Origin: Phalacrocorax aristotelis
Taxonomy: Eukaryota; Chordata; Aves; Suliformes; Phalacrocoracidae
NCBI RefSeq assembly: GCF_949628215.1
Contig: NC_134280.1
Coordinates: forward strand, 50,928,621-50,992,620
Length of the DNA stretch: 64,000 nucleotides
Direction: 5' to 3'
Positions within the stretch are counted from its first letter, which is position 1; every line of letters begins with the position of its first letter. The notes under the pieces were generated by a model. It saw only the letters and a list, made by a program, of their open reading frames with translations. It did no database searches and had not been told where the DNA came from. Positions 1 through 64,000 of this stretch are shown here, piece after piece. Both the position numbers and the translations under genes were made by a program.

Positions 1-2539
1 TCCAAGGTACATACATATTTCATTGCCCATGCCAGGCTCTGTATTGTCTTCTCGATCTGGTTTCACAAAGGTGGTGTTTTGTAAAACTCACCCTGGTTGA
101 GGGCCGTGCACTCCAGGCTTTGTTCAGTCTAAAGTTTCTGGCTGTTCCGTTGTTTTCCACTTTTTCTGAATGCCAGCCAGGCATATTCCCATGCCTGGTG
201 GGAAAAGGGGAGATGCTTGCTAGGAAAAGCAGGACCTGCCGGACAGCTGTTTGGAGGTGCTATCATCTGCCATGGCATGTCCTTCTCAGGCCTGTGGCAT
301 GTGTTTTAGGGCTATGCTGGTTCATGCAAGGTACAGGAGATGAGCAGCACTTTGCAGAGCCTCGTAGGTGCTGGGCCTGAGTTCATTAACTAACCCCCAG
401 CCTGGAGGCAAATCTTGACTATTAAGAGGTGGAAAATCTCAGTGAGCAAGGGCAGCCTAAATCCTCCTTTTTGCTTAGGTTGCCTGTTATTAGAGCTGCC
501 TGCCGTGTGCTGAGTACGGCTGTGCTCAAAAATTGCCAAGAGCTCAGCAATGTGGAAGCGAAGGCCAATTTACTGACTTCCCAATAGAAAGGAAGATACA
601 AGCTGAATGTGCATCTGTTGGATGATATTTCTATTTCATGCATGCTGCTAACATACAAATAGAATAGCAACTTTGTTTGCATGATTTATGTAGTTACTAG
701 AGAACCTTGGGTTAAGAATACAGCGATACTTTGTAGGCATCAGGTACTATTTATTCTTATCATAGTATGTAATAAAATCTATTTTCTCTCTGGCTTTCCC
801 AGTGAATTCCAGTTGACTGAGACACATTACCTAACCTATTCAAATACTCTGGACATGGAGAGCAAATAAAGTATCCTGACAAATAATATGTTCATGTAAA
901 ATCAATAGCTAATAAAACATTGGTCCCTTGAGGATAATAACAATTTGTCTGTAAAATTAAAAGAAAAACTTCAAAATTTAGACAAAGAGGAAAATATTAT
1001 CTCTCCTTTTTATTTAGGCATTATTCTTTCTGAGTTTCAGGTGCATATAGGACTGACTTAGGACTTGAAATAACTAAGGATAACTAATGTTATCCTGCAG
1101 AGGTTTAAGTCTTTAGCGATAGATTCCAACCCAGGTGCAACTATCTTGCTGAACTGGAGTCTTCATATATGACCCTGGTCTTCCGGGGCGGGGGGGAGAG
1201 GAGAAAAAAAGAAGTGGTTTTGAGTATAAAAATAATGCAGGATAATCAGAAACTAGAGAACTTGCCTGTCCTTTGCAGGCTTATGTCTAGAGTTGGTCTT
1301 GGATGTCCAAGTCAGTAAGAACCCAAAGCGATTCGGGCTTGGGACCCTCCTTGTTTCTGCCAGAGGTCACCATTTGGGTACTGCCAAGGCACAGAGCTGG
1401 TGCAGGACTGTGCTGTGCTCCGACACCTGGCACCAGCAACCGCAGCAGAGTGAGGCCATGGGAGAGGAACTCTGGTTTTGGTGTTGTGAGAGGACTGCAA
1501 GGCTGGGGATGTGGGGCTGGCTGTGTGTAACATGGGGGTTTCTGAGAGCACAGGCTGGCAGGTGGTTTCTGAGGCATGGTGTTGGAAAAGCAATTTTTGG
1601 ACCAACGGGAATGGCACAGGTAGAGAGCAGGAAAAGGTGTCCTGAAGGGTGGAAGATGTGCTCGTCCCCAGGTCTGGGTGCCCTCCCAGTGCGAAACTGT
1701 GAGCCCAGGTAGGGAAGGAGGCAGAAAGGCCGCAGCAAGAACTGGAAAAACCTGCTCACGCCAGCCCAGGATTCACATTACTCACACTGGTTTAGAACAG
1801 GTCACGTTTGCTTTGGTTTCAAGGCAGAGATCTCCGAACTGCCTAAAGACTGTTTTCAGCCTAACTTAGAGCAGGTCCAAGCTCCCACATGCCTGTTTGC
1901 TCTGTCACTGCCCCTGTCGTCTCCTAACCCATTGCCAGTGCAAGGTCTTACCAGGGGTTTAAGTCTTTCTAAGCAAAGGCTGGGCTAGGGGCATGCACAC
2001 AGTCATGTTCCCCAGCCCACCTGAGGGGTGGTAACCACGAGCAGTAGGATTGCATCCCAGTGCTTACACCTCCTAACCTGCAATGGGCTTTGAAGAAGCT
2101 CCCCCAGAGTTTGCTGGTTGAAGCTGGATAGGAGTCAGCTTCTGGGGATGATCCCCATTGCAAAGGACAAGTCCTCAGCCTCCGCAGATGCCATCGCAGG
2201 TGCTCATGAGCTTCTGCTCATGGCGGTGCTGCAAGTTGAAGCTGCCCTGCTGCAAGTCTCATCCACACTAGCACTGGGGCTGACTGCACCACACTTCTCC
2301 TTTCCACCAGAAGCTGGGAAGAAGCAGATGGGTCAGTCCCATATGATTTATTGCATTATTATAGTCAACTGGGTGTAAGTAGCAGGGGTGAAACCATGTT
2401 CTTGTTGGGAAGAGGAGGAAGAAAGAAGCTAACAGAGTTAGAAATCAGGCTAATGGCTGTATCTGCCCATTAGGCAGCAATAACAGTAATTTACCTTTGA
2501 ATTGCTACAATTCATCATAACACTTTGCACCTACCTCTT

Positions 2540-2770
2540 GAATCCTCACTGCTTATCTCACCCCTCATGTTCAGGGATCTGAAAGCACTTCATAAACATT
2601 AATTAATTATTCCTCCACACCCCTGCAAGCAAAGTAAACATTATCCCTATTTTGCAGCTAGAGAAGCTGAGCTCACGTAAGGAGATAATAACTGAGCAGG
2701 GATGCAGGAGCCCAGAGAGCAGGTCCCTACTCCAGCTTCTACCACAAGCACCTTTCTGCAGAGGGCTCTG
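2540..2770 (-). repeat. MIR/L2-type ancient retroposon fragment
   Basis: The segment reads like the reverse complement of the MIR core and tail. It has a run resembling 'aaagcacttcataaacatta', then 'acattatccctattttgcag' followed by 'gagaagctgag', the mirror of the familiar MIR stretch around 'ctcagtttcctcatctgtaaaat'. Trailing sequence about an item on 'gagcaggtccctactccag' fits the diverged left part. This is recognised from memory of the consensus; the boundaries are approximate and no alignment was run. Confidence 0.5.
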
Positions 2771-3229
2771 CAGTGTGGGTGTTGGGGACATAACCCAGGG
2801 TAATTCAGACCCTCAGCCATGCACTTTTCTGTGCTTACCAACGTTTTCAGGCGGCAGGAAAGGTGTAAAAAGGGTAAGGGCTGCTCCTGCCTTGGAGATG
2901 TCTGCAACAATGGTGCTCATCACTATCTCACCACCTTTAAGGCTCCACCACAGGGGACAAGGCACCCGCCAGTGTGAAGCACCTGTCATTATTCACAGTA
3001 GAACTCTCCCTTTTTTAATGACTACGTTAATGACCCTAATCTGTTGGTGCGAATGTGGTTAATCCCGCAGCTCTAGGGACTGGCAGTTCAGAAACTTTTC
3101 CTCTCCTGCCTCTTCACACTTTACTTTGTATCGTAACCTAATGCACCGGCACGGTGATGAGCTGGTGGGACTTGTGCAAAGCAGAAGGCACCAACCGCTG
3201 TCCTTGCTTAGAATTTGGGCTGCTGTAAC

Positions 3230-3420
3230 AGGATTCAAGAGGCCATCCATCTCCAACCTCTTAGCTTGAGGATGTGATGTGCATAGTGCCATCCTGAAAT
3301 TAGATTCTTGACATTAAACCTGTGCTTAAATGCTTTGATGGATCTTGGTCCTTGAGGAAGAGGGAGTCTGGCAGTGTGGATGTGGTGTGTGACAAATATG
3401 TAAATTAAGGGGAGGATGTG
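3230..3420. repeat. Possible ancient L3/CR1-like fragment
   Basis: The piece around 3312-3345 ('cctgtgcttaaatgctttga') resembles a motif common in old sauropsid LINE relics, where a 'gtgcttaagtgctttgctga'-type string recurs. The flanks carry no clear consensus, so this is a weak call. Confidence 0.25.
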
Positions 3421-3506
3421 CTCTGAAAAGAACGAGCCTTGGCAGCGGAGGGGAGGATGAGACACCGAAGGTCTGTGCAAGGCCAGTGGTACCCCACTGG
3501 GAGGAC

Positions 3507-3532
3507 TTTTTTTTTTTTTTTTTTTTTTTTTT
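3507..3532 (+). repeat. Poly(T) tract of 26 bases
   Basis: An uninterrupted T run of 26 bases is followed directly by 'acag'. It could be the poly(A) tail of a minus-strand retroposed sequence or simple slippage. It also mimics a splice acceptor, but no exon-like sequence follows. Confidence 0.85.
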
Positions 3533-5514
3533 ACAGAAACCAACAGTTGACTTTTGGAAGCCAAAGGGATGCCAGCATCAGAGCAGGAGGAGGGTCATGT
3601 TTCATAGGCAAGTCATGGTGGATTAGAAGTAAATGAATCTGAAGCTTGACGGACAAATGGGATCAGTGCTGGCAACCCCAGCTCCTGGTGGGGGATGGAT
3701 TAGTAACGGGTACCAGTTCATTTCCATGCAGGGAGGGAATGAATGACGAGGCAGGGAGGTTTCCAGCATTGCCCTGCCTGTAGCACTGCAAGAAAGAGAC
3801 ATCTCTGGGCTTGGAGAAGAGAGGTCAAGCCTAGATAAACACCAGTTTGGTCTCCCATCAGAGAATCACTGAGGCATGAAGAAAAACTTTTAACAGCTGC
3901 AATGCTGCTTTTGAACCTCCTAATAAAAGGGAGGGTCAGGAGGTCAAAACTTTCAATGCCTCTGGGAAGGAGAGGACTTTTCCTGGCAAGCCTTTGAAAA
4001 ACCTGAACTAAATTAGCATGACCACACTGCTAAATTCTCGGGAAACCCGGACAGCTCAGGTCACAAGCTCCCACAGCAGCAGAGTGGCAAAGAGCTGTTG
4101 CATTCCCATGCTCAACAGCCATAATTAATGGGACTATTTCCTAGGCAAAAGGCAGACCTTGAGAAACATACCCAGCACCTGGACAGGAAATAAAAGCTTG
4201 TGGGATGTGCCCTGGGCATCTTTTCTCTTCCCTTCACTGTTGCCCTTTCCCCTTTCTATTTCTCCCATCCATTTTCTCTCTTCACTGACACCCACCATTG
4301 TTTCAGCTGCTTCTTCCTCCCCTGTTCCCAGTGTCACGTGGCTCAACTTGCTGTTGAAGTGAGGAATGGCAATGAAGCTGTAATGGCCCAGCCGTACTCT
4401 CCCGGGGGATGCTAGATGGGAATCCAGGGGCTCCAACCTAATTATATCCCTTTTTTCCTATTATTGCAAAAGAGGTAAGTGAGAGCCCTGCTCCACGTTT
4501 TGAGTTATTCACTTCCACTTCAAAGGTAGATTTTGCTGGTTTGGACCTTTTGCAAGAGCCATTCTAGCAAAGGGCAGGCAACTCAGGTTTCTGGAGGATG
4601 TAGGGACCTGAGATTTCTGGCTATGACCCCATAATAGATTTTTACAATGCTGCCTTTCCACTGGGCTCCCATTCATCTGCACTGTGAGTTTCCTGGGCAC
4701 CACTTTTCAAGAGACCCTTTGCAGGTCATCTCCCTTCACAGCTCCTGCCGCTGTAGGTGTCGAAAGCAGATCGGCACATGCAGACATTGCAGCTGCTCTT
4801 ACTGTTTTTGGAAAAGTGCTATATGCCTACAAGGTGCAATCCAACTACACAGGAAGACAAAAAGTTTACTGTCTAGGGCTGCAACCCTGCAGGCTGCTGC
4901 TGAGCATCCCCATTCCTATTGCAGCCACAGGAGACAGGTGCTCAGCAACTTTTGCAGGCTTGCTGCAGAAGCAGAATGAATTCTTCATTGAATAAAGCAG
5001 GAGGACAGGAAATATATCAAGTTTCAGAGGCCAGAAGTCCTGCCCTTGAAGGAGAACAGCTAGTCTTCCCACCAGACCAAAGTCTTCTTACCAGACCAAG
5101 ATCTCTCCTTCCTGCAAGACCTAACCCAAGCAGGGCTGCAGGTGGGAATGGTGGGGTGCAGCCCGTGGTACGCTGGCACTGAGCTGCAGTGGCTCTGCAA
5201 TGCTTAGCCCTGATTTGGCTTTCCTGTGATGCTGCAGCATCTTTTCTTTCTCATGTCTCTTGTTGTCCTAGAAACAGATGAAAAAATTCTTCCAGACAAG
5301 CTCTTTTGTTACACTCAAGGCAGCATCTTCTGTCTCTTAGCAAAACAGTGTAGGGTTGCATAATAAAACCCTTGCCAGAAAAACAAGGGTGGGTTCAAAA
5401 CCTTCCAAAGAAATCTGGAAAAACTTCACACCCTCCAAACTTTCCCAAAGTCCTAGGAGTGGTGAAGGGGTCAACAGGCACTTTCCAACCCTGCTGAGCA
5501 GGCTATATGCTGAG

Positions 5515-5600
5515 CAACAATATATTTTTATCTATATTTATATATTTGTAATTATCTTTTTTTTTTTTAATATATAAATATATAATTTTTTTATATGTGT
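5515..5600. repeat. AT-rich low-complexity tract
   Basis: An alternating TA/T-rich stretch contains several 'tatata' runs and a T12 run. It is low complexity with no gene signal. Confidence 0.8.
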
Positions 5601-8274
5601 GTCATCACTTCTGGCTTTGAATTACAGCTCTTGAGGTCGGGGGGGTCTGCTGGAAGAGAAAGTCAACATGCCATATGGTACCGGCCACCTTTCCTTCCCA
5701 GTGCCAGGGCTCCCCTAGAAATGCCAGGATTTGGGGGCGGTTGTCTTTATCTGAGAGGGAAGCTCGTCTTCTAGTGGAAACACGCCCTTGTCTGTGCTGG
5801 GCCAGGCAGGGGATGAGCTGGGTGATTTCTCTGTGGCACATGAAATGTCATGGCTGTGCCAGAAAAGGATGGTGACTGATACATTTCCTGAGGCTCGTGG
5901 GGTCTGGAGGCTTATTCATAAGGTCTCAAGAAGTCCACGGCAAGGGGAGAAGAAGAGGAAAGCACCATGGGGACCATGCAGCCCTTGACCCCCGGGAGGA
6001 AGGGTACTGCAGCTCCTGCCTCTGGCAGTGCCTGGTGGGAGATGGTGAAATAACAGGTGACCTTCAGGGCATCAAAAAGGTTTGATAGCCACGATGCTGA
6101 CCACATGCAGCTCCTGTGGAGACCAGTGGATGTGGGGCATCTCTGAAAATCTGACTTCTCAGTCTTTCCTTTTGGAGATGGGCCTGAAAAAGAAACCTTC
6201 TCTCTTCTCTCCTCCCAACAACAGCTCAGAGGGGTTTGGCTTTGTGCCGAAAGCCAAAACCGAACAGCTCTGCAGATTTCTGTGCCTCAAAGACCTATTT
6301 TTCCCTCATCCCCCAGGCTGACCATGCAGTGCCACATTGTAGCACAGGCTAACACTGTTCTGCTTGAGCTGGCTTCGGTGGTCACCTCAGCAGAGATGTG
6401 CTCCATTAAGAGAGGCTATAACTGGTCACCAAATGATGACGTGCTGCTAGTGCACTGTATATTTGTACTCATGGGGGGTTTTTTTGTGCAAGCATCTTCT
6501 ATATCCTTAGAAGCCTCAGAGCAAAGAGTCTTCCTGTTGCACTCCTGAGTACATCAGCAAGACAGCATCCTTTTCTTTGGGGAAACTCAGATAGGGTTAC
6601 TACCTCATCTGCAGTAGGGAGGCTGATGGACAGACCAAAGGACCTGCTTGGTTGTAATTCGACTGCCCAAGGTGCTGAGATAGCTCCGCTCTCCTCCCAA
6701 AAGCAGCTTGGCTGCTCAGTGTACAATGAGAATGGGACTTTTCAAAACTTTAAGATGCATCTTTAGAAAACCTAGCGAAGAACCAGCAAGCACAGACCCA
6801 GAAATCAGCTTGGTTGCTATTCCTGGGTCAGTCCCTGGAGATGGCCTCAGCACTACAGGAGTTTCTGAGCCTTGGGAACAAATCTGGTTATGGGCTGGGA
6901 CACTGCAAGGGTTGGAGGAGGTGGTCCATGAGTAGCCCGTCTGGAAGGGCTCACCAGTATGAAACTACCCCATGGACACTTTCATCCATCTTTTCTGATG
7001 GAAGGTGTGGAGAACTCTTTATAGGGTGGTGGATCAAGGGATCACACAGATATGCAGGTGCAGAGTTAGAAGTTAATTTATTTTTTGCAGTATTGGCTTT
7101 ACCTTGAAAAGTGAAGAGATTTCCAATCTTTTTTACAAGCTGCTAAAGGTAGAAAGATTTAAAACTCAAAATCTTTTTAAGAAAAGACAGAAAATCATCC
7201 TCACTAGTGGCAAACGAACCTCTGCTCAGTTTGTGTCTGATTAGGATCTCAGAAGAGTATCCAAGCTAATAAATATGTACCTCCTGAGAACAGCTTTTGT
7301 TGTTTTCTTACATAGATCTTTGTTCCTCCTGTGCTGTAAGGTCTCCAGGGCACGGCCTGTGTTACGGAGCACCAGATGCATTATCTGATGAGGTCCACAT
7401 GAGATGAGGATTTTTCTGACTATAAGTAAAAATTAATGTATATTTTGTGATGGAGAAGCAGCCCTGAGATCCCTTTTGGAGCAGCACCTCAGGACCTGTG
7501 GTCCGATGGGTGGGTTATCCTTCCTCACGAGTGGTAGGACATTTCACAAGAACTTCTGGATGAAGAAATATAACAGTAACTGTGTGTCGACTCCACTGCG
7601 GGAGATGCATTGCACTGGGGTTGCACAGCATGGGCACAGCTGGGGCACCCTCACCGGTGGAGACCACCAGGGTGGGACGCTGAGGCTGATGCCACCACAG
7701 TCATCCTTATCGCTTGGTGGGCCATGGAGGAAAGGCATGCAAGGTGGGGAGAGCTTTCGGGTGGGTGTTTTGGGAGCTAGGATGGGAAAAGCAGGGGGAG
7801 GGAGGAGGCGAGGAGTTTCCAAAGCCTCCGGCGTGGCAGCAGGCACCTGCTCCTTCCCAAACCGGCTGAACCTGTCTCCCTCCTGTCGCCTCTCTGCGGT
7901 TTTAGGGCGTTCGAAGCCCCCGGCCGGCTGAAGGGCCTCCCCGAAAAGGGGTCGCTTCCTCCATCCCCCCGGTGACCAGCTGTCCGACCGGATCGGGCCC
8001 TTCGGTGGGACTGGAACGGGGATAGAAGGGTACAGTGTGGCTGGGGTTGGCTTCTCTCTGAGAACAGGAGGATTTAAGACTTCTTTTTAAAAAATGATAG
8101 TAATTTAAGAGGTTTTTTTGAAAAAGGAGAATTTGATCCTTTTTAAAGAAAAAAACCCAAGACTTTGGGGCTCTCTGCGCCGGGGGGAGGGGCAGCGCTC
8201 ACCTGGCCGGGGGCGGGGCTGGCGGGGGCGGGGCGGGGGCGGGGCTGGCGGGAAGGGGCGGGGCGGCTGCCGGT

Positions 8275-8340
8275 CGCCGCGGTTCCGCGCTGCGGAGCGG
8301 CGCCGGAGCGGCTGGGGAGAGGAGCCGGAGCCGCCGGCAG
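8275..8340 (+). other. RASSF7: Putative noncoding first exon of RASSF7
   Basis: The sequence downstream of the GC-box cluster ends in 'ccggcag' followed by the donor GTGAGT at 8341, a perfect consensus. The RASSF7 start-codon exon begins at a clear acceptor (21957-21958), so an upstream noncoding exon is required. The 5' end is not visible in the sequence and the start given is a guess. An alternative is that this donor serves another transcript. Confidence 0.5.
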
Positions 8341-8363
8341 GTGAGTGCGCGTCGGTGCGGTGG

Positions 8364-8415
8364 GGCCGGGCTGGGCCGGGCCGGGCCGGGCCGGGCCGGG
8401 CCGGGGCCGGGGCGG
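8364..8415 (+). repeat. (GGGCC)n tandem repeat
   Basis: About 50 bases consist of GGGCC-type pentamers with slight variants. They begin roughly 20 bases after the putative first donor of RASSF7. The G-runs give clear quadruplex potential on the plus strand and in the nascent RNA. Confidence 0.9.
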
Positions 8416-11400
8416 GCCTCCCGGCGAGGGGCCGCCGCTTTACAGCACCGGCGTGCGGCCCGGCCCGCGGCCCCGGGGAGGGCGGCTGCTGCCGCCGCTG
8501 CTGCTGCTGCGGCACTGGGGCCGCCGGCCTCGGGTCTCCCCGGTGTGAGTCCCCGTCCCGGGAAGCCGGCGCCTCTCCCCCCTGGCAGGGCCCACCGGCA
8601 GCGGTGGGGGTAACCCCATTGTTTGGGGGCTGCGAAGCACGACGACCTCCCCAGACTGAGGCCAGGATGATGAGGAGGTGACTCGGGGGGCTGGGATGCC
8701 TCCAGAAACCTGGGCTGGGACGGCTGGGATTGGCACTTGCAAGACCCTGAGCCTCTTTGCCACCTGCCCGGTGCTACGCTGGCCATGTCCTGGTCGGTCG
8801 AGTGCCGGTGGCTTTGCCTCCCACCTGCCCGGAGCACCGGGAGCTGGCAGTGGCATCACCAGCAGCTCTTGGCACCAGCATGGCCCACCCAAGCCCCACC
8901 AGAAGGAGCAGCGTCGTGGTCCCACTTAGCCCACAGCAGAGGAGCAGCTGAGGTGACATGGGGTCTCGGCTACCTATGCAAGGAGCCTCCCCTTGCGGTC
9001 TGCATCCACGGGGCAAAGCTGTCCGTCTTTCCTCTCTTCAGGGACGTCTCTAGCTCCCTGAGGAGGAGGGTTAAATTCCTTGATAAGAGCCTGGCTCCTC
9101 GCTGCATACTTCTGATGCCTTCTGCAAACTCTGCCGGCAGGTTGTTTTGTAACTCCGCTTGCGGCCCGCTGCAGGTGGGAGAACAAACTCCTCTCCCTTG
9201 CTTTTCCGTGCCCTGTGACACTTTGTATTTGCATGTTAAAAACCCAAACGTAGGTTTGAGGGTGGTATTGCACGGAGAAAGGGGTCACAGCCACACACCT
9301 CTTGCTCAGAGTGGCTGCCTCTGGCACACCCCGTGGCACTCCCCTCAGGATGACTGACTTCATGAGAAATTAGGAAGAGGCAGGTGGAAACAGGTGTGAA
9401 ATGATCCGAAGAGGCGACATGGGAGCTTTGGCCACTCCTTGCAGTAAGCCAGGGCCTGCTCCCAGGGATGCCGGTGCTAACAGCGTGCTTGTGGGCCCTG
9501 GCCTGGTGCTCTGCTGAGACTTGCCAGGCAGGCGGCGGGCCCCAGGAACGTGTGGCAGCACGAACACCAGAGCTCAGCTGTCAAATGGTGGGGCGCAGGA
9601 TCCAGCCAGGATGGGGCAGCGATGCTACATGCACCCATCAGCTCACCTCACAGGGTAGCTGTGTGAGGTTGTACTCCTCATGCAGCAAGAGTTGCAGCTG
9701 CTTTTAGGGAGAAGAAAGCGACTGCCTGTGTGCATATGCTGTAGCTGCAGTGGTTATGAGCAGGAAGTGTATCCATATGCTGCTTGCCTTCATTACCAGG
9801 CAGTGCTGGTGGTGTCTGCTCAGGAAGGGTCTGTAGGGTACGGGGAATACTCTTACCTTCTGCTGGTGCTGCTGGAATGCCAGGAATTCTCCTGCATCCC
9901 GGTTATCTGCTGGGAGAGCCTGAGCAGGGCGCCTGGCCTCCTTCTCAGCATAGCTCTGCTGGCTTCCCCATGCCCTTTTGAAAGAAATAGCATGGAAATT
10001 GAGAATCACCCCCACCCCCAAGTGCATACATCTTTCTAAAGGCTTTCTTCCACCTTCTTTATAGAAAGCTGTGAGGCCAGGGAGTGCAGCTTGCAGTGCC
10101 TGAGCATGCCCAGCACCCCACAGCATTGAGCACTGTGGGTCGGGGGGTCTGGCACTCTGAAATTTCCTGGCAAGGCGATGCCAGTTGCTCTAAAAAATAA
10201 AACTCTTTGCAAATGAGTGCAAGAGAGATGTGGGAGTTAACTCCACCCGGGGCTTTAACGGGGGAACCTGAGCAACAGTCTGACCCTGAGACAATAAAAA
10301 AATTTAAGAACTAATTCTGATTTATTTAAAATTCTTTTATTTCCCTTATGCTTAAGAAAAGCAAGTTACAGCTGGCGCTTGGTAGCTTTGGATACCCGCA
10401 GGCCCCAGCGAGCATGCTGGGGAGCTTGCCAGGCTTGACCAAAGCTTTTGGCAGCAGGTGGGAGCTGGCCCAAGTAGTGTGGCGATGGCCAGTCTGAATC
10501 ATCCCAGGGTGCTCTCTTCCTTGCTCTTTGAAATACAACTTGACCGAAAAAGGTAGCGTGGTGTAATTGCTGAAGGTACAGGGATTTACAGCGCCCAGGC
10601 AAATAGAAGAGCTTCTGTGCCAAAGTATTTTGGGGACTGGAGGTAAAATGGGGCTAGATGGGAGCTGGTCAGCTCCGGCAACGTGTGTATTGTCCACCTC
10701 CATAGTGGAGACACGTGTTGTGGTTGCCTTCACCGTCACCACGTGCTGCAGAGAAACATTGCTTGAGTGCATTTGTTACGGTCCCCACCCGTTCATCTCA
10801 TCCATGTTTTTCAACATCTCTCTGGCCTGTCCTGTTTGTGTCTTCTGCTATGGGGAAAAACTTCAGTGGTGGCTTGGAAGTGACCTCAGCCCACATTCTG
10901 CTGTCTCACCGTGTGCTGGGAGGGGTGATGCTTTGGGACCAAATCACATAAGGAGTTGATTCTCCCTGGCTGGGAGGCCATGATGTATGTGTGCCAAGGC
11001 TTTGGAGCAGAGTTATTTCCTCAAGTCATGCGATGTCAGGCACTGTAGTGAACTAGGAAGAAGTCCAGGTGCTGCTTGACAATGGGTTGCTCTGTGTCTG
11101 AGTTTAAATAAAGGCGTGAGGGATGTTTTAAGTATTAGCTCTGTGTATATCTGTTGTTTTTAAGAACATCTTTTTAAGGAATATTTCTCGATCTGTTCCA
11201 ACTTGTCTATGCCCTTGTAAACCTCAGTAGTCAAATTAAGGCATAAGTGTGTCTCCACGGAAGGTTTTTAACAAAATCCTATTGTAAGTGATTGCTAACA
11301 ATTTTATGTCTTTCCATTTTTCAGATGCCAAGTTCATGAGCTTCTAAAACCAGCTGATTATCTGGCTTTTTGTGGACTGGAGTCAGCACTTTCTTGAGGG

Positions 11401-13750
11401 CTGGGGTGCTTCCAGCTGCCCTGGGCTAGCCATCTAGAATAACTCGTTGCTTCAAAATAAAAAGAGGCAGAGGGAAGGGAGAAACCAACAACAACAAAAA
11501 AAACCCACAACACTTCTTACCTGAAAATATGGGTGGCTCAGCCCTGAGCTGGAAACTTTGGGGCAATTCAGCACTGCCTGAGTTTGGGAAGGCTTCCTCT
11601 GCTGCTTTGTAACCCTCCTGCAGCACAGGACCTGCTGGAGCTCTTGGGCTTAGAAGCCATGTGCTCAAACCTCCCCATGTTCTCCCAAGTGCCTGCTGCA
11701 TAACTGGGAAGACAGGTGATGGGATGCTGCAATGCTCTCAAACAGTGTCTTGGGGCCCAGCGTTCCCCGTGATGTTAGACCTAGTGCTGTGCTCCTGAGC
11801 ACGGGGACTTCATAGGCACCCATAGCATCCTATAGGAGAGTAGCTGGGTCAGCAGAGAAGCCCAGTTAGCAGCAGCCTCCCCTTTGCTCCCTGCTTTTCC
11901 TGCCAGCCTGAAGAAGCCGTTGGCAAGGGGTGGGAGAACACAGCTGGTTTTGTGAAGCTGCCCAGGTGAGGGATCACAGGGAGAGTATTTTTTAGGATTC
12001 TTGCTGGTTTAATGGTTCCTTCTGGGAATACTGCTTTCTGTGGGGAGCTGGTCTCTGCCTCTGGATGCTTGCCTGAGGCAGCTGGTGGTGTGCAGGGGGT
12101 TGGATGAACACCACAGGCATCTCTAGATGAGAATAAAGATGGGTTGGGTTGGTTTTTTTGGAGGTGTTGTGGTTGCTGTTTTCACTTGCTGATTTTTATT
12201 TCTTTTCCAAGTTCTGGCAATGTTTGGAGGTGACAGCGCTCCTTTCTGCAAAGAGCCAAATATACTCATGGTGGAAGTACTGGGTGGGCTTTTACCTCTT
12301 TGTGTGTTGCGATCAGTACCAGCTGGTTCCTGCAGCATGAACCCCCCTGCCTCTCTGAGGGACAATTTGCGCTTAATTAATCGTCAGAAAGCAGCTCGTG
12401 GTCTCCTTGGGCTCTTGACCAGTATGCCCAGGTCTTTGTTTAATGGTTTGTGCCTGTAGAAAGTCAGGTATTTCCCAGGCTTGCTCCAAGGACATCTCTC
12501 CTTCCTCTCCTCCCTGCCCTGATTCCTCTGGAATAGGGCTTTCTCAGGGCAGCTTGTCAAGTCATCAGGGTCCTGTCCCAATGGGATGGCTCTGTGAGAC
12601 TTACACAGGGCTAACCTAGCCTGGCATCAGTTTGTACCACGTCATACCTGGTCCAAGGTATTCCCACCTGCCCCGCCATTGGTGGGGGGAAAAAGAAAAT
12701 CTGTATCTGCATAGGAATCTGTACCATGGAAAGGATTCCTGTAGGATTGGGTTTTTTTAAAAAAAAAAAGAAGAAAAATAAAAATCCTTTTCTATTGCTC
12801 TTTCTAGTCTTTTTTAAATCTTCCAAACTCAGCATCTTATGTTGCGAAAGGACGTTTGCTCTCCCACTCTGGCAGGGAAACATCCCTGGGACCCAGGAGT
12901 GGATGTGCTAGAAGCAACATCACTTTGAATCTTTGAGATGCTGCATGCCGAGGACCCCTCAAATCTACTTCACCTCAGGTAATTTCTGGAGTGGTTTAAT
13001 ACGGTTTGAGGATTGCCTAGGCTGTGATGTTGGACTTGATGCTGTCCTTTTTGAATTTGTTTGGCTTTTTAATGACCTGCTGGGACTACAAAGAAGTTAG
13101 GGTAGGAGGTTCGAAAGGCTGAGTTTTCCTACAGCGATCCCAGGTGAGCATGAGTTGCATAAGAATTAAGTTCCTAAATGCTTCTGAAAAAAATAAGATA
13201 TTTTTACGGCGTCTCCCTCTCTGTGCAGGTGGGAGGGCTGGCATGGTCCCCGGCACCAGTTACCATCCCATCTTGGTGTTCTGGGTGTCACCAAGTACCA
13301 GTGGAGTCCTTGACTCCCAGTGTTTGGAAGGACACCTACATGTGGAGCAGGAGATGGAGTTCTTTGCTGGCATCGAAACCCCTTCAGTCAGAGGTTTGCC
13401 ACCTCCCAGCAAGGTGGTTTCAGGGATTAAAGTTGGTCATGTAGCCATGACTTCCATCACTTCCTGAAGGACAGTGATTTGTACCCCCCCCAATGGATGG
13501 CCTCTTCCATTTTAGTTCCAGATAGGGGATTGAGTTGCCTCTCCAGAGATGAGCCTCCATTTTAGTGCTTTAAAGAGCTCATTATCCCTGTGTGGGTTCA
13601 GGTGAGGATTGATAGCACCTCCACCTAATTAATCATGTGCCAGGTAGCGTGAAAGCAGAGACTTCTAAAATACCCAAGTGTCTTATCAAAGGTTTCAGCC
13701 TGGATTAATTCTGCATCTCTTGTTTATTTGACTCTGCATCTGTGTTTATG

Positions 13751-13779
13751 TGAGAGAGAGAGAGAGAGAGAGAAAGAAA
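13751..13779 (+). repeat. (GA)n microsatellite
   Basis: A run of alternating G and A, about twelve units long, passes into GAAA units. It is a simple repeat. Confidence 0.9.
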
Positions 13780-14944
13780 GGAGTGATTTCAGCTCTTGGC
13801 AAATGGTCATTAAAGGCCTTTTTAATCCTACAAAGTTATAAATAAATATCCATGGCAGCATGCACCTGCATATTCATCAGTGCATCTTCTCCTCCGGATA
13901 CCCAGCAGTGTGTCCTTGGCATGTGGCCGCTTTCTGAAGCAGGGTAGGAAACTACGAGTTATTCTGGAAATGGAAAATAAAATCTGGACGGTTTTTCCTT
14001 GGTTTTGCATTTGCTAATTTGTTAATTAATCTCTCACCTAGGATGAGAATTGGAGTGGAAAAGAGGATTGCTGGTGGCTGACACCAGCAATTCTGAAGGA
14101 GGCTGGGAGGCAGGTTGGGGGGAGAATATTTGGAAGTCATTTGGCTTTTTCATGTCCCTGGTCTTACTGAGAGGAGAGGTGCAGAGCCTGAACTTTCCTG
14201 TAATCCTATAGAAATCAAATTGTTGATTGCTTTGAGATGAGACAGGGAGAGCAGCAGGTCAGTGCCACTTGCCTTGTAGGTGGCCAAGGTGCATCTCATC
14301 CTGGACTGGGCGTGCACCACAAGGAAGCTGTGCTTTGAGGGTTGTTGCTGGCTCTTCTGGAGGCATTGGGAGAAATAGCCCATTCATTGGATTTTCCTCA
14401 TTTTGGTCTTGCCCTTGATGAGGAAAAAACGGAAATTTGGAAGAAATTGAAACACTTCTGCTTTCTTCTGCCTAGCCAAGGAGGTACTTCAGAGTATTTC
14501 CAAGACTTGAACAGGCTCTTGCATCTCCAGATTTACAGCATTCCTTCAGAATCCCATGTGAATGAGAAATGCAAGCCGTTTTCTGACTTGTGGAATGGGC
14601 TGTGTGTAATAATGGGGGAATATTCACAAATTGCATCATGCTTTTGCGGATGACTGCTGTGGAAGATGAAAGTGGTGGAGATGCTGGACCTGATGGCAGA
14701 TGTGTGCTGGGGCTGTGTCTGCATGTGGATGATCTGGCAAGTACCCCTCAGAACTTGGCTTTTAAGTGCTGGGTTTTGAGTCAACCCCTGAAGATGATGG
14801 GCATTTGGGCATCCTGGAGCTGCTCTGCTGGGACTCACAGCTGGGCAGCAGCTGTAGGTACAGCAGTGCCTTGACAGCTGAAGAGGAAGCACCAAATTTT
14901 TTTGTATTAAAAATAAAGGCAATAGTTTTAGGGAAAAATAGGGA

Positions 14945-15000
14945 GCATGGACTGAACCTTGAAAGGTTTTCAAGTCCAGCCCCTAATCCTCAAGGCTGAT
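14945..15000 (-). repeat. Possible old CR1 3'-end relic, minus strand
   Basis: The stretch 'accttgaaaggttttcaagt' followed by 'ccagcccc' resembles the reverse complement of the CR1 3' tail, where ACCTTnAAAGGTCATCnAGTCCAACCCC is typical. It is short and diverged, with no terminal 8-bp repeats visible. Confidence 0.35.
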
Positions 15001-15060
15001 CTAGGTCAGCCTAGAGCCCAAAGGTACCTAGGCCCAGCCTTGCTCCTGTGCTGGAAGCTG

Positions 15061-15098
15061 GGCACCTAAATAATTCCCCGGCACCTAAATAATTCCCC
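15061..15098 (+). repeat. Perfect tandem duplication of 19 bp
   Basis: The unit 'ggcacctaaataattcccc' occurs twice back to back without a mismatch. It is a local duplication inside the inferred RASSF7 intron 1. Confidence 0.95.
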
Positions 15099-18000
15099 AG
15101 CCCCTCCTGGGCTCGGTGTCCAGACAGGTTGAATGGCACATGAAAAAAGGGGTGTGGCAGTGCAAGAGCCTTTCCTTTTTCCCCTCTGTTCTACACATTA
15201 TAGCTAATTTTGCTTTGCCTCCTTGAGAAGAAACTATGAATTTACTCTCAGCTGCTTTCATGAAGCCACTCTGCACTTGCACATCTGGGGTTGGTGGTAA
15301 TAGTTACAGCAATAGGAGGTACTGCTAATGTTTCCCTTGCAAACTTTCATCTTTACAGCAGACTTTACTAGCCAGCCTTGCCAGCTCTTCTTCCATTAGT
15401 GCTGCAAAGGAGAAATACAATGCATTAAGGTGAGGAAGATGATCCTTCCCCTTGCAGGCTGAAACACTGTAATGTGAGTGTGTGCAGTAGGTGGAGCATT
15501 TTTTTTCCCCACTTCTTTTAATTTATAATGAGCTTTTGTTGGTTGCTCATCTGCAGAGTGGACTGGCTAGTTAACATCCTTGAAATGTCATTGCTGCCTG
15601 CGATCCTTGATGTTTCAACATAGCTCTTGACACTTGTTCACTATGGCCACAAATCTTGGCTTGCTTAAGGGGGAGGGAAAAGTTCCCCAGCTCAGTCCCA
15701 GTGCTGTTTCTGAAGCCTTTGTGTGGGTCTGATGCCCTAGCAGACACACAATCTTGGGTGAAAAACAGTGAGAGAAATCCCTTCAGGTGGAGCTGGGATG
15801 GGGTGAGCTTTTTCCACACTGGCCAGAGTGTGAGCCTCCCTCCCCTAAATCCCTGCCAAAGGCCATCACCCCAAGGCATGTCCACATCCTGTACTGCAGT
15901 GCTGGGCAGGATTTGGCATCAGCCAGCCTCACTGGTACGCCCCAGGCATGTTAGCGTGGGTCTGTAATTTTGGGGAGGAGGTGGAGCAGAAAATCCCCAT
16001 GCTTCTATTTTGCTCCTAATGGGGGTGGGGGGTGTTGCTGGTATGGTGCATATGGCTCTCCAGAAATCTGCTCTTCGGGCAGTTCCTGCAAGATCCTCAT
16101 GTGTGGGACATGTCTCCCTTGGGATGCCAGGGGACTTTGGCAGTGGTCTGTGGCTTCAGGCTCAAGTGGTGCTTCAGCTCTTGAGTAATGCAAGTGCCAC
16201 AGGACTTAGTTTTCCTGGCCTTGGCCCTTTGATCTCCTTTGGGTGCAAAAAGCCCTTGAAACATGGATGTAACTTCTGCAGATGCCAAGTGTGCGTTATG
16301 CATCATAAGATGTCCGCAGCAGAAGCCTCTTGCTATCGAAGTGTGACAGAGCCCAGGGGTGTGCATGGGCTGGGATCCACCTGCATATCTCCGGTAAAGC
16401 TGCACCTTCAGGGTATGTTTGCAGTATCCCTGTCCCCAGCTGGGTTTTCTCCAGCTGAAGGAAGAGAGAAAAACAGAGTCTGCAAAACCTTTGTGTGGTT
16501 TTGAAATTACTGGGTTTTTGGGCTTGCTGTCAGGCACGCCATGGCAGAGCAGAGAGCTGGATGGGGCATGATGGGCGGACCAAGGATGTGGGGACTGTTA
16601 TGGCCACCCCTAAATAAACTGCTTAGGTGTGAATTAGAGCCCAGTGCCTGCTGCTTCCTTGCTCCTGGGTATTTGCGGCTGCCTTGCATAAGAGCTGGTG
16701 GCTTCGATAGGCCTGGGGTGAGTAACACTTGCACACCCTCCCTGTGATGGATGGATGAAGAGCAGTCTCTCTGGGCTGTGACTGCTCCAGTAGGACTTGT
16801 TTGTCACCTCTTGAGCTCATTTAACCCCTGTCAGCTCTTTGTGCCAGGATGAAGTAACCCATTTGCTTCTCTGAGCTGGAGCCCTACACCTGTGTCCTGC
16901 CACCACACTGCAGGAGAGGAGGGCGGTGACCTCTTTAGTAGGTGGCCCTGTTGGCTGCTTTGCACCAGGCCAGGAGATGGTGTCCCTTCAGGATCCTGGG
17001 GCCAGCATTCTCAGGATGAGCATGGCCCTGTGGAAAGGTCCTATGCCAAGTGGCTGCAGGCAGGGCTTTGCCTGGTGCTCCCTGCTGCAGTGGCAGTGAC
17101 TGTTGGTGGTCGCCAGTTTCTGCTGCATGGACAGCTCATTCGGAGCTGTGGATGTTTGTCTCCACTCAGCGTGGGAACTGTCAGCCCAGGAAGTGCCACC
17201 GTGTCAACACTTGCCATGGCTGATCTCCACCCAGCACTGGACCTGCAAGTGGCGTCAGCCCTTGGCCATGGCCTCAACCTTTGACTGTGGTGCAACCTTC
17301 TGGCCTGGGATGGATGTGGCATGGAGAGCCCATCAGAGCTGCTCTATCCCTGCAACACCCCAGCCGATGGCAGGTGATGCCGCTCCAAAAGAGATACCAG
17401 AGGCAGGAGGACACTGTCAGTGGGCTGGAGGGGACCCTGGACCACAGCCTGTTCCTTCCCACCTGCTGCAGGATGAGCGCTGTCAGGAGGCTTCAGTTCC
17501 CTGTGGATCTTCTCCATGTTGGGACACCTCTCCACACCTGAGTAATAGGGAGGCTTCTGTCCCACCAGAGGGTTTCAGCACGTGAGCAAGTACCATCGCT
17601 TCCCTTTGGCGCCCAGGAGCTGGGCCTAGTGCTTTGGGCAGGGAGGGACCTCAGGAAGCATTAAATAACTGCTGGATGTGTCACTGCAGCAGCTGATCCA
17701 GGGCAGTGAGTCATGGCCAGCCTGCCAGTGCTCTGGCATGCAGGATGGTGGCGCAGGGCCACTCCTCTACTCCCTGCTTGCTGTTGGCTCATGTCTTGGG
17801 GTTATTTTACTGGTGTGTCTGCACACAGCTGGCATAAGCATCTCTCCCAGCATCGGACAAGAGAGGAGTAAGAGGCTTAGGTTCACAGCAGGAATAAGAT
17901 GACCGAGAGTACCCCAGCATCTGCCTGGAGTACATCCAAAGGGATGCAGAGCTGCTGGTCCCTGTGGACACCTTGGTCCTCCTTGGAAGGTGGGCTCATC

Positions 18001-21000
18001 ACAGCCCACTCTCAAGCACAAATACAACTTTATTGATTAATTATGAGACTTCATAACCCTATCTGCAGCCCAAACTTTGACCTTAAGGGCTAGCCTCCTG
18101 ACTTTTTGCAGTTTTAATTAGGCTTGCTGGGAAGCTCTGCCTGTGCCACTGCTCTCCTGCTTGCCTGGCCCTGTACCTAGCTCTCTGTCAGGGGGTGGAT
18201 ATAGCAAGGGAGGCAAGTGAACACCCAAAAATGAGTGAAACCTCTACGTTGGTGGGATGCTTGGCTCAAACCCTTCATGCTGGTCCCAGATTGTGCTTGT
18301 TAGGAGCTCTGGTAGGTGCGTTTGGGATGTTTTGGGATTTGGGTTGCAGCCGGCCTTGCTGTTGGGTGCAAAATTGGTGGGCTGTTTCCTAACTGGATTT
18401 TTTTTTTTTCTTGTGTGTGGCAAAATGTGGGAGAAAGGCACTTGCAAAGTGTTCATGATCCTTGGTTGGAAGGTGCTGCCTCAGCTTCTGAGGGTGCCAG
18501 TGGTGGACATGGCAGAGGTCCCTGCAAATCGGTGGCGGTCCTCGCTTGGCTGGTCATGTATTGGCGGTCCAATTTTCTTGGATGGTCGTGTATTATTTCG
18601 GTTCCAGGGAGATCACCAAACCCATGTGAGTCCCAGCTGCCATCAGGATGGCGGTTTGCAGGAGCTGCACAAAACATGCATCCTCCTGCATGTGCAGAAA
18701 TTCTCCTTCATCTCCTCTTCCTTTAGCCTGACATCTTTGGGGAGGCTGGAAGATGGCAGTGCCAGGAAACAAAATAAAGCTGCAAGATCTGAGATTGTTA
18801 ATTTTTAATTTTATGTTTTTTTAAGTGTCAGCATTTGAAATTCCAACTCCCAGTTAGGAAATTTGTTGAAGTCGTGGTATGAATCGTCCCTACCCCCCAT
18901 TTTAGGACCCATCACATGGGGAAGGGACCAGAAAATTAGTCACTTTGTTAATCTGCTTCCAATAAAAATGATTTAGAAATCCATGGGGGGACCTGGGGAA
19001 TAAGAATAAAATGAGTGGTTTTTGGCAGGAGCCATCACACATCCTGGTGCCCGCAGCTGCCTGCTCGCTTCCTTGTGCTGTTTTTGGGGCAGCCGGCAGG
19101 GCCTGGCAGCTGCCTGCACTTCTGGTTCATGAAACCATTCTCCCACCAAAGAGCTCTTCTTCCCCAAGAAAAGGGATTCTCACTCACCCCACCCCCCCAC
19201 CCACCCCCCAAAAAAAAACTCTTTTCACTACCTGGTGGTATAATGAAAGCACCTGCTAATTAAAGCAGGGGGTCAGCAGCAAAGCTTGGGGAGAGGGGAG
19301 TCATATTTGCAAGTGGAGCAATGAGATCACCCCCAGCTGCTGATTTTTTAGGAGTGATGGTAAAGAGCTGTAGGGGGACTACGGCAGGGGTGATGCTGGG
19401 AGTGAGGTGAAGGCTTTGGGGTTTATTGCCTGGTGGCTTTTAGGGTGGTTTGGGTATGGTTGGTTTTTTTTGGGTTTTTCTTTTTGAACTAGGGTCATGG
19501 TGGTGCAGTGGGATATTGGGGATGAGATGCTGCGTGCGGGTTGTGATGTCCCACCCAAAGCAGGGACTGGGGGGTGTGAGGAGCATCACTGTTCCCCCAG
19601 ATGGGGATGAGCTGCCATCTTCCTGTTGGCTCCTCTGTGAACCCAGGGCTTTAGGGGAAGAGGGGCAGCTGGGCTGGTTTTGAGTGGGCTGGGGGAGCTG
19701 ATCCTGCCCTGGGAAGGGGCAAGGAGGGCAGGTAGAGGAGGGAGCAGCCCCCAGCCCTTGCAAGGCAGGCAGATAATATCCTGTATCTGGCAGCAAGCTG
19801 GGGAGGGCAACCCCTAAAAACCCCAGGGGTTAAGGCAAGCGATTGGTTAATGGGCACCCCCTGCACTTGCAAGGATTTAAGGAAATAAAAACAATTTTGT
19901 TGTGGGGTTCCAGGGGATGTGGCAGGGAGAGATGCAGCAGCGAGGGATGCACTGGCTACTTTGGGGGGGGAGCCCGCCCATATCAGAAGAAAATCTGGCT
20001 GCCGCTGCCACTCCCAGCTTTTTGGCAGTGGTGAGCCATGCGCTGGCTGCTGGTAAATGATTGCCAGACCGTCCGGCCAAGGCGGGGCTGCAGGCTGGTG
20101 CTGGGTTTGAACCCAAACAGGTGCCTGGAACTGGTGTGCCGGCAGCCATCCTGTTCCCGCACCCAGCAGAGTTTGGCAACTACTGGATTTTTTTGGGTAA
20201 GGTGAGGCTGTGCGAGGCGACTCAACTGGCCGGGTTATTTTTTCTTATTTATTTTAAAGCTTCTGGCTTCTCTGTGGGGTCAGGGCAGGGGAAGCTGTGT
20301 TTAATGCTAGCCGGGTCCCTGACCAGGGTGGGGCAATGCTTTCCAGCATGCGTTGCCACCCCAAATTTGGTGTTAGGGTGCTGTGGTTGCAGGGGAGAGA
20401 GCGACAGTGGCTTCAGGGTGAGCTAGGTGGTGCCGTGGTAGCACCTGGACTTTGCTCCATGCTGGGGGCCGGTTGCAGCCTTGAATGCACAGGGTGGGGG
20501 AGCCGTGCCAAAATCCAGCTTTGAAATTAAATTGGGCTAAATCTTGCAAATTTTAGTAGCTTTGGGCTCACAGGGAGGTCGGCTGAGCATTAAGATGCCC
20601 TTCACCCCTACCGGTTTTCCCCAGCTGCCCAGCCAAGGCAAACATGAGCTCAGCGCCGAGGTATTTGTGGCGGCTGCTCTGTGCCCGTGTTTTGGAGGTG
20701 GGCAGGTGGGTGGCACTGATGGGACCTGGCACCCGCAGGGAACAGCCTTGCCAAGCTGTACCTTCCCCGGTTTTTCCTTGCCTTTCTTACACCATGGGTA
20801 AAATCCCTTGTCGCTGTAGGCAGGACCCTTCAAACATTCCCTTTGATTACTCAGGCAGGCAACAAAAAACAAGCAAGAAGTAGTGTTTAACCTGAGGTCA
20901 AGCTTTCTCACAGCCTGGCCGCGAACTTGGGAGGGCTGGAGCTGAGGGATGGGGAGGCTGTGCCCAGCTGCATTAGGCTGGGAAAGCGGTTTGGGACCCT

Positions 21001-21958
21001 CTGGATGGAGGGCCTGGAAACTTCCTGTATACATTCCTCCACCCAGGCCTTTCAGACAAGCCTGATGCTAGAAAAAAAACAGTGTTATAGAGGGGGAAAA
21101 AGGATACATCTTTGTCTGCATGGTGCTTAGAAACACTGTAAGCTCAGATATTGGAGTTCTTTACAGCTTGTGCTTAATTTTTTCTTTTTTTTAAGACTGT
21201 CGCGGTTGTTGAGCTGCTTGATGTGGCAGGAGTTGGGTGCGCCTGGGCTAACAGGTGTTATTCTAACACAGAAGTAACCACTGGGTAGGAGTCAGGCTGG
21301 GCCCCAGTGTTGGGCAGAGCGTCCCCTGGGAGCCTGGGCTTTACTGCGGGCATTTGTGCCTGGCTCCCCCTCCCAAACCTTTATTTGAATTTCTTAATCC
21401 CTCTCTCATAAATTGAGATGGAGGTAAATAGATTAAAATGTGCATTGTCTGCACCTTCTCTCAATATTCCATTGCGAGGGTGGGCAGCCAGAAGTTTCTC
21501 TGCCTTTTCCAATATTGTTTGGAAAAAAAAACTGGTGCCATGCTGCCAAATTGTCAGAGAAATCACAGTGAAAGTCCAGCAAACCCATTAAAAGTCTGTG
21601 CTTGCAGCACAAATAACCTGGGTGTTGTCTTCTGTGCACGATGCAGGCACATAAACCCCATCATTTCCCATCACAGGAAGATTTAGACCCACTGCCCAGA
21701 CATGAGCAAAACAAAAAGTTATTGGTTTTGGTTTTTTGCAGATGAACATCACTGTTTTAATAATATCAACAACGATGCAATCCACGCGCAGGGAGAGCTG
21801 CAGAGATGGGTGGAGGGCAGCAGTGAGCAGCTGCTTGGTCTAGGATTCACCTTACGGGATGTTGATGTTAGAGATGATTTAATGACACCACTCTTAAAGC
21901 ATCTCACATTCCTCATTAGCAGCTTGGGATGGAAACCTGATTTCTTTTCTCCCCACAG

Positions 21959-22112
21959 GCATCCCATCCTGCGATGACCCGGTGTGCCTGAGGCCCAGCA
22001 GCTGCAGGGATGGAGCTGAAGGTCTGGGTGGATGGGATCCAGAGGGTTGTCTGCGGTGTCTCGGAGCAAACCACCTGCCAAGAAGTGGTCATCGCCTTGG
22101 CGCGGGCCATCG
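21959..22112 (+). CDS. RASSF7: RASSF7 start-codon exon
   Basis: The acceptor 'tctccccacag' ends at 21958. The 51 bases 21959-22009 are 5' UTR with an in-frame TGA at 21989-21991. ATG at 22010 has G at -3 and G at +4. The exon ends after the first base of a Gly codon (donor GTGAGC at 22113), giving 34 codons plus one base of the RA domain. Confidence 0.92.
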
Positions 22113-25100
22113 GTGAGCCATCTCTGTCTGCTGGGGGGATGCTCCTTTGTGGGTGGAAGCGTCTGCCAAGGGGATGCCCATCTGCAGGAGCTTCCTGGGA
22201 AGAGGAGACCTTGGGTGGGTGGGGGTCCTGCTCTGGGGTGGTGGGGACGTCACCAGCTGCTGGCCGTGGGGCAGCAGCCTCGGCACACCGCTGCTGGCCA
22301 TGGCTTTCCCCATCTGACATGCTCACCTCCTCCTGGCAGGTCAGACAGGCCGCTATGTGCTGGTGCAGAAGCTGCGAGAGAAGGAGCGGCAGCTGCTGCC
22401 ACTGGAGTGCCCCTTGGAGTCGCTGGCCAAGTGCGGGCAGTATGCTAATGATGTGCAGTTCATCCTGCGCCGGACAGGCCCCAGCGTAGCTGAGCGGCCC
22501 TCATCAGAGGGCACTCCCCAAGCCCCTGAGAGGACGTTCATCAGGGCCAGCTTGCCCATCAAGCCCAGGCCTGCTGGCACGGATGCACCCCGTTCCCGGG
22601 AGCCAAAAAAATCCATGACCTTCAACTTGGGTCCTGCAGGCTCCAGCGACCCATTCGCCATGAGCCGCTGGAGGCACCAAGTGCGGGAAGGGATGGACTT
22701 GGAGGGCGATGGGGTTGTCCAGCCTTCCAAGGAAGAGCTATTTAGGAGAGTGCTGCGGCAGCAGGAGCAGCTGCATTCCTTGGAGGCCCACGGGGACACC
22801 TTGGAAATGGACCTACGGCTCTGGGAACGCAGCCGGCTCGCCGAGCAGGAGGATGAGATCCTCTACCTGGAGCACCTGGTGCGGAGGAACGAGACAGAGC
22901 TGGGTGAGGAGGAGTTTTGGCAGAGCGAGCTCCGGCTGGAGAAGGAGTGTGAGCGGGAGCGGCAGGAGCGAGTTAGGAGCCTGCGGGCCAGCCTGGAGGA
23001 GTACACCCAGAGGATCTATGAGCTGAGTGCTCGGACCGAAGCCCTACAGGAGGAGATCCAGTGGGAGATGGCTGAGAGGGCCAAAAGGGGAAAGGAGACC
23101 CATGCGCCCAGCCCCACAGAGCTGGAGGACATGGCCGCCAAGATGAAAAGGGACTTGGAGGCCAAAGTCAAGCAAGGCACCCAGCTAGAGAGCAACCTGG
23201 CCAGCGTGGAGAAGGCCTTGGAGGAAGCTGAAAGGAACCTGCAGGTATATAGGACTGTGTTCAAGCAGCTGCATGAGGTGGTGGGACCTTTGGGAGGGGA
23301 CAGGACCAGCTTTCCAGCAACATGGGGCTGATAGGTTGAGTGGGGTTGGTCCTGCCCCACCTGGCTGGTGTGCGTGGGGCTGGGTGCATGGAGGTGGCTC
23401 AGCGGCAGTGACCGCTGTCAGGGGATCACCACTACTCTTACCTGGCCAGCACAGGGTCCCAGACCTGTTGCACTCTGCAAGCTGCATCTGGGCTGGGGCT
23501 CCTGCTGGGTGGTGCACGGGGAGCACAGCATCACCCCGCTCCGGCACGGAAAATGGTGCTGGAGCAAATGGTCCATGTTCAGGGTCGGTAGCATTGGTGC
23601 AAGGGTCAATGTCATCTTAGATAAAGGAGTCATGGAGGGGCATAGCGTAGTTCCCCACGGTGCCTGTGCACAAAGCCTTTTGACCATGCAAGCTATGCAA
23701 GGACCTGGGCTCATCACGGGGGACTGCACAGCATGGAGGTGCAGCTGTGGGGCTGAGCCATGATGCCCCCCGGCTCACCTGTCCCAGACCCCAGCAGCAG
23801 GGGGTCCAGGCACTGCATGACTCCTGCCCTCTGCCCGCTGGGTCCCCTTTGGTGGGGCAAAAGGGAGAAGCTTTTGCCCAGCCAGACAGCAGTAGCCACC
23901 CTTCAAAAGGGCGGCCGTGCTTCCAGCATCTCTGTCTTGAGCACCTAGTTTGCGTCCAGCTTCTCTCAGCACCGCAGCAGCCAGCATTTGATGGCTGCTC
24001 ACACCCTCTTGTGGAGATGCAGCAAATCAGGGCTGTTCCCAAAACAATGCCTTCCTTGTCCCCGCCACCCGGGCACCCCCCTTCCCACAGGCCCTCAGAG
24101 AGGGGCAGCTGAGCAAAAGTACCCCCGAGGTCACCTCTGCCAGTTCTGGCCAGGTGAGCCCCAGCTGGGGAGCAGCCCTAGGGCAGGTATGCTAGCTGGT
24201 TTTGGAGCATGGGGGGGACATGCACCTCACCCTGTCCCCCCCGCCTCGGTGTGTGTGTTTTGCAGGCCCAGACCCAAGAGCTGGAGGAATTAAATAAGGA
24301 GCTGAGGCAGTGTAATTTGCAGCAGTTTATTCAGCAGACGGGGGCCACAGTGACTGTCCTGCAGGCCAGGTCCGAGGAGGATGCCCAGCCGGAGCCGAGC
24401 CCGCACGAGCTGCCAGCCTGCCGGAGAAACGGAGGTCAGCACGCTGCCGGCTCGGCCGCGGGGGCTGCTCCGCAGAACCCCTGCCCGCTCACTGCCTCCC
24501 CTTCCAAGGGGGTCAGCACCCCCTCCAAGGGGATCGGCTCTAAAGCTGCTGGCTCTGCCCTGAGTGCTGAGGTTAGGCAGCAGGGACGGGGTTTTGATGC
24601 TGGCACTGCAGTCGCTCACCACCCTGGGGTGTCTCTGAGGTTTGCCAGCCCTGGGGCTCCTTCTTCCTCCCAGTGAAGCCTTGGGGCTGCTCATAGCCAT
24701 GCTCAGGGGTCGGATTGCTGCTTTTGGGGTTGGGGTGGCCGCAGGGAGCTTTCCTTTGCAGCATTGCTGCATGCCACCATAGTGGCAGCAGTGAAAAGCA
24801 GGTGGCCAAAGGCCTGGGGCTGTGGGCTGGTGGGGATGGGCTCTGGCTGCTGCTGACCTCTTTGTGTTTGGTGAGGAAAGCGTGAGTGTGGTGCCCAGGA
24901 CCATGTCAGTGTCCACATTCTTGCAGGAAACAAGAGGAGGTGGCTGGGGGCCCTTGTGGAAAGGGATGGGGGAAAACAGGGGCCCCGTCATTTCTCTTCC
25001 AGAGCACCCAGAGAGGGTGACATGGCTGCCCCACAGTGCTGCAGTGGCCATGCTTGGTGAACACGGGAGGTGCAAGACCTGCCTGAGCCAGGCATTTTTC

Positions 25101-25327
25101 CCCATCCCATAGGTTTTCCTCCCACCGCTGGTACCGATTCACCTCCCCAGGTCAGCACCAAGCAGCTCCTCAGCCATCCCAGGACCCTGCCGGAGCCCCT
25201 GGTGTCCAGCCTGAACCCTGAGGGTGCGTACATCCCGGCAGGCCCCCAGGAGCACGAGCTGGGCTGGAGAGGATGCGTGGGAAGGGGAGAAAGTTTTTTG
25301 CTGCCCAAAATGGGCTGCAGAGAGTAA
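22010..25327 (+). CDS. RASSF7: RASSF7, Ras-association domain family member 7
   Basis: N-terminal RASSF protein. Family members bind Ras-like GTPases through the RA domain; RASSF7 is reported to act at the centrosome and in mitosis and to restrain JNK signalling. Exons 22010-22112, 22340-23244, 24266-24434 and 25113-25327 join in phase to 463 residues. The start [11 protein letters not shown] is the family hallmark; an in-frame TGA at 21989 fixes this ATG. Residues 1-82 form the RA domain, ending in FILRRTG. About 83-165 is a linker with a conserved [11 protein letters not shown] patch. About 165-365 is a charged coiled coil, and [15 protein letters not shown], shared with human RASSF7, spans the last well-supported junction. 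The human protein is shorter (about 373 residues). The final exon is inferred from phase and a protein-like tail; without splicing at 24434, exon 4 reads on to a stop at 24676. Identity is near certain; the C-terminus is not. Confidence 0.93.
22340..23244 (+). CDS. RASSF7: RASSF7 large central exon
   Basis: The acceptor 'cctcctggcag' ends at 22339 and the donor after CAG is GTATAT at 23245. It completes the Gly codon, then codes residues 36-336: the rest of the RA domain, the linker and most of the coiled coil. The open frame continues past the donor to a stop at 23331. The switch to the next exon is supported because ERNLQ then joins [10 protein letters not shown], as in the human protein. 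Confidence 0.92.
24266..24434 (+). CDS. RASSF7: RASSF7 exon with conserved [12 protein letters not shown] block
   Basis: The acceptor 'gtgttttgcag' ends at 24265. It codes residues 337-392 plus one base and contains the strongly conserved end of the coiled coil. The proposed donor GAG/GTCAGC at 24434/24435 is moderate; its phase matches the acceptor at 25112. An alternative is read-through to the TGA at 24674-24676, adding 80 low-complexity residues. Confidence 0.7.
25113..25327 (+). CDS. RASSF7: Inferred RASSF7 terminal coding exon
   Basis: The acceptor 'cccatcccatag' ends at 25112; phase +2 matches the donor at 24434. It codes a Ser/Pro-rich tail containing [17 protein letters not shown] and [13 protein letters not shown] before a TAA at 25325. 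The first 40 residues look like real protein; the last 25 look less so, and a further splice cannot be excluded. No transcript evidence is available here. Confidence 0.55.
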
Positions 25328-26018
25328 GCGTGTGCTGGGAGCAGGAGGCCACAGCTATTTATAGATGCCATTAGGAAGAGCAAAGCTTACACTCCAGCAG
25401 CCTCCACTCTGCTGTCAGGGGCTCACACGCTGGCAGTCAGGCTCTCTGCCCTGCCGGGAGCTGCGGAGGATGCTCCTCACCCCCCTTCCTGCTGCCCCGT
25501 ATGTCCCGGGGACTACGACCTTGCTAGGGTTAAGGTGGGGAGGATTTGGCTCCCATCTTTTACAGGAGTCACTTTTGCTCCATCTTAGAGACCAGTTCAC
25601 CCCAAACCCCTTTCTACCTCCTATGACCCTTTTTCCACCTTGCACCACGTTTTCAGGTGCAGCAAAAGCAAGCTGTGCTGTCCCTGCCCGCCATGGTGAT
25701 GCTGCCTGCATCCCATTCCCACCCGCACCACCATCCCCTCAGCAAAACCCTACTGCCATCCTCCTCATGGCCCAAAATGTCCATCCCCATCTCACCCGAT
25801 GCTGCAGCATCTGCATGTCCATCTCCCAGTCCAGGCTTTGCACTCACGTATTTCCTGTTCTCCTTTCCCATTTTCTTTTTGCAAGCGCTCACCTACCATG
25901 ATGGGGTCACTCAGGTTGTTTTTGTCTTGTCTTGCAGTTGTATCAACCAGGCAGAGCATCTGGAGGTAGAAGGGTCTGGCCAGTGGAGGATCAATTGCCT
26001 TGCAAGTGTAACTGTATA

Positions 26019-26024
26019 AATAAA
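26019..26024 (+). terminator. Proximal poly(A) signal, RASSF7
   Basis: A canonical AATAAA is followed by a T-rich stretch at 26041-26060. It is a plausible early polyadenylation site. Confidence 0.45.
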
Positions 26025-26925
26025 ACACATTCTATATATATATTTTTTTTTTACTGCTTTATATCGTGAATGGATGTGGACGGCCAGACAGAGTATTTTT
26101 ACAGACTGTAAAATAGAACCAGAGACCAACACCACAAAGCAACCCTCTTGCTCTGCGGATGGAAGCAACCCCCTTCTATTTTTTTAAAGTGCTTTCTACA
26201 TTCAACAGAAAACAGCAGCGCTCCCATTCCGCGTAGCCTCCTCAAAAGCCCTGTCGTGCATTCGGAAAAGTTCTTGCTTCTTTGTCTAGGGAAATGAAGC
26301 TGCCCTGGAGACCAGCCTGGAGGCTCACCTGGATGGAGCAAGTTAACGGGTTTTAGAGCATCTCGCCACAGCAAGTGGGGCAATGACAAACAGCCTCTTC
26401 ACTGGCTGCCGGGGAGGCACAAGACCAGCTTTAAGACAAATTTCTGCCTCCCCTCTTTTTTAATTATTGTAAGAAACCTGTAGTAGAAACCTCCTTCCCA
26501 TGGTGCCACAGATGAGGCTTCAAGGATGCAGAGAACACATAGCCGGGGCCTGTTTTTCTTAAGTTCACTTAATTTTTCAACTTGTTTTTAAAATTTAAAA
26601 AAAGTCACAGAATGAGCCCTTCCCCCCTGGCAGTGTGGGTGGGGAGCAGGACCAAAATGATCTTGGTGACATTTCACTGATTTGTTTTGTTTTTACCTGA
26701 TGGCCAGTAGTTTCTCTCGGGTTTTGTTCATCCGTCCCAGTGGGTCGCCTTGTATTTTAAGTGAGAAACCAAAGCGGCTTGGGGAGGGGATGGGTTAGTC
26801 CAGGAGGTTCCTGAGCCTGTTTTTAACATGTCGTATGCAAAAAATGTGACTAGGGCACAGTGTTCGCTGTAAAACCCCACTTTCCCCATATGAATGTAAT
26901 CCTGTGTGCCACAGTTTCAATTTTC

Positions 26926-26931
26926 AATAAA
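26926..26931 (+). terminator. Distal poly(A) signal, RASSF7
   Basis: A canonical AATAAA lies in 'ttttcaataaatctttggg', with a GT-rich element ('gtgagtgcgtgcatgctgtt') about 25 bases further on. Together these give the standard cleavage-site layout, and it is the better of the two candidates. Confidence 0.6.
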
Positions 26932-28554
26932 TCTTTGGGAAAGGATTTGAGCAAAGTGAGTGCGTGCATGCTGTTGTGGCCCAGGGCGAGCCATCCCTGC
27001 CAGCTCCTGGTCTGGTGCCCGACGGGCACGTCCGAGCGGTTTGCGCACCCTGTGGCCGCCTCTTTAGTTTCCAAGCCATCTCTTTCCATTTGCCAAATTA
27101 AAGCTGTAAGTATTTTATGACCGAATGCCTCTTACGCACATGCTGGCTTGTCTTTTTTTTTTTTTTGAATCCAAGTGCTTTACAACCAGCAGATGAAGCT
27201 TGTCTCTGGTGAGAGGGCGGCCGTCTCTGGGATGAAACATGGCAGCATTTTAATAATGCACAGCAGCAGCTCGGAGCATTTTAGGACAGGAGGCGAAGGG
27301 GATGGTGCTCGGCTGCAGATAGGAGCAGGTAAGGGGGAAATTTCCCATTCACCTTCAAGCCCCTCCATCTGCACCTGGATAACCACAGGCAAGAATGTTA
27401 GCTCTTGCCCTCCATCAGCATCTCCCCTGAGGCTCTGCTGGGCTCTGGTCCTTGGGGACGAGCCCCTCTCAAAGCCCATTTTCAAGGTGCTACTGCAGCT
27501 CGGCAGGTTGGCCAAGTGATATTGCAGGATTAAAGTTTGCTTCACTGGGAGAGCAGTGGTGCAGCTATATCTCCGGTTACAACTGCAGAGGAGCTGCAGG
27601 GGGAGATGCAATTTCAGACTTGTCTCTTTTGAATCAGGGTTTTTTTGGGGTGGAGGGTAGGGTTGGTGTCCCATGCCCCTCCCCCACTCCCACTCCTTAA
27701 ATCACTTATCTTGGGGAAAAGGAGTTAAAAATATTTTTGCTCATGGCAGCCGCATCAAGGAGTTTCTCTCCTGCTTGCTTGATTCTTGGGCTTCTTCCGC
27801 TCGATTTCTGCAAATCCTCCTTTTAAAATGAGACTCCACCTTGCTAAGAGAAGTGGAGGGTGATAGAAGTGGTACAGAGCATTTCAGTGCTGCCTGGGGG
27901 AAAAACATCCAAGAAGAGGGTTCTAAAAACCCACTTGTCTTGGACATGGCCAGATTTTGGGATGTTGTGTGACATCCTTTGAGTGCCCTGGAAAAAAAAA
28001 GAGCTCTGTGGGTTAAAAACTGGATCTTTCATTTTTGGGGGCTACATTTGTAGCTTTGCTTTCTGCAAAATAAATGGGAATAAAGAGAAAAGGGTCATCA
28101 CTTACGATACCTCCCGCCAGGAGAAACGGGGCAGAAAATTAATTTAAATATCTGATTTTTCATGAGACTTTTGCCCTGCGCTTCTGCTTATATATTATTT
28201 ATTATTTTGGCAGGTTATTTCTGTTCAGCCATGATTTGGCAAGCCAAACCAGCACCAATGACTTGTGGGCAAAAAAAAAAAAAGGGGGGGGTTTAAAAAT
28301 GTATATCATGGCAGATTTTGGCCCTGTAGCTGATGCCCCTTGGCTGGGAGGTAGGATGTGGAACTGCTGCATGGGATGGGGGATGGTGTAAGTCAGCCGT
28401 GTCCCCCACCGAGGTCTGAGGATCAGGCATAGGGTTAGGGAGAGCACCATGGCCAGAGGCTAGCTCTGGGGTTTTTTTGCATCTCAAGGCTGTGGCATTT
28501 TGCAGATTCCTCCCCCCGCCCCCGCCCCACTATGTGGCCTGCAAAGGCAGCGGT

Positions 28555-28661
28555 GTTTCCTAAGGTAATAAATTACTTTAATTAACGCCTCTCCTCCACC
28601 ATGGCACACACCACAGTGGGGGGAGAGGCGTTAATCAAACTCATTTATTACCTTAGGAAAC
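28555..28661. repeat. Near-perfect 40-bp inverted repeat (hairpin)
   Basis: Arm 28555-28594 and arm 28622-28661 are reverse complements at 37 of 40 positions. The 27-base spacer has CCAC and GTGG at its edges that extend the stem. The ends read 'gtttcctaaggtaataaa' and its complement. On the minus strand one of the three mismatches becomes a G-U pair, so a minus-strand RNA would fold slightly better. It could be a small palindromic transposon, a hairpin RNA or a recent fold-back duplication; I recognise no family. Confidence 0.9.
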
Positions 28662-28942
28662 TCCCCACCCGTGGGTGACCTATATTCCTCCTGGCATGGG
28701 GGGTGTGCAATGGCATGGTGAGCGTGCAGGTCCCTGTGCATTATTTAACCAAGCGAGGCTCGATACCACTCTGGCTCCCCAGCCTTTCTGCTTTTATCTG
28801 CTCTAAAGGCTGTGTCAATAATACATTTCTGCCATTGAATATTTTATTGATGGTTTGACTTTTTTTGCTGCTCGCAATTCCCATTTCAAGGCTGCGTGAT
28901 TGTTCCTAATTAAAATTTTATGCCCTGGGAGAAGCCGCCTTG

Positions 28943-28983
28943 CTGTAGTGGAGACGATGCTGTCCTATTCTAGGCCACTACAG
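28943..28983. repeat. Short inverted repeat, 9-bp arms
   Basis: CTGTAGTGG at 28943-28951 pairs with CCACTACAG at 28975-28983 across a 23-base loop. It is 280 bases from the larger inverted repeat. It may be chance. Confidence 0.6.
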
Positions 28984-30871
28984 AGCGGTAGGAAGGAATT
29001 ACTCATTGTTATGAGATTAAAACAAAGCAAAGAAATTACTGGGGTTTTCCCTTAAAAAACAAACCAAAAGCCCAGCGTATGGTGCATGCTAGAGAGGGAA
29101 TGACTGGCTCAGGGGCAAGACAGGGATCCAAGTGTACAGGGTGGCTTGAGGGTGCTGTACCTGGGTGAGTAGGGAGTCATGTCCCCGCATCCCTTGGGTG
29201 CTGTGGGGCAGCTTCTGCCTTCCCTGTGGCAGGCTTCAGGGCTTCTCCCTCCGCAGATGCTTCTCGCTTCAGTGCCACCCAGAAATCACAAAGCAGAGGA
29301 CACACCTGTTTTTCACTGGTGAAGTCACAGCTGGTTTGGTTTGTTTTTTAAAATAAAATAAATCTGCAGACTAGATGCAGGCTCTGTCAGCACCAGGCAC
29401 CATTCAGCCTCCCTGGGGCTCCTCTCTTCCCTGCTCTACCTGATTTTTTTTATTTTTTTTTTAAGTATTGCATAAGAAAAATGGCTCCCAGCTCTTCACC
29501 CATCAACTCCGGACTGTGTTGGCTTGTCAGGCCAGGCATCCTCTGCAGACAGCGGTCAGGGTGCCAGTGCTGCCCCAGGCCAGTACAGTTTCTCAAGGGC
29601 AGCACAGCTGCAGACACTTGAAACACCCCAAATTTGCAGTCATGGATTTGTATGAGTTCCTCAGCGTTTGGGTTTGGTTTTGACCCTGTCTAAATTTCAT
29701 CTAGAGTGCTAGAAGCATTTGTGCTGCCTCCCAGCCCCTGGATTTGGCAAGCAGCTTTTAAAGCACACACTTCAGCACCAGTTACATAAGAAAAGGTGTG
29801 AATGACTGGAGGAGAAAATGCCTGTTGGTTTTGCTCCCCAAGTGGTGTGCAGATGCTCTGCTGCTTGCTCCTTGGCGCACAGCTCATACAAGGGTAGTGC
29901 ACTGCAGATGGAGAAGAGAAACTATTTGAACTCCCATGCATATCCATGCAGGGAGCATTGTCCGCTCTCCCACTGATGATTTTCCTTTCTCTGTCTCAGG
30001 GTAAAGACTGAGAGCATTCTACCTTGCCCTGAAAAAAAAAAAAAAAAGAAAAAATCACAAAGCGCTAGAGGAGGCTGGGAAATTTTCTTCTTTATGGATG
30101 AGCAAGTTTCTCTCCCAATGGAACCTCCTGCCAGCAGAATATTTTTTTTTATGTATTATATAAGTCCCTGCTTGCATTTAACTGACTTCCTCTTAAACAA
30201 TTTATGTGCTTCCCCTGTTCCTCACAGGCCAGCTTGATCCTTTGGCATGGCTCACCATGTAGGACCTGCCACTGGCACACAGTATAGACAGAACACAGGC
30301 ACTTCTGAGTGCGGTACTTGAAGAGTTAGTCCTGCTCACTTCCCTCTGCAAAGCACTGAAACAAGAGAATGAGATGTTTAGGAAGCACAGAGAATCCCTT
30401 CAGTTTAACAGACCTGACATTCAGCATCTTCCCCTCCTGAAAGGCACACCCATGCCTCTCCCCAAGTCTTACGGCATCAGTTCTGAGCAAGAGCTTTTAG
30501 CACCTGACTACTATTGTTACCAGGCTAAATATCACTTTACAAATCTGTTTATTAGCTTCTGAAAAACATGAAGTTAAGGGGCTTCTTAGCCCCTTTGTAT
30601 TTTTTCATCATTCGGGAGCACTCTGGGAATCTTGGGCTAGGGAAGCGGTGAAGGCACCAAGGCTGGGCTTTCCGCTTGAGGGACAACCAGGTCGCACCCT
30701 TCTGCTCTCCTTTTCAAGCCACCTTCACTGGCTACAGCAGCAAAATAAGAGATGGGAGGCACGGAGCATGCAACGCACATCAGATGTCACCGAGATGGCA
30801 CAATCTTCCTCTTCAGCTGGTATGGTGCCCTCGATTACAGTAATAAACAGCCAAACATTGGTTTAGCACTA

Positions 30872-30877
30872 TTTATT
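30872..30877 (-). terminator. Candidate minus-strand poly(A) signal
   Basis: TTTATT on the plus strand is AATAAA on the minus strand. It lies about 2 kb downstream of mir-210 in its transcription direction and is a possible 3' end of the host transcript. The link to that transcript is inference. Confidence 0.3.
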
Positions 30878-32900
30878 GAAAACTTCAGGTGACAGCACAG
30901 CAGGTTAGTTTTGAATCATGCTGCAAGAATGTTAAAAACAGGAATTGAGCTGTATGCTTCTTCCCCCCCCAGCTTACTGGCGAGAGACACAAATAAAAAG
31001 AAAAGGCAAAACCAAACAAATTTCACTTCAACCCCTTGCCTTTGCTTACTGGAGCTGAGCAGGATGGTTCTGTAGGTAGCGGGAAGTCAGAAGACATTCA
31101 TACCATGGCGCTGCTCGTGGGAACTGGGACAAGTCTTGCCAGGCAACCGGCAGAGCTGCTTCTGCCAGTGGTGTCTCCAGGGGTTAGTCATCGGGCAGGA
31201 CAGTCCCAAATGCAGGGCTGTTGCTTCAAAGAGAAACAGAGCGCCTTCGTTTTCAGATACAGGTTCGTTAAGTGCACGGTCTCCTATAGATGGGGCGGTA
31301 GGGGACAGCAGGGCTTCAGTTTCAGCTCACAGACACACTCACACACAGGCATATTTTGCACATCTTTCCCCCTCTCCCTGGCTCTCCAGATGGCTATGCC
31401 ATGCTCCCGCCTGCTCAGGACCAGCAGTGGGAAGATGCTGTAGGTGCAGCTAGGTAGAAGGAAAGCCGCCTGGAGCTGAGAACGCCGCAAACTTGTTTCC
31501 CCCTCCCCATCAAAAATGGCCCGATTGGCTTCTGAACGAGCATGAAAGCAGTTTTGGTAAATTCAGGTGTCTTTGCTCTCTTTCTAGCACGTTTGAGCAC
31601 CCTGGACTCACTCGGTCTGCGTGGGGCACAGAGTGAGCTGATTTTTCTTGCAGAAGAGCAGGTACTCCTCCGGGACCCAGAGGGAGAAACAACAAATGAA
31701 TGCAGGCGGGAGAGATGGGGACAGGCAAAATTTCTGTGAGAGACTTCATCCGTGCAGAGGATGTTGCTCTGCCTTCTGTGCAATTAACTACTTACTGACC
31801 AGAGCACTGCCGATGCCTTCAGATCAAGCCTTTACAGTGGTCCAAGACTACACCTGAGCAGCCCAAGCAAGGAGGAGAATACCTGAGCCCTTTCAGGGAC
31901 CTCAGCAGGCTGTGCCGAATCCTAGTTGGTTATTGAGCTTAAGCTGCTGATAAAGCTGTGCTGCGCTTCAAAAAAATACACTTTTCAACAACCCACCTTC
32001 TTCACCAGCCCGAAAATTGCAAAAGTGAACTTTGTAGGAGAAGCAATCTGCTTTGTCACTTCCTCCATTTCAAGTAACAGCCACCCTGGGCAGCTGGAGG
32101 AGTCCCTGCCTGGCTCGCCTTCCTGCTCCTCAGGACCATGAAGTCAGAGTCCCCCGTGTGACATCACAGCGCGATCACGCAAGGCAGCTCCGCCAGCACC
32201 CAGCCAGGGCCCAGGGGGCTCCCAGAACCCTAGTGCAAGTAGCAGAAAGCGGCAAGCAAAGGTGAGGGGCAGGATGGGAAACAAAATAGGAACAAAAAAG
32301 GAAAGCAAGGCTTGTTTCTGCTTTTCATTTAACAGACTAGAGAGTCTCTCTTTAAAGGTGACTCATCCAGGGCAATACCAGGCACGGTTTCTTCTATTAA
32401 CACACCCTTGGCAATAGCAGTTCAGTTAGTCACTGACTGGATATCAAGACGTCACCGGCTGGGATGAAGTGTCTCTTTAACTTGGTACGGAGTCCACTAG
32501 CACTTATTTACTTTGGAGAAGAGCAGGGGAGGAGAGAGAGGGGGTACGCCATCCCTCCTGTGCAACTTTACTGCTGACTCTTTGCGCCCACACACTGCCA
32601 CGGCCCGCTCCCCTCATCTCCACTTCCAGCCCCGCTGCAAGAAGCGTTAGATCTTTTCATGTTCTGATTGCAGGATGTTACTGGTTGCAAGTCCACCAGG
32701 CCAAGGATGGGAGGCAGCTGGAGGCTAGAGTGGCGTTGGTTGCAGGGTGCATGCCGCAGCCCCTCACCTAGGTGTTGGGGCAACTCCTTCACACACCAGA
32801 GCCTCTCACCTGGGTGTCGTGGAGGGGACGGAGGCGTCGCGGCGTCGAAGCGTGTGTCCGTGGAGGCGATGCAGCCGCACAGCGATGCCCGAGGAGCAGG

Positions 32901-32922
32901 TTAGCCGCTGTCACACGCACAG
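32901..32922 (-). ncRNA. MIR210: mature miR-210-3p
   Basis: 22-nt guide strand; seed (nt 2-8) TGTGCGT, identical to the known miR-210 seed. It differs from the human mature form only near the 3' end (A for G at position 21). Confidence 0.95.
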
Positions 32923-32939
32923 TGGAGTCGCCGAGAGCA

Positions 32940-32961
32940 CAATGTGCGTTAGTCAGTGGCT
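32940..32961 (-). ncRNA. MIR210: miR-210-5p arm
   Basis: 22-nt passenger arm beginning AGCCACTGAC and ending CATTG. Its first base is position 4 of the putative intron that begins at 32964. Confidence 0.85.
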
Positions 32962-33894
32962 CACCTGCTCCTGGAGAGTGACGGGGAGCGGCAGGGCCCA
33001 ACCTGCAGCAACGGGGGACACCCGGCGGCGTGAGGGATAGGGGGTGGGGGAATGGGGTGGCGAGGCGCCCGGGCCCCCGACGCGCCCCGGTACGGCGGGT
33101 TGCAGCTCCGCGCCCCCATCCCCGGGACAGGCTCCCTGCGCCGCGCCGCCGGTGCCGGGATGCTTCTCCTCCCCTGACGGCCGCCGCTCACCTGCGCTCC
33201 CGCCGCTCCGCTATCCCCAGGCCGCCGCCGCCGCCGCCAACTTCTCCCTCTGCCCCGGCCCGGCCTACACCGCGCGCCGCGGCCCCCGCCCCGCCCACCC
33301 CGCCGCTCCCGCCAATAGCGACGCCGCCCGCCCGCCCGCCGGCCCCGCCCTCGCGCCGTGGCGCCCAATGACACCCGCTCCCCGGAGCGGGGCGGGGCGA
33401 GGCGGGGCGGGGCACCCCCACACCCCCCCGTCAGTGACAGCGACGGGCGCGGCGCGTTCGCTTCTGCACGTCGCCGCTGCGGGGAGGAACCATTTGTACC
33501 TGTTGAACCGCCGCCCGCCTCCCGCTCACCCCGCCCCGCCCCCCCCCCCTTTTCCCTTTCCAACCTCGCCGCTTCGCCTTACGCCGGCGGCCCGCTGGCG
33601 GCGCCCCCCCCACCCTGCCGCCGCCCCCCGCGGGCAGACCCTTCACCCCTGCTGCCCCGTTCCCCACCGCCCCGTTCCCCCCCCTTCCCGCCCCCGCCCC
33701 GTGGTACGGTCCGCCGGGGCCGTGCCATCAGGGCAGTGTCGGGGCGCACGTACGCGGCCGGGGCGCGCGCGGGGGCCGTTGGCCGCGCGCGGGGGATCGT
33801 TGACGGCGCGCGCCGCCCAACCGCCACCCGCGGGCGGGAACAGGGGTGCCGTCGGCCGTCGTCCCCCCTCAGTAGCTGCCTGTCACGTCGTTGT

Positions 33895-33945
33895 ATTAAA
33901 TTTTCCGGGTTTATATTAATTTTATATATATATAATTTTTTCTGT
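33895..33945. repeat. AT-rich tract bounding the CpG island
   Basis: 'attaattttatatatatata' and flanking T-runs interrupt otherwise GC-rich DNA. It is low complexity and marks the island edge. Confidence 0.7.
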
Positions 33946-33949
33946 TGTT

Positions 33950-35690
33950 CCCGGCTGGGTTGGGCGTGTGGAAAACCCGCGTGCCCCTCACAGCACCGAG
34001 GGCGGGGGAGGTGGGGGGGAGGTGGGGAGGCAGGGGGGACTCCTCACACCAAAGGGCCCCTCAGCCTGTATCCTGAGGGGACAGCTGTGAAGGGTGAGGG
34101 CCTTGCTCCCTAGGCAGTCTTCTTCCACTAACTTCTTTTCTCCCAAAAGAAAACAGGACGAGGAGTTGAAGTCCTTTTGGATGTTCTCAGTGTAACAGTG
34201 CACACCGTACTGGGAGAGCTTGCTCTCACCCATCAACCCACAAGCCAGCACCCAAGCAAACAGTTAAAATGCTGAATATTTTAGGGCACCTCAACGAGGG
34301 TTTGCTCGGCCGCAAAGATAGTGCCTTATGGACAGGCGTAGCACTGTCCCACGGAGGTGAAGAGCAGTGTTTGGAGAGGCAGGGTGTCAGGCATCAAGCC
34401 AGTGGGCTGGCTCCCACCTGCCCGAAGCCACACACCTTCCTCAAACAGACCAGAAAGTAGAGCACGCCTGCAGGAGCAGGCACGTTCGGTGGGACCCCCT
34501 GCTTTGTCTGTACTGACGTTGAGGAAAAAAACACTGGGTGCAAACATGGGACACCGCACCCCTGCTGAACTGGTAACGCACACTGCCTAGCAAAGGGCAC
34601 AAGCTCCGCATCCCTCGTGAAAACTCCCTTGGCGTCAGCTGTTGTGGCTCCAAGGGCTGTTTTGCAATCTGGTGTTTTTCCTGCAAGGTGCGGTGAAAGA
34701 TTTGGAAGCAAAAAGAGCACACGGGCTCGCTGATAGCTAGTGGCGATTCCCCACAGAGAGGATTTCCCTGCCTGTTTTGCTGGAGCACTTACTAGTCACC
34801 CACGCCTCCGCTCTCCCATTGCCAGGGGGGTCAGCGGGGGCCAGCCCTTCTGCGTGACAGCCCGCACAATGACAGCCTCTGTTGTTTTGTGCATGCTATG
34901 TGAGGTTTTTTGTTTTCATCCAGCAGCTGTAGGGAAAAAGTCACGTATTTTACGTCTTCCCCAGCGCAGGGCTTGCGCATGGATGGGAGCAAAATGGGCC
35001 ATGGAGCACACCGGTCCCTGCGCCCTCTGGGGCAAGCCAATGGTAAAAGCGAGGCACAGCTGTTGAAACACTGGCTTTGTTTAAAAGCAGGTATTTTGGG
35101 CAAGAAATGCGGCTGGGTGCTGCCTTGACAGCTCCCCACCGGCACTACTGCTTGTGCTGGGCTGCTCCCCAGACCACACGTGCCATTGGCTGCTGTGCTC
35201 CAGGGCCCTCGTCTCTTCTTCCAGTGCCTGACATTGCAGGCTTTATTTTAAAGAACATAAATAAATAAAATCCTTTTCCCCCGGCTGTAGGCGATGCCCC
35301 TGCGGCCAGGCTCCGTGGGCTGCCTGCCGCCATCGTCCCAGCAGGGCTGCGGGTGCTGCTTGTCCTCAGCCACCGCTCCTATTCCGGACCAGCTCGTGCC
35401 TCAGCCCTTAATCTCCGGAATGAATCTCCCTGCTGACCCCGCTCTCCCGGGCAGAGCCTCCCCTTTGTTCCCAGCCGGCACAGAGCTGCCATGGCCGCAG
35501 TGGCAGAGGACAGCGTCCGCCCATGGCAGGAGAGCCCACCGTCCCTCCTCGGCGCAGCGCATCCCCTCTCAATTAACGCACAATCAAACATGTGGGATGT
35601 CGGGATCAGACACCCGTGCTTAAGGGGGGAAAAAACCCCAACCTGCCGCTATCTGCCTTGCCGTAAGGAGGGACTGAAAATGGACGCCTG
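33950..35690. other. Intergenic between two CpG islands, no gene identified
   Basis: Short open frames on both strands have no family features. A cluster of AATAAA-like hexamers occurs at about 35255-35270 ('aacataaataaataaaatcc') on the plus strand. It could end a short plus-strand transcript from the mir-210 island, but nothing else supports one. Confidence 0.4.
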
Positions 35691-35949
35691 TCTCCACGGG
35701 CAGCGCGGTGGTAAGGCCCCCGGCCGCCCCTGGGGCTCGGGGATCCCGACCAAGGGACGGCAGAGCCCCCCGGGGGCTTCGGGGGGCCGGCCCCGCCAGT
35801 CCCGCTCCTGCAGAGTCGCAGTCTGCTCCCCTCCGCGCCCCGCTATGGTACGGCCCGGCGCGCCCCGCCGCCAGTGGTTCGGCCCCGCCGTGGCCCGGAA
35901 GCGTTCCCGCTACACTTCCGCGGCGAGGGGGCTTCCGGCGGTAGAGCCC

Positions 35950-35999
35950 GTTAGGCCGGGCCCGTCCCGGTGATGTGAGCGCCGGGGTCTGCTCCTTTC
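35950..35999 (+). other. PHRF1: Putative PHRF1 noncoding first exon
   Basis: PHRF1 coding begins in an exon opened by an acceptor (41630-41631), so a noncoding first exon is needed. The segment after the ETS cluster ends at the first of several consensus donors (GTGAGT at 36000). Its 5' end is a guess, and other donors such as GTACGC at about 36453 are possible. Confidence 0.35.
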
Positions 36000-36031
36000 G
36001 TGAGTGAGTGAGTGAGCGAGCGAGCGAGCGC
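36000..36031 (+). repeat. GTGA/GCGA tetranucleotide repeat with tandem donors
   Basis: Four GTGA units pass into GCGA units. GTGAGT occurs at 36000, 36004 and 36008 and GTGAGC at 36012, each a consensus 5' splice site spaced by 4 nt. Confidence 0.9.
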
Positions 36032-36033
36032 GG

Positions 36034-39000
36034 GGCGGGACGGGACGGGACGTGGCCACGGGGGAGACTGGTGGGGGCGGGCCGGGCCGCCGGGGTTTCA
36101 TGGAGCGGCTCCTCCGGCCTGCCAGCTCCGGAGGGAAACTGCCCCGCCGCGCTCCGCATCGTTTATGCCTAATTTTGTACTTAAACCCGTACTTATTTAG
36201 TGAATTATTCTTCGGGTGATCGCCAGCAGCTGCCTGGCGGCTGTCGGGAGATGCGGCCGAGCGGCGGCGGCGGCCGGGTGGCTGTCCCCGGCCCGGCCGC
36301 CTCCCGTAGCCGCTCCCCGGCCTCTCCCCACCGGGATTCTCCTGGAAACCCTCCCGCGGGGGACAGAGCAGTCGAGCAGGCTGTGACGGGCCCGCGCTGG
36401 GGAGCTACCCGCAGCGCTGAAGCCCGCGGCTGCCCCTGCTGCTGCAAAGGAGGTACGCTACATAAACCCAAGTGTTTCTGGCGGCCCCGCCCCGCCCCTT
36501 CCCCCTCTTAGTGGCTTACGCCTGAGTGCGTGTGAAGGAGTCACTAGCTGTTTCAGCCATCTGTAGGGAAGTCATGGGCCTCTCGGCGAGGTAGCGAGGA
36601 GGTTTTCACACAAGCATTGTTTTTAACGTACGGTAGCTTGTTGCAAAAGCCTGTTTAGGCTTAAAACCTTTGCCCTGAGGGACCTGTTCTTACTGACGGG
36701 TTCTTAAGCTGTGTAGCTGGTGCCATTCATTGGGCACCCCATTTCAATAACAGCGGGGCGGGTGCACTTTTTGTAGTTTTAGTTACTGGTTTTCCTGCTG
36801 GTTGTTGCACAGGTGTTTGCAGTGTTATTTCCTCTCTTGAAGGTCAGTAGGTCTTGGTACCTTTTGTTATGGCTATGCACCAAAAAAAAAAAACCAACCT
36901 ACCATAGAAGTGTGGGAGGTTTTGGTGGTTTTGGCTTTTTTTTTTTCAGCCATGCCTGTAAACAGCAGGGAAAGCTGTAGTTAAAGGTGGGAACAGTGTG
37001 AAAGACTGATGCCAAAAGGGAACTCACCAGTAAGGGTGACTCTTTCTAAGCAGCCTGTTAAGAAAGAGGAGGATGTGCAGTGTTGAGAGTGTTTGATTCA
37101 CAGCTGGAAATGGAGCCACTGGTATCAGGGAATTACAGAAAGCTTGGTGGCTGCTTCAAACACAGATGTACAAAATGCCCAGCTGCTCCTGTAGGTGAGA
37201 TGCTCTGCATCAAAAATGCTTTGCAGAGCCTGTGCATTGCTTGCTTTGCATTGCAAACTCCCCAAAGAGTGCAGAGTCAGCTCCTGGGGAAGGTTTGGTG
37301 GACAGCTTTGGCCCACCAGTTAGGGCAGGGCCAGGCTGGGGGAAAGGTAAGTGCTTCCTTACCTACCTTGGGATTAATTTTCTTCAGGTTCTTAAGCACT
37401 TCCACCATTTAAATTGTTGCATGGGTGGTTCTGATAGCGGTATTGAAGAGTTCATTTTTTTGCAACTGAAACGGGAAAGCTGGATCTAAATGTAGATTTA
37501 GAGGGCTTTTTTTTTAAAGCTCCCTGTGTGTGCTAGATTGGCACTCTGTGGCTATAGGCTGTAGGAGTCTCTCATTAACCTGAGTGCTGTCACTGCCTAG
37601 TTCTTCTTACTTTTGCCTCTGGAACGTTGTGGTGGCAGATACCAGTCACACCATATCCAGATGTTTTCCAACAGGGTACAATCTTGATTTTTACAACTCT
37701 TATTTTCTTTCAGTGTAGCGTATGAAACTGAAAACAAAGCCAACTGCTTCCCAATGTGTGACCTCACTTCTCCAGAGGGAACTGAATTGTTTGGTCAATT
37801 TGGCAAGAAAAAAACAAAACAAACAAAAAAAACCCCCAACAAATAAAGCAGATGTGCCAACAAGAACTGGAAGCTCATGTGTTAGAATGTTTAGTAGTCT
37901 TAAATTTAATTACAAGTGCTCTTTGGAACACAACTTCTCAATAATTGCCCATTAAATTAGATCAGCATTCAAAACCACCCTGTGAGAAAATTCAGCTGAC
38001 TTGTTTTCTTTGCCTGTGTATAATCCCAAACATTACCCAAACAGATTAAAACAAATGCCTTGTCAAGTAGATCTTCTGTTTCTACTAGCTAGGAACTGCT
38101 GTAAGAAGTTGGTGATGAAGGAAGCCAGCTGGTGCTGGAAGGGAAGGTGTGTGTGACTGGAAGGGTCACTCGCTGTTGTGGGTGGCTCTGTTGGCTTCTT
38201 GTGAGAATGAGATGGAGCTTGAGCATGTTTTGCAGGCCTAAACTTGCCTTCTAGCTGGAGCGTACTCAAAGTACGTTAAAATACTGATTTGTGGTAATGC
38301 GTAAGGATCTTGGGTTAAAAAATGAGAAGTTTATTGAAGTCCTTGCTTGATAAACACTTGTTCTGGAGGAACCAATCTTCTGTTCCTAAAGCCAACAGCA
38401 AACCCTGTTGCTAATATGGCTTGAAGAAAGTATTTGTAATTGCCATTTGATTGTACAATTAAAATTACTTAAGGCAGCTCAGTGTAAAAATGTAATCTGT
38501 CTTAATAGCAAAGCCTGGGCTTACAATTTATACGACAGCAGAGCCTGTGCTCTGGTAGGCACACAGCGCTCAGTGCAAACCCGACTTGGCCTTAGTGAGG
38601 TTGTGCCTCTGTGAAGGGAACCTTGGGTTGGGGAGAAGCGCTGGTGCATTTAAAGTGATCAAACGCTTGCCATGCAGGCATCAGTTTTGCGGTTTAATGT
38701 TTTATTAAAATAAAGGCTCTTCTAAATGAGAGTGAGGCTCTTCTAAATGAGAATTTGGAAATGGGGGAGTTAAGGATGTTAAGGGGGAGTACAGTGTTTG
38801 CTTTTAGCAGACCTCGTGTACAACCTGTAATTCAAATACTGGATGTGCTGTGTGCAGGCTGCAAATGTGTGAATGGCGCACCTGCCCAGGGAATTGAAAC
38901 AGGTTTTTCCGTAAGCGGTGATGCTTTGCGTTAGGGGTATTGAGCCCAAAGACAAGGGACCTCTGGCCAGGTTACCTTGCATCTGCATTCATGAGCTGCC

Positions 39001-41631
39001 TGCCGGGCCGCATCCTAAATTACTCTGAATAGAGTCTTCAAAGTGGGATGCAGAAGAGAGGATCGGCAGGATCCAGAGGATTCAGCAGCCTCTGCTGCCG
39101 AAGGGCTGCGCACAGGGTACCCAAGTGAGCAAGCAGCAGGGGGTTGGGTACATCGGTGAGGGCAGGGCCTTGGCATCCCCATGACTGAAAGCAGCTGTAG
39201 GTGCTTCAGCTGAACAGCTTTCAGGGATAACTGGTTGCTTTTTAGCGGTCTGGGCTTTTATGTTACAGAAGCGTGTAGTTACGGTTTGCCTCAGAGGAAT
39301 GGCTACAATCTCCTCCTTAAACATTATTATTATGTAAACCAAGAAGTTTGGTTATCTGCTTTGTATCTGCTGGTTCCAGCTCCGGGGGGTGTTTAGAAAA
39401 ATTCTGACGTGGTTAAGTATAGGAGCGAAAGCTGGTCTTTCATACCAGCTGGTGGGTGAGCTCTCTGAAGTGTGTCATTAATGTGTTTGTGTTCCACAGC
39501 GGTAAATTTTTTGACATGTCTCCCGTAACAAAAAAACCCTCGGAAACGTTGGTTATTGTTCTTAAAATGTAGAACAAGCTCTCGTATTAGTTGTATAGTC
39601 AACTCTGGTTTCCTTCTTATTTTTTCTTAAGAGCACCTGCCCTGTTTGGAAAAGGTTGTTCGTAAAGTAAGATTCGTGATGTGCTTAGAATCTCAAATTC
39701 AATTCATCTCACTTGGCTTCTCCTTGCCTATTCCCAGCTCTCCAGAAAACACTTTCTTTTTTTTTACTGACCAGATTTGAAGACTTGGTTGTTTGCTGCG
39801 ATACCAGATTTTCCTTAACTGCAAGTTTTGCCTCAGAGCAAAGTACAAGCTTGCATTTGCAGCATAAATATGTCAGTTTAGATTGTCAAGCCACAAGTGC
39901 TGATTTGTTTGCCTCGGTGCTGTTGTTTTATTCCACAGCAGAGAAGAAATGTATGCTGTTTGGAAATGTAGTTAAGTATATGTTGGTCAGGACTGTGGTT
40001 TGTGGGAATCACTTTAAAAAATAAAAAGCTCCTTTCTTCACTGTGCTTATTGCTTTACTTTAAGGAGAACTAGGGAGCAGAGGAATGAAGGTCAGTGTGG
40101 TAGCAAAGCAGAGGCTTATCCACAGTTTTACCCCCATGGTGGCTTCGGTTGGCCTCCGTCCTCCTCAGGGGCTCAAGAGTGCTGTAGCTGGCTGGATGTG
40201 GCAGCGATGGGTCAGCAGGAGGATGTTATATAATTGAGTGTCAGTTTGAATAATTCGTACATACACACTGCTGAAACTTGAAAAATTCCTAGTGTTTCGT
40301 CCTTTTTTTTTTTTCAGTTACATCATGGAGTGACTGGCTTTTGATGAGTCCACATGTTTGCAGATAACATGAATTGTTTTTAAACACCCTTCTGTTAACA
40401 GACATGAATTTAGCGAAAAGGTTTAAACATCTATTTAGGCAAGATTCCTACTGAAGTTAGGAGAAAACGTCACCAAGAACGTTGTGGTGTTGAAGCTTGA
40501 TCTTTTTTCTTTTTAGCTTCCCCACCTCACCCTCCTGCTGAGCACTGAAAATTCCATTTGCAGTTTAGTCTGGTTTAGCGAAGCCTACATTTTAAAGGCT
40601 CTTAAGTGCAGAGCTGTGCTACGTGGCTCAAAAAGGGAGTGTTCAAGTAAAGATACACATCAAGTACTTGAATAAAACATTATGTTTTGTTCCAAAAATT
40701 CTCTTAATATGGAAGATATGTAACGTGGAGCAGGGAGAGTGGGAGAAGAGCACCTGATTGAAACTTTTTTGCCACACTTGTAGAAGAATCCAAATTTTTT
40801 TCATATTGAGATATGATATCCAGCTTTATAAGTGTCAATTATACTTTTCCATTACTTATAGAAGCTTGGAGGGATCTGTCTTTCTTAATGGTTTATAGCC
40901 TTATATATTAAAACCTCGGGTTTGATTGCCACTATGAATTTGGGTCATGAGGCATCTCCCAGTATCTGTCAGTTTTATTGCCATTCTGTGCTAATGCACA
41001 GCAGTTAATGTGATGCATTAATATGCACCAAATCTCCTCCTTTCTGTGGAATAATGGTTGTGACGTCTGAGACTTCTCTATTTAGTGACAAAGCTGTGAA
41101 AAGGCCTCTTTTTAAAAAGATCTAAAATGTGTAATCTTTCTTCTTGTTCCTTTTCAATTGAGCAAGAGAGAGTATTTTGATTTAAAATCCATGTTGTCAT
41201 CCTGTTAGGCCTTGTTCAAAGGGCCTCTGGTCCCTTTCAGCTTTGCATTTTATTGCTGGTCTACAGGGTGGTTTTCATATTTGTGGGTTTTCTATTGCTA
41301 TTTTCAGGGGGGAGTTCTAGTTATACCTTTTTCTGTCATCCAGGAGCCTGAGATAAAGCTGAATCTTTCACCTAAACTGAGTTTCACAAGCAGCTGGTTT
41401 CATCTAGCTCAGCAGGGATGTGAAACTTCACGTAACGATAACTGCTTTCCTGCAGCCACCTCTGGGTTGAAGCTGGGAAAACCAATCAATGGTGTGAGAA
41501 GCCTTTGCTGCAGAGTAATGTTCCTTCTACCCTTCACATCTCCACCAATGCGTCGGATGCTCTTTGCTGGGCTAACAGCTGCTCTGCTTGCATAGAGGTA
41601 CACTGCCTCACTGAAGTCTGCCTTCTTGCAG
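36034..41631 (+). other. PHRF1: PHRF1 intron 1 (inferred), no other gene seen
   Basis: No recognisable coding exon. The first 460 bases belong to the CpG island. The remainder is ordinary AT-balanced intronic DNA with homopolymer runs (A12 at about 36881, T-rich at 40302). A small tandem duplication lies at 38714-38752. Confidence 0.5.
38714..38752 (+). repeat. Tandem duplication, 21-bp unit
   Basis: 'aggctcttctaaatgaga' occurs at 38714-38731 and again at 38735-38752, separated by 'gtg'. It is a local duplication. Confidence 0.9.
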
Positions 41632-41746
41632 GGAGCAGATTCCCAATGTCCTGCCATGGATGATGACAGCCAGGATGAACTGATAAACAAGAATGCTGCA
41701 CTAGGCAAGGCTAAAAGACAGAGTCTCGCCCTCCTCAGTGAAACAG
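41632..41746 (+). CDS. PHRF1: PHRF1 start-codon exon
   Basis: The acceptor 'ccttcttgcag' ends at 41631 and ATG lies at 41656 after 24 bases of 5' UTR. It codes MDDDSQDEL to SET plus one base; the donor is GTAAAT at 41747. MDDDS is the start of human PHRF1 as well. Confidence 0.92.
41646..41663 (+). other. Overlapping 5-codon upstream ORF at PHRF1 start
   Basis: ATG at 41646 reads five codons to a TGA at 41661-41663 in another frame, spanning the main ATG at 41656. It has C at -3, a weak context, whereas the main ATG has G at -3 and G at +4. It could slightly lower PHRF1 translation; conservation is unknown. Confidence 0.5.
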
Positions 41747-44700
41747 GTAAATGCAGCCTCTCTGCATGTGCACAGCTATAGTTCTAGGTTGGAGAACCCA
41801 TTGGTTTAACCTCAAAAGAGAAGCAGGGATATATTTGTGACCCTTTATTTCTTTTTCCCTGATAATTTTGTTTCCTAAACTCTGTATCTTAAACTGCTGT
41901 CAGGCTTTCCTTGAGTTCTGAGGATCAAGCAGCGTTGATACCACTGAGGAAATCTGGGTTTCACTTTGTGTATGTAATATCCTGAGCAGGAGCTCTAGTG
42001 TGTCCTTCACTGTTCTGCCTGCCTGTCTGTATCAGGTACGTATTTCCTCTCTTCTCTTTTCTTTTTAAGAAAGCAATGGTGGAAATAGCTGTGATTCAGA
42101 AGATGATACCGGAAGTGAGGAGGAAGATGACGACACTGAGGGAGAGGGGGGTGAGGAGGACAAGGAGGAAAGTGAAGATGAAGAATTAGAAGGTAGGTCT
42201 GTTAATGTGCACTAACAGGCATATTTTTAATAATTGGAGGACAAGTGGGATGAAAGCTTTTAATCCAGAAATTAGCCATGAAATGTAAATTCACAGATGC
42301 TGCCATGTCAGGTCAATGCCCAAATCCTACAGTAATAAACAAACAAGTAATTTTCCCCAATTTCTAAGTTTTTAAAGCATTTGTATGTTTGAAGACTATC
42401 TGCTAGCCAAGGTGTTGTAGTTATAGTCAGTAGGAGAGAACTCTGCCCCAGCATGAGTAGAAAAGAAGTCAAAATTGCAGCAATGGCTGATGCTATTTTT
42501 TCGCTTAGGAAAAGCATGTTTGTTTGCTTTGGCATGGGACTCTAAAGTGAATGTTGTGATGGGGAGTTTTGGAAATAAATTACTACTGCTGTTAAGCCTA
42601 GGGAGGAGGGCAGAAGACTTGACTAATTCTTCTTTGAAAAAGGAGAGTAGATGTTACTTGGATTTGTTAATTTTACTGAAAAAGTACCCTGTAGCTGCAT
42701 GTAATTTTAAAACTGCTACATTCCAATTATTAATTGGATAGACAAAAATAGTGTTTTATCATATCTTAAAGCTTGTTGGGAAGGCAAGAACACAGTTTTC
42801 CAAGTTACTATTTAGACTGATTTGAACACAGACTAAAAAAGTTGACACCAGGTGCCAAATAGCTTTATTAATCCAGCATTTAGAGTATTCTCTGCTACAT
42901 CCAGACAGGAGAAGTCAATAAAAAAAGACAAGGGCCCCATTTTCATTATTTAAAAAAAACAACCCCAAAACAACAACAGCTGTCTTCCCTCCACAACCCC
43001 TGCCCACCCCCCCCCAGCCCCCCTAAAAAAACCCACACACCAACCAAACAAAAAAACAAAACAAAACACTGAATCAAAGTAAGTGAGAGGTTTTTTTGGT
43101 AACTTTTCACTGCTGCTTGAAAATGCCGACTTAATTCACAGGTCTTAAGGAAAAAACTAACACATGTGTCTGTATTTTGTACTAAAAATAAAAACACCTT
43201 TCAACAATGTGTGCTGAGTGTTTATAATCAATTTTTCTCAAAACTAAGCTTCTTTAAGCAGTCTCCAGCTAGGCACCTGGATCCCTTAACTCTCAAAATC
43301 ATGGTTTACAAGTGAAATCTTTAATCTGTTTTGCAGGTGAGTATATTGCTGCTGCTTGTCCTCTGGAGTGTCTATTTTAAAAAAAAAAGTTAGATACATG
43401 ATAACTTTATTATAACTTTATTTTCTAACTTCAGTGTTCAGTGGTAGTCTGACATATCGTATTTTCTTGTTGTTTTGATAATATGTTGTTTTTCTGCTGT
43501 CTGTCCTTTTAATCTCTGGCAAGACTAGTCACATTATCAGGCTTTATTTTTCACCAGAGTAATCCATTGCTTTTTAGTGAAGGGATTTAGGAGAAAAGAA
43601 AACAGCAAAAATGACTGCCTCAGACTGGGGAGACAGTGCTTTGCCATTGCAGCCCCATAAAATAAGCTTACCTGGAATTTTCTGTGGACTGGTACCCCAT
43701 CTGCCCACCCCCTCTGCCCTTGCTGCTGAAGTCCTGCAGCACACAAGAGTTGTTTTTCATCTCACTTTTTAAGATTGCGAAGACGACGATGACGAAGAGG
43801 AAGAGGAGGAAGAAACTGAGGCTGCTGTCGGGGGAATGACTGATTCTCTGAAATTAGAGCCACACATAAATGAAGCGAGCATTTCCTCTGATGAGGACAG
43901 CGAAAACTGCCCCATTTGCCTCAACACATTTAGGGATCAGGCTGTTGGGACTCCCGAGAACTGTTCCCATTACTTCTGCTTGGACTGCATTGTGGAGTGG
44001 TCTAAGGTGAGCTGTTTTGTCCCTGATGTCCTGTGGCCTGGTGTGCTCTGCATTCTCCCCTCCGATCCTGCTGTTCTGCTGTAATGGGAACAAAACACTG
44101 TAATATTTGTATTTTCTTTCTTAAGCTTTTTTACACAGACTTGGGTTACTGCTCTGTTTGGCAGGATTTGTGTTTGTGAAGTGTGGATCTGTCTTTCTTG
44201 TATCGTCCTGATCTGTTGTGTTCTCCGAAAGCTGTAATGTCATAAGCAAATGTGTTTCTAGGCATCTAAAACTTTTTTCAAGACAAGACACCAGTAATAC
44301 TATTCTTCTTTCTGTGTGTGTATGTATTTCTCTGTATATCTTTATCTCTTGTTGAATTGTGTTGTGGCCATTGGATGGGGATCTGTTGCAACAGTGAACT
44401 TTTAAACATAGGAAAGATATAAAAGAATACTGACTAAATCGTCAGTTTGCTCTGAATTCAGTTTTCAGTCAGAGTTCTTTGCCACCTAACTGTGTAGTTC
44501 CCATAATCATAACCCAGGATGAGAATTACAACAAAATGGACTGTGCATGCAGCAGCACCAGTGGTAATTAAATAAAAAATAAAAACACTTTTACTGAATA
44601 TATTTGTAAGCCATTTCCAGTTGCTTATTTGTCCAAAAGAATGAAAATGCCCTAAAACATGAGCAGTATTTCAAGGCAATGCTTGGAAGAATTTTGTTAC

Positions 44701-47700
44701 TTTGGCAATTGAATAATAATTAAAGGACTTAAGGACTTCAGTATGATAAACGCTTTTCTAAAAATGCATGTTTTCTCTGATACAGTAGGTTGGTTGTGAA
44801 CCAGATAAGTCAGATTTCAGTACTTAAAATGTCAAGACCAATAGCTGTTGAAATGATCACTACATTAATTTAATGCTTATTGCATGAATAATTGAAGAAT
44901 TCCTTTATAAAAATCGAATCAAGATATGTGCTTATTAACTATATGGGGAACTCTTTTTTTTCTTTTTTTTTTTCTTTTCTCCCCCTTCCTTCTTCCTTCT
45001 AGAATGCAAACTCCTGTCCAGTGGATCGAATCCTCTTTAAGTACATTAGCATTCGGGCACATTTTGGTGGTAAAATCTTAAAAAAGGTAAGCTTTCTACT
45101 GTAGCAAGCAACAAGGCCAATTGCCACAAAATAGCTATTCAAACGTTTACACTTCCAGCATGTTTATCTGATATTGGATATCTGGATTAATTATTTCTTT
45201 CTTATTTTGAGATTGCCTTTTAAGGAACTGTTGCAATTTTTCTTCCTTCTTACCCATGTTTCTTGCAGTATTGTATGTGAATTGAAGCATGGCATTGTTT
45301 CTGATGGCAAAAGGGTGTTTTTCAGAACTGTGTCTTTTGCCTAATGGCCATTTGACTCTCAGCTGTTCTGCATTGATAAGCCTGTCCGGATGGGGAAAAT
45401 GCCCTGCATACTGCAAGTGCTGTTATAGTATGAATAATCTAGGTTACACGTGATCTCTTCCTTATGTCTTGCTACCAGCTATACTGCGTAGCAGTTGCAT
45501 CGGTAAGGGGAGAGAGCCATGGGGCAATAGTAGAGCTCTTAAAGGCACAGGACAAGTGTGCTCATGGTCTCACAAAAGAATACTGAAGAGCTGTCATTGC
45601 TCTTTATTAATATCAGAAACATGTTGGTTTTCAGGGGACATTTAGGAGTTTGCTCTGTTTTCATAAACTGATGGTTTATTATTAAGTGGTTGCATTTTAA
45701 CAGAAGTGCGAATTAACATTTAAATCATATGTTTAGGGGGAAAAAGCTAAGCTTGCTCTCTTCTGCCTTGTTTTTCATAGTGCTTTGTTTGACTACTTTT
45801 GAGAATTTTGATTTCTGTTCTTAAAATGCAGTTTTCTATAGTTGGTTTCTGACAGTAGACGAGTTCATTAGATGTTTAAGCATTTGATCATGTCTTAGAT
45901 GTGTTAAATGAGCTAAATGAAGGTTCTGGTATGTAACAACCATTTTGATTCATTCACTTTTAGATTTTGCTGCAGGTACCATTAATGTGACAATGAATTT
46001 TAAAAAGTGCCATGTTCTCTATAAAATCTGAACCCCTCTTTTATTTAGATTCCTGTTGAGAACGCAAAAACTCAGGGTAATGATGGAGAGGATGATCCAA
46101 CCTTCTGTGAAGTGTGTGGCAGAAGTGACCGCGAGGATCGCCTGCTGCTGTGTGATGGCTGTGATGCAGGGTAAGAAAGGTTGAAATGAATGTCACACCT
46201 GCATGATTGCAGATAGGACTGCAGGGCTGGCCCGTGTTTGGTCCACAGGCACTATCTGGTCTGTAGGCTGCTCCTTGCTGCTCTCTTCAGGCTCGTCATG
46301 TGGCCAGACTTGTATCCTTGTGCTTTAGTGCAGACATGCCCATGATGTGATGGATCCTTTTCTGGTCATGTAGCAGCATATGTGTGGAGAGTCCTGCACA
46401 CATCAGTGCTGCAGACCACTGAAACAGGTCTTCAAGTAATGAAGCTGTTTGTGCTCATCCATGCAACATCTGGGTGCATGGAGGGTAAAAAACCATATAT
46501 CCTTTATGCCTCCTTGAGAGGGTGAATGACTTGTCCCAGCTGACTGGGTACTAGTGCTGTGTGGGAGAAGTGCAGATTCACAGTTTTGTGAGATGTTGAA
46601 GTCTTTTCTGTATAGCCACGGCTATTAAACAATTCCCTTATTATTGCTTCCTTCTGTCTCTGCCTAGCTTATTTTTTTCCCCTCCTTGATTAATAAAAAA
46701 AGTGTTTTAGTAGAGGCATCAAGATACTTGAACACAACTTTGGGCCTACAGTCTTCTGTTAGAATTTAAAGCTCTAACACTGTTTAATCGGTCTTGCAGC
46801 ATTGTCAGTTTGATGTCAGAAATTACCTGTTGAACAGGGAGAGGTACTTGCTTGCAATGAATATGTAAAATAATCTTTCAAAAATTACTTCTAGCAGGCT
46901 AACTAGACATCTGGTAAGTCTGTTTTCGTCTCTGTGTTCGGTAGTGTCTATATACACTGATTCACATTCTGGAGAAGGGACAAAATCAGGAATGCTAAAT
47001 ATTGTTAAGCATGTCATCAGAAGACTGAGTTTAAAATACTTAACCAGAACCGGTGTTTAATAGGTTTTATCTGAAGTCATGTCTTTCAGTTCTTTCTGAA
47101 TTTTCATAAGCCTTATGCAGGACACTGCTTCAGGTTTTCCTTTGTGGTCTCTCAAGAGTTCCTCTGATTTCTGGCCCCATGCTCCCTTCCCTCCCCCCGC
47201 CTTGGCAGATAGTTTTTTATTTTTATCTTATTTTCCTAAAATAAGTTCTTTATAAATGCTTGATTTCTAGAGTTAGCACTTCAGAAAGCACTTCCTGAAG
47301 AAAGATCTTGCAGTCTTTACCAGCTCTTCACGGCTGAGATGAACTGTAGAAAAATGTACAATAGTTTGCTTCGAATCCTAGTTTTATTCCTCTACATTCT
47401 TGATCTGACCTGACACTAGAACGAAAATTTCATCAGTTATTTTTGCCAACAATTCTAAAGCCAGTGGAGTCATCCTGTCTTTCTGTTGCTTTTAGCCAGA
47501 CAATGTTTAAATTGTGTGGTATAATGCTATTATGTTATTAATTTAAGTTATGGTTTAAGTAATCAAATCCTTTTCGACTGAAACCATTTTCAGGTAAGAT
47601 TTGTTGGAATGTGACAACCTAACTTTCTGAACTGTTTAACAATAGCCTGCTCTTGCATCTTGAAGACTTCCTCCTTGAAGAATGTTCAACCTTTCTGGAC

Positions 47701-50700
47701 TCCTTTGCCCTTCAGGACTGCCTCCCAAGGGACTCTCCCAAACAGTGCCCTGAACAGGCTGAAGTCTGCCCTCTGGAAGTCCAAGGTGGCAGTTCTGCTA
47801 AACCCCCCCCCCCACACTTCTCCGATAATCGAAAACTCTGTCATTCTGTGATCGCTGTGCCCAAGATGGCTTCCAGCCATCACATCACCCACAAGTCCTT
47901 CTCTGTTCACAAACAACAGGTCCAGCGGGGCACCTTCCCTAGCTGGCTCACTCACCAGCTGTGTCAGGAAGTTATCTTCTGCACACTCCAGGAACCTCCT
48001 AGACTCTTTCCCTCTCTGCTCTATTGTATTTCCAGCAGACATCTAGTACATTGAAGTCCCCTGTGAGGACAAGGGCTAGCAATCGTGAGGCTTCTCCCAG
48101 CTGCTTATAGAATGCTTCATCTGCTTCTTGGGTGGTCTGTAACAGACTCCCACCATATCTGCCTTGCTGGCCTTCTCCCTGGTTCTTACCCATAAACACT
48201 CAACCCTATCATCACCATCATTAAGCTCTATAGAGTGCAAACACCCCCTAACATACAGAGCTACCCTGCCACCTCTCCTGCCTTGTCTGTCCCTTCTGAA
48301 GAGTTTGTAGTCATCCATTGCAGCACTCCAGTTGTGTGAGTCATCCCAGCACGCTTCTGTAACTGCCATTACATCACAGTTTTCCAGCTGCACAATGGCT
48401 TCCAGCTCCTCCTGTTTATTGCCCATGCTGTGTGCATTGGTGTAGATACACGTCAGTTGGGCTATTGATCCTGCCACCTTTTCGTGGGGAGAAGCCCTAA
48501 CTCCTATGTGACCATTCTCAGGCACTTCTGTGGTTTCTAACACATCAATAACATGTGTTTTCTGCCATGTGGATCTCCATCCCCTACTTCCACTGAGATG
48601 GTAGACTGAAGGACCTTGCTAGCACACTGTCTTTCAAACATTGGTGTGCCCCCCACCCCAGGCTTATCTCTAGCAAGACTGGTTTCATTCCTTCCCCCTT
48701 CAAATCTAGGTTAAAGCTCTTGCAATGAGCCCTGCTAACACCTGTGCAAAATGCCTTATCCCCTTTGAGACAGGTGTTACCCCATCTGCTGCCAGCAGGC
48801 CTGGTGTTGTGTACACCAACCCATGATCGAAAAACCCGAAATCCTGCTGGTGACACCAGGCTCAGAGGCAGGTATTGATCTCCTGGCTCTTCCTGTTTCT
48901 TCCCTCATCATTTCCTGCAACTGGATGGATAGAGGAGGATACTACTTGTGCTCCTGATCCCTTAACTAGTCATCCCAAAGCCCTGAAGTCTCTCTTGATT
49001 GCGCTTGGACTATCTGTTGCAACTTCATTGCTGCCTACATGAAAAATCAGTAATGGATAGTAATCAGAGGCCCATACCAGGGTAGGAAGCTTTCTCTTCA
49101 CATCTTAAACCTGGGCCCCAGGGAGGCAGCAGACTTCCCTAAGAAGTGGGTCCAGTCTGCATATTAGGCCCTCTGTTCCCATCAAAAGGGAGCCTCCTAT
49201 GACAATGACCCAGTTTTGATGCAGGGGATAGGCCAGCTTAACCTTGGCAACACCTCCAAGCTGGATGAACCATCATCCTCGTTACTGTTCGGTTCTACTT
49301 ACAGAGCCTCGTATCTATTAGGCAAGGGCACCTGGGAAGGTGAGGTAGTCACAGAGGAGACACACCTGCTGTGCCAGGCAGCAGGTAAATGAACCTGAGA
49401 AGATGAGTGTGAGTAAAATCAATGGCCAGGCACAGAGATATATTATCAGGCAGTGAATTTTGGCATGGGAAAGTGAAACACACTGTTTCACTCTTTTATT
49501 TCCTTTACCTTTTTCAGAGTTAAACACTATAGTACATCAGAAATAACAGTAGCATTTCCCCTTTTAGAAAAAGAACAAAGTTGGTCATGAAAATGTTGCT
49601 AATCTGAAGCTTAAACTCGTACTTGAAGGCTGTGGTCTCCCTGTGTTCCTTGCCTAGGGAACTTGGTCTAAGCACTTGGTTTTCATGGGAGGCATCTCAT
49701 TTACTTGGGAAACCTGCTTTAATTCTTTTTAGCAGTGTAACTTGAACATGAGTTGCTTCAAAAGTTCTGTGCTACTAACACATGTCACTTTAGCTGGGTT
49801 TTAATTGCTGAAGATGGAATTGAACAAATAACAGAAGCCAGGTTGGGTAATGTTGAAAGAATTTCCTGGGTAGCTTCTCTGTAAGTGGTTGGTGAGACTG
49901 ATCAGTCTAGTTGCTCAGCCTGTTGGGTAGAGAACATTTCAAAAGCCCTACCTAAGGGAGCATCATGCTCTCCTCTTTCCCTTTGAGGTTTGATAAGGAC
50001 TAGCATGGTTCTCAGGTGTTTGGCGTCAGTGTGGTTAGTCTCCAGTCCTGCAAGTAGCTCTATGAAGCCAGTGACTGACCAATGCTCTGCAACCTAGCTT
50101 TTGCAGTTACACAGAAATCCTGTTACCAGTTATCTTAATTATATCCGGTATATGTGGGATGCATTGTGCTTATTCAACGTAACAAGGCATTGCAGTTGAC
50201 CCGTGACTAGTCATGCAAAATAAAATGCTCGTAAGCGCCAATAAAGTTAATACTATGTTGGTTTGCAGGAAACCGATGTAGTTTCCTGATTGCCTGTCTC
50301 CCCAGCACCTCAATACTTCTCTCTTTTCTCTTTACCACCATCTGTTTTGGTTCTGCACATTTCTTGCAGCTTGGGTTCAAATGACAAGCAATACATCACA
50401 CAGCAAGGGAAGAACTCTCACTTGTCTGAGCTCTTTTGAGCCTAATGTGATCAGAATACCATCTAGTGACTACATCAGTGGACAAGGGAAGAGCCATGGA
50501 TGTCATCTATCTGGGCTTCTGTAAGGCCTTTGACTTAATCCCCCCACAATGTCCTTCTCTCTAAACTGGAGAGATAAGGATTTGATGGGTGGACTGTTTG
50601 GTGCATAAGGAACTGGCTGGATGGTTGCATCCAGAGAGTAGCGGTCAATGGCTTGATGTCCAGATGGAGACCAGTGACAAGTGGTGTCCCTTAAGGGTCC

Positions 50701-53700
50701 ATACTGGGACCGGTGCTGTTTAATGTCTTCATCAATGACGTAGACAGTGGGATCGAGTGTACCCTCAGCACATTTGCGGATGACACCAAGCTGAGTGGTG
50801 CAGTTGACACACCAGAAGGATGGGATGTCATCCAGAGAGACCTGGACAAGATGGAGAGGTGGGTCTGTGAGAACCCCATGAGGTTCAACAAGTCCAAGTG
50901 CAAAGTCCTGCACCTGGGTCAGGGCAACCCCCAATATCAGTACAGGCTGGGTGATGAAGGGATTGAGAGCAGCCCTGCAGAGAAGGACTTGGGGGTACTG
51001 GTGGATGAAAAGATGGACATGAACCTGCAATGTGCGCTCGCAGCCCAGAAAGCCACCCATATGCTGGGCTGCATCAGAAGCATGGCCAGCAATTTGAGGG
51101 AGGCGATTCTGCCCCTCTACTCTGCTCTGGTGAGGCCCCACCTGGAGTGCTGTGTCCAGCTCTGGGGTCCTCAGCACGAGAAGGATATGGAAATGTTTGA
51201 GTGGGTCCAGAGGAGGGCCACAGAAATGATCTGAGGGCTGGAACAGCTCTCTTTTGAGGATAGGCTGAGAGGGTTGGGGTTGTTCAGCCTAGAGAAGAGA
51301 AGGCTGCAGGGAGACCTTATTGCGGCCTTCCAGTACTTAAAGGGGGACTATAGGAAAGATGTGGGCAACCTCTTTAGCAAGGCCTGTTGTGACAGGACAG
51401 AGGGTAATGGTTTTAAACTAAAGGAGGATAGATTTAGACTGGATATAAGGAAAAAATTTTTTACTTTGAGGGTGCTGAAACACTGGAACAGGTTGCCCAG
51501 AGAGGTGGTAGATGCCCCATCCCTGGAAACATTCACGGTCAGGTTGGACAGGGTTCTGAGCAGCCTGCCTTAGTTGAAGACGTCCCTGCTCAGTGCAGGG
51601 GGGTTGGACCTCTAAAGGTCCCTTCCACCCCAAACCATTCTATGGTTTTATGATTGTATGATTCTATAATTTAAGACAGTTATATAACTATCAGGTAGCA
51701 TCGTTTCTCTGGAGATTGAAACTATGGCCTATGCATCTGCTTCTACCAAGCTTAAGAAAGTGTGTCCACATTATGTAGTGTGTGGATAGAGGTAAAAGGC
51801 TCTCCTTGGTAAGGAGCACATTGTTTGATTTTTATTTTACTTTTTTTTTAAATCTTTTCTCAAGGTATCACATGGAATGCCTTAATCCACCTCTGAGTGA
51901 AGTCCCTGTAGATGAATGGTTCTGTCCAGCCTGTGCCCCCATAAGTGTCAGTGCTGCTGCAGGTAAGGGTTTCATGATATCCAGTCAAAATAAATATTTT
52001 TCTCCGGACTTAGATAATGTGAAGCATTTGCTGTTTTGAAGAGATGTTTGATCTGCTTTAAATAATTGTTTTGATAGGCATTCTCACTTGAACCTAAAGA
52101 ATTGACTTGAACTCTTGACTGATGAGAGGATCTTGCTTATTAAGATTTTCATCTGAGGTTACAACTTGTGGAGCTGCTTCTTACAAGCATTCTTTAGCAT
52201 TCTTTAACCCTCCGGAGGCAATCCCAGCACCTTAGTGCCACTGCATTGCATTATGTTTGAAAGAATTTGTCAGTATCCTGACCTCAGATTGCCACGGTAG
52301 CAGTAATTTCTGTTACCTAGAAAATTGTCTTTCTGTTAACAGTCTGAAGCAGTGGTGTCTCTGCTCATTTTCTTTTGAGAGGATAATGTCTGCCTTTGGA
52401 GGTGACTAGTTTAAGAAAGGGAATACCAATTTTTTCTTTTTTGTCCAAAATTCTTGAAATGATTTTACCTGTAGAAAGGCAAATGACCTGGGCATCTTTT
52501 CTTTCAAGATACCGATCATGTCAGTGAAGAAGAGGTTGCTGCCCTCATGGCTGATGTTACTCCTACCACCAGTAGGCTGCGCCCTCATGTCCGAACGCGA
52601 GCTATAGCCAGGACTCGGCAGAGCGAACGCGTTAGAGCAACAGTAAATAGAAACCGGATAACAACAGCGCAACAAATTCAGGTATTTAGGAGTATTTGCT
52701 AACAATCCTCTGGAAGAACATTGTGGAAGTGTTGAAATGAGTCCCTCCCTTAAGTAGTTCAGCTGCCTGTGTTGACTGTTGATAGCATAAACGTTGTTAG
52801 CTGTGGAGTTCTTTTAAACTGAGATGTAGAACATGGGCAAATTGAGTGCAGCACACGACCAAGACTCTTTATTTTGAAATCTGCAGTAGCTCCCTCTCTT
52901 AATCTGCGTTTTTATAATCTGTTGTGAGCAAAATTGTATTGTTATTCCCAGTGGCTGTTAATGCATAATTTGTGCACCACTTCTGTGTTTTTAGCATACT
53001 TGTTGGCGAGATAGGGCATCTTTTTTTTGACATTTGTGTATTTCCTTGTTTGTCCTCCTACTTTCCCATATCAGTAGGATCTGTTGGCCAATTTCAGCCA
53101 AATTGAAGAGAAAAAATTAGTATTTTTAATGTTTCTATGTTTATGAAAATCAGCCTCTTACTGAAGGGAAAAAACTCAGATGCTAGTGTCCTCAGTGATG
53201 TGGCAGTATGAGTTCAACCACATTAATAGGTACCAGAGAATCTATGCAAGAAAGTATCCCAAATTCCCAAGGTCCCTTAAACCCTTTACTCAATGAACTG
53301 TTTACTGAAGATGACTGCAGCTGAGATATTTCTGGATGTTTCTGTTGGCTGGGATAATTACGATCCTTAAGGTAAAAATTAGTATGCTGCAAACTGAAAC
53401 CTTCAAACTTTGGGATCTCCTGCCTGCTTTGCCCTCTGGCTTTAGCCAAAGCACGGTACCTGTCACTTGCATAAATACAAAAGCCTTAAATTGCACAGGA
53501 GCATATGGTGACTTAGTGTGGATGCAGAACCTGTAAATAACCTCCCTGGGACTAATGATATGTTAATTGGTTCTTCATTAGTGCTGCTGTTGAATTTGGT
53601 AGAAAAGTGTGAAATTCTGCAACTTCAGAAAGGAAGAGGAGGATCTGATGTGATGTAAGGAAAATTTGGCTTCCCTTGGGGATGGTCAACCATGGGAATA

Positions 53701-56700
53701 GGTTGCTTGGACAGTTTTTGAAATCTCTATCTTTGGGGGCTTTCAGCACCCGTCTGAAGAAAGGCCTAACCAACCTGGTTTGAATTCATTGCTGACCAGT
53801 GAACAGAAAGGTCAGGCCTTTCCAAGGGACACGCCAAGATCCTGTCCAACCTGAATTACTCTGTGATCCTATGAAAATACACTTGGCTTCATCTGACAAT
53901 AACACGCCATTTTGGTTTTGATCATATTAAGTCAGGTTTTTTCCAAAGATAGGAAAACGTAGAAAAGAAGGAGAAGGGAAGACTGGATAAAACTAAGTAT
54001 GTCTTCAAGTTGGTCAGTTGGCTGTGGATTTCAGGTTGGGTCTGCTATAAAGGCTCCACTTGGAGCATGAAGTGCAGGCTGGGAAAAGACTGAGTTGGAG
54101 TAGGATGTCTGGCAGATTAAGCTTTCCCTTGTAATCCAGTTGTGAAGGTCAGGTGAGAAAGAAAAAGTAGATGCACTTGAGATTGAAGTGCCTCAACTTC
54201 ATGAGCTACATTTCTATATTCTGTAACTTCAGGCAGAAGAAATAAAGGTAAATAAAGACAGGCTTAAGGGAAGCAAACCAAAATGCCAAAATCCGGTTGG
54301 GAAGACCAGTCTACTCTTAATTAGCTCCCCAGAGCTTGCCTGTTAAATTTCTCATCAAATTCATTGTAGTGGGAGGAGAGAAATTTGCAGCAGATCCCGA
54401 ATGATCTGAATTACAGCAGTAAGTACAATCTGAAATAGGTGCCATGAATGAAGATCTAGCTCACGTTAAGTTTTTATCATGTTTTTTCCCTTGATTTAAG
54501 GACTCCCAGGAGTGCTTTAGCAGTCTTTAAATTCATTGTCCTCCATGGTGGAGGTCATCTTACCTGGCTGCCAACCCCTGTCTGCAAACCTAGGCCTTTT
54601 AGTTTCAACTTTAGAAGTATTAATAAAATAAAAAAACTTGATGAACTATTTTGATGCATTGTTGTTAAGCAATTATATCTGAGCTCTCAGGGCTATATGT
54701 TGAAAAAAAGAAAAACTGTAGAAGAGTGGTGTGTGAGGTGAAAGGCTATGCAACATAACTGCTACTGCTTTTCTTTCTTTCTTTCCCTACCTGTTGTTTC
54801 AGAAATAGTGTGTAGCTGTCTCCTGCAGGTGAGAGGGGTGGTGCCTGGGGACTTTACCATTGCATAGTGGTGTAAGCCTGGGAGCCCAGTACTTCCCATT
54901 CAAGAAGCCATTCTTTAATATACTTCTCAATCTGCAGAGATTATTACAAACTATACCTGGAAAGGCACTGTTACTTATTCCTTTTTGTCTCTGAATAAAA
55001 GTGCATCTTATTCTAGCTCGCAGCTTGAGTAGACTGAAGCTTAAGTGTGTAAGCTGTTGTCCTCAAAGCATAAGATGCTGATTTCAGATCCTTGGAAAGC
55101 TTTAGTATTTGGGGAGGCTGTTTGTTTTGTAATTCATCTGTTGTTCTATAGGTGCCTAAACTAGTGGTGGTTAACTAGATCCACTATTTTAGGTCCTTCT
55201 AGAAAAATAAATACGTTTAGCCTAATGTTCAGGGCTTTCCTTATTCCATGCTGCTCCTCCAAATCAGAGAACCATATGTAGCATTTATTGGCACCCATTA
55301 TACTTAAAACAATGGCATTCTAATAAAAATCACTCAGTAAAATAGTTTGGAGCATGCATTAGTGACACTAACAGAGAAGCCTGGCAAAATTACTTCCATA
55401 GTAAGATGAATTGAAGTATATATTTCTGTTAGTGTATTCTATTTTCAAACATTTTGCTGTTTGAATTTTCTTTGCCACTGCAAGATACTCTAAAGCCATT
55501 CTCCTCTAGTGTTTGTGCTGTATATATATTTTGTAAATGTATAAGGATCTGATGCATATGCTCTGTTAGAAAGTAAGCACAATGAATAAACTGTAACATC
55601 AGAGGCCTCTTTGCATCTGCTACCCTCTTATGAAACTATCAATTATTGATGCACTGGTAGTTGCTTGAAGAAAGGAGAGAGGGTAGGAAAGGTGTCCCTG
55701 CCCATGGCAGGGGGGTGGACTAGATGATCTTTAAAGGTCCCTTCCAACCCAAACCACTCTATGACTTTCTGATATTTTAGGAATATGGTTGGTGTGGGCA
55801 TGGAAGGAGCAAACCTGTGCTATGTTTGCCCAGCAAGGAGGCTTTGAGCTCACATTCTGAGGCTTGTGGTTTAGAATCCATATGCTTCAAATGTGTTTGC
55901 TTAAATGTGGTTGACCTTTGAGTATAGAGAGGAAGAGGAATTTGGACCTTGTAGGAGCTGTTCCTGCTTATCACAATGGAGTGATGTTCTGGAGGGGGAC
56001 TTACCTGCCATTTCAGTGAGTTCCATGAGGTGTGTGTTTGAAATGTTGCCTCCGGACATGTTTCACAGCATTAGCTAAATCTGACCTAAAGAATGAGGAG
56101 TTTAAGACAGGGGGCCTGTACTGTGTTGGCTTTTCAGTCTTTGCTCATCACACTCTGCTGTACCATGAGCCTGAGGTCAGTTAGGTAGATTTGGGAAAGT
56201 ACTTACATGACCTTTTCAACTGAGAAATTGTCAATCTCTGGGATTGTTCTCACTTAAAGAGTCCAAATTAGGCTAGCTATGACTTGTAATACTGAGGGAG
56301 GCTGAAGAGCAAGGTCATGTTATTCTTAATATGACAGTCAATAGGTGAGAAAGGTGACATAATTGCTTAACTGGCAGTTTGGTAACATGATTCCTCCTCA
56401 TTGGAATCTCAAATCCATTTTCCATCAAATGCCTTTAACTGATTTGTTGCTGACCATCAGATACCTGTATCACATAACTTCTAATCCCCCATGCAGCACG
56501 TGCCAAGGTACCTCATGTCCTCTCTTCTGGATGAAACAATTGAGGCAGTTGTAGCTGGCCTAAACACAGCTGTCTACCAGCGTCCTCTTACACCACGGGC
56601 TCCTACTAGGCAGAAAAGAAAAACAGGTAAGGACATCGGACACATTCTGCGATTCCCATCTGCAAGAATAAAAGCTTTGGGAAGATAAGCCTGAATCATA

Positions 56701-59700
56701 CAAAATACTGTAGGTCAGCTGTATGCTGCCACACCTTTGCAGCTACAGAAGTACACCACATGCATTTAGTTCTTTCCCCATACTGCCTCTGCCCAGAAGC
56801 ATCTTGAAGGTTGCTTTTAAATAAATACTAATGATCTCACTTTTTCTGTTGTGCTGTTTTATGCTGTTGCAGCACACTGTATGTCTTTTGGAGCTGCTTT
56901 GTGTGCCATGGGGGAATCAAAAAGGGAATACCAGGTAAAACACAGTGCCAGTACTTAGCCAGATACTTGGTTGTCTTTTGTCCCGTCAGGTAGGAGGAAG
57001 AAAGTAGGAGGCAAAAAAAGAAGTCAGACAAAATCTTCTGCTGGGAAGAAGCAGAAGAGATGCAAGCGTCTGATAAAGAAGAGGAGGGGGAAAAAGATGA
57101 GAGTAAGATCACATGTGAGTTTCTGCCAGTGTCAGTATCTGCCATTTTTCAGCCATCTGTAAAAGCACTATAACATGGGATTCAATGGAAAAAATACTAT
57201 CTTGCAATGACAGCAGATAACTTTTTTTTTCTGGTGGCAGTATGTGCAGGATGTGTCCAGTGTGCTCCAGAAAGGTGCTGTATGTGGAAATGAGTTACAA
57301 CTTCCAGGCAGGCCTGCTGGGTTTGCTGACAAATCCTGTTACCTGAACTGCAGGAATCACGCTGTAAAGCATGTCCTGCAGGCTTTGTGTTATGCCTTGC
57401 CATTCAGCTGTAGTGTTTACTTGGCACTGATGCAAGCTCAGTTAAAATTGCCACTACCTATTCTTTTTAATAGGCAATGGATGTTAGTGTCTGTGTTGCA
57501 GCAAACCCAGTTAATCAGGTGTAAGGGCTCTCAAAATCGCTTTCAGTTGTGGATAGTGTTCTCACGTGAATGATACTGACCTACAGTCATAAAAGTCTGC
57601 ACCAGTTTGACTTTTGTGCTTAGCTACCTTAACTAGAGTTTACATCCTACAGCCAGAACTGTCTCTCCAGCCTTTAATAAGGAATTGACAATTTTGAATT
57701 ACATCATTAAAGATTTTTAGAAACTTATCTGGTCGCTTAAATCTGGTATGTGCAGTCTCTGTATGAAGTGACATATAGGCCATAGTTAGAAGTTTAATAA
57801 ATGTTTTAAAACAAATATAGACAATAAATGCACACTGCTTCTGCTACCAACAGTAGTAACTGCATGACTGTACTTGGCCTAAGAGAAGAATTTGGGGCTT
57901 TAAACCCAGGGTACATACCTGCCCTATAACGTACAAATAACTCAGTCTCTTTGTGTGTGCAGGTGAAAAATGAGGTTACTACTCGCTCCCGTATTGCAAG
58001 AACTCTTGGTCTTAGTAAACCTATGCGTGGGGCCTCAATTCCTTCCATGTACAAACCAACAGAGCCCTCGCTTGGTCTGATGAGAGCAGATATTGGTGCA
58101 GCTTCTCTGTCTGTGTTTGGAGATCCATATGAGCTGGATCCTTATGAAAGGTAAGGTATCTATGGGTTATGATCAGGGACCTGATAATTTCACAATTGCC
58201 GGGTTGTTTGTACATGTGACTTCTTACAGAGCATAGCTCTCGCATCTGAAGACAGCTTTGGATACACAGCTCATAATAACATGTTGGCCTGTTCTTTCTT
58301 TCCTTCTTGGCTGAGTTGCTGAGCTCTTAAAAGAATCGCCCTTCTTTAAAGAGGTTTGCCAAAATAATAAGCCTCGTGAAAACCTTTAATAACGATCTAT
58401 GGGGTTACCGAAAGGCTAGAATCTGAAGGAAGCGGATCCTATTCAGTTGTTTTCTATTTATTTATTTCAAGTGAAGCCAGCTAGCCTATTTGGTATACAA
58501 TAAACAGTGACTTCACGTAGAATTAAATGGACCTGTGGAAACTTCCATGTTTCTCCTTTTCCTGTCTTCACTTATCCAGGCACTTTAAATTCAGGTGGAA
58601 TCTTACGATGCCACAGTTTGTGTCACTCTTAAGCTTTGGATTTTGGGAGGGGGTGTCTGAAATTATTGTTGGTGAAATTTAATTTTCCACTGAATAAGTC
58701 ATTTTGATCCTTTTATAAAAGGATATTTCCCATATACTATTTTAGAAATAAAAATCTACATTTGTATCTCTGCTGGCTGAGTTATGCTATTCTATATATG
58801 TAGCCACAGAAAAGTATATTGCACAAATCTTTTTATAATGTATCACAATAAAACATGCTTTCTAGCCATATCTGTCCTAGTAGTATTATCTACTTCATCT
58901 ATTTGACATAAAAAAGCATTCAGACAATTTCAGGGGGTGTGTGTGTGTGTGTGTGTGTGTGCATGTGTTTTACCCACAGTAACGAAGAGGTTCCAGCAAA
59001 TCCAGATTCACCAGTGAGTGCCAAAAGGAGAGTTCTCTCACAGTCAGCGCTGAGGTCTCACCGTCCTGTAGCTAGACCTATTTCTGTGGGACTTCCCAGG
59101 TAAAAATCCATAAAGTTTGTTTTGTTTTTTTTTTCTTAATTGTCTAATGACCCTAACAAAAGAGCAAACTGGGTAATCATCCTGGCCTAACTCTTTTCTT
59201 ACCCTGAGTATTTTGAAAGAGTGTGTGTGCCTGAACATGTGTAGATAAATAACCACAGCATTTTATGCAAGAATTCTTCTTTTATGTTGAAAGACACACG
59301 CTTATTCTTTTGTAATAGCTCTAACTATTGCACTGAAATTTCATATTGTTATTTCCACCCTAATCTAGCTCTTCTTGCTTTCTGTTTTGGGATTGTTTAG
59401 TAACCCCATTAGTATGATTTAACAGTTAATAAGACTTGGATTTTAAAAAACGCTTGCTTATTTGAGAGGGCTGGGGAATCTAATTGCGCATCCAGAGGAG
59501 CAGATGAGGGATGTAACCCCCTCACCCAGTTCCCCTGCCATTTGTTGGAGCTCAGAAAATGGAGAGGACACTGTTTGATCCTGTAATTTAACAGTTGCTT
59601 TGCTGTCCGGTGGTTTGTGTGTGTAAATTGTATACCCCTGTGCCCACCAGGGCCAGGGAGCATTGCTTGAGTGCCTCCTGCTGGCAACCAGAGTGGGGTT

Positions 59701-62700
59701 TTCAGGATTGGGCTGTAGGATGCAGTGCAGAGAGGTAGGGCACAGGAAGCAGGAGCATGATGAGAAGAAAAGGGATGGGGAAAATGGCTGAGGCAGGTAC
59801 CAACCAGGTCACTGTAAGGCTGAGGGAGCTGAAGACTGGGAGAAATGGAGGGAGCTCAGCTTAATTGATTAAAGGTGTGAGAGGTTTACATGGCTGTCCT
59901 CTAATGCATCTGACTTACGGCAAAGGTTGGTTTCTCAGGATTAAGATAGTATATTTCTATGGTAGCTTGGAATATTTCTCTACCTTTCCCATCTCAATCC
60001 TGAAGGAAGCTTTTCAGGAAGCTTTCCATGACCTCCGAGTTATTTGAGTAACACATTGCTTAGAAGGTGGGACTGTTTAGCTGAAATTCAGCTTTTCTAA
60101 AGGCTTGATTTGCCTGGACTACAGTGAGTTTCCTGGTCTGGTGTGGGTGGCCAATTCTTTTAGCCTTCCCATTTTGTCGTTCTGTTGTATGTTATTACAG
60201 GTTTTTGGTGTACATTATGTTTGGAAAGCTTGCTTTGTTGTCATACAGAAAGGAAATGTAGATCCCTCGACCAGCTGGGTCTGTGGTTCCTTTAGAAGTG
60301 TTTTGGTTTTTTTGAAAAAACAAAACAAATGCCAAAACCCCACCAACACAAAAGCAAAGAAAGAAAAACGAAAAGCCACACCCTACCACCAAAAACACTC
60401 AAACCTCTTCGGTCCACATTTCAAGAACAGAGAACTTAAAACCATTTTCATAAGGCTGAATAATGCATAAAGGAGAGTGTTTGTGTTGTCCCTTGTGTGG
60501 GAGCAATGCTGTTATTCTCAGCGTAATTCTTCCTCTGCCGTGCTTTTATCTACCCTACCAGTAGGCACCTCTGTGTATTCTGTCTCGTGCTGAACACTGG
60601 TTCTAGCTTCATCAATTTTTTTAGATAGCAGTGTAGGCCTGAGGAATAAATTTGTGATTTGGTGGTGGGGAAGAGAGGCAGCTGGGATGGAAATATCTGT
60701 GAAGTGCTGAACAATGGTTTGTGCTTCGAAAATGCATCTTAAATGCACTAGAAAGTTACTCTTGATACACAACACAGTGAGCATCAATCTTAAATAAAAT
60801 TAAAAGCATTCGCTTACCAAGGGTCTCTGGTATGATTACATGCTTTCCTATCCTGTGGTGTTCCTGTGGGAAGTCAGTAAAAGCTTCACCTTCTGTTTGT
60901 CAGAGGGAGATGGGGGCTGAATGACTTTAGTGAAGCCAAAATTGCAAGTGAACTTCCCTGGCTGACCTCTGTTTATGCCCTTGATTTTGGTTTCTTTTTA
61001 ATGTAACGTGCGTGTATAGAACAAGTGCTGTAAGAGTAAAGGAAATATAACCCCTCTGAAACATGCAGAAGCAGTGTACCTGCCTTGAGTCCTGATCAAG
61101 AAGCAGAAGCTGCCCCTGTGCCTGATCTGTTGGGAAGTATCCTGTCTGGACAGAGCTTTCTCATGATGAGTAGTTCGGATGTGGTCATCAACAGAGATGG
61201 TTCGCTGACGGCAAAGAAGGCAGGTAAGGGTTTGGCACTTCATAGTGTAGTTAGCCTCTTTGTTTCATCCATGTCTGCCCCGGTCCTACAGGCTGCGTGG
61301 CTTCAAACATAGGGATACTCTTATTAAGCATTTGAATATATAGGATAGATTCAGTAGTTGTCAGCAGTAATCCGTCTAATAAGATTCCTATGTATGCTCG
61401 GAAATAGTTACCTGTCTCTGTTTTTAATTGCAGAGGTGAGATGTTACTGGAGGATTTTGGTTTTAATGGGTAGTTTCCTTCTTTCAAAAGCACTGCGCTT
61501 GTAGTTTCATGCTTTGTTATAAAAAACAGAGGGCTGGATAGAGCAGAGATATCTTAGTACCGAGTTCTTCTGGCATTTGTCATGCATTGCTGCCATGCCC
61601 TTGAACTGTACTTTGGTTTGAAAAGCAGTGATGAGGACCTTGGCAAGAAGTTTCCTTGCAAAAGTAGAGCTCTAGAATATGTTCCAGCATCTTCAGCTGT
61701 GTCTTCCTTTGGCATGGTATTATTTGGAAAGAATCTCTTCAAACTGAAACTTAGAGCTTTATTCTTAAAATAAGTACCTATAACATCCTCTGTTACAGTC
61801 ACTTTTATCAATCAGCAGCTACAGGATAATAAACACAAATCTGGTGGTATCTACGGAATAGAATAATTTATCTCCTAAATATTAGTATTTACCTCAGATG
61901 CAGTTGTCTGGCATTAAACCTTGAGCATCTGACCAAAAGAGCTATTGGACTGCCTTATTACTATGTGGTATTCTGCAAACCAAAGTGGAACTTAAAATAA
62001 TTAGCTCAGTACTTCTTTTAATGCTGGAGGGGAAATGTCCAGATACATACTGAAAAACTTAATTGTTTGCTTGTATGCCATAGCTCCACTTCCTAGAAAA
62101 TCAGCGAATGATTCAAGAGTGGATGATGGTTCAGGACATAACATCCAACTGAGTACAGTGCACTCAGGGACCACAGCAAGCAGCTCCATTGCTGGACCTT
62201 CAGTTTCCTTGGGGCTGAGTACTCGCACCAGACCCTCCTCCTCAAGCCTGTTTTCGTCGCCTCCACCCTCACTAAGCAGGATTGAGCCTGCAGCAAACCC
62301 TGCACAGACTATGTCAGAAAAGGCAACTGTAAAATCAGAATATTCAATGACACCCAGGTCTGTTCAGGCTCAGAATATAGCTACTTTGAGCAGGTATGGC
62401 TCCAAGGTAGAGGAAATGCCCAGATTTAATGGAAACGCTAAAAACTTTGCCCCCACTGAGTCATCATCAAAGCTGCTGAGCTGTAACTTGAATTCTGGCT
62501 CAAAATCTGTAACTGTGAGGCAGCCGTTAAAACCACCTCCCAAGAGAGTTGACATCTTTGAGCTTCCCAGGATACCAAAGATTAAAAAGGAAACCAGCAG
62601 CAAGCAGGTGGAGCCAGAACCCTCAGGGAGCCAAAGCTGTGACATCCCCAGCTCCTGTATAACCCAGCTGACTGGCAAAGAGAGCACTAATCAGCCAGGA

Positions 62701-64000
62701 AAGGGTAGCAAGGTGGAAAGTCAGAAGTCAAATGCCAAGGAGTCTCAGCAACAAACACGTACAAGCGGGGTGTCTTTTTCTACCAATACAGGCGTGTATA
62801 GCAGTTCATCACTGCTGGGCACTTCAAGGACCAAAGGGCCAAGCTCTTTCGAGAGTTTTAAAATCAATATTCCTGGAAACGCAGGGCATCCCAGCAGACT
62901 CTCTAACCCAGGATTCTGTAACACCTTCCGCCCTGTGGATGACAAAGTGCAACAGAAAGAGGGTCCTTCACCTCTTTTCTCAGTTAAGAAAAAGCAGGTC
63001 AAAAGTGAAATATATGATCCCTTTGAGCCAACAGGATCGGACTCGAGTTCAGCAAGCAGCAGTCCTGAAAGGCTTGGCTCAGGGATCCCATTAACTAATA
63101 TTACCAGGACTATTTCCATCGAAAATCCAAAAGTTCAAACGTTTCAAACTGTCCGTCGTTTCACCCCTTACATGGTAGAAAATATATTTGGGTCTGGGGC
63201 TGACTCTGATGTGCCATCTAGTAACACAGGGTCTCGTGATGACGTGACAGTAGAAAGCAGGATTGTAGAACAGATCTCTGATATAGAGGAGCGAGACAAT
63301 ATGGATGAGGAAGACTTTCTAAGCAGTCCTTGCACTTCATCTACTGTTAAGCAAATTTCTAATGCAGAGTGTTTAAAGGAGGAAAGCAGAGAGGGCCCTA
63401 ACGTGTTCTTTAATGCTGAGGAATTGATTAGACCGAATATTAATGTGAAACTCGAACCAGATAGTCCCTCAAAGAATGATGAGCAGCAGGAAGTCCAAAA
63501 GGTGGAACAAACAGAGAGGCGATCACGTTCCAGATCCTGTTCGAACTCCAGCTCCCGGAGCAAGAAGAAGATGAAAAGGAAAAAGGCATTTGTCAAAGAG
63601 CATAAGAGATCCCGATCAGGGTCTAGGGATAGAGCACACTCAAGGGACCGAAGCTCCAGATCTACCTCTTGGTCAGGTGGAGAAGAGCATAGCAAAACAC
63701 ACACATTGAAACCCAAGAGCAGGAGGTCTTCCACTGATCGTTCTAGCAGTCATGAACGATCTAAAAAAAAGAAAATGAAGGATAAAACCAAGGATAAAAA
63801 GGCAAAAACTTCCTGGTCTAGGGAGAGAAGGAAATCTAGGTCATGTTCAGGTAGTCCTGGAAGTACTTCTGAGTTTTATGAAAATAGGAAAAAGAAAAGA
63901 CGGTCTCGATCAAGATCAAGACGGAGGGAACATTCCCGATCAAATAGCATTGAGAGGACTAAAAGGCGGAAACACAGGAGAGACAAGAGCTACGAGAGGT
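41656..64000 (+). CDS. PHRF1: PHRF1, PHD and RING finger domain protein 1 (runs off window)
   Basis: Nuclear RING-type E3 ubiquitin ligase. The human protein is reported to target TGIF in TGF-beta signalling, to bind methylated H3K36 during DNA repair, and to carry a region that binds the RNA polymerase II CTD. Coding exons: 41656-41746, 42070-42192, 43774-44006, 45003-45086, 46049-46170, 51865-51962, 52509-52681, 56497-56626, 56990-57114, 57963-58150, 58980-59099, 61069-61223, 62084-64000+. All phases agree and give 1186 codons in the window; human PHRF1 is about 1650. Domains: acidic Glu/Asp region 30-90; RING 117-157 ([17 protein letters not shown]); PHD 197-241 (C4HC3, with CDGCDAGYH); basic KKR-rich region 345-395; conserved RTLGLSKP and [10 protein letters not shown] patches 394-455; [10 protein letters not shown] block in 497-547; long low-complexity tail, SR-rich from about 1026. 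The CTD-binding C-terminus lies beyond the window. Confidence 0.97.
42070..42192 (+). CDS. PHRF1: PHRF1 acidic exon
   Basis: Residues 31-71, almost entirely Glu, Asp, Ser and Gly. The acceptor 'tctttttaag' and the donor GTAGGT are clear. The length, 123 nt, is a multiple of three, and the exon is phase-symmetric, so it can be skipped in frame. Confidence 0.88.
42193..43773 (+). other. PHRF1: PHRF1 intron
   Basis: No gene seen. An A/C-rich low-complexity stretch occupies about 42950-43075, containing A8, C10 and repeated CAAAA units. Confidence 0.8.
43774..44006 (+). CDS. PHRF1: PHRF1 exon with second acidic tract and RING core
   Basis: Residues 72-149. A second run of Asp/Glu (74-87) is followed by LKLE (97-100, a SUMO-type motif) and the RING ligands C117, C120, C135, H137, C140 and C143. 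The donor GTGAGC follows EWSK. Confidence 0.95.
44007..46048 (+). other. PHRF1: PHRF1 introns around the RING end exon
   Basis: Introns 44007-45002 and 45087-46048 show no genes or named repeats. A long T/C tract lies at 44953-45000. Confidence 0.8.
45003..45086 (+). CDS. PHRF1: PHRF1 exon completing the RING
   Basis: 28 codons (150-177), phase 0 at both ends. It contains C154 and D157 of the CPVD motif and then HFGGKILKK. It is preceded by a pyrimidine tract of about 50 bases ending in 'ccttctag'. Skipping would remove the last zinc ligands of the RING without shifting the frame. Confidence 0.95.
46049..46170 (+). CDS. PHRF1: PHRF1 exon, first half of PHD finger
   Basis: Residues 178-217 plus two bases. 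It carries PHD ligands C197, C200, C212 and C215 ([16 protein letters not shown]). The donor GTAAGA is at 46171. The next intron, 5.7 kb, holds two CR1 fragments. Confidence 0.95.
47640..49530 (-). mobile_element. CR1 LINE, 5' portion (ORF1 esterase + ORF2 endonuclease), decayed
   Basis: Read on the minus strand, 49.5-48.6 kb gives CR1 ORF1 features: a NRYEAL-type motif, then the GDSL/SGNH esterase-like domain with [14 protein letters not shown] and [10 protein letters not shown], broken by stop codons. From 48543 down to 47650 it gives the ORF2 apurinic-type endonuclease: [24 protein letters not shown] and SDHRM are typical. The element stops near the end of the endonuclease, so its reverse-transcriptase half and 3' tail are missing here. 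Loss of the 3' end is unusual for CR1, which normally truncates at the 5' end. The copy is not functional. Confidence 0.85.
50470..51674 (+). mobile_element. CR1 LINE, 3' portion (reverse transcriptase + 3' tail), decayed
   Basis: On the plus strand the sequence starts within the RT palm ([16 protein letters not shown]), shows the catalytic FADD motif at 50773-50784, and continues into the CR1 C-terminal region (ending [13 protein letters not shown]). The frame is broken at least by a TGA at 51232. The noncoding tail has 'aggtcccttccaccccaaac' and ends in imperfect ATTCTATGA-type 8-bp repeats at 51637-51674, the CR1 hallmark. It is 5'-truncated, in the same orientation as PHRF1, and sits about 200 bases before the next PHRF1 exon. 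Confidence 0.95.
51865..51962 (+). CDS. PHRF1: PHRF1 exon, second half of PHD finger
   Basis: It completes Gly218, then [10 protein letters not shown] with H220 and C223, and WFCPAC with C238 and C241. The acceptor 'tcttttctcaag' and the donor GTAAGG are clear. Confidence 0.95.
52509..52681 (+). CDS. PHRF1: PHRF1 exon after the PHD finger
   Basis: Residues 251-308: [20 protein letters not shown] and an Arg-rich segment ending [10 protein letters not shown], close to human PHRF1. The acceptor is 'tttctttcaag' and the donor GTATTT. Confidence 0.93.
53640..53876 (+). mobile_element. Old CR1 3'-end fragment
   Basis: A diverged CR1 tail: 'gggaataggttgcttggaca', a 'caacctggtt' segment, and an end reading 'attactctgtgatcctatga', which fits the CR1 terminal repeat. 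It lies in a PHRF1 intron. Confidence 0.7.
55683..55775 (+). mobile_element. CR1 3'-end fragment
   Basis: It contains 'ggtggactagatgatcttta' followed by 'aaggtcccttccaacccaaa' and an ATGACTTTCTGAT end. It is a clear CR1 3' tail of under 100 bases, younger-looking than the fragment at 53.6 kb. Confidence 0.9.
56497..56626 (+). CDS. PHRF1: PHRF1 exon, LLDETIEAV block
   Basis: Residues 309-351 plus one base. It contains [20 protein letters not shown] and QRPLTPR, strongly conserved with human. The acceptor is 'cccccatgcag' and the donor GTAAGG. Confidence 0.94.
56990..57114 (+). CDS. PHRF1: PHRF1 basic exon
   Basis: Residues 352-393, dominated by Lys and Arg in short clusters (RRKK, KKQKR, KKRRGKK). 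It is a probable nuclear localisation or nucleic-acid-binding segment. The acceptor is 'cccgtcag' and the donor GTGAGT. Confidence 0.92.
57963..58150 (+). CDS. PHRF1: PHRF1 exon with RTLGL and GDPYELDP motifs
   Basis: Residues 394-455 plus two bases. [15 protein letters not shown] and [18 protein letters not shown] match human PHRF1 closely, the best-conserved stretch outside the zinc fingers. The donor is GTAAGG. Confidence 0.95.
58937..58961 (+). repeat. (GT)n microsatellite beside a splice acceptor
   Basis: About twelve GT units end 17 bases before the acceptor AG at 58978-58979. They occupy most of the space where a pyrimidine tract would be expected. Confidence 0.95.
58980..59099 (+). 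CDS. PHRF1: PHRF1 120-nt exon
   Basis: Residues 456-495 plus two bases. [20 protein letters not shown] and [13 protein letters not shown] match human PHRF1. The length is a multiple of three and both flanking introns are phase 2, so skipping keeps the frame. The 3' splice site is weak for the reason given in the (GT)n entry. Confidence 0.93.
59100..62083 (+). other. PHRF1: PHRF1 introns around exon 61069-61223
   Basis: Introns 59100-61068 and 61224-62083 show no genes. An A/C-rich patch lies at about 60318-60400. Otherwise I see nothing. Confidence 0.8.
61069..61223 (+). CDS. PHRF1: PHRF1 exon, [10 protein letters not shown] block
   Basis: Residues 496-547 plus one base. [20 protein letters not shown] and [11 protein letters not shown] are conserved with human. 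The acceptor 'gaaacatgcag' is poor in pyrimidines but phase and homology fix it. Confidence 0.92.
62084..64000 (+). CDS. PHRF1: PHRF1 long exon, partial, SR-rich at the end
   Basis: The acceptor 'tgtatgccatag' ends at 62083; the frame stays open for 639 codons to the window edge. Blocks shared with human include LPRIPKI (about 708-714), [22 protein letters not shown] and [12 protein letters not shown] (858-869). From about 1026 it is rich in Arg-Ser dipeptides and Lys runs. SUMO-type motifs occur at 630-633, 714-717, 853-856 and 1002-1005. The remainder of the exon and the CTD-binding end are outside the window. Confidence 0.95.

What the first reader, a model, noticed from the sequence alone, without database searches (positions are those of the whole stretch)
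32885..33010. mir-210 hairpin straddles a splice donor and may abut a 38-nt exon
Seen: on the minus strand the consensus donor CAG/GTGAGC places the exon end at 32965 and the intron start at 32964. The miR-210-5p arm starts at intron position 4, and the last 7 exon bases (32971-32965) pair in the perfect basal stem. An acceptor 'gttgctgcag' at 33003 would define a tiny 38-nt exon (33002-32965). If the donor is used, U1 binding and Drosha processing compete for the same bases. Such splice-site-overlapping microRNAs are known elsewhere; whether it is known for bird mir-210 I cannot say.
Basis: partly seen in the sequence, partly recalled or inferred. Interest (0 to 1): 0.7.

Follow-up and report, generated by a model that had tools for sequence, protein, structure and literature searches.

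The report
Splice-donor motif inside bird mir-210 hairpin
A bird's oxygen-stress microRNA gene, mir-210, carries a strong splice-site sequence in the very bases where the microRNA is cut out, but no RNA data at hand show that cells use it, and a standard intronic microRNA explains the locus more simply.

Summary
The sequence observation is exact. On the minus strand an 80-bit mir-210 hairpin (32975-32879) contains CAG|GTGAGC with exon end 32965 and intron start 32964. The 5p arm, sequenced in chicken, starts at intron base 4; the last seven exon-like bases are fully paired; an acceptor-like AG at 33003 gives a 38-nt interval. The donor ranks 20 of 6,290 GTs in the window and is the strongest in 27 conserved hairpins scored here.

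An identical donor outside the hairpin lies at 33192; its use would leave mir-210 wholly intronic, as reviews report for human. Further donors lie at 32810 and 32768. The 38-nt exon is not the best candidate: a 161-nt exon holding nearly the whole hairpin scores higher. If the neighbouring bases are taken as given, a donor-making dinucleotide has a 2-in-16 chance, and the Rfam consensus has no GT there.

One new result: four strong donors within 430 nt on the sense strand (0 of 3000 shuffles reach three; stretch chosen after seeing it). The locus is probably a spliced host gene. Folding predicts the hairpin donor is open only until the 3' arm is transcribed. No bird or reptile relative or RNA-seq was reachable.

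The parts
32879..32975 (-). mir-210 precursor hairpin
   Evidence: Rfam RF00679, 80 bits; MFE -48.2 kcal/mol; single locus in the genome
32940..32961 (-). miR-210-5p arm; Drosha 5' cut inferred at 32962|32961
   Evidence: identical 22-mer sequenced in chicken cells as novelMiR_332 (PMC9876980)
32901..32922 (-). miR-210-3p arm (extent inferred from a 2-nt overhang)
32959..32967 (-). donor-like CAG|GTGAGC in the basal stem, exon end 32965
   Evidence: PWM 11.17, rank 20 of 6,290 GTs; 8 of 9 bases paired
33186..33194 (-). identical donor-like CAG|GTGAGC upstream of the hairpin, exon end 33192; proposed main exon-1 donor
   Evidence: opening cost 5.8-10.2 kcal/mol over the contexts tried
32804..32812 (-). 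donor-like CAG|GTGAGA, exon end 32810
   Evidence: PWM 10.83, rank 33; in a 23-nt 83% repeat with the next part
32762..32770 (-). donor-like TAG|GTGAGG, exon end 32768
   Evidence: PWM 9.77, rank 46
33003..33017 (-). acceptor-like CCCCCGTTGCTGCAG, exon start 33002
   Evidence: PWM 7.92, rank 284 of 9,640 AGs; CTCAC branch-like motif about 28 nt upstream (motif recalled)
32971..32985 (-). stronger acceptor-like CCCGTCACTCTCCAG reaching into the hairpin base, exon start 32970
   Evidence: PWM 9.08, rank 127
33467..33471 (-). ACGTG, possible hypoxia response element core, about 490 nt upstream of the hairpin
   Evidence: RCGTG occurs 90 times in the window; function inferred

Best explanation
This is the single-copy mir-210 gene of a bird, in a GC-rich, probably spliced host transcript like human MIR210HG. 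Transcription starts upstream (about 33.3 kb, inferred). The strong donor at 33192, outside the hairpin, ends exon 1, so the hairpin lies in intron 1 and Drosha cuts it at 32962|32961 in the ordinary way. The second CAG|GTGAGC at 32965 is a strong donor sequence buried in the basal stem. It is mostly or wholly silent because the hairpin closes over it and Drosha cuts three bases into its would-be intron; occasional use would destroy the hairpin and cost one miR-210. Shown: motifs, hairpin, 5p start (from chicken), predicted folding energies, clustering of donor motifs. Inferred: transcription start, use of 33192, silence of 32965.
For: 80-bit mir-210. The chicken 5p read begins at intron base 4, not base 1, as a Drosha product should. 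Same 9-mer outside the hairpin at 33192. Four donor motifs of 9.7 or more in a 601-nt sense stretch, 0 on the other strand; 0 of 3000 dinucleotide shuffles reach 3, so a spliced or U1-bound sense transcript is likely. Opening cost of 32965 rises from 6.1-7.9 to 13.6-16.0 kcal/mol once the 3' arm is made; U1 duplex -11.3. Human miR-210 is called intronic in AK123483 (PMC10742176 and PMC4060094, passages). A let-7 hairpin (L013) carries GAG|GTGAGG (10.3) at a like place, so such motifs also arise in hairpins for other reasons.
Against: No transcript evidence at all: neither use of 33192 nor silence of 32965 was shown. The mir-210 donor is the best of 27 hairpins and as strong as 33192. U1 may bind before the 3' arm is transcribed. 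Opening cost of 33192 was not low in every context (5.8-10.2 kcal/mol), and in short contexts without the 3' arm 32965 opens as easily (6.9-7.8). The stretch for the shuffle test was chosen after the cluster was seen, and another minus-strand stretch of the window holds three such motifs (37367, 37363, 37028). Start site and human exon structure were not checked by sequence.
Confidence: 0.55

Rival explanations
1. True splice-site-overlapping microRNA: 32965 is a used alternative donor (of the 38-nt exon 33002-32965, or of a longer first exon that ignores 33003). Splicing there removes the 5' side of the basal stem and prevents miR-210 production; Drosha cutting removes the donor. The two outcomes exclude each other, decided by whether U1 binds before the 3' arm emerges.
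For: Donor rank 20 of 6,290; donor cluster on the sense strand beyond chance; donor opens at 6.1-7.9 kcal/mol in nascent RNA ending at 32900 or before; acceptor with pyrimidine run and branch-like motif. Candidate exons of 25-50 nt this strong are commoner in the window (5, this one included) than in the reversed-sequence control (1). Competition of this kind is described for miR-34b and miR-412 (PMC8465124, passages).
Against: 2-in-16 conditional chance. Rfam consensus lacks GT. A candidate exon with pair score 19 or more ends in 3 of 27 hairpins, mir-210 included, and four other 25-50 nt candidate exons in the window score higher. 38 nt is short for exon definition (recalled). PMC8465124 and PMC11347158 (passages) cite later work finding no general effect of processing on endogenous exon inclusion.
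Confidence: 0.27
2. The hairpin is exonic: the exon starts at 33002 or 32970 and ends at 32810 or 32768. The donor at 32965 is skipped, and Drosha cutting destabilises the spliced RNA.
For: 32970-32810 (161 nt) is the highest-scoring candidate exon starting between 33150 and 32500, 19.91; 33002-32810 scores 18.75.
Against: Reviews place the human hairpin in an intron; 32810 and 32768 share a 42-nt-spaced repeat, so they may be copies of one sequence accident.
Confidence: 0.1
3. The donor-like sites are U1 landing sites near a promoter that suppress premature 3' end formation (telescripting) rather than splice donors; the hairpin site is one of four.
For: Four strong U1-type motifs downstream of a GC-rich stretch, none on the opposite strand of the same 601 nt.
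Against: The four sites do not separate this from ordinary alternative donors. Between 33000 and 31000 no minus-strand AATAAA or ATTAAA is listed; the next ones downstream are 30872-30877 and 30548-30553, so little close by needs suppressing.
Confidence: 0.06

Closest known systems
mir-210 (Rfam RF00679), host MIR210HG / AK123483 in human
   Same: Hairpin family, 5p arm as in chicken, HRE-like core upstream, RASSF7-like and PHRF1-like neighbours (gene names and human order recalled)
   Different: GGTG instead of the family consensus GGGC at the 5' Drosha cut, which completes a strong donor; intronic place not shown here
Splice-site-overlapping microRNAs (miR-34b, miR-412, miR-222, named in PMC8465124, passages)
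   Same: A splice signal and a Drosha hairpin share bases, so the products would exclude each other
   Different: Here use of the site is unproven; miR-34b and miR-412 sit on acceptors, this one on a donor
3'-tailed mirtrons (recalled)
   Same: Donor close to the pre-miRNA 5' end
   Different: The 5p arm starts at intron base 4, not base 1; long basal stem suited to Drosha
Drosha-bound pre-miRNA-like alternative exon (PMC4006729, search listing and start of abstract only)
   Same: Hairpin, Drosha and splicing at one place
   Different: By its title Drosha promotes splicing of that exon; here competition is predicted

Membership tests
mir-210 (RF00679) | Covariance model score above the gathering cut-off | tested here: met
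   80 against 50 bits, model 1-96
mir-210 (RF00679) | Mature arm expressed in birds | tested here: met
   The exact 5p 22-mer is listed as a sequenced chicken small RNA (PMC9876980, passages); whether this window is chicken is not known
Splice-site-overlapping microRNA | Splice-site sequence within the hairpin | tested here: met
   CAG|GTGAGC at 32967-32959
Splice-site-overlapping microRNA | The site is used: spliced RNA ends there | not testable with these tools
   No RNA reads or transcript collections for birds
Splice-site-overlapping microRNA | Site conserved together with the hairpin in close relatives | not testable with these tools
   No other bird or reptile genome reachable; own genome holds one copy. 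The 0 hits in viral contigs and genome contigs are uninformative, since those collections are viral and prokaryotic
Splice-site-overlapping microRNA | GT kept across the wider mir-210 family | tested here: inconclusive
   The Rfam consensus has GGGC here, in lower case (weakly conserved); single members were not seen
Mirtron | Mature 5' arm begins at the first intron base | tested here: not met
   5p begins at intron base 4

The most novel reading that the evidence does not exclude
In birds the mir-210 hairpin is a timed choice: if U1 binds the donor during the roughly 60-70 nt of transcription before the 3' arm appears, the RNA is spliced at 32965 and no miR-210 forms; if the hairpin closes first, Drosha cuts and the donor is lost. 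Transcription speed or U1 level, both able to change under stress, would then set miR-210 output after transcription has begun.
Probability: 0.15. Interest if true: 0.65.

Novelty: new member of a known kind. Interest (0 to 1): 0.36.

Why it matters
miR-210 is the standard hypoxia microRNA, and its output is mostly explained by HIF-driven transcription. A donor in the Drosha site would add a second control during RNA processing, in a conserved single-copy gene where it is easy to test. If the site is silent, the case still shows how hairpins can hide strong donors, and why motif scans can overcall splice-site-overlapping microRNAs.

Tried and rejected
Mirtron reading: rejected, the 5p arm starts at intron base 4. 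38-nt exon as something special: rejected, four other candidate exons of 25-50 nt in the window score higher (the reversed-sequence control has one in all). Structure forces the GT: rejected; among the 16 dinucleotides at donor +2/+3 the fold ranges from -45.8 to -52.3 kcal/mol, and the two donor forms (UA, UG) tie with UC at -48.2, neither best nor worst. Antisense mir-210 match (49.5 bits) as a mirror microRNA: not pursued; antisense matches of 37.7 (mir-17), 57.9 and 45.1 (mir-34) and 45.9 bits (mir-30) also occur in the same genome. Relatives: a 3p pattern in viral contigs and genome contigs, which hold no bird genomes by design, gave 0 hits. A text search for six 5p or precursor strings found 4 papers, none holding any of the four strings that carry donor bases; I opened one of the four. 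A search for six flank strings found 2 papers, not opened, whose titles do not concern mir-210. Papers on splice-site-overlapping microRNAs PMC3794580 and PMC6097652 are not held; I know them only from citing passages. A whole-genome DNA search for another copy or a spliced retrocopy, which could show splicing, did not complete. One search scored 18 hairpins without turning minus-strand loci; it is replaced (21 hairpins; 27 hairpins). Left out of those counts: L002 and the antisense rows of L003, L020, L021 and L023. One search gave ranks out of 10,998 donor-type and 13,385 acceptor-type sites, which are all stretches scoring above -5, not only GT or AG sites; one search gives the true totals (6,290 and 9,640), used here.

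Full report
Observation. Every coordinate in the finding holds. On the minus strand the sequence reads ...TTGCTGCAG|GTTGGGCCCTGCCGCTCCCCGTCACTCTCCAGGAGCAG|GTGAGCCACTGACTAACGCACATTG.... The exon-like interval 33002-32965 is 38 nt; intron-like sequence begins at 32964. Rfam places mir-210 at 32975-32879 with 80 bits. The last seven exon-like bases pair perfectly. The 141-nt region folds at z = -2.99 against shuffles, 0 of 200 as good.

What it is. The window is C5:50928621-50992620 of a 1.279-Gb genome, and that genome has one mir-210 place, matched on both strands. RA-domain exons of RASSF7/8 type lie at 21992-23328, and a RING exon at 43773-44081 that I recognise from memory as PHRF1; this fits the human order around MIR210HG (recalled). 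A fragment with a reverse transcriptase domain lies at 50695-51231; I take it for a CR1 element (recalled). The exact 5p 22-mer is listed as a sequenced small RNA of chicken cells (novelMiR_332; PMC9876980, passages only). Its last 21 bases also occur in one zebrafish paper, one flounder paper and one review on aquatic animals (listing only). This puts the Drosha cut at 32962|32961, three bases into the would-be intron, and speaks against a mirtron, whose 5' end would be intron base 1.

How strong is the donor. With a recalled weight matrix it scores 11.17 of at most 12.57; 20 of 6,290 GT sites score as high or higher. The acceptor at 33003 ranks 284 of 9,640 AG sites. As a base rate I scored conserved hairpins of this genome: mir-210 plus 26 others (5 of mir-17, 8 of let-7, 4 of mir-181, 3 of mir-34, 6 of mir-30). 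Donor score 8 or more: 5 of 27; 10 or more: 2 of 27; 11 or more: 1 of 27, mir-210. A candidate exon of 20-250 nt ending in the hairpin with pair score 19 or more: 3 of 27, mir-210 included. A let-7 hairpin (L013) shows GAG|GTGAGG at a comparable place. So the donor is unusual in strength, while the exon pair is less so. In macaque, 6 of 1,455 pre-miRNAs overlap intron-exon junctions (PMC7357559, passages).

Is the GT explained by the hairpin. In the Rfam model the donor +2 and +3 positions fall in a small internal loop with weak consensus GC. The other donor letters are stem or mature-arm bases, some of them only weakly conserved in the model. With all of these taken as given, 2 of 16 dinucleotides complete the strong donor; if the stem letters are free too, the chance is smaller. 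Folding the 16 variants shows that pairing neither demands nor forbids the GT.

Neighbouring splice signals. The same 9-mer stands at 33194-33186, 227 nt upstream. Two further donors stand at 32810 and 32768, partly copies of each other (23 nt, 83%, spacing 42). Four sites of 9.7 or more in the 601-nt sense stretch 33300-32700 compare with a shuffle mean of 0.059; 5 of 3000 shuffles reach two and none reaches three; the opposite strand has none, and this is the densest cluster in the window. Caveats: I chose the stretch after seeing the cluster, and one other minus-strand stretch holds three (37367, 37363, 37028). With the hairpin site set aside and the repeat pair counted once, two remain. 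I take this as evidence that the sense transcript is spliced or U1-bound. Among candidate exons the best is 32970-32810 (19.91, 161 nt), then the 38-nt exon (19.09).

Mechanism. U1 pairing is the same for the donors at 32965 and 33192 (-11.3 kcal/mol). In transcripts growing from 33060 the cost of opening 32965 is 6.1-7.9 kcal/mol while the 3' end lies at 32950-32900, 9.9 at 32895, and 13.6-16.0 from 32890 on; for 33192, in transcripts from 33300, it is 5.8-9.8. So U1 is predicted to lose the hairpin site once the stem is complete, while 33192 stays competitive. Upstream, ACGTG at 33471-33467 and ATTGG motifs suit a hypoxia-driven promoter, though ACGTG/GCGTG is common in the window (90 matches); one study reports four HREs just upstream of human MIR210HG (PMC4827084, passages). 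Two reviews call human miR-210 intronic in AK123483 (passages). I therefore favour the plain arrangement: exon 1 ends at 33192, the hairpin is intronic, and the 32965 donor is mostly silent.

Literature. Searches listed no paper whose title or shown start of abstract describes a splice donor in a bird mir-210 hairpin; the lists shown hold 8 to 20 papers each. Five papers on splice-overlapping, hosted or intragenic microRNAs that I searched by term (PMC8465124, PMC7719101, PMC11347158, PMC3675212, PMC7357559) have no occurrence of 'mir-210' in the main text. The library lacks most subscription papers and the two primary reports I asked for, so absence from print is not shown.

Limits. No RNA reads, no other bird or reptile sequence, recalled weight matrices, and a genome search machine that answered 6 of 41 requests. 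The central question, whether 32965 is ever spliced, is open.

Noticed in passing
window 33300-32700, minus strand: Four strong donor-like U1 sites on the sense strand, none on the other; 0 of 3000 shuffles reach three. The densest such cluster in the window.
   Followed up: partly
window 37367-37028, minus strand: Three further strong donor-like sites (37367, 37363, 37028) within 430 nt on the minus strand, with no gene known to me there.
   Followed up: no
window 32889-32985, plus strand: The antisense strand of the hairpin scores 49.5 bits, just under the mir-210 cut-off of 50; antisense matches also occur for mir-17, mir-34 and mir-30 in this genome.
   Followed up: partly
window 32758-32822: Direct repeat of 23 nt, 83% identical, 42 nt apart, each copy carrying a strong minus-strand donor.
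   Followed up: partly
L013, reverse strand: A let-7 hairpin has GAG|GTGAGG at the start of its mature arm (PWM 10.3) and an acceptor-like site (10.0) inside the hairpin.
   Followed up: no
window 50695-51231, plus strand: Reverse transcriptase fragment (PF00078, E 6.5e-9), probably a CR1 element (recalled).
   Followed up: no
window 43773-44081, plus strand: RING-finger exon resembling PHRF1 (gene name recalled).
   Followed up: partly
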